Source of the DNA: Chitinophaga sp. MM2321
GTDB lineage: Bacteria > Bacteroidota > Bacteroidia > Chitinophagales > Chitinophagaceae
Reading direction: 5' to 3'
Assembly (NCBI RefSeq): GCF_964033635.1
Contig: NZ_OZ035533.1
Span: forward strand, 5,799,001 to 5,863,000
DNA length: 64,000 nucleotides
The notes beneath the pieces are model-generated. The model searched no databases. It had not been told where the DNA came from and saw only the letters and a list, made by a program, of their open reading frames with translations. Shown in pieces: positions 1-64,000 of the stretch (its first letter is position 1; each line of letters opens with the position of its first letter). The position numbers and the translations under genes are program-made.

Positions 1-2
1 GC

Positions 3-989
3 TATAAGCGTGGTGGTGCATGGCTGGCCATCGCTACCCTGCTGATATGGATTACACCGGCCTGTTTGCTGATGGGCTCTCTGAGTTTTTTGCTGCAATA
101 CTTTGATAAACGGGCACTGCAAACTGATATTTTCAAATACGTACAGCCGATGGCGGTAGGCTTCCTCGCCTATGGTGGAACGCGGGCTTTCAAGATCAGC
201 ATTAATAACGTGGCTACCTTCATTATCATGGTGGTGGCTATGTTTTCCACCTTCTATCTCAAATCACCATGGACATTTCCCGCATTGATCATATTAGGCG
301 GTATCGTTTCCAATTTCAGTAACAAGCGTATTCCTGATCTTACAGAGAAACCGAGGAAGATCCAATGGGGTAATATATGGTTGTTCGTTTCAGTTTTTGT
401 ACTGGCGGGTGTTTTCTCCGAGCTTGCGCGTTCTCATGAGTGGATCACGCGAAGGCCGTTTAACCTCTTTGAAAACTTTTATCGTTTCGGCAGTCTTGTG
501 TTTGGTGGGGGCGATATCCTCATCGCTATGATGCTGGAACAATATGTAACCCGCGCCAAGTCGCAATTTCTCACCGCAGAAGAGCTGTTGACAGGCGCCG
601 GTATTATGCGTGCCCTCCCCGGTCCTACGTTCTCCATTTCTGCCTATGTAGGCGGTATGGCTATGCGTAACCTGGGCACAGGTTACCAGTTTCTGGGCTG
701 TGTGCTGGCTCCTGTAGCCATTTTCCTGCCGAGTCTTTTGCTGGTGTTATTCTTCTTTCCCATATGGCATAACCTGAAAAAACATGTAGTCATTTACCGC
801 GCACTGGAAGGGATCAACGCGGTAGTGGTAGGTATTATGTGGGCAGCCACCTTTATCCTCTTCTCTGCCATCCCTGTCAACTGGTACAACCTGCTGATTA
901 TGGCAAGTACGCTGGCATTGCTCACCATCACCAGGCTGCCATCGCCATTTATCGTACTGGCGTGCCTGTTATTAGGCTGGTTATTATAA
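3..989 (+). CDS. chrA: Chromate transporter family protein (5' end outside the window)
   Basis: Probable inner-membrane anion transporter of the CHR (chromate) family. The reading frame is already open at base 3, so the N-terminal part lies upstream. The visible 328 residues are very hydrophobic, with about eight to nine membrane segments. The second CHR repeat is recognisable from a FGGGD segment followed by an EQYV stretch and a [12 protein letters not shown] motif, typical of the C-terminal half of long ChrA proteins. Its stop overlaps the 3' end of the convergent sigma-54 activator gene by 6 bp. Family membership is read from motifs; whether the substrate is chromate or another oxyanion cannot be told. 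Confidence 0.82.
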
Positions 990-2327
990 TGTGGTGAGAT
1001 TATATTCCCGGATCTTATTGTACAGCGTAGTGAGGCCGATGTCCAGCAATTCAGCGGCTTTTGTTTTGTTGCCTTTAACATGGGCCAACACCCTGGAGAT
1101 ATGTTTTTTCTCCATATCCGCCAGGCGCATGGAGGAATGATCATCTCCCATACCCTGTTGAAAATCAAAAGGCAAAGTGGGCGTATCCAGTATATCCGTA
1201 TCCGTTAGAATGGCAGCTCTTTCAATCACGTTGCGCAGTTCCCGGATATTACCTTTCCAGCTATGCTGCTGTAATGCCTGGAGGAAAGCGGGGGTCATGC
1301 CGGTGATACGTTTATTCATCCTGGGTGCAAACTGCTGTATGAACCAGGTGGCCAGTAAGGGAATATCTTTTCTACGCTCATTGAGGGAAGGCAGCGGGAT
1401 CTGGAAAACCGACAACCGGTAAAACAGGTCTTCCCGGAAACGTCCTGCAGCAATCTCCTGTTCCAGGTTACGGTTGGTAGCGGCTATAATACGTACATCC
1501 GTTTTAGTGGGTTTGGGTTCGCCCACCCGGTAGAACTCCTGTGTTTCTAATACGCGCAGCATTTTGGCCTGCAATTCTACCGGCATTTCACCGATTTCAT
1601 CGAGGAAGATGGTACCGCCGCGGGCTTCTTCAAAAAATCCTTTTTTATCTTTTATCGCTCCTGTAAATGCGCCTGCCACATGGCCAAACAATTCGCTCTC
1701 CAGGATGTCTTTCGCGAAGGCGCTACAGTTTACCGCCACAAAGGGCTGTTGGCGGCGATTACTGCCCTGGTGGATCGCATGTGCAAACACTTCCTTGCCG
1801 GCACCGGTTTCGCCCAGCAACAGTACGGTCATGTCTGATGGCGCCACCTTCTCCGCCAATGCGATAGCGGCCTTGATTTCCGGAGATACCCCCAGTATAT
1901 TGTCAAAATTATATTTACCACTGATCTTTTTCTCCAGGTCGCGGATGCGGAATTGCAGGGTAGCCTTATCCATAGCCTTACTCACCAGGGGCAGAATACG
2001 GTTGTTGTCATCTCCTTTGGTGATGTAGTCAAACGCACCGTTTTTAATTGCCTGCACCCCATCCGTAATATTTCCGTAGGCAGTGAGTACGATGGTTTCT
2101 ATATCGGGATAGGCGGCCCGGATCACCTGTACCAGCTCCACGCCATTACCATCCGGCAATTTTACATCGGAGAGCACCACGCGGATCTCTTCCCTTTCCA
2201 GGAGTTTCAAAGCAGACCGCACATCCGGCGCCTCATGCAGCGTATACCCTTCCAATACCAGTAAGCGGCTTAATAGCTTCCGCAACTGATCTTCATCATC
2301 AATAATTAAAATGTGACCTTTAGACAT
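984..2327 (-). CDS. Sigma-54-dependent response regulator, NtrC/AtoC type
   Basis: Three-domain transcription activator of 447 residues. Residues 1-120 are a receiver domain with acidic pair D10-D11, phosphoacceptor D54, T82 and K104. An AAA+ domain follows with Walker A GETGAGKE at 172-179 and the sigma-54 contact loop GAFTGA at 219-224. The last 40 residues form a Fis-type helix-turn-helix ([11 protein letters not shown]...). It starts 19 bp downstream of the ligD stop on the same strand, so it may be transcribed with ku and ligD. No sensor kinase is adjacent, so its partner and targets are unknown. Its 3' end overlaps the convergent chromate transporter gene by 6 bp. Confidence 0.93.
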
Positions 2328-2346
2328 AGCCCTGCAAAGATAGGGG

Positions 2347-4878
2347 CTATCCTTCTTTTGAAGCAGTACTTTTCTGATGTTCCCGGAGTACCTTGCGTAA
2401 ATCGTTCTTACTGTTTTGTATATCTTTCCATAAGTCGCCGGTTTCGTTTATCCGGTCCAGTGAGTTGAAGATATCAAAGTCTGTCATGCGCAGGTTTTCA
2501 TTTACTTCTTCCCACTGAAGTGGCATAGATACGGTAGCTCCCGGCTTGGGCCGCGCAGAATAAGGAGCAGCCACTGTTTGTCCCCGGCTGTTCTGCAAAA
2601 AATCTATGTATACCCGTTTATTCCTGCTGGCCTTATTCCTGATTACGCTTGTGGTCTTGGGCAGTTCTTTGTTTACCCCGCGTGCTACAAATTCCGCAAA
2701 AAGGCGTCCCGTTTCATAACTGTATTTTGCCCCGGTGGGGATATAAATATGCAACCCGGTAGAACCGGATGTTTTGCAAAAGCTGTTGACCTTCAGGGTA
2801 TCCAGTGCAGCCTTGATATGCTGGGCTGTTTCCACCACATATTTAAAATCGATGTTTTCGGGATCAAGGTCCAGCACAATATAATCGGGGTTATCCAGCG
2901 TACGGACACGCGATAGCCAGGGATTTATTTCAATGCAGCCCAGGTTCACCATATAAGCCAGTGTGGCTTCATTGTTACATACAAGATAATCTACATTCTT
3001 GCTGGTAGAAGCGGAATGCAGCGGCACACTTTTGATCCAGGCAGGCGTTTGTTCCAGGTCCAGGTCCTTTTGGTAAAAGGCCGTTCCCGTGATGCCATTG
3101 GGAAACCGGTGTAGCGACTGGGGTCTGTCTTTGAGATGCGGAAGAATAAATTTTGCTACTGACAGATAATAATCGATCAGCTGTCCCTTTGTTATTTTTT
3201 CTTTTGGGAAGTAGATTTTTTGTTGATTGGTAAGCGGCACCTTTTTGCCGTTTAATGTTAACTCGCGGTCTTTTTCAATGGTAGTAGCCATGGTAATTTT
3301 TTTTGCAGTTTCCGGATGTACTTCTTTCGCCGGCTTGTCTTCACGAAGACCCAGGAGGATAGGCTGCCGCAGATTTCCACCTGATGTCCAGTCAGCAAAT
3401 TTAACCTGGCATACCAGCTCCGGTTTTACCCAGGTAACCGGCATGTTTGTTTTGACAGGCGCCTTAAAAGGGGAAGACGACCGTACCAAAGGTTGCAGGC
3501 GCTTGTATAAATCGTTGATCATTGCTTCATTCAATCCACCTCCACAGTGGCCAATATATTTCAGTTCCTTATCCTCATACAAGCCCAGTACCAACGCGCC
3601 TATTTTCTTCCTGCTGCCCCTGGGTGCGGTATAGCCGCAGATAAGCGCCTCCTGTTCATTCACAATTTTAATCTTCAGCCACGACATGGATCGCCGTCCT
3701 TCTTCGTACACACCATCGCTCCTTTTTGCAATGATCCCCTCCCACTGTTGCTGCTGTGCTTTCTTAAAAAAGGCTTTGCCCGTTTTAAGTACATGCGATG
3801 AGTATATGACCGTTTTATTCCGGAGTTGATCTACTATATCTTTAAGCAGGCTCTTACGCTCCAGCAGCGAAAGCTGTTGCAATTCATTGCCGTTAAGATG
3901 CAGCAGATCAAATACGGCATATACCAGCTTCTCTTTGCCGGTTGTTTTATATTGCTGTAGCGACTGGAAATCCGATTTACCGTTTTTCCCCATTACCAGG
4001 ATCTCGCCATCCAGTACCACATTATGCGCAATATTCTCCACAGCAGCTACCACTGCCGGGTAATCTTTATTAAAGTTTTTTTCATTGCGGGAGTACAGTG
4101 ATACAATACCCTGCTCTACACTGGCGATAGCCCTGTAGCCATCCCACTTGGTTTCAAAAAGCCAGTCATCGCCATCAAAGGGAGCGTCCACAAGTGTGGC
4201 CAGCATGGGTTTATAGACTTTTTTGATCCGTTCCGGCTTTTTACTTTTTACCGGTTTTTCTTCCGGTGCCGGCGTACGGATTACTGATTTTTTTTTTGAC
4301 GCCTTCTTTGTGGCTTCTTTTTCTTTTAACCCGCGGAGTTTAATGCGCTCCGGCGTATAGTCTTCACTGTTATATTCTGCTACTGCATATTTATCACGGT
4401 GTTTGATCAATAGCCAGGCATTTTCTTCCCGTCCTTTCATTTTCACCAGCGCAAATTCTCCCTTCAGTTTCTTCCCTTTCATCACTATCTTCAGATCCCC
4501 CGTTTTGATTTCCTTCAGGGCTGTTTTATCAAAGTCGGTTCCATCGGCATTCATTAGTTCATACGTGCCTTTATCCCAGATATAAACAGTGCCGGCGCCG
4601 TAGTTTCCGGCAGGTATAGTCCCTTCAAAATCCTTATAATCATAAGGGTGGTCCTCTACTTCCATCGCCAGTCTTTTATCTTCCGGATTCATGGAAGGTC
4701 CTTTCGGGACGGCCCAGCTTTTCAGCACACCCGCCACTTCCAGTCTGAAATCATAATGCAATCGCGACGCATGATGACGCTGCACAACGAAAACATGTTT
4801 TCCCTTCTCCGCCTTTCCTGCAACGGGTTCGGTTGTTTCTGTAAAGTTCCGTTTCTGTTTATATTTTGATAAGCTCAT
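2347..4878 (-). CDS. ligD: Multifunctional DNA ligase D (PE-ligase-polymerase)
   Basis: ATP-dependent ligase of bacterial non-homologous end joining, 843 residues. Domain order is 3'-phosphoesterase (about 1-160, with the HASRLHYDFRLE motif), a basic Lys-rich linker (about 185-220), ligase (about 220-530) with the nucleotidyl-lysine motif ETKWDGYR (Lys near 244), and a primase-like polymerase (about 545-830) with DLDP and an SGSTGLHIY stretch. This is the Pseudomonas-type order rather than the Mycobacterium order. The start codon overlaps the ku stop by 4 bp (ATGA), so the two are translationally coupled. Ku should bring it to double-strand breaks, where it trims, fills and seals ends. All three catalytic modules look intact. 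Confidence 0.95.
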   Translation of the reverse strand: MSLSKYKQKRNFTETTEPVAGKAEKGKHVFVVQRHHASRLHYDFRLEVAGVLKSWAVPKGPSMNPEDKRLAMEVEDHPYDYKDFEGTIPAGNYGAGTVYIWDKGTYELMNADGTDFDKTALKEIKTGDLKIVMKGKKLKGEFALVKMKGREENAWLLIKHRDKYAVAEYNSEDYTPERIKLRGLKEKEATKKASKKKSVIRTPAPEEKPVKSKKPERIKKVYKPMLATLVDAPFDGDDWLFETKWDGYRAIASVEQGIVSLYSRNEKNFNKDYPAVVAAVENIAHNVVLDGEILVMGKNGKSDFQSLQQYKTTGKEKLVYAVFDLLHLNGNELQQLSLLERKSLLKDIVDQLRNKTVIYSSHVLKTGKAFFKKAQQQQWEGIIAKRSDGVYEEGRRSMSWLKIKIVNEQEALICGYTAPRGSRKKIGALVLGLYEDKELKYIGHCGGGLNEAMINDLYKRLQPLVRSSSPFKAPVKTNMPVTWVKPELVCQVKFADWTSGGNLRQPILLGLREDKPAKEVHPETAKKITMATTIEKDRELTLNGKKVPLTNQQKIYFPKEKITKGQLIDYYLSVAKFILPHLKDRPQSLHRFPNGITGTAFYQKDLDLEQTPAWIKSVPLHSASTSKNVDYLVCNNEATLAYMVNLGCIEINPWLSRVRTLDNPDYIVLDLDPENIDFKYVVETAQHIKAALDTLKVNSFCKTSGSTGLHIYIPTGAKYSYETGRLFAEFVARGVNKELPKTTSVIRNKASRNKRVYIDFLQNSRGQTVAAPYSARPKPGATVSMPLQWEEVNENLRMTDFDIFNSLDRINETGDLWKDIQNSKNDLRKVLREHQKSTASKEG

Positions 4879-5654
4879 GATGCACGTTTTTTACCAGGCT
4901 TGGCCAGACTTGCTTTCAACTGATCAAAGAGTTCATCATTCTTTGTATGCACTACATGCATTTTCTTCACCACTGTTTTCTTGCCGCTGGCTTTAGCTTT
5001 AATGATCTTCAGCAGTTCGGCTTTATATTCATCTTTAAACTGGCTGATATCAAATTTCGCGGTGTATTGCTTTACCAGTTCCATCGCCATATCCAGCTCC
5101 TTTTTTGCCAGTTGTGTACCGGCCGGAATGGACAGGTCTTCCGAAGAACGGATCTCTTCTTCAAAACGCAATTGATGCAGGAGCAAATAATTTTCGCGTG
5201 GCCTGACAACAGACAAGTGTTCCTGTGAGCGCAGTACAAAGCGGCTGAGGCCAGCTTTGCCTGTTTTTTCAAGGGTTTTGAGCAACAGTTGATACGCCTT
5301 TTCCCCGCCTTTGGCGGGCTCAATGTAGTAAGGTGATTCGAAGTAAATATCATCGATCTCCTGCTCTTCTACAAAGGATTCAATTTCTATGATCTTGCTT
5401 TTCCGGGGGCTGGCTGCTTCAAAGTCTTCATCTTCCAGTACCACATACTCATCGTTATACAAGTATCCTTTTACAATCTGCTCCCATGGCACTTCTTTGC
5501 CGGTGCTTTCGCTAACACGTTTAAACTTTATGTGGGCCAGTGTTTTACTGTCCAGCATATCCAGGTCCAGCCGGCTATCCTGCGTGGCACTGTATAACTT
5601 CACCGGTATATTTACCAGTCCGAAGCCTATTGATCCTGACCAGATTGCTCGCAT
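4875..5654 (-). CDS. ku: Ku protein, non-homologous end joining
   Basis: DNA-end-binding homodimer of bacterial end joining, 259 residues from the chosen start. The family-typical N-terminus MRAIWSGSIGFGLVNIPVKL begins at 5654. The frame stays open to 5732, but those 26 extra residues do not look like Ku, so the later ATG is preferred. The core runs through the YFESPYYIEP and LVLR/VVRPRENYL-like segments, and the C-terminus is a Lys-rich tail (KKTVVKK, KPGKKRAS) as in Ku proteins that recruit LigD. It overlaps ligD by 4 bp. A divergent small gene starts 116 bp upstream. Confidence 0.95.
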   Translation of the reverse strand: MRAIWSGSIGFGLVNIPVKLYSATQDSRLDLDMLDSKTLAHIKFKRVSESTGKEVPWEQIVKGYLYNDEYVVLEDEDFEAASPRKSKIIEIESFVEEQEIDDIYFESPYYIEPAKGGEKAYQLLLKTLEKTGKAGLSRFVLRSQEHLSVVRPRENYLLLHQLRFEEEIRSSEDLSIPAGTQLAKKELDMAMELVKQYTAKFDISQFKDEYKAELLKIIKAKASGKKTVVKKMHVVHTKNDELFDQLKASLAKPGKKRAS

Positions 5655-5770
5655 GATGTAATAGTTTTGGTGATACATTAATGTTAACACAAATGGTACC
5701 AGTGTATCTCTGTTGCCCACACATCGCGGCATAAATTTTGGCTTTACCCTTTTAACTAAAAACCCTTTTT

Positions 5771-6118
5771 ATGGAAAAGCCAGGAGAAATGACAACACTT
5801 ACACGCGTACTCGAAAAATTGCATGAAAAAGGCTTTGATCATGAGCTAAGGATGAGTGATCATGGCAGAATGCAATCGCCGGACAATCAAAAAATCTATA
5901 ATCCGGAAGATCTGCTCATCATTAAAACCTATCGCTTTGAAGGGGAGTCTGATCCATCCGATTCATCCATTTTATATGTAATGGAAGACCAGGAAGGCAA
6001 TAAGGGCTATGTGCTGGATGCCTATGGCGCCTATTCTTCCCATGAGGAAGCGGGGTTTAATGAATTTATGCAGAAAATTAAAGTTGAAGACAGAGAAGAA
6101 CAGATGTTGTTTGAATAA
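5771..6118 (+). CDS. Small conserved hypothetical protein
   Basis: Soluble acidic protein of 115 residues, divergent from ku. It has no signal peptide or membrane segment. The pattern of an N-terminal L-x-K-L-x-E-K-G-F segment, a central YRFEGESDPSDSSILYVME stretch and a V-L-D-A-Y-G-A-Y motif resembles short Bacteroidota proteins that some databases label, from memory, as phosphoribosylpyrophosphate synthetase; no PRPP synthase motif is visible, so I do not adopt that name. A second in-frame ATG at 5789 is an equally good start. Transcription probably ends at the strong hairpin directly after its stop codon. Confidence 0.75.
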   Translation: MEKPGEMTTLTRVLEKLHEKGFDHELRMSDHGRMQSPDNQKIYNPEDLLIIKTYRFEGESDPSDSSILYVMEDQEGNKGYVLDAYGAYSSHEEAGFNEFMQKIKVEDREEQMLFE

Positions 6119-6120
6119 AA

Positions 6121-6162
6121 AATGAGTGTGGTGAAGCGGGTGCCCGCTTCACCACACTCATT
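6121..6162. terminator. Strong hairpin, probable bidirectional terminator
   Basis: A perfect 20-bp inverted repeat (6121-6140 with 6143-6162) with a 2-nt nominal loop, preceded by an A-run and followed by a short T-run. It starts 2 bp after the stop of the 5771-6118 gene. Confidence 0.8.
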
Positions 6163-6181
6163 TTACGCCTGTTTTTACATA

Positions 6182-6232
6182 TTTTCCGGGGTTTAAAAAG
6201 GCCACTGCAAATTATATTGCAGGGCCTTTTTC
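6182..6232. repeat. Hairpin repeat, copy 1 (terminator-like)
   Basis: AAAAAGGCC paired with GGCCTTTTT, with an inner CTGCAA/TTGCAG stem (hairpin at 6195-6232) and a T-rich tail, so it can act as a terminator. The same sequence, including its TTTTCC leader, returns at 9000-9050, making a direct repeat that brackets the lipoprotein and AraC-type genes. The rest of the gene-free stretch 6233-6478 holds nothing else I can support; it is the upstream region of the lipoprotein gene and shows no clear TAnnTTTG box. Confidence 0.7.
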
Positions 6233-6478
6233 TTTTCTTACCGGGTAGCGTCCTGGCAATGGGGCCTACATTAGACACAAAATGATGTTTTTTTCCTATA
6301 ATAGCAGCGCAGCACTATTTAATTTTGACAAGTGAAGATCCCTATTGTAAAGAACTATAAGACACGGTGACTGCAAACTCCTTATTTGAACGGAAAAATG
6401 GTTTGTTCTCATAAATTCTATATGCAACATGGGTCCGAATGAAACCATATTCACCAACCATTTAACATATAGACAGAG

Positions 6479-8026
6479 ATGAGAAAACTAACTGTAGTCC
6501 TTGCTGCTTTTGTCATGATAGCGGCATCATGTAAAAAAGACTCAAACAATCCTGACGCCGAACCGCCTGGAAAACCAGGGGTAGAAGCCCCACCGGAAGC
6601 AGAAAGAGATGCATTGCCCGGGAAGGTGGTGATGACGAATGAAACCGGACAATCAACAACTTTTAGCATTACCTATCTCCCTGATAGCAAGAAAATAGAT
6701 CGTATAACAACACAGAATGGTGCAGAGATTTACCACTATACCGGAGATCTGATCGAGAAAATTGATTATAATACGGATGGGAGTAACTACACAAAATTCG
6801 AATATCAAAATAATGACCTGATCCGCGAAACGCATTATCGATCATCCCAGCCGGCAGGTAAGAACGAATATACTTATCCGTCCAGCAACAAGATGCAGGT
6901 GGTGGAATTTAAATATAAAAACAATAAGTGGGAGCAGGCCGAAGACCCCGTTAATCTGGAATTTGATAACAAAGGCAATTTGATGAAAGCTGAAAATGGC
7001 AGACTTAAGGTAGACCTATCGTACGATGATAAAAATGCTCCCTTCCTGAACGTTACCGGTTGGTCTAAAATCCGCCTTACAGGAGGCATTCCTTTCGGTG
7101 AAAACCTTGTTTTTGAAGATGTGCTGGCAAGAAGAAATAACCCCAACAAAACAACGGCAACCGATAATGGTACTCCATTATTGAATATAACATTCACGAA
7201 CGAATTTAATGATAATCAACATCCAAAATTCCCAACTAAGATAACCGGAAAGGAAAATGCAGGAACAAAGTTTACAGTTGTCATCAGTTATGCTACTCAA
7301 TCGGGAGAACCCGGAGATGACGAGGAAAATCGCTTGCCACTTGAATTGACGATGACTAGTGATACCGGAGCGGACGAAACCACAACCATTACTTATCAAA
7401 CAAACAGCAAAAAAATAGATCAAATCAAGAACAGTAAAAACGGAAGTACACAGACCTATCAATACGATGGCGACCGCATTGTCAAAATAGATTTTGGATC
7501 GAACGGTGGGGGAGACAACTATAAGCTGTTTGAATATGATGCAACTACCAAACGCCCAACCAGCGTAACCCAATACCGCTCCGGCAAAGCAGAAAGCCAA
7601 TTAAGATATACCTATACCTCCAATACAGTGCTCACCCTTGCTGATTATAAATACGAAAATGATGCCTGGACAGCTGCCGGAGAGTTGATTAATCTGGAAC
7701 TTGATGCGAATGGCAATGTGATAAAAGTGACAAGCGGCGACACGGAAGTAAGTATATCTTACGATGCTAAAAAATCACCTTTTTTCAATGTAACCGGCTG
7801 GGCCGAAATAGAATTTTTAGCAGGCATTCCTTTGGGTAATAACATGGGTGCCGAGGATGTTATTGGCAGAAAAAACAATCCGACCAGAACATTGGCAAAG
7901 CAAGACGGAACTACCTTGCTGGACATGGCTTTCACCTACGAGTTTAATAACGATCATCATCCTAATTTCCCGACTAAGATAACGGGAACCGACCGGCCTT
8001 TCACTGTTACGATTGTTTATAATTAA
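6479..8026 (+). CDS. Lipoprotein built of two copies of a ~230-residue unit
   Basis: Probable outer-membrane or surface lipoprotein of 515 residues. The N-terminus is a lipoprotein signal with lipobox A-A-S-C (Cys near residue 18), then a Pro/Glu-rich linker. The rest is two copies of one unit, about 48-270 and 285-515. Each has the landmarks T-I/S-T-Y/I-T-Y, K-K-I-D-x-I, a Y-x-Y-x-G-D box, a D-x-x-G-N-x-x-K box, NVTGW, a GG/AG-I-P-x-G-x-N segment, R-x-N-N-P and a closing HPxFPTKITG. The YxYD/GN boxes recall the YD/RHS-type beta repeats of secreted Bacteroidota proteins. I do not recognise a function. It is followed by a terminator and an AraC-type gene in the same direction. Confidence 0.85.
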   Translation: MRKLTVVLAAFVMIAASCKKDSNNPDAEPPGKPGVEAPPEAERDALPGKVVMTNETGQSTTFSITYLPDSKKIDRITTQNGAEIYHYTGDLIEKIDYNTDGSNYTKFEYQNNDLIRETHYRSSQPAGKNEYTYPSSNKMQVVEFKYKNNKWEQAEDPVNLEFDNKGNLMKAENGRLKVDLSYDDKNAPFLNVTGWSKIRLTGGIPFGENLVFEDVLARRNNPNKTTATDNGTPLLNITFTNEFNDNQHPKFPTKITGKENAGTKFTVVISYATQSGEPGDDEENRLPLELTMTSDTGADETTTITYQTNSKKIDQIKNSKNGSTQTYQYDGDRIVKIDFGSNGGGDNYKLFEYDATTKRPTSVTQYRSGKAESQLRYTYTSNTVLTLADYKYENDAWTAAGELINLELDANGNVIKVTSGDTEVSISYDAKKSPFFNVTGWAEIEFLAGIPLGNNMGAEDVIGRKNNPTRTLAKQDGTTLLDMAFTYEFNNDHHPNFPTKITGTDRPFTVTIVYN

Positions 8027-8047
8027 GTCCCCTATTTTTTTTATTAC

Positions 8048-8088
8048 AAAAACCTGTTACTTTTAGGAAAGAGTAGCAGGTTTTTTTT
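8048..8088 (+). terminator. Rho-independent terminator after the lipoprotein gene
   Basis: AAAAACCTGTTAC pairs with GTAGCAGGTTTTT (one G-U) around an 11-nt loop, with a run of T. It begins about 20 bp after the lipoprotein stop. Confidence 0.8.
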
Positions 8089-8107
8089 ATTTGTTTCAAC
8101 CGAATCG

Positions 8108-8959
8108 ATGAACATAGATTTTTTGAAATACACCGAAATATTGCCGCATGCAAGTTTAAAAGGAATGGTGACGCATTACAGAATAAAAAGCGCCCAGCTT
8201 AGCGGCCCCTTTGTTTTCGCCAACTTCTCCCCCATATTTCAGGGCTTGATTTTTAACATTCGTCCACTTGATGATATTAATTTTGTCAAAAAAGAAACCG
8301 TAGACCTAAAGCATAAAGTTTATTTTGTTGGACAAGCTATCTCCTCCAGCACACTGGTTAGCAGTTCCCTGAATGTAGATCTCATTGCCGTAAACTTTAC
8401 ACCAACCGGTGTTTTTCGACTTACCGGTATTGATTTGGATAGTTTCACCGATCAGATTGTGGATGCAGAAACAATTTTTGGTACAGAAATTAACCAGCTG
8501 CATGAACAATTAATTGCAGCCAAAGATCAGTCTACTGCCCTTCGACTGATTGATAACTATTTATACCTAAAGGCCGCCAAGAGAAAAAAGGAGAATAAAT
8601 CGCATATTCTGGAATCGGTATCTATTTTGAAGAATAATGCCGCGGGGATTAGTGTAAAAATGCTTCAAAAAGCAACCAATACCAGTCCCAGCACCTTAGA
8701 AAGATCCTTTAAATCAGAAATCGGTATGACGCCCAAAATGTACCAACGCCTCCTTCGGTTTAACCAGGCCAGACAGTACATTGACGAAAACCACTGTACC
8801 GATTGGTGGGAAATTGTGGTGCTGTTTGCATTTTATGATCAATCTCACTTTATCAGCGAATTTCGTTTTTTTGCGGGTCAAACGCCGATGCAATATCTTC
8901 AAACGATCAGTTTTCAAGCGGCTATTGCACCTGGTCCTCAGAGCCGAATGCTGGCGTAA
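8108..8959 (+). CDS. AraC family transcriptional regulator
   Basis: DNA-binding regulator of 283 residues. The N-terminal part (about 1-150) is the sensing half seen in many Bacteroidota AraC proteins. The C-terminal 100 residues form the double helix-turn-helix: a first helix pair around TNTSPSTLERSFKSEIGMTP and the second-HTH signature F-Y-D-Q-S-H-F-I-S-E-F-R-x-F-x-G-Q-T-P-x-Q-Y. It lies 81 bp after the lipoprotein stop, beyond a terminator, and both genes sit between two copies of the hairpin repeat, which suggests a two-gene unit. Ligand and targets are unknown. Confidence 0.88.
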   Translation: MNIDFLKYTEILPHASLKGMVTHYRIKSAQLSGPFVFANFSPIFQGLIFNIRPLDDINFVKKETVDLKHKVYFVGQAISSSTLVSSSLNVDLIAVNFTPTGVFRLTGIDLDSFTDQIVDAETIFGTEINQLHEQLIAAKDQSTALRLIDNYLYLKAAKRKKENKSHILESVSILKNNAAGISVKMLQKATNTSPSTLERSFKSEIGMTPKMYQRLLRFNQARQYIDENHCTDWWEIVVLFAFYDQSHFISEFRFFAGQTPMQYLQTISFQAAIAPGPQSRMLA

Positions 8960-8999
8960 TGATGACAGTTTAAAAAACAGACATCTTTTAAAACCTCCA

Positions 9000-9050
9000 T
9001 TTTCCTGGATTTAAAAAAGGCCACTGCAAATTATTACAGGGCCTTTTTTG
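9000..9050. repeat. Hairpin repeat, copy 2 (terminator-like)
   Basis: Second copy of the element at 6182-6232: a TTTTCC leader, then AAAAAAGGCC paired with GGCCTTTTTT (hairpin 9014-9050). The inner stem is weaker than in copy 1. It lies between the convergent AraC-type and YciE-like genes and can terminate both. Confidence 0.7.
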
Positions 9051-9094
9051 CAGTTTTCTATTTACAATTAAACAAACCATTCTTCCTTACATCA

Positions 9095-9670
9095 CTATTC
9101 GCTTGCAGCTTCCGCATTTACAGTAGTTTCTGCTACTTCTGTCAACAGGCTATCCGCATCTTTTTCTTCCTGCAAGGTTTCTCCCAACAGTTTCGCAGCA
9201 TTTTTATGCCCCATCACGTTTGCTAATGTGCGTAAACTACCATAGGCAGAAATTTCATAGTGTTCAATTTTTTGTGAGGCGATAATAATGCCGGCGTCTC
9301 TTACAGCAGTATCTTCATCTGTATCATCCACTACTTCCTGGCCTTCTGCTATCAATCCTTCCATGGCTTCGCATTTCTTTGCCTGTGGCTTCTTTCCCAT
9401 CATTTCAAAAATATCTTCCAGTCGGGTAACATGACCTTTTGTTTCTTCCAGATGATTAGCAATAGCAGTTATCAATGCTGATGAAGTAGCTGCTTTCTGC
9501 ATTTTAGGCAATGCTTTAACGAGGTTCTTTTCTGCCCAATAAATGTCTTTCAGTTCTTCCATGAACAGTTGATGAAATTTAGAGTTGGGCATACTTTCAT
9601 TTGCTTTACCATTTGTTTTGGCGGCAACGTTCTTTGCGGTGCCGTTAGCGGCAGTTCTTGCGGTGGGCAT
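9095..9670 (-). CDS. YciE/YciF ferritin-like family protein (DUF892)
   Basis: Cytoplasmic four-helix ferritin-like protein of 191 residues, a family linked to stress response. After a low-complexity Ala/Lys/Asn-rich N-terminal 30 residues come F-M-E-E-L-K-D-I-Y-W-A-E-K, a HLEETKGH segment, an IIASQKIEHYEI segment and a C-terminal L-G-E-T-L-Q-E-E-K-D-A-D segment. The Glu/His positions of these helices are the usual metal-site residues of the fold. It lies 32 bp downstream of the small Pro-rich gene on the same strand, so both are probably cotranscribed. Confidence 0.92.
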   Translation of the reverse strand: MPTARTAANGTAKNVAAKTNGKANESMPNSKFHQLFMEELKDIYWAEKNLVKALPKMQKAATSSALITAIANHLEETKGHVTRLEDIFEMMGKKPQAKKCEAMEGLIAEGQEVVDDTDEDTAVRDAGIIIASQKIEHYEISAYGSLRTLANVMGHKNAAKLLGETLQEEKDADSLLTEVAETTVNAEAASE

Positions 9671-9702
9671 GGTGATTTAATTTTTTAAGGTTAAATGAAT
9701 TG

Positions 9703-9927
9703 TTATTCTCCGGGGGTTTGTCTTTCAAATGCTTGTTCAGCTGGTTTGGCCTGCGGGTCCGCAGGTTTCCTGGGAACATCCCTGTCCGGCACCTCTTCCG
9801 GTATCGGGTCTATTTCCGGTTTATCCGGTGGCGGTTGTACGGGCGTAGGATCGCTCTTACCAGGTTGTTGTTTATCAGGCGAAGCTGGGTCCTGAATAGG
9901 CTGCTTATTCTTGTCCGGATTGTTCAT
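9703..9927 (-). CDS. Small Pro/Asp-rich hypothetical protein
   Basis: Predicted 74-residue protein, almost entirely Pro, Asp, Lys, Gln and Glu, without hydrophobic segments, so likely disordered. It sits 32 bp upstream of the YciE-like gene on the same strand and downstream of a damaged Cys-rich frame. The composition is plausible for a small stress-associated Bacteroidota protein, but no motif supports a function, and open frames in Pro-rich DNA also arise by chance. Confidence 0.5.
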   Translation of the reverse strand: MNNPDKNKQPIQDPASPDKQQPGKSDPTPVQPPPDKPEIDPIPEEVPDRDVPRKPADPQAKPAEQAFERQTPGE

Positions 9928-9966
9928 AACTCACAATTTTATTGGTAAAGAACTACAGATAGAAAA

Positions 9967-10178
9967 TCAAAGTTCATTCCAACGCCGTAACATGCACTTT
10001 ACTTCACCGGGTGTGCAGGTAGGGAAAGCTTTACAGGCGTATCTTTCGGGGCAACAAAGGAGATCATTTTCATTCATTTCAGCACCACTCCCGCCGCGTT
10101 CGTATATGTCGTAGAAATCGCGCGCATACTGTGGAAATTGTTGCTCAGACAGCCCTTCACGAAAAATATCGATGTCAT
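9967..10178 (-). pseudogene. Cys-rich short frame, apparently broken near its 5' end
   Basis: Between the Pro-rich gene and the kinase gene the minus strand has an open frame of 71 codons (10182 to stop at 9967-9969) that reads like a real protein: FREGLSEQQFPQYARDFYDIYE, then a Cys-rich end with five Cys in 24 residues (CCPERYACKAFPTC...KC). The frame has no ATG/GTG/TTG before residue 35. An ATG at 10178 exists one frame off and would join it if the run of five T at 10162-10166 (minus-strand sense) had one more base. It may be a frameshifted gene, a sequencing error, or a 36-residue peptide starting at the in-frame ATG at 10077. Confidence 0.45.
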
Positions 10179-10243
10179 TTAATCAATTTTCTGATACAGA
10201 AATAGTAACTTCAAATGCTTTCTCAGAAATCTTGTAGATTCAA

Positions 10244-11677
10244 ATGCATTTTTCAGTACATAAAAAAATACGCATCGGTTTTTTCATTGCATTTACGGTC
10301 ATCGTGATTGCATCCATTTTTTCCTACCTGGTAGCCAAAAATCTGCTGGAGAATGCAAGCAGGCTTAATCATGCGATAGAGGTATCCAAGCGGCTGGAAG
10401 TGATTACCCGGCAGCTGAAGGATGCGGAGGCCGCTATCAGGGGATATAACCTTACAAAAGACAGTTCCTTCCTGAACCCGAGCATGCAGGAAAGGAGTAT
10501 AAGCATTGAAAGGGAATACCGCCTGCTACGTAAGGTAACCGCCGAAAACCCGGTACAACAGCGGCACCTGGACACCCTCCGGGACTTACTGAATATTAAA
10601 TACCGGCAATTGCTGACGGGTGAAAAGAAAGTTACTTCCGACAAGCAACGAAATTCTGTGAAAGAAGGAGAGCGATCGATGGACCGGCTGGACCGGAAAG
10701 TGCAGGATATGTTGCACATTGAAGAAACCCAGGTACATGAAAAGTCGAAGCTGTTTCATTTTTTCTCGGTCCTGTGGGTGCCGGTGATCTTCATTTCTTC
10801 GCTGGTAGCCATCTTCATTGGTATCTACTCCTATATCACACTAACAAAAGAGATTAAACTACAATTGCATATTGAGAGCAGGATGAAATCCTATCAGCGG
10901 GATCTGCAACAGAATATTTCCCTCCTGAATAAAACCAACCAGGAACTGGAGCAGTTTGCTTATGTAGCCTCTCATGATTTGCAGGAGCCACTGCGCAAAA
11001 TATCCACCTTCAGCGACCGGCTGCAAATGAAATACAGGGAGCAGCTGCCGCCGGATGCCACCCAGCTGATAGACCGCATGGTATCAGCCGTTTCCCGGAT
11101 GCGTGTACTGATCAACGACCTCCTGGTTTTTTCGCGCGCCGGCCGTATTACGCCGGAAAGCATTACCAGGGTGGATATGAACGTATTGCTCCAGGAGGTG
11201 CTCAGCGACCTGGAAGTCACCCTGGAAGAAAAGAATGTAGCCGTAAAATATGACCAGCTCCCCGTAATTGAAGGGAGCGACACCTCTTTCCACCAGCTTT
11301 TTCAGAACCTGCTGGCCAATGCCATCAAGTTTGCCAGCCCCGACAGACCATTACAAATTAATATCCATCATCAGATCGTACAGGGTAAAGAGCTGGGAAT
11401 AGTAAAAGAAAACCGTTGGGAAACCACCTTTTGCCGGATCAATATTGAAGATAACGGCATAGGCTTTGACCAGGCTTACACAGAGCGCATCTTCCTCATC
11501 TTCCAGCGGTTACACGGCATCAGCGAGTATACCGGAACCGGTATCGGCCTGGCCATCTGTAAAAAGATTGTAGACAGCCATAACGGCTTTATCATGGCTT
11601 ATGGCTACCCCGACCAGGGAGCCACTTTTGTAATAATATTACCGCTCACTCAAACAAATACAGAAGAACATATCTGA
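10244..11677 (+). CDS. Sensor histidine kinase with CHASE3-like input domain
   Basis: Membrane sensor kinase of 477 residues. A first membrane helix (about 10-30) and a second (about 175-200) frame a mostly helical periplasmic domain with the RQLKDAEAAIRGY motif of CHASE3 domains. A short coiled coil leads to the HisKA domain with phosphorylatable His near 244 in ASHDLQEPLRKI, the form typical of phytochrome-like kinases. The ATPase domain has NLLANAIKF (N box), DNGIGF (G1), IFQRLH (F box) and GTGIGLAICKKI (G2). The next gene, 72 bp on, is a receiver-PAS-kinase, so the two probably form one pathway. Confidence 0.92.
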   Translation: MHFSVHKKIRIGFFIAFTVIVIASIFSYLVAKNLLENASRLNHAIEVSKRLEVITRQLKDAEAAIRGYNLTKDSSFLNPSMQERSISIEREYRLLRKVTAENPVQQRHLDTLRDLLNIKYRQLLTGEKKVTSDKQRNSVKEGERSMDRLDRKVQDMLHIEETQVHEKSKLFHFFSVLWVPVIFISSLVAIFIGIYSYITLTKEIKLQLHIESRMKSYQRDLQQNISLLNKTNQELEQFAYVASHDLQEPLRKISTFSDRLQMKYREQLPPDATQLIDRMVSAVSRMRVLINDLLVFSRAGRITPESITRVDMNVLLQEVLSDLEVTLEEKNVAVKYDQLPVIEGSDTSFHQLFQNLLANAIKFASPDRPLQINIHHQIVQGKELGIVKENRWETTFCRINIEDNGIGFDQAYTERIFLIFQRLHGISEYTGTGIGLAICKKIVDSHNGFIMAYGYPDQGATFVIILPLTQTNTEEHI

Positions 11678-11749
11678 ATATAAAAGATTAGCACTTTTAT
11701 TGCTGTAAAAGCGGGGATGCTACATTGCCCAACTTTCTAATCATTTCAG

Positions 11750-13189
11750 ATGAGCGAGCGACCGATACAAATACTGATGATTGACGATGATGAAGATGAC
11801 TTTTTCCTGGTAACAGAATTACTCCGAGACATATCTCCCGGACAATATACCCTTGAATGGGCACCTACTTTCCAAAAAGGAATCAATGCCATTGAAAGCA
11901 GAACACATGACATATTCCTGGTAGATTACAGGTTGGGACCTAATACAGGTATAGATATCCTTCACCATTTTCAGGAAATGCAATACCAGATGCCCGTGAT
12001 TATGCTCACTGGTAAGGGGGATTATGCCATTGACCGGGAGGCCATGAAAGCCGGTGCCTATGATTATCTTGTAAAGGGAGAGATTACGGCCGACCTGCTG
12101 GAAAGATCCATCCGTTATGCATTAGATGAATACAGCCACCTGCGCAGCATCGAAGAAAGTGAAAAGAAATACTACGGCATCTTTGAAAAAGCACATGATC
12201 TCATCATCCTGGCAGATTGCGATAAAAACATCGTAGATGCCAACCCTGCTGCATTAAAAATAATGCACTATTCCAAAGAGGAGATCCTGCGGCTCCATCT
12301 CCGCGATCTCTTTCTGTCAAAGGAACAGAGTGAACAATTCCTCAACAACATCTGCTCTGATGGTATTACCGGTACACAGGAATACGAATTCAAAACACAG
12401 GAAGGTAAAAAGCTGGTGGTACTCATCAACGCTGTTATGCTGGATGAAGCCGCACAGATATTCCTCTGTGTGATACAGGATATTACAGACAAGAAAAGAG
12501 AAGAACAGGAAAAACAACACCAGGAAAAATTTGTGATCACCGGCCGTATTGCGCGCGTGATAGCACATGAAGTAAGAAACCCGCTTACCAATATACTGCT
12601 GGCTGTCAGCCAGTTTAAGGAAGAAGAAGAAGTGCTGGCCAGCGAAGATTCCAATCTGTATACGGATATCATCGAACGTAACTGCAGCCGCATTAACCAG
12701 CTGATTACGGAACTGTTGCACAGCACCCGCATGATGGAACTGCATCCTGCCATATACGGTATTAATACCCTGATAGAAAACGCCCTTCAACTGGCGCAGG
12801 ATCGCCTGCAGCTGCATGAAATAAGCCTGCAGAAAAACCTGGTAGTACCGGATGTACTGGTAAATGCAGACGAAGAAAAAGTTGTAATCGCCTTGTTGAA
12901 TATTATTATCAACGCCATCGAAGCCATGGCGCCCGGAAAAGGAATACTAACTATTACGACTAAACGTAATCAGGGAAGGGCCCAGGTACAGGTTGCCGAC
13001 AACGGTATGGGTATTCCGGAAGACAAGCTGGCACGCTTGTTTGATCCTTTTTATACCAGCAAAGCCAAAGGTACCGGACTTGGATTGACGAGTACACAAA
13101 ACATCCTGTTGAATCACAAAGGAACCATACATGTAGATAGTGAGCAGGGAACCGGCACCATATTTACGATAACATTACCCGCACAATAG
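11750..13189 (+). CDS. Receiver-PAS-histidine kinase protein
   Basis: Soluble signalling protein of 479 residues with no membrane segment. Residues 1-125 are a receiver domain (D12-D14 acidic cluster, phosphoacceptor D59 in FLVDYRL, a K near 110). A PAS domain spans about 140-255 (YGIFEKAHDLIILAD...). A HisKA domain follows with His near 273 in IAHEVRNPL, then an ATPase domain with NIIINAIEAM, DNGMGIPEDKL and GTGLGLTSTQNIL. It can both receive a phosphate and signal onward. It is probably cotranscribed with the upstream CHASE3-type kinase and ends at a bidirectional terminator opposite a sigma-54 activator, a natural output candidate. Confidence 0.93.
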   Translation: MSERPIQILMIDDDEDDFFLVTELLRDISPGQYTLEWAPTFQKGINAIESRTHDIFLVDYRLGPNTGIDILHHFQEMQYQMPVIMLTGKGDYAIDREAMKAGAYDYLVKGEITADLLERSIRYALDEYSHLRSIEESEKKYYGIFEKAHDLIILADCDKNIVDANPAALKIMHYSKEEILRLHLRDLFLSKEQSEQFLNNICSDGITGTQEYEFKTQEGKKLVVLINAVMLDEAAQIFLCVIQDITDKKREEQEKQHQEKFVITGRIARVIAHEVRNPLTNILLAVSQFKEEEEVLASEDSNLYTDIIERNCSRINQLITELLHSTRMMELHPAIYGINTLIENALQLAQDRLQLHEISLQKNLVVPDVLVNADEEKVVIALLNIIINAIEAMAPGKGILTITTKRNQGRAQVQVADNGMGIPEDKLARLFDPFYTSKAKGTGLGLTSTQNILLNHKGTIHVDSEQGTGTIFTITLPAQ

Positions 13190-13200
13190 TCCTTAAACTA

Positions 13201-13234
13201 AAAACAGCATGCCCCGTAGAGACATGCTGTTTTA
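13201..13234. terminator. Bidirectional terminator
   Basis: Perfect 11-bp stem AAAACAGCATG / CATGCTGTTTT with an 11-nt loop, between the convergent kinase and sigma-54 activator genes. The A and T runs on the two arms allow it to work in both directions. Confidence 0.85.
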
Positions 13235-13253
13235 TTAATATTCTGAAAGGTAA

Positions 13254-14687
13254 TTAGTAGTTAATATTCAATAACCGCAACTTGTTATATAATGTTTTGC
13301 GGTCAATATTGAGTAACTGTGCAGCTTTGGTTTTATTATATTTCACTTCTTTCAGCACATTAATGATCTTATTATATTCTGCCTGTAATGCAACGGTTTT
13401 AAGATCATTGTCATTCACCATAATGGCCAGTTCGCCACTCAAATGATTTTCTTCCGGTCCCTGCATAAAGGCTTCCTTCATTTCCAGTGGCAAGGCTACC
13501 ATTGTTATTTCCTGCATTTCGGGTGTGAGCAGGCAGGCGCGTCTGATCACATTTTTCAATTCCCGGATGTTACCCGGCCAGCTATACTGCTGAAAACATT
13601 CCCACACTTCAGGAGAAATTTTTCCGCATGATTTATCCAGCTCTCTCTCTACCTGTTTTACAAAAGAGGTAACAAATAATTGCAGATCACCAACGCGTTC
13701 TCTTAATGGCGGTATATAGATGGTAAATTCATTGAAACGATGAAACAGGTCTTCCCTGAATTTGCCGCGCTGTACAGATTCTGACAACTTTTCATTAGAC
13801 GCCACGATGATGCGTACATCAACGGGGATTTCTTTCAGGCTGCCTACTCTGCGGATCATTTTTTCCTGTAGTACACGAAGCATCGCTACCTGTATATCAT
13901 ATGACAGGTTAGAGATTTCATCGAGGAATAAGGTACCACCCTGGGCCTGTTCAAAGGCGCCTATTTTGGTATTGATAGCACCGGTGAAGGAGCCTTTTTC
14001 ATGGCCAAACAGTTCACTGGCAGCAAGTTCTTTTGAAAGGCTACCACAATCCAGTGCCACAAAGGGTTGTTCATTACGCTTGCTGTGATGATGAATAAGA
14101 TGGGCAACGGATTCTTTACCGGTACCGGTTTCACCAAAGATGATTACGCTGTAATCAGTAGGTGCTACCAGTTTTATCTGCCGGAACAGTTCTTTGGCGC
14201 CTTCACTTTCGCCGTATACATATTTATCGTTCTTATCGTTTTGATTGCGGGAGAGCAGTGTTTCCCTTGCTTCGGGGGCACTGCCGGTTTCTACAGGCCG
14301 TACTGCCAGGCGTTCCTCTTCAGATTCCTTGTGAGCAAATGCCTTGTGTACGAGACTCAGAATTTCATCAGGATATAACGGTTTGGAGAGATAATCGTAA
14401 GCACCATTCTTCACCATTTCCACGGCTACGCGTACATCGGTATAGCCGGTAATTATAATAACGATGGTACGGGGGTTGATCAGACGGATATCCTGCAACA
14501 ACTGTGCACCGTCTGTATCTTTTAACCTGTAATCACATAGTACGAGGTCAAAGGTTTTCTCCTTCATCATTTTCAATGCCGCCCCTCCCGTCATGGTAGT
14601 GTCTACGTCAAAACCATGTTTGCTCAGAAATTTGCTCAGGAGTGTACAGATATTGATTTCATCATCTATAATAAGAATATTTTTCAT
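13254..14687 (-). CDS. Sigma-54-dependent response regulator, NtrC type
   Basis: Activator of 477 residues: receiver (D8-D9, phosphoacceptor D52 in LCDYRL, T and K conserved), a longer than usual linker (about 120-165), an AAA+ domain with Walker A GETGTGKE and the sigma-54 loop as GSFTGA (Ser for Ala at the second position, a common variant), and a C-terminal Fis-type HTH (YNKTKAAQLLNIDRKTLYNKL). The gene is transcribed towards the two upstream kinase genes and lies 65 bp downstream of the single-receiver gene on the same strand. Its targets are unknown. Confidence 0.93.
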   Translation of the reverse strand: MKNILIIDDEINICTLLSKFLSKHGFDVDTTMTGGAALKMMKEKTFDLVLCDYRLKDTDGAQLLQDIRLINPRTIVIIITGYTDVRVAVEMVKNGAYDYLSKPLYPDEILSLVHKAFAHKESEEERLAVRPVETGSAPEARETLLSRNQNDKNDKYVYGESEGAKELFRQIKLVAPTDYSVIIFGETGTGKESVAHLIHHHSKRNEQPFVALDCGSLSKELAASELFGHEKGSFTGAINTKIGAFEQAQGGTLFLDEISNLSYDIQVAMLRVLQEKMIRRVGSLKEIPVDVRIIVASNEKLSESVQRGKFREDLFHRFNEFTIYIPPLRERVGDLQLFVTSFVKQVERELDKSCGKISPEVWECFQQYSWPGNIRELKNVIRRACLLTPEMQEITMVALPLEMKEAFMQGPEENHLSGELAIMVNDNDLKTVALQAEYNKIINVLKEVKYNKTKAAQLLNIDRKTLYNKLRLLNINY

Positions 14688-14752
14688 ATCTCTTTAATAT
14701 GTGGTATTTGGCATCAACGTTATAAAATTACTAATATAAAACCGGAGGTGTC

Positions 14753-15115
14753 CTAACTTTTTATACTACCTATTAATTCGTCGACATGCTTTACGCTAAA
14801 CGGTTTCGCCAGGAAAAATGCTGCGCCTGAACTGAGTGCTTTTTGCTTCTCGAGGCCGTTGTCATAGGCGCTGATTGTAATTACCTGTAAGGTAGGGCAA
14901 TTCTTTTTTATTATCGGTAAGGCGTCCAGTCCTGAACCATCAGGCAGGTGGATATCCAGAAAAAGCAGATCCGGTTGCTGTTGTTGCAGATATTGCAAAC
15001 CTTCACCCAGCCGATGTACATACTTAACAGTATATCCATGTCTTACGAGGCTCAGTTGCAATAACCTGCATATGTCCGGTTCGTCATCAATAATTAATAT
15101 ACAAGGCCCTTTCAT
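14753..15115 (-). CDS. Single-domain response regulator
   Basis: Stand-alone receiver domain of 120 residues (D10-D11, phosphoacceptor D54 in LFLDIHLPDG, a SAY switch segment, a K in LAKPFS). There is no output domain, so it should act by protein contact or phosphotransfer. The frame extends upstream to 15175, but that start would overlap the glycosyltransferase gene by 53 bp; the ATG at 15115, 8 bp after that gene's stop, gives a standard receiver N-terminus and is preferred. The tight spacing implies cotranscription with the glycosyltransferase. Confidence 0.88.
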   Translation of the reverse strand: MKGPCILIIDDEPDICRLLQLSLVRHGYTVKYVHRLGEGLQYLQQQQPDLLFLDIHLPDGSGLDALPIIKKNCPTLQVITISAYDNGLEKQKALSSGAAFFLAKPFSVKHVDELIGSIKS

Positions 15116-15122
15116 TATAGCA

Positions 15123-17399
15123 TCAGTTGGCACCGATTCTTGCGGTGGCAGCACTGTCTTGTTTCGCTGTAACATATTTATGCTTGTTCCATTGTTCCAT
15201 CAAAAGGCGGGCAATCAGGTAACACACGGTCGATTCGGCTCCCTGGTTCTGATTGACATTGTTTTTCTCCAAACCATCGTAACAGCCATATGTAAGCGGG
15301 TTATAAATCAACTGTTTCAAGTGATTATTACCAAGATACCAGCTGAAAGCGATGCGCATTTTTTCAAGATCCGAGTGGTTTTTTGTAGTGTTATAAGAAG
15401 TATGAAGTGCCAGCATGGTATAAGCCACCTCTATTGATTGCTCACCTCCTTCTTCAGGATGATCTGTGGTATTATACCGGTGATACCAGGTTTTATTGCT
15501 GATCACTTTCATGTGACTATCAGTAAATGTTTTGCGGCAAAGGAAAGCAAGACTATCTTCCGATGTTTTCCTGTATGCTGCTATACCGGTTACCTGGTAG
15601 GCCATCATCATCGCTTCCGGCAATACAGCATTGCCATAGGTGAGCGCGGATTCATACCACTGCCAGGTTTCATCTGCTTCCTGCATATAGGATGACTGCA
15701 ATTTAGCGGCCAACACTTTCAGGATAGCTTCTGCCTCGCTGTTTTTTCTGTAATGCAGGGAATAAAACAATCCCTTGATCACAAAACCAATGGCCCGTGG
15801 GGACGTAAGAGCAGCCATCCAGCTCATACATGATCTGAACAATACGTAGGCATCCTGTACAATATCAAAAGGCAGGTGCCTGTGTGAACTGAGCGTGTAA
15901 CCCAGCGCCCATACTGCACGGCCGTTGGCATCTTCCAGGTTTACTTCGTCATTCATTTCAGTGAAGTTGCCTTCAATATCCACATAGTTCAGGAAGCCTC
16001 CGGAAGGTTTATGGCAATACGTTATAAAGTCAACATATTTGCGCGCCAAAGCATTTACGAAGCTGCTGGATTTCATTTCTGTACTATACATACACATGGC
16101 GATAAGCGCACGGGCGTTATCATCCAGCGTGTAGCCGAAATCCGGATCAGGCACGTCATGTTTTGAAAACTGCAACATGCCAAATTCGTCTGTCATACGA
16201 TCAATATGATCCAGGTATGGCGGTGGCAGATTTGGTAACAGGATTTTTTCTTCAGATAATACTTCGCTGATCACCGACATATGCGCGATGGCAACATTAT
16301 CCCAGATAGAGCTGCGTGTTTTTTCAATAGCACGGCTGCTCATTGTGCGGCGCAGTGCAGGATCGCCCAGCAAACGCCTGGCGGCTACCGCCAGTTGATC
16401 GGAGTTATTGAAGTCGATCAAACATCCGCAGTTATCGTCCAGCATTTCTCTGGCCTGTACAAAGGCGGTGGAGATAACTGCACAACCGGCGCTCATGGCA
16501 TATACAAATGTGCCACTTACTGCCTGATGCGGATCTTTGGATGTAAAAAGATAAATATCAGTGAGTGATAAATAATCCAATAATGATGTTAAGGAAAGAT
16601 ATGAATTGACAAATCTTACATTATTTTCCAGCCCCAATGTTTTCACCAGTTCTTCCAGGGATGCACGGTATTTTTCCCCTTCGCGTGAAAATATGACAGG
16701 ATGTGTTTTTCCCAGTACCAGGTAAACCGCATCGGGGTATTCCTTCACGATATCTTTCATCGCCCGGATACCGGTTTCCAGTCCTTTATTTTCACTGAGG
16801 AGGCCAAAGGTGCTGAGCACCATTTTACCTTCCAGGTCGTATTCTTTTTTCAGCGCCTGTACATCTTCAACAATGTGGGCGTGGGTACCATGAGGAATGT
16901 GTACAATCTTCTCAGCCGGTACATGATATACATCGCGCAGCAAACCGGCGGATGACTGTGTCATCACCAGTACTTTGGATGCGAGGGCGCTTATCAGGCT
17001 AACCACTTTGGTGCATTTAAGATCGGGATACGGCAGTACCGTATGGAACCGTACTATAAAAGGCTTATCCAGCAAGGATAACATAGCTAATAAGTTATGA
17101 CCGTATTCTCCACCGTACAATCCAAATTCATGTTCAAAACAAACGAGGTCTATTTTATCATTATCATTTATTTGTTGAGCAAAAGAAATACAACTATCAA
17201 TATCAAACGTGTTCACCGAGTAGGTGACTGGCGCCTGTTTATTGGTTAATGGCTTACCCGCCTCCTCCAATGCACAGATCTCAATATTCAATTTTCCCGC
17301 AAAGCTCTTGTGAAGCGCGTTCACCAGGTCTTGTGCAAAAGTGGCAATACCACATTCGCGCGGCGGAAAGGATGAAACAAAAAGCAAGGTTTTATTCAT
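15123..17399 (-). CDS. GT4 glycosyltransferase fused to an all-helical C-terminal domain
   Basis: Cytoplasmic protein of 758 residues. Residues 1-375 are a GT-B fold glycosyltransferase of family 4: SFPPRECGIATFAQ near the N-terminus, FHTVLPYP, an HGTH segment, a STFGLLSENKGLE sugar-nucleotide region, and E-A-like segments around SGTFVYAMSAGCAVIST. Residues about 400-758 are a helical-repeat region resembling an (alpha/alpha) barrel, with W-rich segments (DETWQWYESALTYGN) and YDGLEKNNVNQNQGAESTVCYL. Such two-domain proteins are usually called mannosyltransferase-like, but donor and acceptor cannot be read from sequence. The next gene downstream is a single receiver 8 bp away. Confidence 0.85.
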   Translation of the reverse strand: MNKTLLFVSSFPPRECGIATFAQDLVNALHKSFAGKLNIEICALEEAGKPLTNKQAPVTYSVNTFDIDSCISFAQQINDNDKIDLVCFEHEFGLYGGEYGHNLLAMLSLLDKPFIVRFHTVLPYPDLKCTKVVSLISALASKVLVMTQSSAGLLRDVYHVPAEKIVHIPHGTHAHIVEDVQALKKEYDLEGKMVLSTFGLLSENKGLETGIRAMKDIVKEYPDAVYLVLGKTHPVIFSREGEKYRASLEELVKTLGLENNVRFVNSYLSLTSLLDYLSLTDIYLFTSKDPHQAVSGTFVYAMSAGCAVISTAFVQAREMLDDNCGCLIDFNNSDQLAVAARRLLGDPALRRTMSSRAIEKTRSSIWDNVAIAHMSVISEVLSEEKILLPNLPPPYLDHIDRMTDEFGMLQFSKHDVPDPDFGYTLDDNARALIAMCMYSTEMKSSSFVNALARKYVDFITYCHKPSGGFLNYVDIEGNFTEMNDEVNLEDANGRAVWALGYTLSSHRHLPFDIVQDAYVLFRSCMSWMAALTSPRAIGFVIKGLFYSLHYRKNSEAEAILKVLAAKLQSSYMQEADETWQWYESALTYGNAVLPEAMMMAYQVTGIAAYRKTSEDSLAFLCRKTFTDSHMKVISNKTWYHRYNTTDHPEEGGEQSIEVAYTMLALHTSYNTTKNHSDLEKMRIAFSWYLGNNHLKQLIYNPLTYGCYDGLEKNNVNQNQGAESTVCYLIARLLMEQWNKHKYVTAKQDSAATARIGAN

Positions 17400-18006
17400 T
17401 TGTAAAAAATTTTATGGCACATTCTCCCTCCTGATCGCTGCCACGATCCGGGACTGGGTTAATTTCAAATATCAATCCAAGACAGTTCTATTGACTTACA
17501 ACGGATCAGCTCAGCCGGGAGTGTGGAAAATATTCCACAGTTCAAAGGTACACTCCCCAAATGTAGACGCCCTTTTTATTTTGTTATCTAGGGTTTCGTT
17601 AAGATTTCATTCACAAATTGTATAATCCTATTTATTTACATTTATACCATCATGAGTTATCCATAATAACGAAGACTTTGGTCTTATTACCTGCTGCAAA
17701 TATCCATTTGCGTACAGATTGAATTATTATTAAGTGGTCCCGGCTTTATAGCTGGGACAATGATTAGCAGGCGTATCTCCTATCCGGCATTTTTATCAGC
17801 AAAATGAAGCAGCAACCAAAATGAAAGCTTGCACATTTATAATATTTTTTTATTTATTAAAATATTCAATTTTGTTATTGCTAATTGTCCAAACTTGTTT
17901 ATTTTAGCTATAATAACCAAGATTCCAGCCCTAACCACTGGAAATACAGCAAGTGCAGAAAAATAAACAGCTCCATTTTTCACCGCATTAAACAATACCA
18001 CGCATT
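17400..18006. other. Long AT-rich intergenic region between divergent genes
   Basis: About 600 bp without a supportable gene, between the glycosyltransferase (left) and a small hypothetical gene (right). It should carry both promoters. A short hairpin, GTCCCGGC with GCTGGGAC around TTTATA, lies at 17737-17758. The right half (17820-17910) is very AT-rich; a 28-codon hydrophobic frame there (17821-17907) is most likely chance. I see no tRNA or riboswitch shape. Confidence 0.5.
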
Positions 18007-18285
18007 ATGCGAAACATAACGTTTACTTTGAATGTGGATGGCATCCCGATAAAAATCAAGGTAAGAAAGGTGCCTAAAGAAAGAAGGTTCCAGGCAATTA
18101 TAGACCGGGACATTACTGAATACGCCATTTCCGACGTAACAAATGAACTGGAACATTATGAAGGTCCGGTATTAAGCGACTACCTATTCCAGCGGATTTC
18201 CGATGTCATCAAACAATACTTTCCCAATACGAAAGCGATCCAAAAAGTGGGAGAAGATGATTATGAGAACTATGACGACTATTAG
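18007..18285 (+). CDS. Small hypothetical protein
   Basis: Predicted 92-residue soluble protein: an N-terminal beta-like segment (ITFTLNVDGIPIKIKVRKVP), a middle helical stretch and a very acidic Tyr/Asp/Glu tail (EDDYENYDDY). No known domain is recognised. It has a clear ATG, coding-like composition and sits convergent to gpsA with a 4-bp gap. The long upstream region suggests its own promoter. Confidence 0.7.
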   Translation: MRNITFTLNVDGIPIKIKVRKVPKERRFQAIIDRDITEYAISDVTNELEHYEGPVLSDYLFQRISDVIKQYFPNTKAIQKVGEDDYENYDDY

Positions 18286-18289
18286 CCGT

Positions 18290-19318
18290 TTAAATAAATC
18301 CTTTTTCAAGGGACAGAAAAGCTTCCGAAGGATGTACCTGCTGCCATAAAATGGCATATATCGCTTGTGCTACCGGCATATAAGCGCCTATCTCCCTGTT
18401 CATTTCATATATGCATTTGCTGGCGTAATATCCTTCTGCAATCATACTCAGCTCCAGCTGGGCAGCTTTTACACTATAGCCCTTTCCTATCATATTGCCG
18501 AAAGTACGGTTACGGCTATGCAGCGAATAACAGGTTACCAGCAGATCGCCCAGATAGGCACTGGCGCTATAGTTATGCAAAACCACCGGCGTACCCTGCA
18601 CCATCGCTTTCTGCTCTTCATACCGCTCCAGGAAAGTTTGCATTTCCCGGTAACAGTTGGTAATAAATACACTCAGGAAGTTATCTCCGTATTCTTGTCC
18701 GTGGGCTATGCCTGCGCCCATTGCGTAAATATTTTTAAGCACTGCAGCCAGCTGCACGCCTATCATATCCGTATTTACGATCGTTTGCAGATAGCTGCTG
18801 GCAAACTTGTCGGCCACTTCCTGTGCCTGTTCCTGGTGAACACCGGAGAAAGTCAGGTAAGACAATTTTTCATTGGCAACTTCTTCTGCATGGCATGGAC
18901 CGGTGAGTGTAAAATATTGCGTGGCCGGCAGCTGGAAAAACTGCTCCAGGTATTCGTTGATGAGTATATTCCTGCCGGGAACCAATCCTTTAATGGCGGA
19001 GATAATCCTTTTATTTTGCAGGGCGGTAGCCGGTAAGCGGCCCAGCACCTCTTCCAGGAATGCGGAGGGCACTGCCAGCACCAGCTCATCACAGGCAGCT
19101 ACAACTGCCTGCAAATCACTGCTGAGCGTCAGCAGGCTTGTATCAAAATATACAGATGTGAGATAGTGCTTGTTGTGATGACGAAGCTGGATATGACGGA
19201 TAGTATCGTCATTCCTGATCCACCAGTGGATATGATGCCCGTTATCTGTCAATATCTTTGCTAATGCTGTTGCCCAGCTACCACTCCCAATAATACCTAT
19301 GCTGTTACCCATGCTCAC
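18290..19318 (-). CDS. gpsA: Glycerol-3-phosphate dehydrogenase [NAD(P)+]
   Basis: Makes sn-glycerol 3-phosphate from dihydroxyacetone phosphate for phospholipid synthesis; cytoplasmic, 342 residues, usual length. The N-terminus has the Rossmann dinucleotide motif GIIGSGSWATALAKIL. Mid-protein there is LTGPCHAEEVA, and the catalytic Lys region reads AAVLKNIYAMGAGIAHG. The C-terminal helical domain carries RNRTFGNMIGKGYS and a MIAEGYYA segment, matching the family. The spacing to the flanking genes suggests it is transcribed alone. Confidence 0.95.
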   Translation of the reverse strand: MSMGNSIGIIGSGSWATALAKILTDNGHHIHWWIRNDDTIRHIQLRHHNKHYLTSVYFDTSLLTLSSDLQAVVAACDELVLAVPSAFLEEVLGRLPATALQNKRIISAIKGLVPGRNILINEYLEQFFQLPATQYFTLTGPCHAEEVANEKLSYLTFSGVHQEQAQEVADKFASSYLQTIVNTDMIGVQLAAVLKNIYAMGAGIAHGQEYGDNFLSVFITNCYREMQTFLERYEEQKAMVQGTPVVLHNYSASAYLGDLLVTCYSLHSRNRTFGNMIGKGYSVKAAQLELSMIAEGYYASKCIYEMNREIGAYMPVAQAIYAILWQQVHPSEAFLSLEKGFI

Positions 19319-19360
19319 AGTGCAAATTTTTACGCAAGGTAATGAAAATAGCTATCAGGA

Positions 19361-19402
19361 AAAATGCAGCCGCCGGATTGCGTTCATCCGGCGGCTGCAT
19401 TT
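19361..19402 (-). terminator. Rho-independent terminator of the export locus
   Basis: 17-bp perfect GC-rich stem (19362-19378 with 19386-19402), followed on the minus strand by a run of T. It lies 24 bp after the stop of the last adaptor gene and closes the eight-gene export locus. Confidence 0.9.
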
Positions 19403-19425
19403 ACTTTAAAACCAGTTACTGATAG

Positions 19426-20799
19426 CTATTTAGGCTGTCCTTCAAAAAGTTTGGCCTTCGGCACCACTTCTACCTTTTTACCATTGGCGAGCGTGCGCGA
19501 TACGGCACTGTAAGGGGCGCTGATCACCTGATCCCCTTCTTTCAGTCCGGAAAGGATCTGAATATTGGCATCATCCTGCACACCTGTTTTTACAGATGCC
19601 ATTTTCACCGTGTTGTCTTTCTGCAAAACAAACACCACTTCATTGACATCGGGTTTGGTGCTGGCAGCGGAACCAGGTGTGGTATTATCCTGCGCAGCAG
19701 GTTTCTTATCACCACCGTTGGTGGAATCCGCATCACGGGTAGTTACCGCATTGATGGGTATTGCCAGTACATTATTTTCATGCCTGGTTTGAATATCCAC
19801 GCTGGCGCTCATACCCGGCCGGAATGGGAAATATTTGTGCTGTGAGGGATCTATCAGATCCTGGTAGCTGCTGGTCAGGATGCGGATATGTACGATATAA
19901 CTGGTCACCTGCTCTGCTGAAGTGGTGCCGGTAGCCGTAGCCGCTCCTTTGCTGGAACTGGCAATCTGTGTAACAATGCCTTTGAAGTGACGGTTATTAT
20001 ACGCATCTACTTCAATGATGGCGGTATCGCCGTATTTAACTTTCGGGATATCATTCTCTCCTACATCTACCTGTACTTCCATGGCGTTCATATCAGCAAT
20101 ACGCAGCATTTCTGTACCGGTCATCTGTGCAGTACCTACTACACGTTCCCCTTTTTTTACAGACAGCAGGGAAATGATGCCGCTCATAGGAGCGGTGATA
20201 GTGGTACGTCCCAGGTTTTTATTGGCTTCATTCAAATTGGCCTGTGCACTCTGTACGCCAAATTTATTACTGTTTATTTGTTGTACCGCAGCATTGTAAT
20301 CCGCCAGGGATGCGAGATAGGTAGCTTCTGATGTTTCAAATTCTACCTTGGAAATTACTTTCTGTGCCAGTAATTCCTTATTACGGTTGTATGCTGCCTT
20401 GTTCTGATCCAGCCTTGCTTTGAAGGAGTTGAGTGCGGCGGCTGTATTGGCCAGCTGTGCCTGCGACTGGCTCACAGAAGCAACTGCTTTATCAACCATG
20501 GAGCCATAAATATCTCCGTATATGCGTGCCAGTACCTGCCCCCTTTTTACAGAGTCGCCTTCCAGCACTGTTAATTCGGTGATTTCGCCAGATACATCGG
20601 AGCTTACTTTTACCTCTATTTCAGGGAAAATTTTCCCGCTGGCAGTAACCACTTCAATAATATTATTCCTGGATGCTTTGTCTACAGCAACTTTTAGTGC
20701 TTCTTCCTTACCAATAACTCCTGATGCTTTTAACACCACGAGCAAAATAACAAGTGAACCAATAATGCCTATGAGCCAATAAAGTGTCTTTTTCTTCAT
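19426..20799 (-). CDS. HlyD/MacA-type periplasmic adaptor (adaptor 2)
   Basis: Periplasmic adaptor (membrane fusion protein) of 457 residues linking inner-membrane ABC permeases to a TolC channel. One N-terminal membrane helix (about 5-25), a biotinyl-lipoyl half motif (VKVSSDVSGEITELTVLEGD), a coiled-coil hairpin of about 100 residues rich in Gln/Asn/Ala, the second lipoyl half (TTITAPMSGIISLLSVKKGE), then beta-barrel and membrane-proximal domains, with an Ala/Pro/Asp-rich insert near 375. It lies 24 bp downstream of the TolC gene and is the last gene of the locus. Confidence 0.92.
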   Translation of the reverse strand: MKKKTLYWLIGIIGSLVILLVVLKASGVIGKEEALKVAVDKASRNNIIEVVTASGKIFPEIEVKVSSDVSGEITELTVLEGDSVKRGQVLARIYGDIYGSMVDKAVASVSQSQAQLANTAAALNSFKARLDQNKAAYNRNKELLAQKVISKVEFETSEATYLASLADYNAAVQQINSNKFGVQSAQANLNEANKNLGRTTITAPMSGIISLLSVKKGERVVGTAQMTGTEMLRIADMNAMEVQVDVGENDIPKVKYGDTAIIEVDAYNNRHFKGIVTQIASSSKGAATATGTTSAEQVTSYIVHIRILTSSYQDLIDPSQHKYFPFRPGMSASVDIQTRHENNVLAIPINAVTTRDADSTNGGDKKPAAQDNTTPGSAASTKPDVNEVVFVLQKDNTVKMASVKTGVQDDANIQILSGLKEGDQVISAPYSAVSRTLANGKKVEVVPKAKLFEGQPK

Positions 20800-20823
20800 A
20801 AAGCAGTTTATTTCCCGGACGTA

Positions 20824-22179
20824 TTACAGGGATATTTTTTGATCTCTGTAGAACTCCAGCAATTTCATTTTAAATATATAATCGTACTGGGCAGAAACTT
20901 TATCTATCTGCGCTCTGAATAATTTACTCTGCGTTGTAATGTAGTCAATCGTATTCAACAGTCCGAGGTTAAAGCGTTTGGTAGCAAAGTCGTAAGCTTT
21001 TTGCGCGGCCATAACTCCGGTAGAAGATGCGTTGTATTTCTGTAATGCTGCTACCGCGTTGGCATGTGCGGTATAAATATCCTGCTTTAATTGTTGGTTA
21101 TCGATGTCACGGGTCAGCTGTTCGTTATAAAGATTTACTTTCGATTTGGCAACGGTGGTACGTTGTTGGCCGCCATTAAAAATGGGGATGCTTATTCCCA
21201 GTCCTATCGTTTTATAGAAGGTATTATCCAGCTGTTTTCCGAATGGCATTAATTTTCCTGATGCAATATCCTCAAAATTGTTCGCATAATTGGTAGATAA
21301 ACTACCGTTGATGGTCAACCGGGGATATAATTGCGCCTTGTTAGCTTTCAGCATTTTTTCTGCGCTCCTGATCCTGAGTTCATCTGACTTTGCCAGGGGA
21401 TAGTTTGTTAATGCTACGCTGTATACCATTTCCGGGGCCATTTCTGCCAGGGGGGCCACTGTCAGGCTAGCAACATTTTCCGGGATTTCCGGTTGAAAAG
21501 GAATGTCAAAGCCCAGGTTCAGGTATGCTTTCATTTGCAATACAGACAGGATCACATTATTCTGGGCAGTTACCAGGCTGGTACTATCCTGTGCCAGCTG
21601 TGCTTCCAGATCGGCCTGATTGCTTTCCGGTACTGAACCGGCATTCACCAGTTTCTTTGTATTTTCCAGGTTAGAGGTGGTCAGTTTTACCTGTACCTCA
21701 TTCACTTTCACCTGTTCATTATTAAGCAGGATCTGTAAAAAAGCGGTAGCTACATTAAAGGCGAGGTCGTTTCTTGCTTTTTGTAACAGAAAACTATTTG
21801 ATTCCGCATCCAGTTTGTTGGCGGCGATTGTATTCTGTTTGCTGAACCAGTTAAAAAGATCTCCGCTCAAATTCAGATTTCCCTGGCTGCTGAATATGGA
21901 CTGACTTACATAGCCGTTGGTCTGCAAACTGGGTGTTCTACCATCTGAGTAGCCGGCGCCTATGCTTCCGTTTACATTAGGAAGCAAGCCAAGGCGACTT
22001 TGTTGCAAAGTGAGTTCAGACAAGCGTTTCTGCAATACCTGCTGTTTCACCTGTAAATTATTTTGCAGCGCATAATCAACACAGCGTTGCAAACTCCACG
22101 TATCCTGCGCTACAGCTGGTGTTATGTTAGCAAACATGAATAAAACCAGGAAAATTCCTGCGATTTGGGATATTCTCAT
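20824..22179 (-). CDS. TolC family outer-membrane efflux protein
   Basis: Outer-membrane channel of 451 residues from the chosen start, with signal peptide MRISQIAGIFLVLFMFANIT and cleavage after AVA-Q. The frame is open to 22287, but the 36 extra residues precede a clean signal peptide, so the ATG at 22179 is preferred. The body shows the two outer-membrane-factor repeats: LQRCVDYALQNNLQVKQ at the start, paired long helices, and a second half beginning near LAKSDELRIRSAEKML. It is the only outer-membrane channel in the locus, so it must serve both adaptors if they act as exporters. Confidence 0.93.
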   Translation of the reverse strand: MRISQIAGIFLVLFMFANITPAVAQDTWSLQRCVDYALQNNLQVKQQVLQKRLSELTLQQSRLGLLPNVNGSIGAGYSDGRTPSLQTNGYVSQSIFSSQGNLNLSGDLFNWFSKQNTIAANKLDAESNSFLLQKARNDLAFNVATAFLQILLNNEQVKVNEVQVKLTTSNLENTKKLVNAGSVPESNQADLEAQLAQDSTSLVTAQNNVILSVLQMKAYLNLGFDIPFQPEIPENVASLTVAPLAEMAPEMVYSVALTNYPLAKSDELRIRSAEKMLKANKAQLYPRLTINGSLSTNYANNFEDIASGKLMPFGKQLDNTFYKTIGLGISIPIFNGGQQRTTVAKSKVNLYNEQLTRDIDNQQLKQDIYTAHANAVAALQKYNASSTGVMAAQKAYDFATKRFNLGLLNTIDYITTQSKLFRAQIDKVSAQYDYIFKMKLLEFYRDQKISL

Positions 22180-22328
22180 AGCATGCCAAAAATATAATAA
22201 TTGTAATGATACTTTTCCACCCTTCTTGATAGAAGGCAAAATTTTAGTAGGTATGGCATCATACTCCACTAATTGAGTGTACAACATAATCTTTTTTTTA
22301 CAGATTTTTCAAAAGAGACCCGCCTTTC

Positions 22329-22994
22329 TTACCCTTGTATACGTCCATCACGGATCTGGATAATACGGTTACCATAGGTGGCATTCACATCAGAATGGGT
22401 AACCTGGATAATGGTGATCTTATCCTGATCATTCAGGTGTTTAAAAAGCTGCATAATCACTTTGGCCTGGTCAGAATGCAGGTTCCCGGTAGGTTCATCC
22501 GCCAGGATCACGCGGGGTTCGCCCACAATGGCACGGGCAATGCCTACCAGCTGTTGTTGTCCGCCGGATAACTGGCTGGGGAACAGGTCTTTCTTGGCCA
22601 CCATGTTAAAGCGATCCAGGACATCCGCCACCCGGCTTTTTCTTTCAGCTCCCGGGATGTTCTTATACAGTAAAGGGGTTTCAATGTTTTCGTATACGGT
22701 CAACTCGTCAATCAGGTGGTAGGCCTGAAAAACGAAACCTATGGCGCCCCGGTGCAGCTGGGTACGTTTCTTTTCATTCATCCTGTCTACCCGCTCTCCC
22801 TGAAACAGATATTGTCCTTCAGAAGGTTCTTCCAGCAGCCCCATAATATGCAGCAGTGTTGATTTACCGGAACCTGACGGGCCCATAATTGAAACAAACT
22901 CTCCTTCGTGGATAGTAAGATCAATGTCTTTTAATATATCGTTCTTTCCAAATCCAACCGGATAATGCTTTGAAATTTTCTGTAGTTCTATCAT
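22329..22994 (-). CDS. ABC transporter ATP-binding protein, LolD/MacB type (ATPase 2)
   Basis: Nucleotide-binding subunit of 221 residues. Walker A is GPSGSGKST, the Q-loop is in [11 protein letters not shown], the signature is [14 protein letters not shown] and Walker B is VILADEP. Two changes from the usual MacB/LolD pattern stand out: the signature is followed by L instead of R, and the D-loop reads NLHS instead of NLDS (His near residue 173). The switch His is present (THSD). It probably pairs with the permease encoded 42 bp upstream at 23037-25442. Confidence 0.93.
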
Positions 22995-23036
22995 GATTGA
23001 TATCTGTTTAAGATGAATGGTAGTTTTTTCCGTTTA

Positions 23037-25442
23037 TTAATCCCGGCTCAGGCTCTTCACCGGGTTGGTCATGGCCGCTTTCACCGACTGCATACTGACC
23101 GTTATAAAAGCAATACCTGTTGCCAGCACACCAGTGACGGCAAATACCCACCAATGAATGTGTACATGGAATTCAAATCCCTGCAACCATTGCTGCATCA
23201 GGTACCAGGCTACCGGCGATGCTATCACTACTGCCACCAGCACCAGTTTAAGAAAGTCTTTGGACAATAGCAGCACAATACCGCTCACGGAAGCGCCCAA
23301 CACTTTCCGTATCCCGATCTCTTTCCTTCGCTGTGCCATCACCATTACCGCTATCGCGAACAGGCCCATGCAGGAAATGATTACCGCCAGTACGGCGCCG
23401 CTCATAAAGATCCTGGAAAATCGTTCTTCACCCTTGTATAACCTGTTGGCATTTTCATCCAGGAAGGAGGCTTCATGCTCAACCAGCGGGTTGATCTCTT
23501 TCCATATTCCCTGGATATTTTTCAGCGTTCCCACAGGATTGTGGCTTTGTACTTTCACAAAAATATAGCCGAGGCCCGATGGATCGTTCATAATCATCAT
23601 CAGCGGCTCAATCTTTTTATGTAGCGATTCATAATGATAATCCTGTACCACGCCTATTACATGCATGGGGGCATCACTTATGTTCAGGATGGCGCCCAGC
23701 GGTTCTTTTTCGCCCAGTTGTTTTGCCATTTGTTCGTTGATCACCACTGCTGTAGTATCGGCGCCAAAGCCTCTCGAAAAGTCACGCCCAGCCATCATTT
23801 TAAGGTCCAGTGTCTGACTGTAATCATAGTCCACTTCGATGCATTGTGCGGAGACGTCCCTTCCTTTGTAACTGAAACCCCGGACCCATCTACCACTGGA
23901 GCCATCCTTTCCCAATCCAAGATTGAGCATACCGGCAGTAACGCTTTGTACTTCCGGTGATTGTGCAAGGTGGTTGCGCAATGCTGTTAATGCCGCCGGC
24001 GGAGCATTGTCTACAGGAATGCTGATCACCTGCGTGGTATTATAGCCTAACGGGGTGGCACGTATGAAATCAAGCTGTTGCCATATGATAGTGGTACAAC
24101 TAATAAGCAGTACAGCAACAATGAACTGTACCACAATAAGCCCGTTGCGCAGGGTGCTGCCGCGGGCCATGCTCACCCTTCCTTTCAACACCTGTACGAT
24201 ATTGAAACGGGCCACCTTCCAGGCGGGATAACCCCCTGCCAGCAAGGTAACCACAAAGAAGGCAGCAGCGGTACCCAGTAGCAACCAGCCATTGGCAAAT
24301 AATCCCAGCTTCAGGTTATGCCCGAAGGCCGTATTGTAATAAGGTAATAACAGTACCGTCATTACCAGGCTTAAAAGCAACGCGATAAAACACAACAGGA
24401 ATGCCTCCGCCCAGAACTGCACCAGCAATTGCTTATCCATTGCACCAAGGGCCTTCCTCAATCCTATCTCACTGCCACGGGTAAACGCTCTCGCAATGGA
24501 CAGGTTAATAAAATTAATACAGGCAATGCTGATCACCATCACCGCCAGGATCACCATCAACCAGGGATAGAAACGATTCATACCGCTATAAAAACTGCTT
24601 TGTGGATTCAGGTGAAAATCTTTCAGGGGAATGGTCTTCAGCAGCAGCAGCTCTCCTTCCTTGCCCGGCGCGCTGCCTTCTTTCCTGATGGATTCAATTT
24701 TCTCTGCATAATACTTATGTACTACCGACGGCGTGCTTTTTTCAAAAGAGGCAGCGGCTACAGCTGGTTCCAGCTGGGCAAAAAGGGGATAGTTAGCTAC
24801 ATCCCAGGTATTACGGACCTCCTGGTAATCAGGAACATTTTCAAACCGGGAAAGCATATCAAAGGTAATAGATGAATTATCCGGCAGGTCATCCGCAACA
24901 GCAGATACAATGAAAGGGCGCCAGGTTTTCTCAATATTTACCTCGATGGTTTTGCCAATAGCTTCCTCATTTTTGAATAAAGCCGACGCGGCTTTTTTTG
25001 TGATCACCAACTGGTTAAGTTGCTGTAGCGCATCAGTGCTGCTACCTTCTAACAATGGGAAGGTAAACATCTGCAAAAAATCTGCATCTACCATTTCAAC
25101 ATCAAAATAGTAGTGGTTATTACCATAGCGCACCGGCATATTCCCGCCTCCTATGCGCGAAGTACGTTTTACACCAGCTACCTCTTTGCGCAACACATCC
25201 ATCAGTGGTGCAGCCATACTGGTGCTGGTCTTCATCCCCTTTGCCGTATGGTCTTCGCGGTATACCTGGTAAATGTCTTTCCCGTTCTGATGAAAATTAT
25301 CGTATGTCCATTGCCGGTAGGCCGTGAGTGATAGTAATAAAGCTGCACAAATAGCAGTACTCATACCCACGATGTTAACAACAGCAAATACTTTTTGCTT
25401 CAGCAAAGTCCTCCACGCAATTTTCAGGTAGTTTGTCAACAT
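23037..25442 (-). CDS. FtsX/MacB-type ABC permease (permease 3)
   Basis: Inner-membrane permease of 801 residues with the duplicated layout common in Bacteroidota: N-terminal membrane helix (AWRTLLKQKVFAVVNIVGMS), a large periplasmic MacB-PCD domain (about 45-270), three helices of a first FtsX domain (about 285-420, with GSEIGLRKALGA), a second periplasmic domain, and a C-terminal FtsX domain ending in RRKEIGIRKVLGASVSGIV and NPVKSLSRD. It is closely similar in layout and end sequence to permease 1 (28029-30389). A 187-bp gap separates it from permease 2 upstream. Confidence 0.92.
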   Translation of the reverse strand: MLTNYLKIAWRTLLKQKVFAVVNIVGMSTAICAALLLSLTAYRQWTYDNFHQNGKDIYQVYREDHTAKGMKTSTSMAAPLMDVLRKEVAGVKRTSRIGGGNMPVRYGNNHYYFDVEMVDADFLQMFTFPLLEGSSTDALQQLNQLVITKKAASALFKNEEAIGKTIEVNIEKTWRPFIVSAVADDLPDNSSITFDMLSRFENVPDYQEVRNTWDVANYPLFAQLEPAVAAASFEKSTPSVVHKYYAEKIESIRKEGSAPGKEGELLLLKTIPLKDFHLNPQSSFYSGMNRFYPWLMVILAVMVISIACINFINLSIARAFTRGSEIGLRKALGAMDKQLLVQFWAEAFLLCFIALLLSLVMTVLLLPYYNTAFGHNLKLGLFANGWLLLGTAAAFFVVTLLAGGYPAWKVARFNIVQVLKGRVSMARGSTLRNGLIVVQFIVAVLLISCTTIIWQQLDFIRATPLGYNTTQVISIPVDNAPPAALTALRNHLAQSPEVQSVTAGMLNLGLGKDGSSGRWVRGFSYKGRDVSAQCIEVDYDYSQTLDLKMMAGRDFSRGFGADTTAVVINEQMAKQLGEKEPLGAILNISDAPMHVIGVVQDYHYESLHKKIEPLMMIMNDPSGLGYIFVKVQSHNPVGTLKNIQGIWKEINPLVEHEASFLDENANRLYKGEERFSRIFMSGAVLAVIISCMGLFAIAVMVMAQRRKEIGIRKVLGASVSGIVLLLSKDFLKLVLVAVVIASPVAWYLMQQWLQGFEFHVHIHWWVFAVTGVLATGIAFITVSMQSVKAAMTNPVKSLSRD

Positions 25443-25560
25443 AAACTCAAATTAAATGATCTCATTTTATTCTGAAAAAAGAAAACAAGGTGTGTAAATA
25501 CACCCCCTGGTTTGCTGTTCACTTGTTATTCTACTCGTAATTTTATTGCTCTTATTTTAT

Positions 25561-25590
25561 GGAAGTAACCACTTTCCATAGCTTACTTCC
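25561..25590. other. Hairpin in the gap between permease genes
   Basis: GGAAGTAA and TTACTTCC form an 8-bp stem with a 14-nt loop in the 187-bp gap between permease 2 and permease 3. There is no T-run, so it is not a standard terminator; it could partly uncouple the two halves of the locus or mark an internal promoter region. Confidence 0.35.
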
Positions 25591-25629
25591 TGCTGATTTT
25601 ATGCAGTGAAATAAGAGCTGGCTGTTTGT

Positions 25630-28017
25630 TTAGTCGTTCCTCAAAGTGTTTACCGGATTGCTGTTTGCGGCCCGCCAGGTTTGTGAAACAATGGCCAGCA
25701 TGGCTATGGACAGCATTGCGGCAAAGCCGCCTATCAATGTAAAAGCACCGATACTTACCCGTTGGGTGAAGATCCGCAGAAACAGGCTGCTGCCCAGATA
25801 GCCCAGTGGCAAGGCAATGGCGCCGGCTATAATAATCAGCCGCAGGTAATTTTTTGATAACAATACCACCAGGTTGGTAACACCCGCACCCATTACTTTA
25901 CGGATGCCTATTTCTTTTCTACGGATAAAAGTGGTGTAAGACACCATCCCCAGCAAGCCCAATGCAGCTATCAGTGTGATCATAAACACGAGGAATCCCA
26001 GCATGGATACCGTATCTCCCCCACTATTCCTGTTGTACAACTGGTCATACATCCATTCGGATGAAAAGATTTCACCAGGATGCATGGCCTCCCATGATTT
26101 CTTCACTTCGGCTATCAGTTGCGCGTCATTGCCCCTGTCTACCAATAGTTGCAACTGGTGAAAATCTTTGGGTATAAAACGTATAGCCATGGGTAGTACA
26201 GGTACTTCAATAGGTTGATAATTGAAATCCTTTACCACACCTGTTATATTCACCTGCACTGAATCAGACAGCCATATCGTTTTACCGATGGCGTCTGCCG
26301 GTGTTTTTATGCCCATTACATTCACTGCTTTTTCATTTACAATGATGTATTGTTCTTTTTCTTTAGCCGCTGCCATTGGAAATCCGCTACCAGCCAGCAA
26401 TTTCAGGTGCATTACTTTTAAAAAATCTTCATCCGCTGCATAGTATCCCAACTCAAGGTCCTGGTTGTTGGCTGTTTTTACTTTGCAAAAACTGCTGTGC
26501 CGCGGCATTCCCAGTGTTCCGGAACTGGCTGTAATCATCTCCACTCCTTTTATCTGCATCATCCGGTCTTTCATCAACTGGTAATCAACATCTGCCAATG
26601 GTACATTCAGTACATTATCACGGTTGAATCCCATATCCACCACCGCTTTAAAAGAAAACTGCCGGTATACGGTTACAAAAAAGATCACTGCCGTAAGGGA
26701 CAAAGTAAATTGTATAACGATCAGTGTTTTCCTTAATCCCAGGCCACCAAACAGTTTTATATCCACCATGTTTCGCAGCACTTTGGCCGGTTGAAAAGAC
26801 GACAATGCCCATGCTGGTATAATTCCGGCCAAAACACCGGTGGCTACGCTGAATACCAGGAACCAGGATAACAGGCCAAGGTCAATACGACCATTGGGTA
26901 TTATTTCCCTGCCAAACGCAGTATATTCCCGGAACAATATCAGCAACCCGATAGCCAGTACCAGCGACAACAGGCACATGACTACAGACTCTATAATAAA
27001 TTGCATAAATACCTGCCAGCGCAAGGCGCCGTTGACCTTACGTACACCCACCTCCCGCGCTCTTTGCAAGGAACGTACAATGGACAGGTTGGTATAATTA
27101 AAGCAGGCACATAAAAGAATGGCAAAGGCTACTCCCAGTCCCGCCAGTATTTTTGCCCAGGGGGGCCCGACATCAATATCATTATACAATTCCCGGGAAG
27201 GCGTGATCTTGCTGAGTGCCTGCGGTGTAAACACGATTGCCGTACGGTTCTCTTTCGGCCCTTGTTCATAATGTTGCGACAGCCCCGCCAGTGCATGCGC
27301 CAGGGTGGTTCCTTTTACCCCCGGCTGCAATACCACATAGGTATAATCATCCTGGAAAACATTCCAGTCGTGCAGCCTTTCCGGCAGTGCTTTGCTTTGC
27401 TCCAATGCAGGTACCGTAGACATCGATGCATATGCATCGTAGGCGATGTGCGATAATCCCGGAGGAGGGGCCATCACACCGGTTACAATATAATCGCCGA
27501 ACTTATCAGTATGAATCACTTTCCCCATCGGATCACTATGCCCAAAAAATCGTTCCGCTGCCACCGCAGAAAGGATAATGCTGTTGGGTTCCTTCAGGGC
27601 TGTCACCGGGTTACCTGCTGCCAGCTTAAAACCGAAAACATCAAAAAACGATGGCTCCGTAAAAGCTGCCTGGATGCCCAGCTTCTTTTTTCCTATCATC
27701 ACATCTCCGGATAATACCCCGTAAATGTTTACCTGCTTTTCTATAATGCTATAATCCGTGCGGAGGGCTTCTCCCAGCGCCAACGGTACACTTGCCATAT
27801 GATACTTACGCCCATCCGGTAGCTGCACCTTCGACGTAATGCGCCAGGTACGCGCTGTAGCCGGATGAAATTTATCATAGCTCAAATCTTTTTTGGTAGA
27901 CATCAGCACCATCAGACATACCATCATACTCACTGCCAGCCCCGCAATGTTAACGAAGGAAAACATCTTCTGCCGCCGGAGATTTCTGAATGTTATGAAG
28001 AAGTAACGTAAAAGCAT
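25630..28017 (-). CDS. FtsX/MacB-type ABC permease (permease 2)
   Basis: Inner-membrane permease of 795 residues: N-terminal helix (ITFRNLRRQKMFSFVNIAGLAVS), periplasmic domain, FtsX helices (REVGVRKVNGALRWQVFMQF), second periplasmic domain and C-terminal FtsX domain with RRKEIGIRKVMGAGVTNLVVLL, ending in NPVNTLRND. It is more distant from permeases 1 and 3 than they are from each other. It starts 11 bp downstream of the permease 1 stop, so they are cotranscribed. ATP would come from ATPase 1, ATPase 2 or both. Confidence 0.92.
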   Translation of the reverse strand: MLLRYFFITFRNLRRQKMFSFVNIAGLAVSMMVCLMVLMSTKKDLSYDKFHPATARTWRITSKVQLPDGRKYHMASVPLALGEALRTDYSIIEKQVNIYGVLSGDVMIGKKKLGIQAAFTEPSFFDVFGFKLAAGNPVTALKEPNSIILSAVAAERFFGHSDPMGKVIHTDKFGDYIVTGVMAPPPGLSHIAYDAYASMSTVPALEQSKALPERLHDWNVFQDDYTYVVLQPGVKGTTLAHALAGLSQHYEQGPKENRTAIVFTPQALSKITPSRELYNDIDVGPPWAKILAGLGVAFAILLCACFNYTNLSIVRSLQRAREVGVRKVNGALRWQVFMQFIIESVVMCLLSLVLAIGLLILFREYTAFGREIIPNGRIDLGLLSWFLVFSVATGVLAGIIPAWALSSFQPAKVLRNMVDIKLFGGLGLRKTLIVIQFTLSLTAVIFFVTVYRQFSFKAVVDMGFNRDNVLNVPLADVDYQLMKDRMMQIKGVEMITASSGTLGMPRHSSFCKVKTANNQDLELGYYAADEDFLKVMHLKLLAGSGFPMAAAKEKEQYIIVNEKAVNVMGIKTPADAIGKTIWLSDSVQVNITGVVKDFNYQPIEVPVLPMAIRFIPKDFHQLQLLVDRGNDAQLIAEVKKSWEAMHPGEIFSSEWMYDQLYNRNSGGDTVSMLGFLVFMITLIAALGLLGMVSYTTFIRRKEIGIRKVMGAGVTNLVVLLSKNYLRLIIIAGAIALPLGYLGSSLFLRIFTQRVSIGAFTLIGGFAAMLSIAMLAIVSQTWRAANSNPVNTLRND

Positions 28018-28028
28018 ATACGTAAATA

Positions 28029-30389
28029 TTATTCCGTCTTTAATGATTTTACCGGGTTTCCCAGCGCGGCTTTAACAGATTGGAAGCTCACCGTCACCAA
28101 GGCAATCAATATCGCCAGGAATGCGGCCAGCCCAAACATCCACCAGCTTATCGGGATGTGATACGCAAAATTTTGCAGCCACTGCTGCATCAGGTACCAG
28201 CTAACAGGTGTGGCAATCAATATAGCGATGCCCACCAGCTTCAGGAAATCCTTTGATAACAACGAAGTAATGTTCATGACCGACGCGCCTAAGATCTTCC
28301 GGATACCTATCTCCTTCCTGCGCTGACCGGCAGTAAATACAGATAATCCGAATAAACCAAGACAGGAGATCAATACGGCTATAATGGAAAACAATTCTGC
28401 CAGCCTGCGCAACATGGTTTCTGCGCGGTACATTTGTCCGTAAAGCTCATCCAGGAAATGATATTCAAATGAATAAGATGGGTTTAACTGCGCTGAAATT
28501 TTTCCGAGGGCGGCAATCTGTGCAGTCAGATCACCCTTTCCCAACTTCAACAAAAGATAGCTGTTATCCCTGGGTTGCAACATCATGATCAAGGGAATAA
28601 TCTGTTCATGCATGGACTTAAAATGAAAATCTTTTACTACCCCCACAATCTTCCCTTTGCCTCTCCAGAAACTAATATCTTTTCCTACAGGATCTTTCAT
28701 CACCATCAATCTTACGGCTGCTTCATTCACGATATAAGCATTGCTGTCTGACGGAAAAGACGGAGAGAAATCGCGTCCCTCCTTTAGTTGAATCCCCATG
28801 GTATTCATAAATCCATAGCCCATCATCAATGGCGCAGCATCCACAATCTGCTTCTCCGGCTTGCCTTCCCAGCTCAGGTCGGCACTCATGCCACCAATAT
28901 CTACCGGGAGCGCACTGCTATAAGTAAAAGATATTAAGTCCGGCAGCTGCTGCAATGATTGCTCCAGCACATCCTGTTTCTTCAACAACCCGGGAGACAT
29001 CTCCACATAGAGGATATGTTCCCGGTTCATCCCTGTATTCCGTTCATAGATATATTTCATCTGCTGGTAGATCACTACACTGGCAACGATGAATACAAAG
29101 GAGATCACAAACTGTACAACAACGAGATTTTTGCGAAACAGGAACGAGCCTGTCCCTGTGCTGATATCTCCTTTCAATACTTTCACCGGCCGGAAGGCGG
29201 ATAATACAAATGCCGGATAACTTCCTGCCAGCACGCCGGTAACAACCACTACGGCCAGCAATAAAAACAGGTATCTGCCCAAAGAATGTATATCAATCAC
29301 GATATGCTTCCCGGTAAAATTGTTAAATACCGGCAGCAGGCAGTATACGGCTATACCGGCCGTCAGCGCAGCCATCACACACATCAGGACCGCCTCCCCG
29401 GTAAATTGCAGTACCAGTGATCTCCGGCTGGCTCCCATCGCTTTGCGCACACCTACTTCGAGGGCGCGCCTGGAAGCCTGTGCGGTAGACAGGTTCATGA
29501 AATTAATACAGGCAATGATCAGCACCACCAGCCCCGTGATCAGGAACAAACGGGTGTATTCAATGCGGCCACCCACCACCTGTCCGTTCTCAAAACGGGA
29601 ATGCAGGTAGATGTCTTCAAATGGTTGCAGCCATACGATATCATGGGTGCCGGGGTTACTATTCTGACGGATGTTACGCAGTTTGGCGGCAAACTTTTTC
29701 AAGTCAGTAGCCGGTTTCAGTAATACATAGTTTTCGATACTAAAGCTCCCCTGCCTCTCCAACCAGGGGTTCTGTTTCAGGGTAAGCGCAAAAGGCAGGA
29801 GGAATTTAAACTGCATCGAAGAATTGGCGGGCACCTCTTTCATCACTGCGGTTACCTGCAGGCTGCTCCCATTATCCAGCCGGATAATTTTACCAATGGC
29901 ATTGTCTGTACCGAAATAACGTTTGGCAAGGGTGGTTGATAGAATAATTGAATTGGGTTGTACCAGCGCGGTATGCGGATCGCCTGCTATCAGTGGGAAG
30001 TCAAATACTTCCAGGAAGTTGGGCGATACATAGCTGCCATTCCTTTCGCTACCGGTTTGCTGGTCCGTGGAAAAAAGCATGTTATCATAGTTTGCCCTCA
30101 CTTTCACCAGCTCACTTACTTCGGGGAAAGCCTGCTTTATTTCATCTCCCAGCACGCTGGGCGTTGCTGTCATGGTCTGGAGGCTACCCCACGAAACATT
30201 CGCTGCTACGCGGTAAAGATCTTTTCCGTTTTTATGGAAGCGGTCATAACTATATTCGTCCAGTACCCAGCACAGTATAAACATGCACACAGCCATACCG
30301 AAAGCCAGTCCTGCTATATTAATCACAGCAAACGTCCTGTTTTTATGCAGGCTCCTCCAGGCTATCCGAAAATAATTTCTAAACATCAT
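28029..30389 (-). CDS. FtsX/MacB-type ABC permease (permease 1)
   Basis: Inner-membrane permease of 786 residues with the same double FtsX layout: N-terminal helix (AWRSLHKNRTFAVINIAGLAF), DEYSYDRFHKNGKDLYRV, first FtsX domain with RALEVGVRKAMGASRRSL, and C-terminal FtsX domain with QRRKEIGIRKILGASVMNI, then WYLMQQWLQNFAYHI and NPVKSLKTE. The start and end segments align well with permease 3. It lies 29 bp downstream of ATPase 1 and probably forms the core transporter with it. Confidence 0.92.
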   Translation of the reverse strand: MMFRNYFRIAWRSLHKNRTFAVINIAGLAFGMAVCMFILCWVLDEYSYDRFHKNGKDLYRVAANVSWGSLQTMTATPSVLGDEIKQAFPEVSELVKVRANYDNMLFSTDQQTGSERNGSYVSPNFLEVFDFPLIAGDPHTALVQPNSIILSTTLAKRYFGTDNAIGKIIRLDNGSSLQVTAVMKEVPANSSMQFKFLLPFALTLKQNPWLERQGSFSIENYVLLKPATDLKKFAAKLRNIRQNSNPGTHDIVWLQPFEDIYLHSRFENGQVVGGRIEYTRLFLITGLVVLIIACINFMNLSTAQASRRALEVGVRKAMGASRRSLVLQFTGEAVLMCVMAALTAGIAVYCLLPVFNNFTGKHIVIDIHSLGRYLFLLLAVVVVTGVLAGSYPAFVLSAFRPVKVLKGDISTGTGSFLFRKNLVVVQFVISFVFIVASVVIYQQMKYIYERNTGMNREHILYVEMSPGLLKKQDVLEQSLQQLPDLISFTYSSALPVDIGGMSADLSWEGKPEKQIVDAAPLMMGYGFMNTMGIQLKEGRDFSPSFPSDSNAYIVNEAAVRLMVMKDPVGKDISFWRGKGKIVGVVKDFHFKSMHEQIIPLIMMLQPRDNSYLLLKLGKGDLTAQIAALGKISAQLNPSYSFEYHFLDELYGQMYRAETMLRRLAELFSIIAVLISCLGLFGLSVFTAGQRRKEIGIRKILGASVMNITSLLSKDFLKLVGIAILIATPVSWYLMQQWLQNFAYHIPISWWMFGLAAFLAILIALVTVSFQSVKAALGNPVKSLKTE

Positions 30390-30418
30390 GATGTGGTTTT
30401 AGAATGGCGGAAATAAAA

Positions 30419-31108
30419 TCACACATGAAACTGCTCCTTGATATTTTCTGTAACTACCCGTCCATCAAAGAGGTTGATGATACGGTGGGCAAATCCGGCA
30501 TCATAGGGGGAGTGTGTTACCATGATCAGTGTAGTACCGGCATTATTCAATTCCTGCAACAGCTTCATCACTTCTTCCCCGTTGGAGGAATCCAGGTTAC
30601 CGGTAGGTTCATCCGCCAGGATCAGGTTGGGCCTGGCTACTACGGCGCGTGCAATGGCTACTCTTTGCTGCTGGCCACCGGACAGCTGCTGCGGAAAGTG
30701 ATTGCGGCGATGCATAATATTCATCCGCTCCAGTACTTCTTCTACTTTCTGCTTTCTTTCGGAAGCAGGTACTTTCAGATATAATAACGGCAATTCCACA
30801 TTTTCAAAAACAGTCAGTTCATCAATCAGATTAAAGCTCTGGAATACAAAACCTATAGAGCCTTTGCGAAGCTGCGCCCTTTGCCGTTCGCTCATACGCG
30901 CTACTTCTTTCCCCCAGAAATGATACTCACCATCGCTGGGATTATCCAGCAATCCTATAATGTTCAGCAAGGTAGACTTCCCACAACCGGAAGGACCCAT
31001 TATAGCTACAAACTCACCATCCTGGATCTCCATGTTAATACCATTGAGGGCGGTAGTTTCCACCTCTTCTGTTGTAAATAACTTTTGTAAGTTAACGGTG
31101 CGTATCAT
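30419..31108 (-). CDS. ABC transporter ATP-binding protein, LolD/MacB type (ATPase 1)
   Basis: Nucleotide-binding subunit of 229 residues with all motifs canonical: Walker [11 protein letters not shown]-loop [11 protein letters not shown], signature [14 protein letters not shown], Walker B LILADEP, D-loop GNLDS and switch His in MVTHSP. This contrasts with ATPase 2 in the same locus, which carries changes in the signature and D-loop. It lies 75 bp downstream of adaptor 1. Confidence 0.95.
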
Positions 31109-31183
31109 AAACGTTATTTAATTGTCTTAAAAGATGTTTTTACAATGCTAGTTTATATAAAAAAATGGATGAATGCTAAAATG

Positions 31184-32431
31184 CTAAAACGCTAACACAT
31201 CTTTGTTGCCAAAGTTCTCATAAGAAGAAGTAATCACCTGGTCGCCCGGTTGGAGTCCTTCCAATACTTCAAAATATAACGGATTTTTACGACCCAGCGA
31301 GATATTACGTTTCACTGCACGCTTACCGCTTTTGTCTACTACGTACACCCAGTTACCACCGGTGTCTGAGAAGAAACCACCCAGCGGTAACAAAGTCGCT
31401 TCAGCAGACTTACCCAATACCAGGCGGATAGGGGATGATTGTCCGCGTCTGATACCTTCAGGCGTGTCTTTTTCAAAGTTCATATCGGCCTGAAAACGAC
31501 CGCTTTTTACTTCCGGATATACTTTTGTAACGATCATTGCGTATGACTTACCATCAAATTCGAAGGTCGCTCTCAGTCCTGCAAATACCTGTGAAACATA
31601 GTGTTCATCGATATCTGCGCGCAATTTAAACCCATTCAGGTCATCAATCTGTCCGATATTCTGACCGGCCTGGATACTGGACCCTACTTCTACATCTATG
31701 GATGACAGCTGTCCGGATACCGGGGCGCGTACAATCAGGCTGTTCAGGTTTTCCTTCATCAGCTCCAGGTTGCGCTGCGTGCGGGTCAGCGTGCCTTCCA
31801 GCTGTGCAATCTGCATCTTCGCATTCTCCCGTTGGTACTGCTGTGATTGCAGCTGAATATCCCGCTGCCGGGTCAGCCCTTCCAGTTCAAACTTGTTCTT
31901 GTTGAAGTCCTGCCGGGCCACGATCTTTTCTTCTACCAGCTGCTTGTTACGATCATACAGATCTTTGGCTACATCAATTTTTGAATCAAGATCAGAAATA
32001 GTCTGTTGCATAACGAAGTCCTGCTGGCGGATATTCAGACGTGTGTTCTGTAGTTCATTCCGCAGCCGGTAAATCTCTGTTTCGTGGTTCACAAATTCCA
32101 TCATCATATGCTGGTTGTCCAGCTTCAGGATAGAATCGCCTTCCTTAATCATACTGCCGCCTTCGAGGTATTTCTTACTCACATATCCGCCTTCAATAGC
32201 ATCCAGCCGGATTGTTTTCAGGGGCATTACAACAGCTGTTACAGCAATGTATACATCAAAGGTTCCTTTGGTTACGGGAGAGATGGTGATCTTATCCTTT
32301 TCCACGTTGAGGGTGGCGCGGTGATCAGCGAAGATCAGCGTATACAATAGCAGCATTACTACGAGGGTACCACCACCGATCATCAGGATCCGTTTTCTGC
32401 TCCAGAACTTCTTTTCTAGTTTTCTATCCAT
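31184..32431 (-). CDS. HlyD-type periplasmic adaptor (adaptor 1)
   Basis: First gene of the export locus, 415 residues. It has one N-terminal membrane helix (about 14-31), a lipoyl half (KTIRLDAIEGGYVSKKYLEG), a long coiled coil (about 105-235, rich in Arg/Gln/Glu), the second lipoyl half (LIVRAPVSGQLSSIDVEVGS) and C-terminal barrel domains ending in LQPGDQVITSSYENFG. The long coiled coil is typical for adaptors that contact TolC directly. The upstream region is shared with the divergent sigma-54 activator gene and holds two palindromes. Confidence 0.92.
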   Translation of the reverse strand: MDRKLEKKFWSRKRILMIGGGTLVVMLLLYTLIFADHRATLNVEKDKITISPVTKGTFDVYIAVTAVVMPLKTIRLDAIEGGYVSKKYLEGGSMIKEGDSILKLDNQHMMMEFVNHETEIYRLRNELQNTRLNIRQQDFVMQQTISDLDSKIDVAKDLYDRNKQLVEEKIVARQDFNKNKFELEGLTRQRDIQLQSQQYQRENAKMQIAQLEGTLTRTQRNLELMKENLNSLIVRAPVSGQLSSIDVEVGSSIQAGQNIGQIDDLNGFKLRADIDEHYVSQVFAGLRATFEFDGKSYAMIVTKVYPEVKSGRFQADMNFEKDTPEGIRRGQSSPIRLVLGKSAEATLLPLGGFFSDTGGNWVYVVDKSGKRAVKRNISLGRKNPLYFEVLEGLQPGDQVITSSYENFGNKDVLAF

Positions 32432-32463
32432 GTTATTAGCGAAAAGTTTGCTGAACAGAGAAA

Positions 32464-32480
32464 GTCAATCCATATGCCAA
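32464..32480 (-). promoter_or_regulatory. Weak candidate -24/-12 promoter of the export locus
   Basis: On the minus strand the sequence reads TTGGCATATGGATTGAC, ending about 32 bp before the start codon of adaptor 1. The TTGGCA and TTG parts match the sigma-54 consensus with correct spacing, but the expected GC at -12 is GA, so this is only a candidate. It is supported by the divergent sigma-54 activator gene and the palindromes upstream. Confidence 0.35.
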
Positions 32481-32533
32481 AGCTTAAAACCCTTTACCAT
32501 AGTCAATTCCGACGGATTTACAATGCCAAAAAC

Positions 32534-32570
32534 GTCCTGTGGCGGACAACCGGTGTCCATAATCGGACAC
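32534..32570. promoter_or_regulatory. Two palindromic operator sites, 21 bp apart
   Basis: GTCC-N6-GGAC at 32534-32547 and GTGTCC-N6-GGACAC at 32553-32570 share the same core. Their centres are 21 bp (two helical turns) apart, so two dimers could bind on one DNA face. They lie about 100-140 bp upstream of the adaptor start, the usual enhancer position for a sigma-54 activator, and 77-113 bp upstream of the activator gene itself. Confidence 0.65.
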
Positions 32571-32646
32571 TTTTAAATGATCTGTAAATAAGCCGTGGTG
32601 GTGAAAAAATCTTTCTGTAATATTGTTTTCCATTCACCTTTCGCCC

Positions 32647-33993
32647 ATGACCACCATGCAACCTGGAAAAATTTTAATTGTTGATGATGATGTAGATGTA
32701 TTACGCGCTGCCCGCCTTTTATTAAAACGGCATTTTGAGCAGGTTGATTTTGAAAAAAATCCGCAGAAAATACCCTACCTCGTCTCCAATTTCGAATATG
32801 ATGTGATCCTCCTGGATATGAACTTCACGCGCGATCTGAGCAGCGGTAAGGAGGGCTTTGAATGGCTGGACCGCATCCTTGATATCAAGCCGGATACAGC
32901 CGTGGTATTGTTTACCGCCTACGGCGATGTGGAGATGGCGGTGCGCGCTATTAAAGCCGGTGCCGTGGACTTCGTACTCAAACCCTGGGAAAATGAAAAA
33001 CTCCTGGCTACTATTCAAACAGCTTATAACAAACGCGCTGCCCGCCTTGCAAAGCCCGGAGCAGTACCAGATACCGGCAACCTCGTAGTTGGACAAAGCC
33101 CTGCTATGCAGGCCGTATTTGACACCGTGTCCCGCGTAGCGGCCACAGATGCCAACATCCTCATTCTGGGCGAAAACGGTACCGGTAAAGATATGCTGGC
33201 CAGGCATATCCACCAGCAATCCAACCGCAACGGCAAACCCTTTGTGAGCGTAGATCTCGGCGCTATCAGCGAATCCCTGTTTGAGAGCGAACTGTTCGGT
33301 CATGTAAAAGGCGCTTTCACTGATGCCCGTGAAGACCGCGCCGGCCGTTTCGAAGAAGCCACCGGTGGTACCATCTTCCTGGATGAAATAGGAAACATCT
33401 CTATTCCTTTCCAGGCTAAATTACTAACCGTACTGCAAAACAGGTCCGTCACAAAAGTAGGCTCCAATAAAAGTATGCCCATTGACGTTAGACTGATATG
33501 TGCCACCAACCGCAACATCCAGCAACAGGCAGCGCAGCAGCTCTTCCGGCAGGATTTGCTGTACCGCATCAATACCATTGAAGTACATCTTCCCCCGCTA
33601 CGTGAACGCAAGGAAGACATTATACCTCTCGCCGATCATTTTCTGCAACTGTACCGCGAAAGATATAAACGCCCGGTAAGCAACCTGCATGAATCGCTCG
33701 TACAACAACTGGAACGATACGAATGGCCTGGCAACATCCGCGAACTGCAACATGCCATGGAAAGAGCAGTGATCCTCTCGCAAAGCAAAACACTGCAACC
33801 GAAAGATGTCTTTGTAAAAAATAATAACGCAACAGATCAGTCCATGGACACCGGTTACAACCTGGAAGAAATGGAACGCAACATCATTACCCAGGCCATG
33901 AAAAAATGTAACGGCAATATCACCGAAGCCGCGAAAGAACTGGGCTTAAGCAGGGCTGCACTGTATAGAAGACTGGAGAAATATAATATCTAG
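32647..33993 (+). CDS. Sigma-54-dependent response regulator controlling the export locus (inferred)
   Basis: Activator of 448 residues from the ATG at 32647; an earlier in-frame ATG at 32623 adds eight residues ahead of the usual receiver start. The receiver has the D13-D15 cluster and phosphoacceptor D57. The AAA+ domain has Walker A GENGTGKD and Walker B-like [10 protein letters not shown]. The sigma-54 loop is GAFTDA (codons 33310-33327) instead of GAFTGA. The Fis-type HTH is at the end (GNITEAAKELGLSRAALYRRL). The sensor kinase gene follows 30 bp downstream. Divergent placement and the shared palindromes make the exporter its likely target. Confidence 0.92.
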   Translation: MTTMQPGKILIVDDDVDVLRAARLLLKRHFEQVDFEKNPQKIPYLVSNFEYDVILLDMNFTRDLSSGKEGFEWLDRILDIKPDTAVVLFTAYGDVEMAVRAIKAGAVDFVLKPWENEKLLATIQTAYNKRAARLAKPGAVPDTGNLVVGQSPAMQAVFDTVSRVAATDANILILGENGTGKDMLARHIHQQSNRNGKPFVSVDLGAISESLFESELFGHVKGAFTDAREDRAGRFEEATGGTIFLDEIGNISIPFQAKLLTVLQNRSVTKVGSNKSMPIDVRLICATNRNIQQQAAQQLFRQDLLYRINTIEVHLPPLRERKEDIIPLADHFLQLYRERYKRPVSNLHESLVQQLERYEWPGNIRELQHAMERAVILSQSKTLQPKDVFVKNNNATDQSMDTGYNLEEMERNIITQAMKKCNGNITEAAKELGLSRAALYRRLEKYNI

Positions 33994-34023
33994 GGCTGAC
34001 GCCAAAAGCTAATAGCTATAAGA

Positions 34024-35364
34024 ATGAACCGCTTCAGCATTAATATCATCCTGCGCGTACTGTTGCTCACCACTACACTGGCGGCCGGCATATGGCTCTT
34101 CATGCATAGCATGCAGCCACTGGCATTCCTGCTGTTGCCATTGGTATTATTACAGCTATATGGCATTTACTATTACCTGAACCGCATCAACCGCAAACTC
34201 ACGCTGTTCCTGGAATCTATCCGCTATGAAGATTTCTCCATCCGCTTCAGCGCAGATAATAAACTGGGACAAAGCTTCAGTATGCTCAATCACCAGTTCA
34301 ATGAAGTACTCGAAGCATTCCGGCAAACCAGGGCCGAAAAAGAAGCCAACCTGAAATACATTGATACCATCATTCAGCACATCAGCATCGGTGTACTTTC
34401 TTTTGATATAGAGGGAAAAATAGAACTGATCAATCCCGCCGCTTTCCGCCTGATGGGCATTTACCGGCTCAGGAATATTTTCGAATTAAAAACAGCGCAT
34501 CCCGGCCTCGCGGAACTGCTCATGGAACTGCAATCAGGCAATAAAACCCTGTACGCTACGCGGCAGGAACAACAGCTCTCCATCCATGCCGCCACCGTAA
34601 GACTACAAGGCAGATTGATCAAACTTATTTCTATACAGAACATCCATTCCGAATTGCAGAAAAAGGAGCTGGAAGCGTGGCAGAACCTCACTAAAATACT
34701 ACGGCACGAGATCATGAATTCCGTGACGCCTATCGTGTCCCTCATTGGTACCATGCAGGAAATTGTAGACCTGGATATAGCACCCGGTTCGGAGCACCAG
34801 GAAGGTATCGCCGACTTACGGGAGGCCCTGCAAACAGTGGAAAGCCGCAGCAAAGGCATTATGAACTTCGTAAATGCTTACCGCGACTATACCACCTTAC
34901 CGCAACCACAGTTTACCACCGTAAATGTAAAAGACCTGGTGTCTTCTGTTGGCAGCCTTTTCCAGGCAGATATGAAACAGGCCGGCATCAATTTCCTGGT
35001 AAAAACAGAGGTAGATAATACAGAGATCCATGCCGATGTATCACAACTGCAAATGGTGCTGATCAACCTCGTTAAAAATGCGCTGGATGCGCTGGAACAC
35101 ACCAGCAACGCCACTATTCACCTGAAGGTATACCTGAACAAAATACAACAGATCTGCATAGAAGTAACCGACAACGGTCCCGGTATTGATTCAGATGCCA
35201 TGAATAAAATTTTCATTCCCTTCTTCACTACCAAAAAGAAGGGCTCCGGTATTGGTTTGAGCCTGTCGCAACAGATCATACAAATGCACGGAGGGCAACT
35301 AAAAGTCATCAGCCCCGGAAGTAACGGCCACGGATCTACGTTTTTTATTCTGCTCAATACCTGA
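34024..35364 (+). CDS. Sensor histidine kinase
   Basis: Membrane kinase of 446 residues, partner of the upstream activator (30-bp gap). Two close N-terminal membrane helices (about 8-28 and 33-52) leave almost no periplasmic loop, so the signal is probably sensed in the membrane or cytoplasm. Then come a HAMP-like or linker region, a PAS domain (about 110-200), HisKA with His near 228 in LRHEIMNSVTPIVSL, and an ATPase domain with NLVKNALDAL, DNGPGID, FIPFFTTK and GSGIGLSLSQQI. The pairing resembles NtrB/NtrY-like kinases that serve sigma-54 activators. Confidence 0.92.
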   Translation: MNRFSINIILRVLLLTTTLAAGIWLFMHSMQPLAFLLLPLVLLQLYGIYYYLNRINRKLTLFLESIRYEDFSIRFSADNKLGQSFSMLNHQFNEVLEAFRQTRAEKEANLKYIDTIIQHISIGVLSFDIEGKIELINPAAFRLMGIYRLRNIFELKTAHPGLAELLMELQSGNKTLYATRQEQQLSIHAATVRLQGRLIKLISIQNIHSELQKKELEAWQNLTKILRHEIMNSVTPIVSLIGTMQEIVDLDIAPGSEHQEGIADLREALQTVESRSKGIMNFVNAYRDYTTLPQPQFTTVNVKDLVSSVGSLFQADMKQAGINFLVKTEVDNTEIHADVSQLQMVLINLVKNALDALEHTSNATIHLKVYLNKIQQICIEVTDNGPGIDSDAMNKIFIPFFTTKKKGSGIGLSLSQQIIQMHGGQLKVISPGSNGHGSTFFILLNT

Positions 35365-35410
35365 TCATGCTGAAAAGAATCCATATATTGTTATAACAAT
35401 CCTATCCACC

Positions 35411-36088
35411 ATGCTAAAATCAAAGTGGCTTATCCTCTATTTTGTTACCCTGCTCGCTGACCTTACGCTCATCGGCTTACAGATGGATGCCTACCGTTAC
35501 ACTACCAAACCGCTGCTGATGCTGATCCTGGCAATCTATTTTTTTCAGGCGGAGATTACTATACCCAAAGGCCATCGTTCATTGATGCTCGCAGCTCTTT
35601 TATTTTCTTTTTTGGGAGATGTATTACTGATGTTTGATCATCTTTTCCTGCCCGGACTTGGGAGCTTCCTGGTAGCACATCTTTTTTACATTGCTTTCTT
35701 TCTGAAAATAAGGTTCTCCGGCACGCCGAGGCCGCTCTGCAAATGGGGGCTGGTCATCCTGAATGCTGCCGTGATCATTGGCTTCATCCTGTTCATGTTC
35801 CCTCATCTGGGCAGCATGACCATTCCCATCATTATTTATTCCATCGTCATATCCATTACGCTTCAGAGTGTATTACATGCCTTCCGCTTTACCATCCACC
35901 CGGCGGGCTGGTATTGCCTGGCAGGCGCCATCCTGTTTATCTGCTCGGATGCCATGATAGCCATTGGTAAATTCTATCATCCTATCACTGCCGGCGGTAT
36001 CTGGGTAATGCTGACGTACGGAATAGCGCAGTGGGGGCTGGTTTACGGGAGTGTGCGTTATTTTCAGGAAAGAATTGCGCATCAGTAA
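35411..36088 (+). CDS. YhhN family integral membrane protein
   Basis: Membrane protein of 225 residues with about eight helices. Landmarks of the YhhN/TMEM86 family are the TKPLLM segment near 32, FSFLGDVLLMFDH, FLVAHLFYIAFF, and CLAGAILFICSDAMIAIGKF. Animal relatives are lysoplasmalogenases; the role of the bacterial members is not certain. It starts 46 bp after the kinase gene and could be read through from it, but nothing ties it to that pathway. Confidence 0.88.
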   Translation: MLKSKWLILYFVTLLADLTLIGLQMDAYRYTTKPLLMLILAIYFFQAEITIPKGHRSLMLAALLFSFLGDVLLMFDHLFLPGLGSFLVAHLFYIAFFLKIRFSGTPRPLCKWGLVILNAAVIIGFILFMFPHLGSMTIPIIIYSIVISITLQSVLHAFRFTIHPAGWYCLAGAILFICSDAMIAIGKFYHPITAGGIWVMLTYGIAQWGLVYGSVRYFQERIAHQ

Positions 36089-36113
36089 TCCGTAATTCGT
36101 AATTTCGTGTTCT

Positions 36114-37712
36114 ATGCAACAAACAGATTTTCTTGTCATCGGTTCGGGGATTGCAGGGTTAACCTATGCCCTCAAAGTATCGCAGCAATGCCCTGATAAA
36201 AAGATAACTATTATCACTAAAAGCCGTGAAGATGAAACCAATACCAAGTACGCGCAAGGCGGCGTGGCAGTGGTAAACGACCTGGAAAACGACAGCTTTG
36301 AAAAACATATAGAAGACACCCTCATCGCCGGCGACGGGCTATGTAATGAGCGTGTAGTGGAAATAGTAGTAAAGGAAGGCCCTGACCGCGTGAATGAAAT
36401 CATAGAGTGGGGCGCCAATTTTGATAAAAATGCAGACGGCGACTTTTCGCTGGGCCGCGAAGGTGGCCACTCCGTATTCCGCGTCATTCATCATAAAGAT
36501 GTTACCGGCCGGGAAATAGAACGGGCACTCCTGGACGCTATTCACCGCCGTCCTAATATAGAGCTGATCACACATTGCTTTGTGGTAGACCTCATTACGC
36601 AGCACCACCTGGGCTACCTGATCACCAAATCCACGCCGGATATAGAATGTTACGGCGTATATGTACTGAATCTCAACAATAAAAAAATAGAGAAGATCCT
36701 GTCCAAAGTAACGCTGCTGGCTACCGGCGGCAACGGACAGGTATACCGCAGTACCACCAACCCCGTTATCGCTACAGGCGATGGTGTGGCGATGGTGTAT
36801 CGCGCCAAGGGACGTATCGAGAACATGGAGTTCATCCAGTTTCACCCTACCGCCTTGTATCAGCCGGGCGTAAGCCCTTCCTTCCTGATTACGGAAGCGG
36901 TGCGTGGTGATGGCGGTATCCTGCGTAATATCCATGGCGAAGACTTCATGCACAAATACGATCCGCGCCTGTCGCTCGCGCCCCGTGATATTGTGGCCCG
37001 CGCCATTGACAGTGAGATGAAGATCTCCGGTACCGAACATGTGTACCTGGATTGCCGGCATATGGATCACGAAAAATTCATTCATCACTTTCCCAACATC
37101 TATGAAACCTGCAAGGAAGCGGGCATAGATGTACAACAGCAAATGATTCCGGTAACGCCGGCAGCACATTACAGTTGCGGAGGTATTAAAACCAACGAAT
37201 GGGGGCTCACCTCCATCCGCAACCTGTATGCATGCGGGGAATGCGCCAGCACAGGGCTCCACGGCGCCAACCGCCTGGCCTCCAACTCCCTCCTCGAAGC
37301 CATGGTATTTGCACACCGCTGCTTTATAGATGCTACCAGTAAAATAGATGCTTTAAGTTTCAAGGAAAATGTACCCGACTGGGATGCACGCGGTACCAAC
37401 GCTCCCAAAGAAATGATCCTCATTACCCAGAGTTTGAAAGAACTGAAACAGATCATGAGCGACTATGTAGGGATCGTAAGAACAGACGTACGCTTGCAAC
37501 GCGCACTGCGCCGGATGGATATCCTCCACGAAGAAACGGAAGACCTCTATGAACAGACAGAAGTTTCTCCGCAACTGTGTGAACTACGTAACCTCATCAC
37601 CGCCGGCTACCTGATTGTGAAAGGCGCTGCCTTCCGCAAAGAAAGCAGGGGGCTTCATTTTAATACCGATTATCCATATAAGAGCGAACTGGTGCAAAAC
37701 ATCGTATTGTAA
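36114..37712 (+). CDS. nadB: L-aspartate oxidase
   Basis: FAD enzyme that oxidises L-aspartate to iminoaspartate, the first step of de novo NAD synthesis; cytoplasmic, 532 residues, usual length. N-terminal FAD motif VIGSGIAGLTYALKV, then TKYAQGGVAVV, the EGGHS active-site segment, EFIQFHPTAL, a substrate-binding RGDGGILRN region, and YSCGGIKTNEWG followed by STGLHGANRLASNSLLEA near the FAD. The C-terminal helical domain is present. The nadA and nadC genes are not in the window. A short ATTACGAATT-type motif lies in the gap just upstream. Confidence 0.96.
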   Translation: MQQTDFLVIGSGIAGLTYALKVSQQCPDKKITIITKSREDETNTKYAQGGVAVVNDLENDSFEKHIEDTLIAGDGLCNERVVEIVVKEGPDRVNEIIEWGANFDKNADGDFSLGREGGHSVFRVIHHKDVTGREIERALLDAIHRRPNIELITHCFVVDLITQHHLGYLITKSTPDIECYGVYVLNLNNKKIEKILSKVTLLATGGNGQVYRSTTNPVIATGDGVAMVYRAKGRIENMEFIQFHPTALYQPGVSPSFLITEAVRGDGGILRNIHGEDFMHKYDPRLSLAPRDIVARAIDSEMKISGTEHVYLDCRHMDHEKFIHHFPNIYETCKEAGIDVQQQMIPVTPAAHYSCGGIKTNEWGLTSIRNLYACGECASTGLHGANRLASNSLLEAMVFAHRCFIDATSKIDALSFKENVPDWDARGTNAPKEMILITQSLKELKQIMSDYVGIVRTDVRLQRALRRMDILHEETEDLYEQTEVSPQLCELRNLITAGYLIVKGAAFRKESRGLHFNTDYPYKSELVQNIVL

Positions 37713-37732
37713 GCTAAACCGGTGGTTTACAT

Positions 37733-37740
37733 TACCTTTG
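37733..37740 (+). promoter_or_regulatory. Bacteroidota -7 promoter box of the acyltransferase gene
   Basis: TACCTTTG matches the TAnnTTTG box, 25 bp before the ATG at 37766, in the gap after nadB. A clear TTTG -33 box is not seen. Confidence 0.5.
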
Positions 37741-37765
37741 CGTTGCAATTTCAACAATCCGGAAT

Positions 37766-38632
37766 ATGTATTATCTGCTGCTTGCATTTTGTTATAGTTT
37801 TTCAATACTGCCTTTCCCGGTGCTTTATTTCATCAGCGACATCTTGTATGTGCTGGTGTTTCATGTATTCGGCTACCGCAAAAAAGTAGTACTGACCAAT
37901 TTAAGACAGGCCTTTCCGGATAAGTCGCCGGAAGAAATTACGCGGCTCGCAAAAAAATATTACCGCAACCTTACAGATATGATGGTGGAAACCATCAAAC
38001 TCCTGACCATGAGCAAGCAAGAGCTCCAGGACCGCTTCCAGTGCGACCTTACCGTACTACATCAGCTCCATGCACAGGGTAAGAGCTGCCAGTTGCACCT
38101 GGGTCACAACTTCAACTGGGAATGGGCAAACCTCTTTTGTATGCAGGGCGTACAGTTTCCTTTTCTCGTCGTATACATGCCTCTCAGCAGCAGACCGGCA
38201 GACAGGATGTTCCGTCATTTCCGGGAGAAGTTCGGCACCCACCTCATTCCTGCCAATGATATGAGCAACGGCATGAAGCCCTGGATGAACAAACAATACC
38301 TGATCGCTTTGGTGGCAGACCAGAACCCCGGCAACCCGCGCCGTTGCTACTGGTTTCCCTTTCTCAATAAAATGACCGCATTTTACAAGGGTCCTGAAAT
38401 GGCCGCTAAAAGAAATAATATCCCCGTTGTATTTGCAGACATCCGGAAAATAAAACGTGGTTACTATAAAGCTGAATTAAAGCTCGCATTTGAAGAACCC
38501 CAACAGGAGCCGGACGGGAAGATCACCCAGGCATTCGTGGAATACCTCGAAAAAAATATTCATGAGCAGCCCGAAGTATGGGTGTGGAGCCACAGGAGAT
38601 GGAAACACAAATATGAAGAGCAGCATAAATAA
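37766..38632 (+). CDS. LpxL/HtrB-type lysophospholipid or lipid A acyltransferase
   Basis: Inner-membrane acyltransferase of 288 residues. One N-terminal membrane segment (about 1-30) is followed by NLRQAFPDKSPEEI, the catalytic H-x4-E motif in GHNFNWEWAN, YMPLSSRPADRMFRHFREKFG, and VADQNPGNPRRCYWFPFL, all landmarks of LpxL/LpxM-like enzymes. It should transfer an acyl chain to a lipid A precursor or a related lipid. It has its own probable promoter and ends at a strong hairpin, so it is likely monocistronic. Confidence 0.92.
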   Translation: MYYLLLAFCYSFSILPFPVLYFISDILYVLVFHVFGYRKKVVLTNLRQAFPDKSPEEITRLAKKYYRNLTDMMVETIKLLTMSKQELQDRFQCDLTVLHQLHAQGKSCQLHLGHNFNWEWANLFCMQGVQFPFLVVYMPLSSRPADRMFRHFREKFGTHLIPANDMSNGMKPWMNKQYLIALVADQNPGNPRRCYWFPFLNKMTAFYKGPEMAAKRNNIPVVFADIRKIKRGYYKAELKLAFEEPQQEPDGKITQAFVEYLEKNIHEQPEVWVWSHRRWKHKYEEQHK

Positions 38633-38663
38633 TAACGGACCAGGCTAAGCCTGATCCGTTATT
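38631..38663. terminator. Bidirectional terminator
   Basis: 16-bp stem with one G-U pair (38631-38646 with 38648-38663) overlapping the stop of the acyltransferase gene. It also faces the convergent sulfur enzyme gene. Confidence 0.85.
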
Positions 38664-38688
38664 ATTTATCTTTTTATGTAAAGCCGGT

Positions 38689-40092
38689 TTAATTCAGTAC
38701 ACTCTTTTCCTGTATCACTTCCAGCCCTTTTTCATCTTTCATTTTGTTGTAGCCACCTTCTACATTACGCAGGTTGTGAATACCTTCCCTTTTCAGGATA
38801 GAACAGGCAATGATGCTGCGGTATCCGCCCTGGCAATGTACATACAGGTTATGATTTTCATCAAAATCAGCCATGGTACCGGGATCTGTCATATCTCCCA
38901 GTGTGAGATTGATAGATCCTTTAATATGACCGCTGGCATATTCAGCCGGCTTGCGTACGTCTACAATCACCAGGTTTTCATCATGTGGTAAATCCATGGC
39001 CAGTTCATCAGGCTCAATGCTGATGACCATATCCCTGGCTTCGCCGGCAGCTTCCCAGGCAGGATAACCACCATTCAGATAGCCGTTCACGTTATCAAAA
39101 CCAACGCGGGCCATTCTTACCACCGTTTCTTCTTCTTTTCCGACAGGTGTTACCAGTATAATTTCTTTATCAAAAGGTAAAAGGCTGCCTGCCCATTCCG
39201 CAAAACGGCCTTCCAGGCCAATACTGATAGATCCGGGTACAAAGCCATCCCCGAACTCAGTGGCGGGGCGGGTATCCAGGATCAATGCGCCTTCTTTGCT
39301 TTTTTGTTTGAACTCCGCAGGTGTGAGTGGTTGCATCGCTTTTTTCATGATGCCCTGCAAAGCGTCATACCCTTCTTTATTTATTTTGGCATTGATAGGA
39401 AAGTAAGAGGGCGGCGTGGTTAATCCACTGGTTACTTCTTCAATGAATGCTTGTTTATCCGTTGCCAGCAACGCGTAGTTGCTGCTTTTTTCATCACCGA
39501 TGGTGCTGTGCGTATCAGGCCCCAGGTTCTTACCACAGGCCGATCCGGGGCCATGGGCCGGGTACACAATTACATGATCAGGTAATGTTTTGATTTTATT
39601 GTTGAGAGAATCAAACAGCAGATCCGCCAGTTCTTCTTTGGTAAGATCACCGCTGAAAAGATCAGGACGTCCTACATCTCCTACAAACAAAGTATCGCCG
39701 GTGAATAATGCATAAGGTGCTTTCTGTTCATCCAGCAATAAGTAACAGGATGATTCCAGCGTATGACCGGGTGTGTGCAATACTTTCAGGGTAAGTGCGC
39801 CGATGGCAAATTCCTCATTATCTTTTGCTACATATGCATCGAAACCGGTTTCTGCATCAGGGCCAAATACAATTTGTGCCCCCGTGGCCTTTGCCAGTTC
39901 CAGGTGCCCGGATACAAAGTCCGCATGAAAATGCGTTTCAAAAATATATTTAATGGTTGCGTTGCGCTCAGTGGCCAGATCAAGGTACACATCAATATCA
40001 CGCAGCGGATCTATTACCACTGCTACGCCTCCCGATTCAATAAAGTAAGCTGCTTCAGACAGGCAGCCAGTATATAATTGCTTTACGAACAT
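38689..40092 (-). CDS. Metallo-beta-lactamase/rhodanese fusion, persulfide dioxygenase-like
   Basis: Sulfur enzyme of 467 residues. Residues 1-250 are a metallo-beta-lactamase fold of the ETHE1/glyoxalase II type with THFHADFVSGH, a LHTPGHTLES segment and FTGDTLFVGDVGRPDL, which bind a single iron in persulfide dioxygenases. Two rhodanese domains follow. The first (about 265-360) lacks the catalytic Cys (loop TPVGKEEE); the second (about 370-460) has it in HCQGGYRS. Persulfide oxidation plus sulfur transfer is the expected role. An ArsR-type gene lies just upstream on the same strand, behind its own terminator. Confidence 0.9.
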   Translation of the reverse strand: MFVKQLYTGCLSEAAYFIESGGVAVVIDPLRDIDVYLDLATERNATIKYIFETHFHADFVSGHLELAKATGAQIVFGPDAETGFDAYVAKDNEEFAIGALTLKVLHTPGHTLESSCYLLLDEQKAPYALFTGDTLFVGDVGRPDLFSGDLTKEELADLLFDSLNNKIKTLPDHVIVYPAHGPGSACGKNLGPDTHSTIGDEKSSNYALLATDKQAFIEEVTSGLTTPPSYFPINAKINKEGYDALQGIMKKAMQPLTPAEFKQKSKEGALILDTRPATEFGDGFVPGSISIGLEGRFAEWAGSLLPFDKEIILVTPVGKEEETVVRMARVGFDNVNGYLNGGYPAWEAAGEARDMVISIEPDELAMDLPHDENLVIVDVRKPAEYASGHIKGSINLTLGDMTDPGTMADFDENHNLYVHCQGGYRSIIACSILKREGIHNLRNVEGGYNKMKDEKGLEVIQEKSVLN

Positions 40093-40107
40093 GGTATTGG
40101 ATTTTCA

Positions 40108-40115
40108 CAAATTTA
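40108..40115 (-). promoter_or_regulatory. Bacteroidota -7 promoter box of the persulfide enzyme gene
   Basis: On the minus strand TAAATTTG fits TAnnTTTG, 15 bp before the start codon at 40092, giving a very short leader. No TTTG -33 box is visible at the usual distance. Confidence 0.5.
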
Positions 40116-40160
40116 CGGATTATCCTCCGGCCTACTTATGGATAAAATCTATACCAAAAT

Positions 40161-40188
40161 AAAAAAGTAGCCGGATGGCTACTTTTTT
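40161..40188. terminator. Terminator of the ArsR-type gene
   Basis: Perfect 12-bp stem AAAAAAGTAGCC / GGCTACTTTTTT with a 4-nt loop. It ends transcription of the ArsR-type gene before the persulfide enzyme promoter. Confidence 0.9.
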
Positions 40189-40224
40189 ATATAATTCATT
40201 TCCGTATTTAAACGGCTAATAACA

Positions 40225-40584
40225 TTAACCAACAAGTTCTTCCACAAACTTCGCCACCTCAGCAATACGCTGTTTGTTGATGGTGTAGTGGATAAACTTA
40301 CCATCTCTTTCTGTGATTACAATGCCTGCACGCCTTAAAATGGCGAGATGCTGCGATGCTACCGATTGTTCCAGACGCAATTTCACATAAATCTCTGTCA
40401 CAGTCATTTTCTTGTGGTCCTCCAACAGCTTAATCATCTGCTGGCGCAACTTATGGTTGATAGCGCGTAAAACCATAGCAGCCTTTTTGACGGCAATGTA
40501 ATCCAATTTGATCTGGTCTTTTTCATTGTTACCTCTGGAAATAATAAGCGTATTTGAAGAGGTAGTTAATAATGTCTTTTCCAT
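40225..40584 (-). CDS. ArsR family winged-helix regulator without cysteines
   Basis: Small DNA-binding repressor-type protein of 119 residues from the ATG at 40584; the frame is open to 40626, but the extra 14 residues look unrelated. The winged helix is clear: NHKLRQQMIKLLED, then MTVTEIYVKLRLEQSVASQHLAILRRAGIV, then the wing ERDGKFIHYTIN. It has no Cys at all, so neither the metal site of ArsR/SmtB nor the Cys pair of persulfide sensors such as BigR/SqrR is present. Its position upstream of the persulfide enzyme suggests, but does not prove, that it controls that gene. Confidence 0.88.
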   Translation of the reverse strand: MEKTLLTTSSNTLIISRGNNEKDQIKLDYIAVKKAAMVLRAINHKLRQQMIKLLEDHKKMTVTEIYVKLRLEQSVASQHLAILRRAGIVITERDGKFIHYTINKQRIAEVAKFVEELVG

Positions 40585-40798
40585 CGCATAATAGTTTTTA
40601 AAAAATGATGAAATGAAAGGGATCAACGGACAGTAATCGCAAAACAGTTAGATAACAATTGCGGTTATCGATTTATACAAAAATATAATATCTATCACAA
40701 TAAAAAAAATTTCTATACCTTATTTTATCATATATAACCGGTGGATACTTGCAGATTAGATGTAATTTGACGCTCCCATGACAAATAAAACGAAAGTG

Positions 40799-41476
40799 TT
40801 AGGGTTTTTGAGGGGAGAAAAAGGGCTTTAAATAAAACGGGCTGAAATAAGCGAGGTCAACAAATTCATTTTTGGAGAAAGCCTGCTCTGCGAGTGGCGC
40901 CATATGTGCAGCACTCATCTTGTATGTTACAAAAATAGCATTGGTAGTAGCTGGTAACAGCTGCTCCCACTTAGGGCTTCCATCGCCAAAAAAGCAAATC
41001 TTTCGCTGCGCCAGCATTTCCTGAAAAGAGGAAGCCTCCAGGATCAGTGCCTGTGGCGGCATCACAGGATTTAAATCCGCATCATATACCGCTGTAAATA
41101 CTTCCTGCCGGCGGGCATCCAACATAGGGCAATAATATACCGTATCATCTTTCAATGCATCTTTTAATCCCTGCGCCATCATATGTAGCGTGGAAATGGC
41201 CAACAAAGGCTTATCCCAGGCGTAACACAGCCCTTTGGCGGTAGCCACGCCTACACGTAAGCCTGTGTAAGAGCCCGGCCCTGCACTCACCGCAATGGCA
41301 TCCAGCTCCGCTGCCGTAACCCCCTGATCTTTTAACAGCTGCTGTATAAACAGCACCATCGTAGCTGCATGGTCCTGCTGTTTCTCATTTACCAATGTCT
41401 GTAAAGGCTGTCCATCCCGCGCCAGGCTCACAGAACCTGTAGTAGTAGCGGTATCTATGTTAAGTATCAGTGCCAT
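40799..41476 (-). CDS. tsaB: tRNA t6A biosynthesis protein TsaB
   Basis: Partner of TsaD in making the t6A37 modification of tRNAs that read ANN codons; cytoplasmic, 225 residues. N-terminal ILNIDTATTTGSVSLA, then QDHAATMV and the family hallmark SAGPGSYTGLRVGVATAKGL. As usual for TsaB, the metal-binding histidines of TsaD are missing, fitting a scaffold role. It lies 8 bp downstream of the 3-hydroxyacyl-CoA dehydrogenase-like gene, so the two form an operon. Confidence 0.94.
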   Translation of the reverse strand: MALILNIDTATTTGSVSLARDGQPLQTLVNEKQQDHAATMVLFIQQLLKDQGVTAAELDAIAVSAGPGSYTGLRVGVATAKGLCYAWDKPLLAISTLHMMAQGLKDALKDDTVYYCPMLDARRQEVFTAVYDADLNPVMPPQALILEASSFQEMLAQRKICFFGDGSPKWEQLLPATTNAIFVTYKMSAAHMAPLAEQAFSKNEFVDLAYFSPFYLKPFFSPQKP

Positions 41477-41484
41477 GTTAATTC

Positions 41485-42147
41485 CTAAATCGCTTCGTAT
41501 TCTGTTTGTAATAATGCAGCCACCTCATAACGGTCATCACCCGTAATGTCGTGTACTGCCTTTAATACTTCGTATACATGCTTCACGCCTATCCTCTCGC
41601 ACCATTCAAACGGACCATAAGGATAGTTTGTACCCAGTCGCATGGAAGTATCTATATCTGCACGGGAAGCAGTGCCTTCCTGGGCTGTAAGATACGCTTC
41701 ATTAATGATCATACACACCACACGGGGTGTTACCATACCTACAGCATCCGCTACCAGCGCATATTCCCAGCCCAACCGATACATAATATCCGCCAGGGTT
41801 GCCTGTTGTCCTTCATCCATTACCGTTACTTCCAATACCGGCATATTAATAAACCCCGGCAGAAAGTTACAGCCCATCATATTAAAGCCCTGCTCAAATG
41901 CATACTGCCCCATGATTTCTGATAAAGACGTTTTCACCATCCCTGCCAGCACCGGCACACCGGGATTCCTGGCATAAATAGCGGCATGCTCCGGCCGGTC
42001 GTCAAATACCAGGTCAATGACCAGGTCATATACCTTGACAGACAAAACCTCCTCCAGGCTTGTTTTCCACTGCACCTCATGTCCGGACAGGTCCCGCTCC
42101 TGTAGTTCCTCATATCGCTGTCCATCTGCTATTATCAGGATATTCAT
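41485..42147 (-). CDS. 3-hydroxyacyl-CoA dehydrogenase C-terminal domain protein with reduced N-terminus
   Basis: Protein of 220 residues. The C-terminal half (about 90-215) is the helical 3-hydroxyacyl-CoA dehydrogenase dimerisation domain: N-F-L-P-G-F, VADAVGMVTPRVVCMIINEAY, and RLGTNYPYGPFEWCERIG. The N-terminal 85 residues are much shorter than the usual ~185-residue Rossmann domain and lack the GxGxxG motif, so NAD binding and dehydrogenase activity are doubtful. It probably descends from a full enzyme. It is first in an operon with tsaB. Confidence 0.85.
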   Translation of the reverse strand: MNILIIADGQRYEELQERDLSGHEVQWKTSLEEVLSVKVYDLVIDLVFDDRPEHAAIYARNPGVPVLAGMVKTSLSEIMGQYAFEQGFNMMGCNFLPGFINMPVLEVTVMDEGQQATLADIMYRLGWEYALVADAVGMVTPRVVCMIINEAYLTAQEGTASRADIDTSMRLGTNYPYGPFEWCERIGVKHVYEVLKAVHDITGDDRYEVAALLQTEYEAI

Positions 42148-42161
42148 GCGCTAAATTTCGG

Positions 42162-42169
42162 CAAACCTA
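42162..42169 (-). promoter_or_regulatory. Bacteroidota -7 promoter box of the HCDH-like/tsaB operon
   Basis: TAGGTTTG on the minus strand matches TAnnTTTG, 14 bp before the start codon at 42147. No clear -33 TTTG at the expected distance. Confidence 0.45.
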
Positions 42170-42402
42170 ACAAAGAATCATTAATTATAGCACATCCCGG
42201 CCCATCTGCTTTTTGTATAAAAGCTGCTTTGGGCCTGATCATCAGGATCCACATACCTACTTCTGAGTATTTTAATCCCACAAATAAAAGGATATCTTAA
42301 GCCGGAATGGCCAGGCGCCAGGAAAAATAATGGAACGGTTATACCATTGATAATCGCCACGAAACAAGATTAAACCCTATCCTGTTACCTGAAAAGTGAA
42401 AT

Positions 42403-43011
42403 ATGCAAAAGGATCAACAGCAAGAACTGCTGCAACGGAAAGCAGTTATGCAAGATAAATTGGCGGTAAAAAATTTTATTACCACACAAATCCTGGATTG
42501 GCTCCCTGTTTATGATTACCTGTTGGCCCATCATATCAGGCATACCTTACGTTATCTGACCTGTACCAACCAGCAACTACAACCTTATTGGGAAGCATCG
42601 CTGGCTCAATTACCACTGGAACCCTATGGTTTCAATACCAGTCAGCTGTATAACGGAGAAGTATACACGATCCTTGAAAAAACGGATCGCCTTTTCCCTA
42701 ATACATATCCCCTGCGATATGTGCCGGATTTACCCGTATTAACAGATGAACTGATACCTCCGGCTGTTGCTTTGGCACAGGCGGTGGATCATTTACAACT
42801 ACCTGATGGGGAAGTATACCTGTTTTACCAGCGGTTTTCCCCGCTGCTAACCATACAACTGTCTGACCTGATAAGACATGCAGATGAACTAATAAACAGC
42901 TGGTATGCAGATACCAGCATCTGTGCGGCAGACGGCAGCTGGATGATTTTTTATTCTATTGAAGATATTTGGTACAGTGGTTATCCGGCTGCAACGGATA
43001 AACACCCATAA
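42403..43011 (+). CDS. Hypothetical protein preceding the caspase pair
   Basis: Soluble protein of 202 residues, with an N-terminal Gln/Lys-rich helix and many aromatic residues (Tyr/Trp) in the second half. No signal peptide, membrane helix or known domain is seen. It ends 13 bp before the first caspase-like gene, and the duplicated unit of the caspase genes begins at its last codons, so it is likely cotranscribed with them. A cytoplasmic companion of exported proteases is possible; nothing in its sequence shows what it does. Confidence 0.75.
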   Translation: MQKDQQQELLQRKAVMQDKLAVKNFITTQILDWLPVYDYLLAHHIRHTLRYLTCTNQQLQPYWEASLAQLPLEPYGFNTSQLYNGEVYTILEKTDRLFPNTYPLRYVPDLPVLTDELIPPAVALAQAVDHLQLPDGEVYLFYQRFSPLLTIQLSDLIRHADELINSWYADTSICAADGSWMIFYSIEDIWYSGYPAATDKHP

Positions 43012-43024
43012 ACTATGATAAGCT

Positions 43025-46000
43025 ATGAAACAATGCTGGTTATTATTTTTAAGTCTTTTTATACTGCTGGAAGCTGGTGCACAGAAAATATCCTTAACTC
43101 CTAAAAGTGGCCATCAGGATCAGATCTATGCGAGCAATATTGCGCCCAATAACAAATATTTTGTATCGTTGGATCTGTCGGGAAGGGCCATCATCTGGGA
43201 TATCGCCAACGCAGCACAAATGATGCAACTGTCGGATGTATTGGCCATTTCCTTTGCCGCAAACAGCCAGTCGCTGTACGTCGTGCATAAAGATAAAACC
43301 TTTTCCCGCGTGGGATTGAATGGCAAGCGTATTGAGTCCTTGTCAGCGCAGGCTTATAAACCCGGCGTAGATAGAGGCCGGGTATTCTATCCTCTTTCCG
43401 GCATTTATCTTACCGACAATTATATTTTTGATATCAGAAAAGGATATCAAAGAAAATTGGGGGTTCCGGAAGGAAACTATGGCGTTGAGCAGGATTATTC
43501 TCCTGTATTAAACCAGATCGCCGTGGCAGGTTTTAATGGCCAGCTATCCCTGATAGATGTTACCACCGGCGCATTTGTACGTCAGATGAAAACAGGCATT
43601 ATCAGAACGCATTCCACGCTTCCAGCCATAAAATTCTCCCGGAACGGTGAATACGCGGTTGTATATAAATATGATACCATGAGCGTTGTTGATATTGCGG
43701 GAGAAAAAGTGATAAAAAAATTTAATAATACTGTCACCGCCGGGTATTATGCAGCCAATCTTTCACCGGATGGCAAAACCTTGGCCTGGATTGAATCAGG
43801 CAAGATCGTTTCTTATAATATTCCGCAAAATAAAGTCAGGTGGAGTACCATCCATCCCTTGACGGAAGACTATGGCTTTATGTCGGGGAAAGGCACTTTG
43901 CAATTTAACGAAGCGGGAGATAAAATACTCGCCGGTTCCGTGAGCAGGTTTATATGGATGGATGCCTCGACCGGAAAAATTGAAAAAGTTTTCTACAGCG
44001 AAAAGGTCAGGTACTTTGATTACCTAACGGTAGATAAGGAGAATATGAAATTTAGCGGGGTGCAAAATGATAAACGCATATTTTCCTGGGACTTACGTTC
44101 CGGGGCCATGGAACCATTTGATACCTCGTTATTATATGCAGCAGAAAGGGTGATAAAAGATGCCGATTTTAGTATCCGGAAATATCCAAGCAAGGGTAGA
44201 AGAAGTGTCAATGTGAGTCCGGATAAAAGATACATCATGAGCTTCCCGGATGAAAAATGTAAAAAAGAGGCTCAATCAGAAATACTGGTATATGACAGGA
44301 TTGCCAAAAAGAATGTGTTTTCGAAACCCTGCGGCATTACGGATGCTTTCTTTGCAAATACTAAACCCTACATCGCGGTGATGGCGGATAGAGATCCTCA
44401 TTTAGATCTGGAAATATATGATTTAACTACGGGTGCAAAAGTCCACACTTTTCCAGCCCTGGATGCTGGCTGGAGTAGTAACTATATGAATTTTTCTCCC
44501 GACGATAAGTACATCTTCACCAGGTCTAAGACCAAAGGATTTACGATCATTGATCTCGAAACCAAAGCAATAACAACAACGCCACCGGGATACATGCAAA
44601 CCTTTAACCCTGAGTTTTATGGTTTCTTTAGGGGATTTACACCGGATGGAAAGTACGTCATGATGGAGCATAAAGGGCTTTATTTCATGGAGCTCGCCAC
44701 CGGGAAAGTAAACACCTCAATGACCCTGCCGATAACGGATGTAAAACAATATCAGGAAGTACAATTCAGTCCTGATGGCAATTTCTTATTTGTGCGTGGG
44801 TCAGTAGGAAATATTCACCTGATGAACTGGCGTACAAAAAAAGTAGTGGCCAACCTCTATCCTGACATCATAAATGGTACCTGGGCGGTCATAGATATGG
44901 AGGGCAGGTTCGATGGTAACAGCAGCGTATTAAGTTCCATGTACCATGCTTCTGACAAAGATCTCGTGCCCCTGGATGCCATGTTTGAAAAATTCTATAC
45001 GCCCAAATTACTGGCGCGTATCCTCAATGGAGAAAAATTAGATCCTATCCCTGATATCAATAACCTGGATAAGGTGCCTGTTGTAGCGATTAAATTCTCC
45101 GAAGGTTCCCGTAACCTTGTTGTGACCGATGAAGATGAAGTGGAAAAGATCATGACCAAAAACGGCAAAGCTACGCTGACCATTACCGCCACGAGTCCGG
45201 GCGATGGCGTTAGCGAAATAAGGCTATTCCGCAATGGTAAGCTGGTAGAAACCACCCGCAACCTGGTGGTGGAAGACGATGTAAAAAGCAAACGTGAACT
45301 CACAAAAACATATACAATCGATCTGGTGGAAGGCGCCAATACCTTTAAGGCTATCGCGCTAAACAATCAGCGTACAGAAAGCAAGCCCGTAGAACTGATC
45401 GCACAATACCAGCCCGATAAACCAGCGCCCAGCGCAGAGAACAGCTTTCAGATTCATTTACTGGTAGTGGGTATCAACACCTATAAGAATCCGAAGTACA
45501 ACCTGAACTATGCGCTCGCAGATGCTACTGCTTTTAAAAATGTAATTGAAGGCGGTGCCAGGTCTTTATTTTCTAAAGTAAATACCCATTTCATCACCGA
45601 TGCATCGGCCAGTAAAGCCGGTATCATAAAGGCTTTTAACGAAATCAAAACGAATGCACGGCCTAATGACCTCTTTGTATTCTATTATGCAGGTCACGGC
45701 GTTTTAAACGATGCCAAAGATTTCTTCCTCGTCCCTCATGATGTAACGCAGATGTATGGAAAAGAAGATGCCCTGGAAAATAATGGGTTCAGCGCATCTT
45801 TATTACAACAATATTCTAAAGAGATAAAAGCACAGAAACAGTTGTTCATATTAGATGCCTGTCAATCTGCCGGCGCGCTGGAAAATGTAATTGGCGCACG
45901 TGGCGCGCTGGAAGAAAAAGCAATAGCCCAGTTGGCCCGGTCCACCGGTACACATTGGCTCACTGCTTCCGGAAGTGAGCAATTTGCGTCGGAATTCGGG

Positions 46001-46207
46001 CAGCTGGGACACGGTGCATTTACCTGGTGTATTTTACAGGCGTTAAAGGGAGAAGCAGATAATGGCGACAAGAAATTAACCATCAAAGAACTGGATGCCT
46101 ATTTACAACACAAAGTGCCGGATGTAACAGAAAAACATCGCGGATCACCACAGTATCCGGCCAGTTACAGTTATGGAAATGATTTCCCGTTTTTCATTGT
46201 TAAGTAA
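43025..46207 (+). CDS. Exported beta-propeller/caspase-like (peptidase C14) protein, copy 1
   Basis: Predicted exported protein of 1060 residues. Signal peptide MKQCWLLFLSLFILLEAGA, then WD40-like blades over about 25-650 (repeated S-P-D/N-G-K-Y, W-D-I/L and Y-D-L-T-T-G segments), an Ig-like beta domain (about 705-800, GVSEIRLFRNGKLVE), and a caspase-like domain (about 815-1055) with catalytic His891 in YYAGHG and Cys946 in DACQSAG. Both catalytic residues are intact. The propeller probably binds a partner or ligand and the caspase domain cleaves a protein target, outside the cytoplasm. It is followed 34 bp later by an equal-length paralogue. Confidence 0.92.
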   Translation: MKQCWLLFLSLFILLEAGAQKISLTPKSGHQDQIYASNIAPNNKYFVSLDLSGRAIIWDIANAAQMMQLSDVLAISFAANSQSLYVVHKDKTFSRVGLNGKRIESLSAQAYKPGVDRGRVFYPLSGIYLTDNYIFDIRKGYQRKLGVPEGNYGVEQDYSPVLNQIAVAGFNGQLSLIDVTTGAFVRQMKTGIIRTHSTLPAIKFSRNGEYAVVYKYDTMSVVDIAGEKVIKKFNNTVTAGYYAANLSPDGKTLAWIESGKIVSYNIPQNKVRWSTIHPLTEDYGFMSGKGTLQFNEAGDKILAGSVSRFIWMDASTGKIEKVFYSEKVRYFDYLTVDKENMKFSGVQNDKRIFSWDLRSGAMEPFDTSLLYAAERVIKDADFSIRKYPSKGRRSVNVSPDKRYIMSFPDEKCKKEAQSEILVYDRIAKKNVFSKPCGITDAFFANTKPYIAVMADRDPHLDLEIYDLTTGAKVHTFPALDAGWSSNYMNFSPDDKYIFTRSKTKGFTIIDLETKAITTTPPGYMQTFNPEFYGFFRGFTPDGKYVMMEHKGLYFMELATGKVNTSMTLPITDVKQYQEVQFSPDGNFLFVRGSVGNIHLMNWRTKKVVANLYPDIINGTWAVIDMEGRFDGNSSVLSSMYHASDKDLVPLDAMFEKFYTPKLLARILNGEKLDPIPDINNLDKVPVVAIKFSEGSRNLVVTDEDEVEKIMTKNGKATLTITATSPGDGVSEIRLFRNGKLVETTRNLVVEDDVKSKRELTKTYTIDLVEGANTFKAIALNNQRTESKPVELIAQYQPDKPAPSAENSFQIHLLVVGINTYKNPKYNLNYALADATAFKNVIEGGARSLFSKVNTHFITDASASKAGIIKAFNEIKTNARPNDLFVFYYAGHGVLNDAKDFFLVPHDVTQMYGKEDALENNGFSASLLQQYSKEIKAQKQLFILDACQSAGALENVIGARGALEEKAIAQLARSTGTHWLTASGSEQFASEFGQLGHGAFTWCILQALKGEADNGDKKLTIKELDAYLQHKVPDVTEKHRGSPQYPASYSYGNDFPFFIVK

Positions 46208-46241
46208 AGGTATCAGGTAATACCATAAACTATGATAAGTT

Positions 46242-49200
46242 ATGAAGCAGTGTTGGTTACTATTTTTTAGTCTTTTCATACTATGGGAGGCTACCGCACA
46301 GAAAATATCCTTGTCGCCCAAAACGGCCCATCGGGACAACCTCACCATGAGCGATATTGCCCCCAATAACAAGTATTTTGCGTCGTTAGATACAAGCGGC
46401 CTCGCCATCATCTGGGATATAGCCAACGGCGCCCAAATGATGCAATTAAAGGGCATACGGGGTATTGCGTTTGCGGCCAACAGCCAGTCACTGTACGTAT
46501 CGCATAAAGATTTATCCTTTTCCCGTGTGGGGTTAAATGGTAAGCTTATTGAATCCCTGTCTACGAAAACTTATAAAATCGACTCAGACATAGGCGGCGC
46601 ATTCTATCCGCTTTCCGATATTTATCTTTTGGGAGGTCATATGTTTGATATACGGAAAGGATATCTAAAGAAGTTGGGCATGCTCAATAAAGATTTTGGT
46701 ACTGAACAGGACTACTCTCCCGTATTAAACCAGATAGCGATGGCAGGTTACAACGGTTGGCTATCCCTGATGGACGGCAGCACCGGCGCAGTTGTTCACA
46801 AGATTAAGACCGATATTTCAATAACGAATTGGACGCCGCCGAAGGTGTTTTTTTCCAGAAACGGTGAAGCCGCAGTCGTATTTAAACCCGACTCCCTCAG
46901 TGTTGTTGATATTGCCGCAGGCAAAGTGATAAAAACAATCGTTCCGCCCAAAACCAATTTTTTTGCAGCTCATCTTTCTCCGGATGGTAAAACAGTGGCC
47001 TGGGTCGAAGAAAAGAAGATTGTTTCTTATAATATTGCGCAAAATAAAATCAGGTGGAGTGTTGCCCATCCATTCTCAAGCCGCTTGAATTTGGGGGGCG
47101 GTACTTTGAAATTTAATGAAGCGGGAGATAAAATACTCGCCGGTTCCGGGGGCGAATTTGTATGGATGGATGCGTTGACCGGGAAGATTGAAAAAACTTT
47201 TTACGGCGAAGCGGTCGGATTCTACCATTCCTTCACGTTAGACAAGGAGAACATGAAAATGAGGGCGACACAAAATTATGAACGCATATTTTCCTGGGAC
47301 TTACGTTCCGGTGCGATGGAGCCATTTGATACCTCCTGCTTATATACTGCAGGGAAAGTGATAAAAGATGTTGATTTTAGTATCCGGAAATACCCAAAAA
47401 AAGGTAGAAGTAGTGTTGATGTGAGTCCGGATGGGAGATACATCATGAGCTTCCCGGACGAAAAATGCAAAGAAGAATCACAATCAGAAATACTGGTATA
47501 TGACAGGATTACTAAAAAGAACGTGTTTTCGAAACCCTGCGGCTTCACGGAGACTCGCTTTGTCAATACCAAACCCTACATCGCGCTAGTGGTGGATAAA
47601 AACCCTCATAGAGATCTGGAGATCTACGATTTGACCACCGGCGCAAAGATCCACACCTTTCCAAACCTGGATATTAGCTGGAGTAGTGGCAATATGTATT
47701 TTTCACCCGATGACCGGTACTTCATCGCCCAAACCAAGACCCAAGGATTTACCATCGCAGATCTCGAAACCAAAGAAATAAAAACGATACCGCCGGAGTA
47801 TCTGCAAACCTTCAACCCGAATTTCCATGGTTCCATCTGGGGATTTACACCGGATGGAAAGTACGTTGTGCTGGCGCTTGACGCGCTCTATTTCATGGAA
47901 CTCGCCAGTGGAAAAGTGAACCCTTCACTCACCCTGCCGGCAACGGAGGTAGGACAATTTGGGGAAGTGAGTTTCACACCGGATGGCAACTTCATCTTTA
48001 TAGAATATACAAAAAATTTCACGGGATATATGTGCGTGATGGACCGGCGCACCAAAAAAGTAGTGGCCAATCTATATCCGGACATCTACAAAGGTAATTG
48101 GGCGGTCGTAGATATGGAAGGCAGGTTCGATGGCAACAGTGGCGTATTAAGCACCATGTACCATGCAACCGACAAGGAACTCGTCCCCCTGGATGCCATG
48201 TTTGAGAAATTCTATACGCCCAGATTACTGGCGCGTATCCTCAACGGAGAGAAATTAGATCCGATTCCCGATCTCAACAACCTCAACAAAGTACCGACGG
48301 TGGCGATTACATTCTCCGAAGGCGCCCGTAACCTCCTGGTATCTGATGAAACTGACACGGAAAAAATCATGACCAAAAACGGTAAGGCTACGCTGACCAT
48401 TACCGCCACCAGTCCGGGCGATGGCGTTAGCGAAATAAGGCTATTCCGCAATGGTAAACTGGTAGAAACCACCCGCAACCTGGTGGTGGAAGACGATGTA
48501 AAAAGCAAACGTGAACTCTCAAAAACATATACAATCGATCTGGTGGAAGGCGCCAATACCTTTAAGGCCATCGCGCTCAATAGTCAACGTACAGAAAGCA
48601 AGCCCGTAGAGCTGATCGCACAATACCAGCCCGATAAACCAGCGCCCAGCGCAGAGAGCAGCTTTCAGATTCATTTACTGGTAGTGGGTATCAATGCCTA
48701 TAAAAATCCAAAGTACAACCTGAACTATGCACTCGCAGATGCTACCGCTTTTAAAAATGTAATTGAAGGCGGTGCCAGGTCTTTATTTTCTAAAGTAAAT
48801 ACCCATTTCATCACCGATGCATCGGCCAGTAAAGCCGGTATCATGAAGGCTTTTAACGAAATTAAAACGAATGCACGGCCTAATGATCTCTTTGTATTCT
48901 ATTATGCGGGTCACGGCGTTTTAAACGATGCCAAAGATTTCTTCCTCGTTCCGCATGATGTGACGCAGATGTATGGAAAGGAAGATGCCCTGGAAAATAA
49001 TGGGTTCAGCGCATCTTTATTACAACAATATTCTAAAGAGATAAAAGCACAGAAACAGTTGTTCATATTAGATGCATGTCAATCCGCCGGTGCGCTGGAA
49101 AATGTAGTTGGCGCACGTGGCGCGCTGGAAGAAAAAGCAATAGCCCAGTTGGCCCGGTCCACCGGTACACATTGGCTCACTGCTTCCGGAAGTGAACAAT

Positions 49201-49424
49201 TTGCATCGGAATTCGGACAGCTGGGACACGGTGCATTTACCTGGTGTATTTTACAGGCATTAAAGGGAGAAGCAGATAATGGCGACAAGAAATTAACCAT
49301 TAAAGAACTGGACGCCTATTTACAACACAAAGTGCCGGATGTAACAGAAAAACATCGCGGATCACCACAGTATCCGGCCAGTTACAGTTATGGAAATGAT
49401 TTCCCGTTTTTCATTGTTAAGTAA
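46242..49424 (+). CDS. Exported beta-propeller/caspase-like (peptidase C14) protein, copy 2
   Basis: Tandem paralogue of copy 1 with exactly the same length (1060 residues) and domain order: signal peptide, propeller, Ig-like domain, caspase-like domain with His891 and Cys946. From about residue 707 to the end I count only six amino-acid differences from copy 1 (T/S, N/S, N/S, T/A, I/M, I/V); before that roughly a third of positions differ. Equal catalytic halves with different propellers suggest one enzymatic activity with two recognition specificities. ridA follows, with its own probable promoter. Confidence 0.92.
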   Translation: MKQCWLLFFSLFILWEATAQKISLSPKTAHRDNLTMSDIAPNNKYFASLDTSGLAIIWDIANGAQMMQLKGIRGIAFAANSQSLYVSHKDLSFSRVGLNGKLIESLSTKTYKIDSDIGGAFYPLSDIYLLGGHMFDIRKGYLKKLGMLNKDFGTEQDYSPVLNQIAMAGYNGWLSLMDGSTGAVVHKIKTDISITNWTPPKVFFSRNGEAAVVFKPDSLSVVDIAAGKVIKTIVPPKTNFFAAHLSPDGKTVAWVEEKKIVSYNIAQNKIRWSVAHPFSSRLNLGGGTLKFNEAGDKILAGSGGEFVWMDALTGKIEKTFYGEAVGFYHSFTLDKENMKMRATQNYERIFSWDLRSGAMEPFDTSCLYTAGKVIKDVDFSIRKYPKKGRSSVDVSPDGRYIMSFPDEKCKEESQSEILVYDRITKKNVFSKPCGFTETRFVNTKPYIALVVDKNPHRDLEIYDLTTGAKIHTFPNLDISWSSGNMYFSPDDRYFIAQTKTQGFTIADLETKEIKTIPPEYLQTFNPNFHGSIWGFTPDGKYVVLALDALYFMELASGKVNPSLTLPATEVGQFGEVSFTPDGNFIFIEYTKNFTGYMCVMDRRTKKVVANLYPDIYKGNWAVVDMEGRFDGNSGVLSTMYHATDKELVPLDAMFEKFYTPRLLARILNGEKLDPIPDLNNLNKVPTVAITFSEGARNLLVSDETDTEKIMTKNGKATLTITATSPGDGVSEIRLFRNGKLVETTRNLVVEDDVKSKRELSKTYTIDLVEGANTFKAIALNSQRTESKPVELIAQYQPDKPAPSAESSFQIHLLVVGINAYKNPKYNLNYALADATAFKNVIEGGARSLFSKVNTHFITDASASKAGIMKAFNEIKTNARPNDLFVFYYAGHGVLNDAKDFFLVPHDVTQMYGKEDALENNGFSASLLQQYSKEIKAQKQLFILDACQSAGALENVVGARGALEEKAIAQLARSTGTHWLTASGSEQFASEFGQLGHGAFTWCILQALKGEADNGDKKLTIKELDAYLQHKVPDVTEKHRGSPQYPASYSYGNDFPFFIVK

Positions 49425-49430
49425 AGGCAA

Positions 49431-49461
49431 TTTGTGTGTTCTCAATTATTATTTACTTTCG
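49431..49461 (+). promoter_or_regulatory. Promoter of ridA, possibly leaderless
   Basis: TTTG at 49431-49434, a 19-bp spacer, and TACTTTCG at 49454-49461 (one mismatch to TAnnTTTG). The ATG at 49467 lies only 5 bp further, so the transcript may start at or next to the start codon. Confidence 0.55.
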
Positions 49462-49466
49462 TTTCC

Positions 49467-49847
49467 ATGGAAAAGCAAATCATTAATACAACCAATGCGC
49501 CCGCTCCAATCGGGCCATATAACCAGGCTGTGAAAGCTGGCAATATGCTGTTTGTATCCGGACAAATAGCCCTGGATCCTGCATCAGGTCAACTGGTAAC
49601 ATTGGGTATAGCGGATGAAACTCACCAGGTAATGAAAAACATTCAGGCCGTACTCACCGCAGCAGATATGGGTTTTAATGAAGTGGTGAAAACCACCATC
49701 TTCCTCACAGATATGAACACCTTTCCACAGGTAAATGAAGTGTATGGCAGCTATTTCACCGACAATTATCCTGCCCGTGAAACAGTTCAGGTAGCGGCAT
49801 TACCAAAAGGAGTGAATGTGGAGATTTCAGTGATTGCAGCTAAATAA
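49467..49847 (+). CDS. ridA: RidA family reactive intermediate deaminase
   Basis: Trimeric enzyme of 126 residues that hydrolyses reactive enamines/imines formed by PLP enzymes. The N-terminus reads INTTNAPAPIGPYNQAVKAG, followed by LFVSGQIALDP and the closing YPARETVQVAALPKGVNVEISVIA with the active-site Arg (in ARETVQVA) and Glu. The frame is open to 49434, but the ATG at 49467 gives the standard start. Its position behind the caspase pair looks incidental because it has its own promoter. Confidence 0.95.
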   Translation: MEKQIINTTNAPAPIGPYNQAVKAGNMLFVSGQIALDPASGQLVTLGIADETHQVMKNIQAVLTAADMGFNEVVKTTIFLTDMNTFPQVNEVYGSYFTDNYPARETVQVAALPKGVNVEISVIAAK

Positions 49848-49866
49848 TGCTGCAAGCAGGTGATTG

Positions 49867-49901
49867 TATTGGTAGCCGGGGGCTAACTCCGGCTACCAAT
49901 A
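49867..49901. terminator. Bidirectional terminator
   Basis: Perfect 13-bp stem TATTGGTAGCCGG / CCGGCTACCAATA with a 9-nt loop, between convergent ridA and the L,D-transpeptidase gene. Confidence 0.85.
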
Positions 49902-49905
49902 TATT

Positions 49906-51579
49906 TTATTTCTTTCCAAACAAAGTAGCGGCTAACCTTGCATCATGGCCATACACATCATCCCGGAAATTCAGATTGCCTTTACTATCTACAAATGCCG
50001 TGAAGTAGCCTATAAATACCGGAATCCTTTCTTTTAACGTCACATATTTTTCTTTGCCGGCATTCATGGCAGCATCAATTTTCTTTTCTGTCCAGGTGGA
50101 ATCATCACGCAGCAGCCATTCTGCCAGATGCTTGGGTTCTGCTACCCTGATACAGCCATGACTGAAAGAACGTTTGTTCTCTCCAAAAAGATAGCGTGCA
50201 GGCGTATCATGCAGGTAAATATTATACTCATTGGGAAACAGGAACTTCACTTTACCCAGTGAATTTTTGGGACCAGGACGCTGCCGTACTATATAAGGAA
50301 AATTACCACCGGAATATTTATTAAAGTTGATGGAACCCGGAGAGATGACCTTTCCGCTGGCGCCTACTATTTCCATATTTTGTCTTGCCAGATAGCTGCC
50401 GGCACCGCGTTTGAGGCCAGGCAATACTTCTTTCGCCAGGATGCCCGGCGGTACATTCCAATATGGACTAAACACTACATAGCGTAACTCTTTGGTGAAG
50501 ATGACCGTGTTAGCACCCGGCTTTCCTACTACCACATTACAGCTCCAGTCCAGTTTACCTTTATCGTATACATGCATTCTGAATTCGGGAATATTCACCA
50601 GGATATAATCGGTAGTGGGTTCCAGCGGCACCCAGCGTAAACGTTCCATATTTATCAGCACCTGGCTGATCCGTTGCGCTATCGGGGTGTTCAATGCATC
50701 CAATACATTTTGTTTAATAAGACCATCTACTTTCATGCCCATACGCAGTTGAAAGTTGCGCACCGCACTATCCAACTCCACGGTAAACCGGCTACTGGTA
50801 TCAGTTCCCGGCAAATCACCCCATGCTTCCAGCCTGTTTTTAATCGTCGCAATAACAGCAGCGGAATCTCCCTTTTTAAAACTTTTCTGGGTGGTTTTAA
50901 TAGAATCCCATTTCGTAGATGCTTCCAGGTTAGCCAGTCTTTTCAGTTCGTTGCGCAGTAATTTGTATTGCCTGTTTACCGGCTCGTCTTCTTCAAAAGC
51001 ATTGGATTTTTTATTGACCATAGAGTCCAGCAGGCTGGCCATATCTATTTTCTTCCGTGGAATAAACCATTCCAGGTCTTTGGCAGAATCGGCGGTAAGA
51101 CCGCCCCACACTTTATTGCCATAGGCAAAAAACTGTGCAGTGAGCAGCATTTCAAGACGTGGAATGGAAGTATCTCCTGGCTTTAATCCTACATCGCTCA
51201 CCAGCAGGGTGTCTGTCAATTTTTGCAGTGCAGGGTTCATCAGGCTGCTATCCCTGATGCCATAGGCGGCATCGTTCTTCATCATATTTATGAAGTTGCC
51301 TGCCTGTTCTGTCAACCCATCCTTATTAATCCATGCATAGTGATAACCGCGTTTGCGGTAGAAGTTCTGAATATATTCATCATATGCATCGTATGCATGA
51401 TTTGCGGACAGAAAGCTGTTCACGTAGTTGCTGTCCAGCGATTGTTCAATGTATTCTTCCTTGCTGTAATGAGTGGTATCTCTGGCTTTCGGCTGCTTCC
51501 GAACACCGCTTTGCTGCTGGCAGGCAGCAAAAATAAACAGGGCCAGTAAGGTGAATGAGGCGTAAAGACGTATAGTCAT
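49906..51579 (-). CDS. L,D-transpeptidase, YcbB-type lipoprotein
   Basis: Envelope enzyme of 557 residues that forms or remodels L,D-crosslinks in peptidoglycan. A lipoprotein signal ends in the lipobox FAAC (Cys near 20). A helical N-terminal scaffold domain, a peptidoglycan-binding-like helical segment (about 235-300, FQLRMGMKVDGLIKQNVLDALN) and the YkuD catalytic domain (about 325-490) follow, with the motif SHGCIRV. The long size, the scaffold and the extended capping loop before the active site fit YcbB/LdtD relatives rather than small ErfK proteins. Confidence 0.92.
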   Translation of the reverse strand: MTIRLYASFTLLALFIFAACQQQSGVRKQPKARDTTHYSKEEYIEQSLDSNYVNSFLSANHAYDAYDEYIQNFYRKRGYHYAWINKDGLTEQAGNFINMMKNDAAYGIRDSSLMNPALQKLTDTLLVSDVGLKPGDTSIPRLEMLLTAQFFAYGNKVWGGLTADSAKDLEWFIPRKKIDMASLLDSMVNKKSNAFEEDEPVNRQYKLLRNELKRLANLEASTKWDSIKTTQKSFKKGDSAAVIATIKNRLEAWGDLPGTDTSSRFTVELDSAVRNFQLRMGMKVDGLIKQNVLDALNTPIAQRISQVLINMERLRWVPLEPTTDYILVNIPEFRMHVYDKGKLDWSCNVVVGKPGANTVIFTKELRYVVFSPYWNVPPGILAKEVLPGLKRGAGSYLARQNMEIVGASGKVISPGSINFNKYSGGNFPYIVRQRPGPKNSLGKVKFLFPNEYNIYLHDTPARYLFGENKRSFSHGCIRVAEPKHLAEWLLRDDSTWTEKKIDAAMNAGKEKYVTLKERIPVFIGYFTAFVDSKGNLNFRDDVYGHDARLAATLFGKK

Positions 51580-51744
51580 AAGCGTAATGGATGTATTTTA
51601 TAACTGAAAACAAACACAACATATACAGCCTGGGAGCAAGCCGTATAACGGCCATAAATGTATGAAATATATATACTTATACCGCAAGGGGTTGTTAAAA
51701 ACTATTTCACGTACTATCTTGGGAAGATCAAAATCATTACGGAT

Positions 51745-52068
51745 ATGACAAAGCCCGTTGCCTTAAACAACCTGCCGGTAAAAAATACAGTTGCCGGCCA
51801 TTACGGCCGTTTCGTTCATGGAGAGCGGAGTACGCTTGCTTTCTGGGAGATCAGCGAAGGCGCCATATCGCCCATGCATCAGCATCCGCATGAGCAGATC
51901 ACTTATGTAGCAGCAGGAATATTTGAAATGGAAATAGATGGGGTGAAGTATGAATTACTGCAACATGATACGCTGGTAATTCCGCCTAATGCCCTTCATG
52001 GTGGCCGGGCGGTAAAAGATTGTAAACTGATAGACAGCTTTTGCCCGGTAAGAGAGGACTACAGATAG
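51745..52068 (+). CDS. Cupin domain protein
   Basis: Small beta-barrel protein of 107 residues from the ATG at 51745; the longer frame to 51658 adds 29 residues unlike a cupin N-terminus. Cupin motif 1 gives the metal ligands H-x-H-x3-E in MHQHPHEQITYVAAG, and motif 2 is PPNALHGG. Such single-domain cupins can be dioxygenases, isomerases or sugar-binding; the substrate is not evident. It ends just before a 50-bp inverted repeat. Confidence 0.88.
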   Translation: MTKPVALNNLPVKNTVAGHYGRFVHGERSTLAFWEISEGAISPMHQHPHEQITYVAAGIFEMEIDGVKYELLQHDTLVIPPNALHGGRAVKDCKLIDSFCPVREDYR

Positions 52069-52069
52069 G

Positions 52070-52182
52070 ATTGGGTTATTTTTTGATTTACGAATTTAGG
52101 GATTTAAAATGCAGCGAAGGTTTTGCGTAGATCTTCGCTGCATTTTAAATCCCTAAATTCGTAAATCAAAAAATAACCCAAT
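52070..52182. repeat. 50-bp perfect inverted repeat between convergent genes
   Basis: Left arm 52070-52119 and right arm 52133-52182 are exact reverse complements over 50 bp, with a 13-nt loop. It lies directly after the cupin stop and ends 3 bp before the RNase G stop. It must form a very stable hairpin in RNA and can serve as terminator for both genes. It contains the motif ATTTACGAATTTA, related to short ATTACGAATT-type motifs elsewhere in the window. Confidence 0.95.
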
Positions 52183-52185
52183 ATT

Positions 52186-53736
52186 TTAGAGCTTTATTTC
52201 TTCGTCATTGGCATCAAAGAAGCGGTATTCTGTAAGATGATAATTGTTATCCGCTTTCAGTTTGATCCATTTCTTGTAATGGAAATACCATTTCCATTGT
52301 TTGGAGGAGAAGAAGCCTTTAGTAAGATAAGCGTACAGGATGGGGTGTACCCGGATGGTTAACCCTTTGTGCTGGTGATTGAGGAGATACAGCAGGTTCT
52401 TCTCAATATCTTCCAGGATAAGCATGGAAGCACCTATTTTGCCGGTTCCTTTGCAGGTAGGGCAATCTTCCGCAACAGAAATCGTGATCTCAGGTTTTAC
52501 CCGCTGACGGGTAATTTGCATGAGACCGAATTTGGAGATGGGGAGAATGGTATGTTTGGCCCTGTCCTGTGCCATGAACTTCTCCATTGCTTCAAAAACT
52601 GTCTTTTTATTCTCAGGCAGTTTCATATCAATGAAGTCGATAATAATAATCCCTCCGAGGTCGCGCAGCCGTAGCTGGCGGGCTATTTCGCCGGCGGCTT
52701 CCAGGTTGGATGCCAGGGCATTCTGTTCCTGGTTGTTGCTGGAGCTTTTGTAGCCACTGTTTACATCAACTACGTGTAGTGCTTCCGTAGCTTCAATGAT
52801 CAGGTACACGCCGCTATCGAGGTTCACGGTTTTACCGAATGACGCCTTTACCTGACGGGTAATACCGAAGTTATCGAAGATGGGTGATCCGTTGTTATAG
52901 TAGTTAACGATATCCTGCTTTTCAGGTGCAATCTTCTGGATATATGTTTTGGTATCCGTGTAGATGTTTTTGTCGTTAATAACGATCCGGTTGAAGCTTT
53001 CGTTGAGCAGGTCGCGGAGGATGCTGGTTGTTTTGGTTTGCTCGCTCAGGATCTTTTGCGGGGCTACGCCGCCGCTCAGGTTTGCCTGGATATTTTTCCA
53101 GGTTTGAACGAGTGTGGTAAGATCTTCGTGTAGTTCTGCTGTTCTCTTTCCTTCTGCTGCCGTTCGTACAATTACACCAAAGTTAGGTGTCTTGATGGCC
53201 TCAACTATTTTCTGTAATCTTTTTCTTTCCTCGGAAGAGTGGATTTTTTTTGAAACTGCAACAATGTCATTAAAGGGTGTTAACACGATAAACCTTCCGG
53301 GTAAAGAGATTTCACAGCTCAGGCGGGGGCCTTTGGAAGAAATGGGTTCTTTCAGAATTTGTACGAGGATATTGGGTTTTCCGCCCAACACATCTGTAAT
53401 TTTACCGGTCTTTACTATTTCTGTTTCATTTTTAAACTTAGTGAAATCAAATCCTTCAGGGGTTTTATCGCTGATGGCGGTTGCAGTAAATTTAAGAATA
53501 GAACGGATATAGGGGCTGAGATCCGTGTAATGTAAAAAGGCATCTTTTTCGAAGCCTACGTCCACAAAAGCAGCGTTTAAGCCGGGAATCAGCTTTTTAA
53601 CCTTGCCCAGGTATAAATCGCCGACTGCAAAGTTAGGGTTGCCACTTTCGTGGTGTAACTCCACTAACTTTTTATCTTCCAGCAACGCAATTTCCACTCC
53701 TGTGGGTGCCGCATTTATAATAAGTTCCTTATTCAA
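52186..53736 (-). CDS. rng: Ribonuclease G/E family protein
   Basis: Endoribonuclease of 516 residues, RNase G size (no RNase E scaffold tail). S1 domain with GDLYLGKVKKLIPGLNAAFVDVG, the 5'-sensor region, catalytic domain with VVDVNSGYKSS and IIIIDFIDM (the two catalytic Asp), and the zinc-link Cys motif CPTCKGTGK. The start is TTG (53734-53736) followed by AATAAGGAACTT; no better ATG precedes it. An extended leader of about 100 nt is possible from a TAACTTTA box at 53838-53845. Confidence 0.94.
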   Translation of the reverse strand: MNKELIINAAPTGVEIALLEDKKLVELHHESGNPNFAVGDLYLGKVKKLIPGLNAAFVDVGFEKDAFLHYTDLSPYIRSILKFTATAISDKTPEGFDFTKFKNETEIVKTGKITDVLGGKPNILVQILKEPISSKGPRLSCEISLPGRFIVLTPFNDIVAVSKKIHSSEERKRLQKIVEAIKTPNFGVIVRTAAEGKRTAELHEDLTTLVQTWKNIQANLSGGVAPQKILSEQTKTTSILRDLLNESFNRIVINDKNIYTDTKTYIQKIAPEKQDIVNYYNNGSPIFDNFGITRQVKASFGKTVNLDSGVYLIIEATEALHVVDVNSGYKSSSNNQEQNALASNLEAAGEIARQLRLRDLGGIIIIDFIDMKLPENKKTVFEAMEKFMAQDRAKHTILPISKFGLMQITRQRVKPEITISVAEDCPTCKGTGKIGASMLILEDIEKNLLYLLNHQHKGLTIRVHPILYAYLTKGFFSSKQWKWYFHYKKWIKLKADNNYHLTEYRFFDANDEEIKL

Positions 53737-54065
53737 GCGTCCAAAATTTTAACCTTTAAAACTTCACCTTTTATGCTATACACACAGCTATCCAAGAACA
53801 GCTTACTGCTTACTGCATACCAAACAATAGCCTACTATAAAGTTAGCATATTCTTCACCGATGTGATGATGGATTGCTCAAGGGTTCAGCGATCACGACA
53901 GGCAATCTCCGGAGAATTTAAATTGCGGGATCTATGGAAACAACCTGCATGACTCAAGCAATTTAAGACTAAATGCCAGAATCATGCAGGATATATGAAA
54001 ATTTTTATCCGACCACCGCGCCGGGGCAATACCTGATTAGTATAAATGGCGGGAAACTGGAGTAA
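53737..54065. other. Intergenic region upstream of RNase G
   Basis: About 330 bp without a supportable gene. On the minus strand it holds a possible promoter box for RNase G (TAACTTTA, 53838-53845) and a 9-bp inverted repeat CCTGCATGA (53944-53952) / TCATGCAGG (53982-53990). Nothing else is recognisable. Confidence 0.45.
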
Positions 54066-54161
54066 TTATTTCTTCTTACTTTTATGCCGGTTCTTTCTCA
54101 GTCTTTTTTTACGCTTATGAGTGGCAATCTTATGTCTTTTTCTTTTCTTACCGCAAGGCAT
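54066..54161 (-). CDS. AURKAIP1/COX24-type small basic ribosome-associated protein
   Basis: Tiny gene of 31 residues, more than half Lys, Arg and His: MPCGKKRKRHKIATHKRKKR at the start, ending in RHKSKKK. This pattern matches the short Bacteroidota proteins assigned to the AURKAIP1/COX24 family, relatives of mitochondrial mS38 and bacterial bS22, which sit in the small ribosomal subunit. It lies 37 bp downstream of the TPR gene on the same strand. The low length makes it easy to miss; the composition and pattern are the evidence. Confidence 0.8.
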   Translation of the reverse strand: MPCGKKRKRHKIATHKRKKRLRKNRHKSKKK

Positions 54162-54198
54162 ACGCTTATACGTTTTTAAATGATTGAAAAAATAAATA

Positions 54199-55041
54199 TT
54201 ATTGAATACTTTTAATATAACTATCTACTTCCTTCTTCAATTCCGGATCGGTCATGAGCTGTTTGCTTTTCTCAAACAATTCAATTGCTTTCTTTTTATC
54301 TCCCTTACTCCTGTACGATTCTGCCAAAACAAATAATACTTTGGCATTCTCCGGATGCTTTTTCATAACATCTTCCAGTCGTTCGATAGCTTTATCATAT
54401 TGACCGGATGTGATAGCGAGGTTTGCTAAAGTAACCTGTGCATCGATGTTATCCGGGTTTGCAGCCACTACTTCTCTCAGCTTTCCAACACCTGTCATCG
54501 GTTCACCGGTGTTCATGTACACCATAGCCTGTGATATTTTCAGTGTGTCGTTGGCCGGGTTTAATTTTATAGCCTGATCAAATAGTGCAATTGCCTGATC
54601 GGCTTCCCATTTTGCGATCCGCGGCTCTGCCGCATGCTGCAAGTGAGCTAAAAATAAATTGGCTGCAAAGGTGAGGCTTTTTTCGGAATTTTCCAACTTG
54701 GCGGCTTCTCCGAGATAATACGCCGCTACGGGCAGCTGGTTAAGGCTGTCCCAGGTCGAATACAATTGTTTGTACGCAGCTATTTGCTGGGCTTTCACGT
54801 CACCGCGTACCACATTGGTTTCTATTGTATTAACCAATAAAAGTTTTTCAGCAGGAATTTTACCCTTTGCTGTTTCCAGTAATTCGGAAAAGGCAATAGG
54901 TTCTACGGCCTGACCGCCCTGCATAGGAGCGGCAGTTGACATAGCCTGTTTTTCAGACTTGGGCACAGTACGGCCGAAGGCATATAATACCACCAATAAT
55001 GCTATAGCAGCACTAACCAGAAGAACTTGTGATTTTTGCAT
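54199..55041 (-). CDS. Membrane-anchored TPR protein
   Basis: Protein of 280 residues with one N-terminal membrane helix (about 5-23, LLVSAAIALLVVLYAFG) and, from about 85 on, several tetratricopeptide repeats (for example AIERLEDVMKKHPENAKVLFVLAESYRSKG DKKKAIELFEKSKQ split over two repeats). The bulk should face the periplasm. It probably scaffolds other proteins. It lies 25 bp downstream of the HU gene, an order often kept in Bacteroidota. Confidence 0.85.
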   Translation of the reverse strand: MQKSQVLLVSAAIALLVVLYAFGRTVPKSEKQAMSTAAPMQGGQAVEPIAFSELLETAKGKIPAEKLLLVNTIETNVVRGDVKAQQIAAYKQLYSTWDSLNQLPVAAYYLGEAAKLENSEKSLTFAANLFLAHLQHAAEPRIAKWEADQAIALFDQAIKLNPANDTLKISQAMVYMNTGEPMTGVGKLREVVAANPDNIDAQVTLANLAITSGQYDKAIERLEDVMKKHPENAKVLFVLAESYRSKGDKKKAIELFEKSKQLMTDPELKKEVDSYIKSIQ

Positions 55042-55066
55042 GGCCTAATAATATTAGGCTGCAAAA

Positions 55067-55354
55067 CTAAGAACTTTTAAGCTTCTTTACCTCAGCAACA
55101 AATTCTTTCGAAGGTTTGAATGCAGGAATAAAGTGCTCCGGAATCTCCACAGCCACGTTCTTCTTGATGTTGCGGCCAATTTTGGCGGCCCTTTTCTTTG
55201 TGATAAAACTGCCAAACCCGCGGATGTAAATATGTTCTCCATTAGCCAGGGCTTCTTTCACCTCTTTAAACATGGCCTCAAGAGTGACTAAAACATCTAC
55301 TTTGGGGATGCCGGTTTTTTCAGCAATGTTGTTAATTAAATCAGCTTTTCTCAT
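55067..55354 (-). CDS. HU/IHF family DNA-binding protein
   Basis: Nucleoid protein of 95 residues, standard length. Landmarks: MRKADLINNIAEKTGIP, the core IYIRGFGSFITKKRAAKIGRN with the beta arm, and the closing IPAFKPSKEFVAEVKKL. It bends DNA as a dimer. It is the first gene of a likely operon with the TPR protein and the COX24-type peptide, read from a TAACTTTG box 27 bp upstream. Confidence 0.95.
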   Translation of the reverse strand: MRKADLINNIAEKTGIPKVDVLVTLEAMFKEVKEALANGEHIYIRGFGSFITKKRAAKIGRNIKKNVAVEIPEHFIPAFKPSKEFVAEVKKLKSS

Positions 55355-55381
55355 ATGAAAGAGAGAGGATTACTTTACTCT

Positions 55382-55389
55382 CAAAGTTA
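55382..55389 (-). promoter_or_regulatory. Bacteroidota -7 promoter box of the HU operon
   Basis: TAACTTTG on the minus strand matches TAnnTTTG exactly, 27 bp upstream of the HU start codon at 55354. Confidence 0.6.
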
Positions 55390-55574
55390 ATTTAAAAAAT
55401 TTTAATTGCTGAATTTTAAGCAAATAAATTTTATTATTTTTCATTATACCTGTTTTGGGAATAATTTATATTTATTTGCAAGCCCGGAAATGGGTAACTG
55501 GTATACCATATAGGGTTTTTGCACAGCTTTTGCCATATCAATATACTAAATAATTTTATTAAAATAATATATAA

Positions 55575-56648
55575 ATGATAGCTTCCCGACTTTTTTTTAC
55601 TGAAAAATTACTGGAATGGAACCGGGAAGTGAATACCCGCAGCATGCCCTGGAAAGGCGAAAAAGATCCCTACCGTATATGGCTATCCGAAATTATACTA
55701 CAGCAAACCCGCGTAGAGCAAGGCTTACCGTACTATGAAAGATTTATAACACACTACCCTACGGTACAAAAACTCGCTACAGCCCCCGAAGAAGAAGTAT
55801 TCCGTCTCTGGCAGGGCCTGGGCTATTATGCCCGCTGTAAAAATATGCTCGCAGCCGCCCGCGAAATTACCAACATCTATAAAGGCGTCTTCCCCCGTGA
55901 ATACGAACAGATCAAAGCATTGAAAGGCATTGGTCCCTACACGGCCGCGGCCATAGCATCCTTCGCCTTTAATCTGCCATACGCCGTACTGGATGGAAAC
56001 GTATACCGGGTACTATCCAGGTTCTTTGGCATTGAAACGCCTATCGACAGCACCGCCGGCAAAAAACAATTCGGCGAACTGGCCATGGAACTCCTGCCTC
56101 CGGACCAGTCAGCTCCTTATAATCAAAGCATTATGGATTTTGGCGCCATTGTATGCAAACCACAGCAACCACTTTGCCAGGAATGCCCGCTGAACAGGAA
56201 ATGTATCGCCCGGCAGCAACAGCTCGTATCATTACTTCCCATCAAATCAAAAAAACTGCAGATCAAAAAAAGATATTTTAATTACCTGCTGGTAACCTTT
56301 AACGAGGAGATCTACATCCGTAAAAGAACAGAAAGCGATATCTGGCAAAACCTGCACGAGTTTATATTGATAGAAACCGCTGCCCCGCTGGACTTTACAC
56401 TATTACAGGCCACCGATGCTTTCAAAGAGATCTTTCAGCATACCCCTTTTACAGTTGTAAATATTGCGGCGCCTGCCAAACAGCAACTCACGCATCAAAC
56501 CATTCATAGTCAGTTCGTTACCCTTGCTGTGGAAAAGCCACTACAGGTAAAAGACTACCTGCTTGTATCCCGGAAGCTGCTGCCTAAATACGCTTTCCCA
56601 AAAACAATCACCACCTTCCTCCAAAGTAAAAGCCTGCAATTATTCTGA
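55575..56648 (+). CDS. mutY: A/G-specific adenine DNA glycosylase
   Basis: Base-excision enzyme of 357 residues that removes A opposite 8-oxoG. WLSEIILQQTRVEQGLPYYERF gives the catalytic Glu region, LKGIGPYTAAAIASFAF the helix-hairpin-helix, followed by the catalytic Asp in VLDGNVYRVLSR. The [4Fe-4S] motif has the right spacing C-x6-C-x2-C-x5-C (CKPQQPLCQECPLNRKC). A C-terminal NUDIX-like 8-oxoG recognition domain follows (about 235-350). It is divergent from the HU gene and precedes ssb, gldE and gldD, a conserved Bacteroidota order. Confidence 0.96.
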   Translation: MIASRLFFTEKLLEWNREVNTRSMPWKGEKDPYRIWLSEIILQQTRVEQGLPYYERFITHYPTVQKLATAPEEEVFRLWQGLGYYARCKNMLAAAREITNIYKGVFPREYEQIKALKGIGPYTAAAIASFAFNLPYAVLDGNVYRVLSRFFGIETPIDSTAGKKQFGELAMELLPPDQSAPYNQSIMDFGAIVCKPQQPLCQECPLNRKCIARQQQLVSLLPIKSKKLQIKKRYFNYLLVTFNEEIYIRKRTESDIWQNLHEFILIETAAPLDFTLLQATDAFKEIFQHTPFTVVNIAAPAKQQLTHQTIHSQFVTLAVEKPLQVKDYLLVSRKLLPKYAFPKTITTFLQSKSLQLF

Positions 56649-56847
56649 TACCTGACGCATATAATTATTATAATATATATTAACGACTAACATACCAGAA
56701 TCTTATAAGCCGGATCTGTAAACCGGCTCAACCTGCTGCCAGTAAGAAATTTTTCCCTATCGATTGGAAAAAAATATTAACTTTAAGAAGGTTGTTTATT
56801 CATTAAAAGAAGAACATTTTAACAATAGGCAAAAAAAACCTACAACT

Positions 56848-57306
56848 ATGAGAGGTGTTAATAAAGTAATCTTGATAGGCAATTTAGGCAGAGACCCGGA
56901 TGTACAGTTTCTGGAAGGAAATATAGCAGTGGCAAAATTTTCGCTGGCTACCACCGAAACATTCAAGGACAGGGCTGGTAAGCTGATTTCACAAACGGAA
57001 TGGCACACAGTAGTACTCTGGCGTGGACTGGCAGAGCTGGCGCAGAAATACCTGCACAAAGGCAGCCTGGTATATATTGAAGGTCGTTTGCGCACCCGCA
57101 GCTGGGAAGACAAGGAAGGCAATAAGAAATTTGCTACCGAAGTTGTAGGCGACAACCTGGTTATGCTGGATAAACGCATGGACCTCAATAATACAGACCA
57201 CCCCGTACCTCACCACAGCAGTTCAGGTGCTTCCTCTGGAGAAAGTTTCCCGAATATGGAAATTCCCCCTTCATTGAATGAGCCTGCAGACGATCTGCCC
57301 TTTTAG
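56848..57306 (+). CDS. ssb: Single-stranded DNA-binding protein
   Basis: Replication and repair protein of 152 residues. The OB fold begins MRGVNKVILIGNLGRDPDVQF; EWHTVVLWRGLAELAQKYLHKGS and VYIEGRLRTRSWEDKEG follow. A flexible tail ends in the conserved acidic tip DDLPF, which recruits partner proteins. The frame is open to 56764, but the ATG at 56848 gives the standard start. A short hairpin (AGCCGG/CCGGCT, 56708-56728) lies in the upstream region. Confidence 0.95.
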   Translation: MRGVNKVILIGNLGRDPDVQFLEGNIAVAKFSLATTETFKDRAGKLISQTEWHTVVLWRGLAELAQKYLHKGSLVYIEGRLRTRSWEDKEGNKKFATEVVGDNLVMLDKRMDLNNTDHPVPHHSSSGASSGESFPNMEIPPSLNEPADDLPF

Positions 57307-57358
57307 TTGTATAGAGATATTAGTTTTAAAGTAGGTAATCCCGTAATGGGACATTACT

Positions 57359-57366
57359 TATATTTG
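57359..57366 (+). promoter_or_regulatory. Bacteroidota -7 promoter box of gldE
   Basis: TATATTTG matches TAnnTTTG in the gap after ssb, 70-140 bp before the possible gldE starts. No clear -33 TTTG. Confidence 0.45.
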
Positions 57367-57478
57367 CGTGCAGGGAAGGCAGTTCCATGAATTATAATTC
57401 CCTTATTTTTGATTTATTACATCAAAGTTAAATATCTTGGAGATCCTCTCGGCAAGCAATTTTTCCTGTTTGTTACAA

Positions 57479-58780
57479 GTGAATACACCCATTGCCGCAC
57501 CGAATATGGTGGTATTCCTACTTGTTCTTTTTGTTCTACTGCTGCTCACCTTCATCGTTGCCGGTGCAGAAGTAGCCTTCTTTTCCCTGAACTACAAGGA
57601 TCTGAATGTGCTTAAAACCCGGCAAAACGCATCAGGCAAACTCATCACTAAATTGCTGGAAAAGCCAAAATCACTCCTGGCCTCTCTACAAACAGCCGGT
57701 ATATTGTTGATGATCGCCTTTATCATGATCACCAATTACCTGGTAACACAAATGGAAGACCTGCAAACACTGCCGGTCGTGTCTTTTGTGGTGCGCATCG
57801 CCCTCATATGCCTCGTATTGCTGTTCTTCGGACAAATACTCCCCCGCGTATGGGCCGCACAGAACAATATCCGCTTTGCCACCTACTTCGCCTGGCTGGT
57901 CAGCCTTATCCACGCAACGCTGGAGCCTGTCAGTGACTTTTTCGTTGGCATCAGCGGCAGCATTGAAGCCAAACTGTTCCACCGCGGCAGCGGACCGGTA
58001 AACTACCAGGAAATTGACGAGGCCATAGAAATGAGTGTAGACCCTACCGCTTCCCAGGAAGAAAAAAATATTCTCAAAGGCATCCTTAAATTTGGCAATA
58101 TCACCGTAAAACAGATCATGCGCGGCCGCCTGGACGTGAATGGCATGGAATACGACAGCTCTTTTGAAGATGTCATCAAACGGGTGGCCGACCTCCACTA
58201 CTCCCGCCTGCCCGTTTACAAAGGCAATCTGGACAGCATTGTGGGCGTCATCCACACCAAAGATCTCCTGCCCCACCTGCAGAAAGGCAACACATTCGAC
58301 TGGCACGAAGTAATGCGCCAGCCCTTTTTTGTACATGGTCACAAACTGATCGAAGACCTCCTCGCCGAATTCCAGAGCAGAAGAATGCACTTCGCAGTAG
58401 TAGTAGATGAATTTGGCGGTACCTCCGGTATTGTTACCCTGGAAGATATCATGGAAGAAGTGATCGGCGATATTAAAGATGAGTTTGACGAAGAAGAATT
58501 CAACTATAATAAGTTAGATAACTTTACCTACGTATTTGAAGGGAAAACCATGCTAAACGACGTTTGCCGTATCATCAACATCTCTCCGGATACCTTTGAA
58601 ACCGTAAAAGGTGAAAGCGACTCCCTCGGTGGCTTAATACTTGAACTGGCCGGAAAATTTCCGGAGGAAAACAGCGTTATCAATTACAACAACTACGATT
58701 TCACTGTACTGGAGGTGACCAAAATGCGCATTCAGAAAGTACAGGTAACCATCAGGCCCGATGCCGCAGATCAGGCATAA
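57479..58780 (+). CDS. gldE: Gliding motility-associated protein GldE (CNNM/CorC-type)
   Basis: Membrane protein of the HlyC/CorC family that supports gliding and type IX secretion in Bacteroidota. A DUF21/CNNM membrane domain with about four helices (about 10-175, AGAEVAFFSLNYKDLNVL) is followed by two CBS domains (about 190-320, VKQIMRGRLDVNGM and FGGTSGIVTLEDIMEEVIGD) and a CorC-type C-terminal domain (about 330-415). Start choice is open: GTG 57479 gives a short lead before the first helix; TTG 57437 and ATG 57506 are alternatives. gldD follows 22 bp later. Confidence 0.92.
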   Translation: MNTPIAAPNMVVFLLVLFVLLLLTFIVAGAEVAFFSLNYKDLNVLKTRQNASGKLITKLLEKPKSLLASLQTAGILLMIAFIMITNYLVTQMEDLQTLPVVSFVVRIALICLVLLFFGQILPRVWAAQNNIRFATYFAWLVSLIHATLEPVSDFFVGISGSIEAKLFHRGSGPVNYQEIDEAIEMSVDPTASQEEKNILKGILKFGNITVKQIMRGRLDVNGMEYDSSFEDVIKRVADLHYSRLPVYKGNLDSIVGVIHTKDLLPHLQKGNTFDWHEVMRQPFFVHGHKLIEDLLAEFQSRRMHFAVVVDEFGGTSGIVTLEDIMEEVIGDIKDEFDEEEFNYNKLDNFTYVFEGKTMLNDVCRIINISPDTFETVKGESDSLGGLILELAGKFPEENSVINYNNYDFTVLEVTKMRIQKVQVTIRPDAADQA

Positions 58781-58802
58781 GCCAGCAAATGTGAATAGTA
58801 AA

Positions 58803-59402
58803 ATGCCAAATTTAAAAGGAAAGGCTATCGCCCTTTTTTCCCTGCTGATATTATTGCTCGCCGCCTGTGATAATACCTACACGCCGAAGCCAAGAGGATA
58901 TTTCCAGGTAAAATTCCCGGAAAAAAAATATCGCCTCTTCGACATGCCCGGATATCCTTACACTTTTGAATACCCGGTATATGCAGACGTGGTAAAAGAC
59001 ACCTCCTTCTTCGGTGAAAAACCCGAAAACCCGTACTGGATCAATATCGATTTCCCTTCTCTACATGGTAAAATCTATCTGAGCTATAAAATTATCGGCA
59101 AAAACAACAACTTCCAGAAACTGGTGGATGATGCCTTTAAAATGACTTACAAACACACTTACAAGGCCGAATATATTGATGAAAACAAGATCCACACGGC
59201 CAACAATGTAAGCGGTACTTTCTACGAAGTAGGCGGCAACGCCGCTTCTGCCAAGCAGTTCTTTGCCACCGATTCGGTAAAACATTTCCTCCGGGGAGCC
59301 CTCTATTTCGATGCTTCCCCCAAAGCAGACTCCCTGGCGCCGGCCAATCAGTTCCTGGAACAGGATATGTGGCATCTCGTAGAAACCCTCCGCTGGAGAT
59401 AA
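58803..59402 (+). CDS. gldD: Gliding motility lipoprotein GldD
   Basis: Lipoprotein of 199 residues needed for gliding/type IX secretion in related bacteria. Signal peptide with lipobox LAAC (Cys near 21), then the family start YTPKPRGYFQVKFPEKKYR and a GYPYTFEYPVYA segment. The ATG at 58803 gives a clean lipoprotein signal; a GTG at 58791 would add four residues. It follows gldE closely, the usual arrangement, so both are cotranscribed. Confidence 0.94.
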   Translation: MPNLKGKAIALFSLLILLLAACDNTYTPKPRGYFQVKFPEKKYRLFDMPGYPYTFEYPVYADVVKDTSFFGEKPENPYWINIDFPSLHGKIYLSYKIIGKNNNFQKLVDDAFKMTYKHTYKAEYIDENKIHTANNVSGTFYEVGGNAASAKQFFATDSVKHFLRGALYFDASPKADSLAPANQFLEQDMWHLVETLRWR

Positions 59403-59415
59403 GCGCGTAATCCCC

Positions 59416-59423
59416 TAACTTTG
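59416..59423 (+). promoter_or_regulatory. Bacteroidota -7 promoter box of the DUF3109 gene
   Basis: TAACTTTG, an exact TAnnTTTG match, 55 bp upstream of the ATG at 59478, just after gldD. Confidence 0.55.
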
Positions 59424-59477
59424 TGGTCTTAAAAGATCGTCTGTTTACTATGTACAACAGACAAAAGAATAATCCGG

Positions 59478-60047
59478 ATGATCATCATTGACGATAAATA
59501 CATAAGTGACGAGGTAATTGAAGAGCAATTCGTATGCAATCTGTCGGCCTGCAAAGGAGCCTGCTGTGTGGCAGGCGATTGTGGCGCCCCACTGGATAAA
59601 GCAGAAGTAAAAACGCTGAAAAAAATATATCCGCAGATCAAATCCTACCTGAGGAAAGAGGGCATCGAAGAAATAGAGAAAACCGGTACCAATACCACCG
59701 ACGACGAATACGGCTACGTTACCCCTATCGTGAATAAAGGCATTTGCGCCTATGCCACCATAGACCCCAATGGAATTGTTGGTTGCGGCATAGAAAAAGC
59801 ATACAACGACGGTGTAACCGATTTTAAAAAGCCGGTTTCCTGTCATCTCTACCCTATCAGGATTAAGAAATATGAATCTTTTGAGGCTGTGAACTATGAC
59901 CGCTGGGATGTTTGTAAACCAGCTTGTAAAAACGGTAAAACATTGCATGTTCCCGTATATCGCTTCCTGAAAGATGCACTGATCAGAAAATACGGCACGG
60001 AATTTTATGAAGTGCTAGATAAAATTGCAACTAAACAATATAAATGA
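59478..60047 (+). CDS. DUF3109 family Cys-rich protein
   Basis: Soluble protein of 189 residues of a conserved Bacteroidota family of unknown function. Cysteines are grouped as in metal or Fe-S binding proteins: C-x4-C-x3-CC-x4-C in the first 35 residues (VCNLSACKGACCVAGDCGAP), further Cys in KGICAYA and VGCGIEKAY, then SCHLYPIRI and a WDVCKPAC pair. The pattern recalls YkgJ-type zinc/iron cluster proteins. It is followed by a lutB-like gene 63 bp away, with a short palindrome between. Confidence 0.9.
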   Translation: MIIIDDKYISDEVIEEQFVCNLSACKGACCVAGDCGAPLDKAEVKTLKKIYPQIKSYLRKEGIEEIEKTGTNTTDDEYGYVTPIVNKGICAYATIDPNGIVGCGIEKAYNDGVTDFKKPVSCHLYPIRIKKYESFEAVNYDRWDVCKPACKNGKTLHVPVYRFLKDALIRKYGTEFYEVLDKIATKQYK

Positions 60048-60049
60048 GG

Positions 60050-60066
60050 AATTACGAATCGTAATT
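60050..60066. repeat. ATTACGA-type short palindrome
   Basis: AATTACGA and TCGTAATT around a single A. Similar TAATTCGTAATT text lies at 36088-36106, and a related motif sits inside the 50-bp inverted repeat at 52070-52182. Confidence 0.5.
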
Positions 60067-60110
60067 TCTTCACTTGTTAGTTATCTTTACTCAGGAATTA
60101 TTGTTCGCTT

Positions 60111-61490
60111 ATGCATCAAACAGCCTCCACTTTTCTGGACGAAAGTGAAAAGAAAGCGTCGGATCTTAGTCACCGTCAGACTATAAATTTTAATATCGGT
60201 AAATACAATACAGCTGTAAAAGCCGGTAAGCACCAGTTTACGGACCTCCCCGGCGCACGCGAAAGAGCCAAGAACATTAAGTGGAGAGCTATTGAACACC
60301 TGGATAATCACCTGGAAGAATTTGAAACCAACTTCACCAAACGTGGTGGTAAAGTCATCTGGGCAGAAACAGCTGAACAGGTTCAACAGGAAATTCTCGC
60401 CATCTGTAAAGCCAAACAATGCAAAAGTATTGTGAAGAGCAAGTCTATGGCTACGGAAGAAGTACACCTCAACTCATTCCTGGCAGACAATGGTATTGAA
60501 TGCGTGGAAACAGATCTGGGTGAATATATACAACAACTGGATGGCGAACCGCCTTATCATATTGTTACACCGGCCATGCACAAAAGCAAGGAAGATGTAG
60601 CCCGCCTGTTTACAGAAAAACTCGGTACGCCCCCTGATCTTACCCCGGAACAACTAACACTCGTTGCACGGGAAAAGCTGCGTCAGAAATACCTGGAAGC
60701 CGAAATTGGCATCACCGGCGCCAACTTCATTATAGCCGATACCGGCTCTGTTGCAGTCACTGAAAATGAAGGTAATGCCCGTCTCAGCACGGCTTTCCCC
60801 AAAACGCATATCGTATTGGTAGGCATTGAAAAGATGCTGCCTTCCGTGAGCGACCTGGCGCTTTTCTGGCCGCTGCTGGCCACCTATGGTACCGGTCAGC
60901 AGATCACTGTCTACAACTCTATCTTTAGCGGCCCACGCAAAGAAGGTGAAATAGACGGACCGGAAGAAATGTATGTAATACTGATGGATAACGGCCGTAC
61001 CAATATCCTGAAAGACACCACCGCACGCGAAAGTCTTTACTGTATCCGTTGCGGCGCCTGTCTCAACGCATGCCCTGTATATAAAAATATTGGTGGTCAC
61101 AGCTACGCCACTACTTATAGCGGTCCTATCGGCGCCGTGATCACACCACATCTGCAAGGGATGGATTCGTATATGCATCTCAGTTTCGCCTCTTCTCTTT
61201 GTGGCAACTGTACAGAAGTATGTCCTGTGCGTATTAACCTGCACGAATTACTGCTGCACAACCGGCAGAAAGCAGTGGAAGAGAATTTCACTTCCGGTGG
61301 GGAAAAATTTGCCTGGTTTGCCTGGAAACAGGGCTGCAATAGCCGCAAAATGATGAATATGGCCAGCGGTAAGATGAAGAATTTCCTGTTGAAAAGATTT
61401 TTTGCGAAAAGTTGGGGAGATAACCGCGAGTTACCCGTATTTGCCGCCAAATCCTTTAACCAGCAATGGAAAGAGAGAAATAAACACTAA
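60111..61490 (+). CDS. lutB: LutB-type iron-sulfur protein (lactate utilisation)
   Basis: Protein of 459 residues with an N-terminal LUD domain (about 60-295, EEVHLNSFLADNG... GITGANFIIADTGSVAVTENEGNARL) and two [4Fe-4S] ferredoxin motifs, CIRCGACLNACPVY and CGNCTEVCPV, ahead of a Lys/Arg-rich tail. In the LutABC complex it passes electrons during L-lactate oxidation. lutA and lutC are not adjacent in the window, so the role is inferred from family alone. Its stop overlaps the convergent TonB-tailed gene by 4 bp. Confidence 0.9.
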   Translation: MHQTASTFLDESEKKASDLSHRQTINFNIGKYNTAVKAGKHQFTDLPGARERAKNIKWRAIEHLDNHLEEFETNFTKRGGKVIWAETAEQVQQEILAICKAKQCKSIVKSKSMATEEVHLNSFLADNGIECVETDLGEYIQQLDGEPPYHIVTPAMHKSKEDVARLFTEKLGTPPDLTPEQLTLVAREKLRQKYLEAEIGITGANFIIADTGSVAVTENEGNARLSTAFPKTHIVLVGIEKMLPSVSDLALFWPLLATYGTGQQITVYNSIFSGPRKEGEIDGPEEMYVILMDNGRTNILKDTTARESLYCIRCGACLNACPVYKNIGGHSYATTYSGPIGAVITPHLQGMDSYMHLSFASSLCGNCTEVCPVRINLHELLLHNRQKAVEENFTSGGEKFAWFAWKQGCNSRKMMNMASGKMKNFLLKRFFAKSWGDNRELPVFAAKSFNQQWKERNKH

Positions 61491-62506
61491 TCTTCCTTTA
61501 CTTTAAATAATACGTTTACTGTTGCTTTGGCGGGCTTACCGTCTGTAGCCGGTGTCCATGCCGGACCTTCTCTGAGCACCCGGATGGCTTCCGCATCGCA
61601 GGCGGCATTCAAACTGTTGACAACTTTAATATCCTGCAATGAGCTGTCGGGCATCACGGTAAAGGATATACGAACAGTACCAGTAAATTTATTATCGGGA
61701 TTTACGGTATGGTCATGAAGATATTTTTCGAAAGCAATAAATCCTCCTACAGGCGACACACGCTCCTCATCTCTTTGTACATCTGCTTTCATCATCACGG
61801 ATTTATTTGCCATTTTTCCGCTGAAAGCAACGGTTTCTCTTTCTGACCGGGCAGCCATGTTGCTATCGGCGGAGAACCTTTTCATGGCCGTAGGGCTGGC
61901 CGATGCCAGAGCTGGCGCAGGTTCCAAAGATGGTTCAATCTTTCTCCTGTTGGCAGCCACCGGCGGTGCTACTTCATCAACAGCAGCTTCGGGCTGACTG
62001 GCTGCAGGCTGTTTATCTTTCTTGGCAGCTATAGCAGGTACCTGCTTCGTCTCCAATTCGGGAGCGGCGGGCTTAATTGTATTGGTTGCCGGCGCAGCGG
62101 CATGTTCCGACAATACCTGCGATACCGCCGTATCCTGTAAGGCGGACGGCGGAATATCCATCTTTGCAATAGGTGCTTTGCTGTTTTGCTGGTTCAGCAG
62201 GAACCAGCCACCAGTGATCATCAACAACAGGATGGCGGCAGCAGCGGCACGGCGGTAATACATAGGACGCACAACTGCTTTGCCAGGTGCCACACGGGCA
62301 GCCAGGCGGGCAGTAAGATCATCCTGGTGTTCCTGCTGATCCGGCGCATGCATGGCGTACCCTTCCAACGCATCAGCCAGGAACGGGTCGTCCAGTGCCT
62401 GGCGTTCCAGGGCATGCATAGCTTTATCATCCAGCTCACCCGCCAGGTATTGGCGTATGAGTTCGGCGCTTACCATTACTTTTTTATGTGGTTCCTTGTC
62501 AGGCAT
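61487..62506 (-). CDS. Anti-sigma-like membrane protein with a TonB C-terminal domain
   Basis: Single-pass membrane protein of 339 residues. The N-terminal cytoplasmic part (about 1-80, LIRQYLAGELDDKAMHALER and ALEGYA) is like Bacteroidota anti-sigma proteins. A membrane helix lies at about 87-106, then an Ala/Pro/Lys-rich spacer (about 110-230) and a C-terminal TonB-type domain (about 255-337, GTVRISFTVMPDSSLQDIKV and a GPAWTPATDGKP segment). Its start overlaps the sigma factor gene by 8 bp. It may relay an envelope signal to that sigma factor. Confidence 0.88.
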   Translation of the reverse strand: MPDKEPHKKVMVSAELIRQYLAGELDDKAMHALERQALDDPFLADALEGYAMHAPDQQEHQDDLTARLAARVAPGKAVVRPMYYRRAAAAAILLLMITGGWFLLNQQNSKAPIAKMDIPPSALQDTAVSQVLSEHAAAPATNTIKPAAPELETKQVPAIAAKKDKQPAASQPEAAVDEVAPPVAANRRKIEPSLEPAPALASASPTAMKRFSADSNMAARSERETVAFSGKMANKSVMMKADVQRDEERVSPVGGFIAFEKYLHDHTVNPDNKFTGTVRISFTVMPDSSLQDIKVVNSLNAACDAEAIRVLREGPAWTPATDGKPAKATVNVLFKVKED

Positions 62507-63077
62507 GTTGTTGTTCCATACATATTTTCAGGTTACGCTTTCCATTCTGTATATAGCTTTTCACCTTGTTCATTTCGTATCCCGTAATCACGCACACCTC
62601 GCGGTAGCTTTTTTCTTTCAGGTAAAACAGGTCCACGCTGCGCTTCTGCTCTTCCGGTAAGGTTTCCAGGCATTTTTCCATGGATTGGAGGTTGTCCTCC
62701 AGCGTAATTCCGTTGTCATGATGCCCCGTTTCTCCGTTTTCCATAAGGGGGTACTCATCTACTGATACATGCAGCGATTCCTTATTCTTCATGGCGCGCA
62801 GCTTCATCAGGCAATGGTTGCGTGACAGCACATGTAGCCAGCTTTTAAAGTTTTGTACCTCGTGCTGTTTCAACTTAGTGATCAGTTCCTCGAAAATCAG
62901 CATCACAGCATCCTTACTGGCTTCTTCATCAAAATATTGCAGACATACTCCATACACGAGGTTGATATACCTTTGATATAGCGCAGCCAGGTAGTCCAGT
63001 TTGCCGGTAGCTTTATACTCCCGGATCAAATCGGCATCCGCTGCATCCTGCATGATATTTTGACGAATAAATTCCAA
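62499..63077 (-). CDS. ECF-type RNA polymerase sigma factor
   Basis: Sigma-70 family factor of 192 residues. Region 2 covers about 20-90 (LAALYQRYINLVYGVCLQYFD, then FKSWLHVLSRNHCLMKLR) and region 4 about 130-185 (LETLPEEQKRSVDLFYLKEKSYREV, then EMNKVKSYIQNGKRNLKI). There is no region 1.1 or 3. Translation is probably coupled to the overlapping downstream TonB-tailed protein gene, its likely partner. The targets are unknown. Confidence 0.93.
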   Translation of the reverse strand: MEFIRQNIMQDAADADLIREYKATGKLDYLAALYQRYINLVYGVCLQYFDEEASKDAVMLIFEELITKLKQHEVQNFKSWLHVLSRNHCLMKLRAMKNKESLHVSVDEYPLMENGETGHHDNGITLEDNLQSMEKCLETLPEEQKRSVDLFYLKEKSYREVCVITGYEMNKVKSYIQNGKRNLKICMEQQHA

Positions 63078-63105
63078 ACTGATAAATCCGTGGTTTTAAA
63101 ACAAC

Positions 63106-63158
63106 ATTGCCCTGTAAGGCAATGTCATGATGTGCAATGATTGTCTTTACAGGGCAAT
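63106..63158 (-). terminator. Hairpin after purH, possible terminator
   Basis: 12-bp perfect arms ATTGCCCTGTAA (63106-63117) and TTACAGGGCAAT (63147-63158) with a 29-nt inner part that can fold further. It lies 26 bp after the purH stop on the minus strand and before the sigma factor gene. Confidence 0.55.
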
Positions 63159-63184
63159 ATAATATAAATCGTTCTTCTCAAAAA

Positions 63185-64000
63185 TTAATGACGGAAATGT
63201 CTCATACCGGTCATTACCATCACCATATCGTGTTGTTTGCAGAATTCAATGGAGTCGTTGTCGCGAACGGAGCCGCCCGGCTGAATGATCGCCGTGATAC
63301 CCTGTTCGTTGGCAATACGTACGCAATCATCAAACGGGAAGAAGGCATCAGAAGCCATCACCGCGCCTTTCAGCTCAAAGTTAAACTGTCCGGCTTTTTC
63401 AATCGCATGACGCAGGGCATCAATGCGGGAAGTCTGACCACAACCTTTACCTACCAGCTGCTTGTCTTTTACCAGGGCGATAGCGTTTGATTTCAGGTGC
63501 TTGCAAACGATGTTGGCAAATTCCAGGTCCGCCTTTTCTGCCGGTGTAGCCGGGTGCGCACCTACATCATTCCACTCTTTATAGTTACCGTTGTCACTAT
63601 CCTGCAACAGTACCCCATTCAATACATTTTTGAACATGTATTTGCTCTTCACAGGTTGCTTTTGTTCCAGTAAGATACGGTTCTTCTTCGCTTGTAATAC
63701 AACCAGTGCATCCGCATCAAATCCGGGCGCAATCAGTATTTCAAAGAATATTTCACTGATAGATTCCGCCGTGGTTTTGTCTACTGTTTTATTGCAAACC
63801 AGTACACCGCCAAAAGCACTTTCCTTATCACCTGCCAAAGCAGCATCCCAGGCTTCTTTCAGCGTAGAACGGGTAGCAATCCCGCAAACGTTGGTATGTT
63901 TGATCACCGCAAAAGTAGTGTCGGTAAACTCCTGGATCAGCTGACAGGCAGCATCTACATCTACCAGGTTGTTGAAAGACAGTTCCTTGCCATGGAGTTT
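63185..64000 (-). CDS. purH: Bifunctional AICAR transformylase/IMP cyclohydrolase (5' end outside the window)
   Basis: Last two steps of purine synthesis. The frame is open to base 64000, so the N-terminal IMP cyclohydrolase part lies beyond the window; the visible 271 residues are the AICAR transformylase half. Landmarks are LHGKELSFNNLVDVDAA at the window edge, the catalytic KH pair in VIKHTNVCGIA, SAFGGVLVCNKTVD, GQTSRIDALRHAIEKA, ASDAFFPFDD, IIQPGGSVRDNDSIEFC and the closing MTGMRHFRH. It is intact to its end. Confidence 0.96.
   Translation of the reverse strand, partial: KLHGKELSFNNLVDVDAACQLIQEFTDTTFAVIKHTNVCGIATRSTLKEAWDAALAGDKESAFGGVLVCNKTVDKTTAESISEIFFEILIAPGFDADALVVLQAKKNRILLEQKQPVKSKYMFKNVLNGVLLQDSDNGNYKEWNDVGAHPATPAEKADLEFANIVCKHLKSNAIALVKDKQLVGKGCGQTSRIDALRHAIEKAGQFNFELKGAVMASDAFFPFDDCVRIANEQGITAIIQPGGSVRDNDSIEFCKQHDMVMVMTGMRHFRH

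Follow-up and report, generated by a model that had tools for sequence, protein, structure and literature searches.

Predicted exported propeller-caspases of Chitinophaga sp. MM2321 with separately evolving halves and a papain-DUF4384 partner

Two adjacent genes of Chitinophaga sp. MM2321 encode caspase-like proteins that are nearly identical in their protease halves and diverged in their propeller halves, which raises the question of how one protease comes to be joined to differing propellers and on what it might act. The window, that is, the whole stretch of DNA analysed, spans 64,000 nucleotides (contig NZ_OZ035533.1, positions 5,799,001 to 5,863,000), and all coordinates refer to it. The best explanation, to which we assign a probability of roughly 0.45, is a caspase-papain processing cascade that operates outside the cytoplasm and whose recognition modules can be exchanged. 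A fuller version, in which caspases with swappable propellers and a recombining protease half would use a private cleavage tag, RNLxVxDD, to activate a papain-DUF4384 protease as well as themselves, is more tentative; such a two-protease cascade would occur widely among Bacteroidota and have relatives in Verrucomicrobia and Planctomycetota.

Gene A (43025-46207) and gene B (46242-49424), both on the forward strand like all gene features below, each encode a predicted exported double-propeller caspase of 1060 amino acids, according to the open reading frame (ORF) list, Pfam and a crude signal-peptide rule, together with a structure model for the gene A protein, the member of the pair that was modelled. 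The ORF list and the pairwise alignment confirm the neighbouring 1060-codon genes with His891 and Cys946 reported in a preliminary description of the locus, the histidine lying within YYAGHG (gene A codon 45695-45697) and the cysteine within DACQS (45860-45862). A 19-bp stretch ahead of gene A (43006..43024) recurs with one change ahead of gene B (46223-46241). In the gene A model, whose confidence is modest (mean pLDDT 74.7, pTM 0.64), residues 28-615 (43106..44869) are predicted to form WD40 propellers; the propeller described earlier is thus retained as a prediction, with the model suggesting two in tandem instead of one, which we read from the predicted strands as propeller 1 at about 28-316 and propeller 2 at about 320-615. 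Fold comparison matches this model to 2ymu, Apaf-1 and G-beta, as well as to the tandem-WD structures Utp21, Pwp2 and 1nr0, and the 50 matches listed in either comparison are occupied by propellers and include no caspase chain. The Ig-like domain of the preliminary description corresponds to a possible beta-sandwich linker at residues 686-795 (45080..45409), suggested by predicted strands and a Big_7 match below the Pfam cut-off (E 0.029 in A, 0.036 in B), and the caspase domain PF00656, assigned by Pfam and alignment, occupies residues 809-1060 (45449..46204). Export is supported by the crude signal-peptide rule, which both proteins pass, as do 143 of 379 other ORFs of at least 300 amino acids, and by this rule A and B would be exported, whether periplasmic or at the surface.

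PF00656 scores 60.3 bits in both proteins against a gathering cut-off of 21.4. Homologues were aligned as a set of 130 proteins, comprising A, B, 23 array copies and the 1000-1250-aa members of 120 matches listed of 819, some rows being near-identical; His891 and Cys946, as well as the acidic S1 residue Asp944 two positions before the cysteine, are present in 130 of 130. When the caspase domain was searched by sequence against the PDB, all 10 matches at E up to 0.1 were to MALT1 (E 0.0025-0.0046). The MALT1 Asp aligns with Asp944, and the position that we take to be that of Glu500 holds Ala988 in gene A, which is not acidic; a pairing of Glu990 with MALT1 Glu500 was dropped because the alignment puts Ala988 there. 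The Arg specificity of MALT1 is set by Asp365, Asp462 and Glu500, as given in PMC4357240. An acidic residue at S1 in every homologue points to cleavage after Arg, and the C-terminal third is probably an orthocaspase/paracaspase-type protease, a predicted Arg cutter. At E up to 0.1, neither A nor B has a Pfam match to a death domain, residues 28-615 being predicted propellers, or to the type IX secretion tail PF18962. PADLOC PDLC02987 and NF047832 (EACC1-associated caspase) match the caspase domain, the latter at 88.7 against a curated cut-off of 140, and no STAND, MoxR, vWA or EAD component was found among the four window neighbours scanned or the scanned neighbours of relatives.

The boundary between the two halves is sharp. 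The A/B protein alignment has 1063 columns, with three gap columns per side, all ahead of column 594, and only six protein differences from column 710 onward, while identity upstream ranges from 0.40 to 0.96 in 25-column windows. Columns 1-711 show dS 0.72 and dN 0.208, compared with dS 0.14 and dN 0.007 for columns 712-1063. The best single synonymous change point is column 718 (log-likelihood ratio 44.3, matched by 0 of 1000 column permutations) and the best non-synonymous one is column 709, which places the step at residues 706-715, about 45140-45169 in A and about 48357-48386 in B. The homogenised stretches accordingly run, from approximate starts, over 45155..46207 in A (from about residue 711) and 48372..49424 in B, which confirms the near-identical last ~355 residues and the sharp step near 45150/48367 of the preliminary description; divergence that is uniform along the genes, the opposite pattern, is not seen. 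Because silent sites shift too, purifying selection alone is not the cause, and the fall in silent divergence indicates that the protease halves recombined. Either gene conversion or diversifying selection had been proposed; the former survives as recombination of the protease half, whereas positive selection of the propeller was rejected as a gene-wide explanation, since dN/dS exceeds 1 in no 60-codon window of A versus B and peaks at 0.65.

Separate histories of the halves extend beyond the window pair. Across the 130 proteins the protease half is conserved and the propellers are highly variable, as the preliminary description had expected of homologues. A single-sequence scan of genome contigs returned no relatives; an alignment-based search was needed, of which the best 80 matches were retained, and removal of identical sequences left 91 distinct proteins 900 aa or longer; the trees were built from 45 of them. 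The propeller-half and protease-half trees of these relatives conflict: in AU tests, based on quick trees with long branches in the propeller tree, the C half rejects N-half groupings (p 1.9e-5, 1.0e-4, 3.7e-9 and 5.2e-4) and the N half rejects C-half groupings (p 8.0e-5, 2.8e-4, 4e-62 and 6e-101). Further, nine of ten close pairs show a silent-site change point, with 0 of 300 permutations reaching it in every case, and in eight of these nine it lies within residues 578-970, numbered as in gene A. Low dS is not inherent to the protease half, a possibility rejected because, among eight pairs read as orthologues, silent divergence on the C-terminal side is higher in five (lower in two, with no significant step in one). 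When four genes at a time were compared by site pattern, the orthologue pattern was ahead in each half in 6 of 6 comparisons, so constant conversion inside arrays was rejected as a rule, and these patterns do not support in-array conversion as the source of the more diverged C half in the orthologue pairs of Marinifilum, Planctomycetes and Mucilaginibacter; in the Limnovirga comparison the orthologue pattern disappears partway through the caspase region, beginning at alignment column 950. The single-copy state in relatives, which the preliminary description had held to speak against its reading, is found in part, as many related loci carry one copy. The best reading is that recombination spreads protease halves among differing propellers.

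Within the genus, the caspase pair is a single-species insertion. Among the 26 of 79 genus genomes covered by the synteny comparison, the spacing of the flanking genes is 464-1969 bp in 25, too short for the site to hold the caspase pair there, versus 7761 bp in the window genome, and blastn against L153, L154 and L155 leaves 42197..49429 unmatched. This segment of about 7.2 kb, whose ends are approximate, holds both caspase genes and a 202-aa ORF (42403..43011) that stops 13 bp ahead of gene A and is negative by the crude signal-peptide rule. The ORF is present in one of the 79 genus genomes, its own, and the protein database returns itself alone; having no relative found, it was rejected as a conserved partner.

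A partner is instead seen in relatives, where a predicted exported papain-DUF4384 protease gene precedes one to four propeller-caspases, at 22 of 38 long-caspase loci versus 1 of 11 short ones. A close papain and a close caspase occur in the identical nine of 195 family genomes (Fisher 1e-15, scored on at most four candidates per genome in one scan and at most seven in the other, for papain); the weakest papain of the nine scores 217.8 bits, against 155.4 (partial, 36%) for the next genome, and the score cut was chosen after viewing the list; linkage and shared descent account for part of the co-occurrence. The window genome carries one papain, at G000:C1:7679-9202, unlinked and about 0.94 Mb from the caspase pair; this papain is 53% identical to that of L067, and the 78 other genus genomes hold no counterpart exceeding 35% identity. 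One database protein record, P0097, is a single fused papain-DUF4384-propeller-caspase protein. An apparent papain-caspase fusion at L102 was rejected, apparently being two overlapping frames of the ORF list, and no papain domain was detected at E up to 0.001 in the 1651-aa caspase of L090. Among the literature matches listed (titles and abstract openings, with few subscription papers covered), no published account of a papain-caspase operon was found; those that pair DUF4384 with caspase are, in the text available, orthocaspase papers. The papain partner, the insertion and the common motif are additions to the preliminary description.

That motif, [ST]RNLxVxDD, is present in both caspases and papains, and a profile comparison of the two identifies it as their sole common stretch; since just 15 residues align, homology around it was rejected. 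Gene A has RNLVVTDE at residues 696-703 (45110..45133; pLDDT below 50 at 702-704) and RNLVVEDD at 745-752 (45257..45280; below 50 at 746-753), gene B has RNLLVSDE (48327..48350) and RNLVVEDD (48474..48497), and the window-genome papain has one copy with its Arg at residue 340 (pLDDT below 50 at 340-350), so the loops are modelled as disordered in both partners. Among the relatives' ORFs, a set that includes truncated ORFs and some genomes twice (L060-L066 versus L072, L075, L076, L078 and L093), the motif is carried by 87 of 137 caspases, 18 of 26 papains and 1 of 1440 others, the 50 caspase ORFs without it including truncated ones and papain-less loci. In papains the loop lies ahead of DUF4384, with a second after it in 10 of 26; the eight lacking the motif are L069, L070, L090, L100, L102, L104, L120 and L140, of which L140 has the near form RNLITEDD, and L069 and L070 are the loci nearest the window pair in both trees. 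Across 15 genomes, leaving out that of L110, 76 of 89 pattern matches lie inside papain or caspase genes, where the matches of G271-G275 were assigned through distances in L088, L080, L089, L077 and L085 and one papain site of G225, occurring in two contigs, may be counted twice. The 13 outside matches do not exceed the 17 of a reversed-pattern control, and further motif-bearing proteins were thus rejected. Arg745 is found in 130 of 130 homologues and Arg696 in 129 of 130, whereas the propellers vary; the residue following Arg745 is Asn in 124 of 130 and Gly in 6.

In the proposed cascade, the N-terminal two-propeller part would serve as a recognition module, and ligand binding would bring caspases together. 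The caspase would then cut the flexible [ST]RNLxVxDD loops in itself between Arg and Asn, at two sites, freeing the protease from the propeller, and would also cut the papain loop or loops at the motif, relaying the signal to a second protease. As protease halves recombine among propellers, one output could serve several recognition modules; the preliminary description put forward envelope stress, predation or self/non-self recognition as possible roles. The main rival to processing at the motif is docking: the loops may be a docking or assembly tag bound by a conserved domain (caspase, DUF4384 or another receptor), which would hold caspase and papain in one complex with no cutting there, a reading we consider doubtful. 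Docking would account for a motif common to both partners, with one or two copies each where present, in loops, and for the Leu, Val and acidic positions past the Arg, which are also conserved; such conservation exceeds what most protease sites require, and short motifs are common ligands of WD40 propellers. However, variable propellers accompany an unvarying motif, which makes a propeller an unlikely receptor for it, and Asn or Gly after Arg745 together with Asp at S1 fits cutting after Arg.

The loops could also be pseudosubstrates, their Arg occupying the caspase S1 pocket and silencing the caspase, in cis, and the papain complex until the propeller is occupied. The motif copies do adjoin the protease domain, and RgpB, an Arg-specific clan CD protease, is held by an Arg-bearing prodomain loop (PMC4357240), but this quite improbable account leaves the papain copy and the two copies per protein unexplained. 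Plain tandem duplication with one gene conversion, making A and B redundant exported degradative proteases without sensing, agrees with dN/dS never above 1, with the commonness of single-copy loci and with the lead of the orthologue pattern in the four-gene comparisons; we regard it as highly unlikely, given that the propeller/protease tree conflict recurs in other genomes and that a single-species insertion with tight partner co-occurrence is unlike housekeeping.

Discussion of bacterial caspase relatives has mostly centred on intracellular effectors of death or defence whose substrates are unknown. For the processing cascade, the sequence points to likely substrates, namely the partner papain and the caspase itself, and to a likely cut site; a genetic partner is identified, and the recognition and protease halves exchange independently. 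In the survey of prokaryotic orthocaspases (bacterial metacaspases) by Asplund-Samuelsson (2012, PMC3501461), WD40 is the commonest companion domain (73 sequences, 10.9%), some operons hold two or three caspases, among others in Bacteroidetes, and proteolysis domains, not all named, occur in 23 orthocaspase operons. Section 13 of that survey names neither a papain partner nor a common motif, and the WD40 types named in the survey include NACHT-WD40 and WD40-TPR, which are unlike A and B.

MALT1 (C14, C14B), which provides the only solved structures matched by the caspase-domain sequence, shares the His/Cys dyad and the Asp two before Cys, and has Ig-like domains beside the protease (PMC4357240). 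A and B differ from it in being bacterial and predicted exported, in having propellers in place of the death domain, in their papain partner and RNLxVxDD loops, and in Ala988 at the Glu500 position. EACC1-associated and other caspase conflict systems likewise couple a caspase effector to variable partner modules, as outlined in the available text of Kaur (2020, PMC7159879). In contrast, A and B fall below the NF047832 cut-off, have no NTPase, vWA or EAD in scanned neighbours and are predicted to be extracytoplasmic. The gingipain RgpB (C25) is a Bacteroidota protein. It resembles them in belonging to clan CD, in P1 Arg and in self-processing at prodomain Arg residues (PMC4357240), but it is of another family, has no propeller and is secreted by the type IX route with a C-terminal domain, whereas A and B lack the PF18962 tail. 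If the fuller cascade is true, it would be a bacterial counterpart to receptor-triggered caspase signalling that needs no NTPase and takes place beyond the cytoplasm.

The best 80 matches of a family-alignment scan gave at least 73 caspase loci, spread over Bacteroidota, Verrucomicrobia/Opitutales, Planctomycetota and one Nitrospirae bin. At many of these loci, a gene for a papain (PF00112) with DUF4384 precedes one to four caspase genes, and about six caspase genes occur at locus L094, which is cut upstream. Neighbouring caspase genes lie less than 100 bp apart in 26 of the 47 spacings, and export of the papain-DUF4384 protein is predicted by a crude signal-peptide rule in 19 of 23 cases. Where the listed loci extend 1.8 kb or more upstream, a papain precedes the caspases in 22/38 long-caspase loci versus 1/11 short-caspase loci. 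Strong papain and strong caspase matches occur in the same nine of 195 family genomes (Fisher 1e-15, with phylogeny and linkage ignored), and the database protein P0097 unites papain, DUF4384, propeller and caspase in a single chain. Limnovirga-type arrays (L060 330-2809; L072 2139-4618; L062; L065) encode additional 603-aa and 213-aa proteins, between papain and caspases or among the caspases, which are 74% and 47% identical between genomes and lack a clear Pfam match. At three loci (L068 11827-13209, L071 8259-9671, L089 6198-7601), a caspase gene is followed by one for a protein of 460-470 aa whose start resembles a signal peptide; those of L068 and L071 are 47% identical and have no Pfam match.

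The window's own caspases, genes A (43025-46207) and B (46242-49424), both on the forward strand and of 1060 codons, stand in tandem 34 bp apart. A signal peptide is predicted for both by the crude rule; both also carry WD40-type matches in the N-terminal part (reaching residue 611 in A) and a PF00656 caspase domain (60.3 bits against a cut-off of 21.4). The AlphaFold model of A (mean pLDDT 74.7; 22 input sequences) predicts propeller-type strands to about residue 615, more strands at 686-795 and the caspase region thereafter, and the fold matches listed for it are WD40 propellers, Apaf-1 and tandem WD proteins among them. With A as query, only A and B were recovered from the 6.78-Mb genome, and the closest protein beyond it, P0003, shows 51% identity. 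The same genome holds one papain-DUF4384 gene (G000:C1:7679-9202), 53% identical to that of locus L067, about 0.94 Mb from A and B if the chromosome is circular, and without a match above 35% identity in the 78 other genus genomes. A 666-aa FG-GAP repeat protein (G000:C1:5552-7552, locus L150) is encoded 126 bp ahead of it on the same strand. In another genus member (G063:C6:73241-75297), a distant papain (31%) adjoins a caspase-domain match; such pairs may therefore extend beyond this family.

Genes A and B are flanked by a C-terminal-type 3-hydroxyacyl-CoA dehydrogenase gene on one side and by RidA and a putative L,D-transpeptidase (49906-51579, which we take to be such from its sequence) on the other. 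These flanks lie 464-1969 bp apart in 25 of the 26 genus genomes compared, against 7761 bp here, placing the extra DNA at about 42197-49429. Neither a full-length caspase relative nor the 202-aa ORF is present in the other 78 genus genomes. We favour the reading that the caspase-bearing segment was inserted in this lineage; its GC is 0.444, and that of the window 0.451.

Between A and B, dS drops from 0.72 to 0.14 across alignment columns 709-718 (residues 706-715), a step matched in 0 of 1000 permutations, and dN drops from 0.208 to 0.007 at the same place. The preliminary description had tentatively put the abrupt change down to gene conversion of the protease half or to selection for a diverse propeller. 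The silent-site step is best read as recombination, whether through conversion of one gene by the other or because one part was replaced. Positive selection on the propeller finds no support, dN/dS peaking at 0.65 among all propeller windows. Low silent divergence as a fixed trait of the protease half was rejected, since eight pairs that we read as orthologues disagree in direction, the C-terminal side being more diverged at silent sites in five, less in two and without a significant step in one. Marinifilum orthologues in L110 and L112 (8426-14276) have N-terminal dS values of 0.05 and 0.14 versus 0.32 and 0.33 in the protease halves, opposite in direction to the window pair.

Across 130 homologues, 147 of 8385 pairs, which are not independent, combine protease halves at least 80% identical with propellers below 35%. 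For 60 copies from genomes or loci with at least two, the closest match came from the copy's own genome or locus 11 times with the protease half and three times with the propeller, A and B being two of the latter. Trees of the two halves disagree; in Mucilaginibacter pedocola (L088), the protease halves of two intact copies are sisters, and their propellers join copies from two other genomes. AU tests rejected groupings borrowed from the other half in 4/4 cases for the protease half and 4/4 for the propeller half, and a silent-site change point is present in nine of ten close pairs. In all six four-gene comparisons, sites with the orthologue pattern are the most frequent in either half; only one Limnovirga comparison loses this lead, from alignment column 950 onwards within the caspase part (19 orthologue, 17 same-genome and 16 crossed sites). 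The tree conflicts, AU tests and change points indicate that propeller and protease halves recombine, and the orthologue lead that homogenisation within arrays is only occasional. The expected conserved protease half with a variable propeller is upheld by the 147 pairs. The C-half tree also contains two old caspase classes, with 100 at both forks; several arrays hold one first-class copy and more of the second class, and A and B are both first class.

Caspases and papains share an RNLxVxDD-type motif. Two copies occur in 114 of the 130 homologues and one in 16; those of A are 49 residues apart, and their arginines are kept in 129/130 (Arg696) and 130/130 (Arg745). Papains carry two copies in 10, one in 8 and none in 8 of 26, sited around DUF4384; those of L090, L100, L102 and L104 lack it. 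The pattern R[NG]L.[VI].[DEN][DE] is found in 87/137 caspase ORFs, 18/26 papains and 1/1440 other ORFs of the listed loci. Motif-bearing caspases accompany the papain at 24 of 25 loci, the exception (L120) having a weak papain match; the motif also occurs at 19 of 46 loci with no papain in view, which we read as the window itself, upstream-cut contigs or extra loci of papain-holding genomes. Back-translated and run against 15 whole genomes, the pattern gave 89 matches, 76 of them inside caspase or papain genes (31/35 and 45/54 in two sets), compared with 17 for its reversal. All four matches in the window genome correspond to the loops of A and B. The motif is the only aligned part between papain and caspase profiles, and among the papains compared it falls in stretches absent from others. 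It overlaps low-confidence loops of the A model (702-704, 746-753) and of the window-genome papain (340-350); the papain model, with a mean pLDDT of 87.1, is good elsewhere. TRGLxVED is the form of the motif in several caspases of Verrucomicrobia and Planctomycetota. Caspases of about 780-800 aa at L126, L127, L129, L131, L132, L139 and L143, mostly from Cyclobacteriaceae, have neither papain neighbour nor motif and are a possible natural control group.

The only solved structures matched by the caspase-domain sequence are those of MALT1, whose Arg specificity has been attributed to Asp365, Asp462 and Glu500 (PMC4357240). Asp944 of A aligns with the Asp preceding the MALT1 active-site Cys, and given this relationship, the A and B caspases likely cut after Arg. 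Asp833, invariant in the first helix, is our guess for the counterpart of Asp365, and Ala988 occupies the Glu500 position. Together with this likely specificity, the invariant motif Arg, which precedes Asn or Gly in flexible loops of both proteases, suggests that the caspase would cleave itself and the papain at that residue. The motif may instead be a docking site, or its loop an inhibitor. Bacteroidetes metacaspases have been reported in PMC4933709, in whose text neither 'WD40' nor 'papain' occurs, and no publication on an exported papain-caspase operon was found at the level of titles and abstract openings. Earlier work has described bacterial caspases with WD40 domains and operons holding several caspases (PMC3501461), caspase conflict systems (PMC7159879) and putative sensors diversified in a targeted manner by retroelements (PMC10907252).
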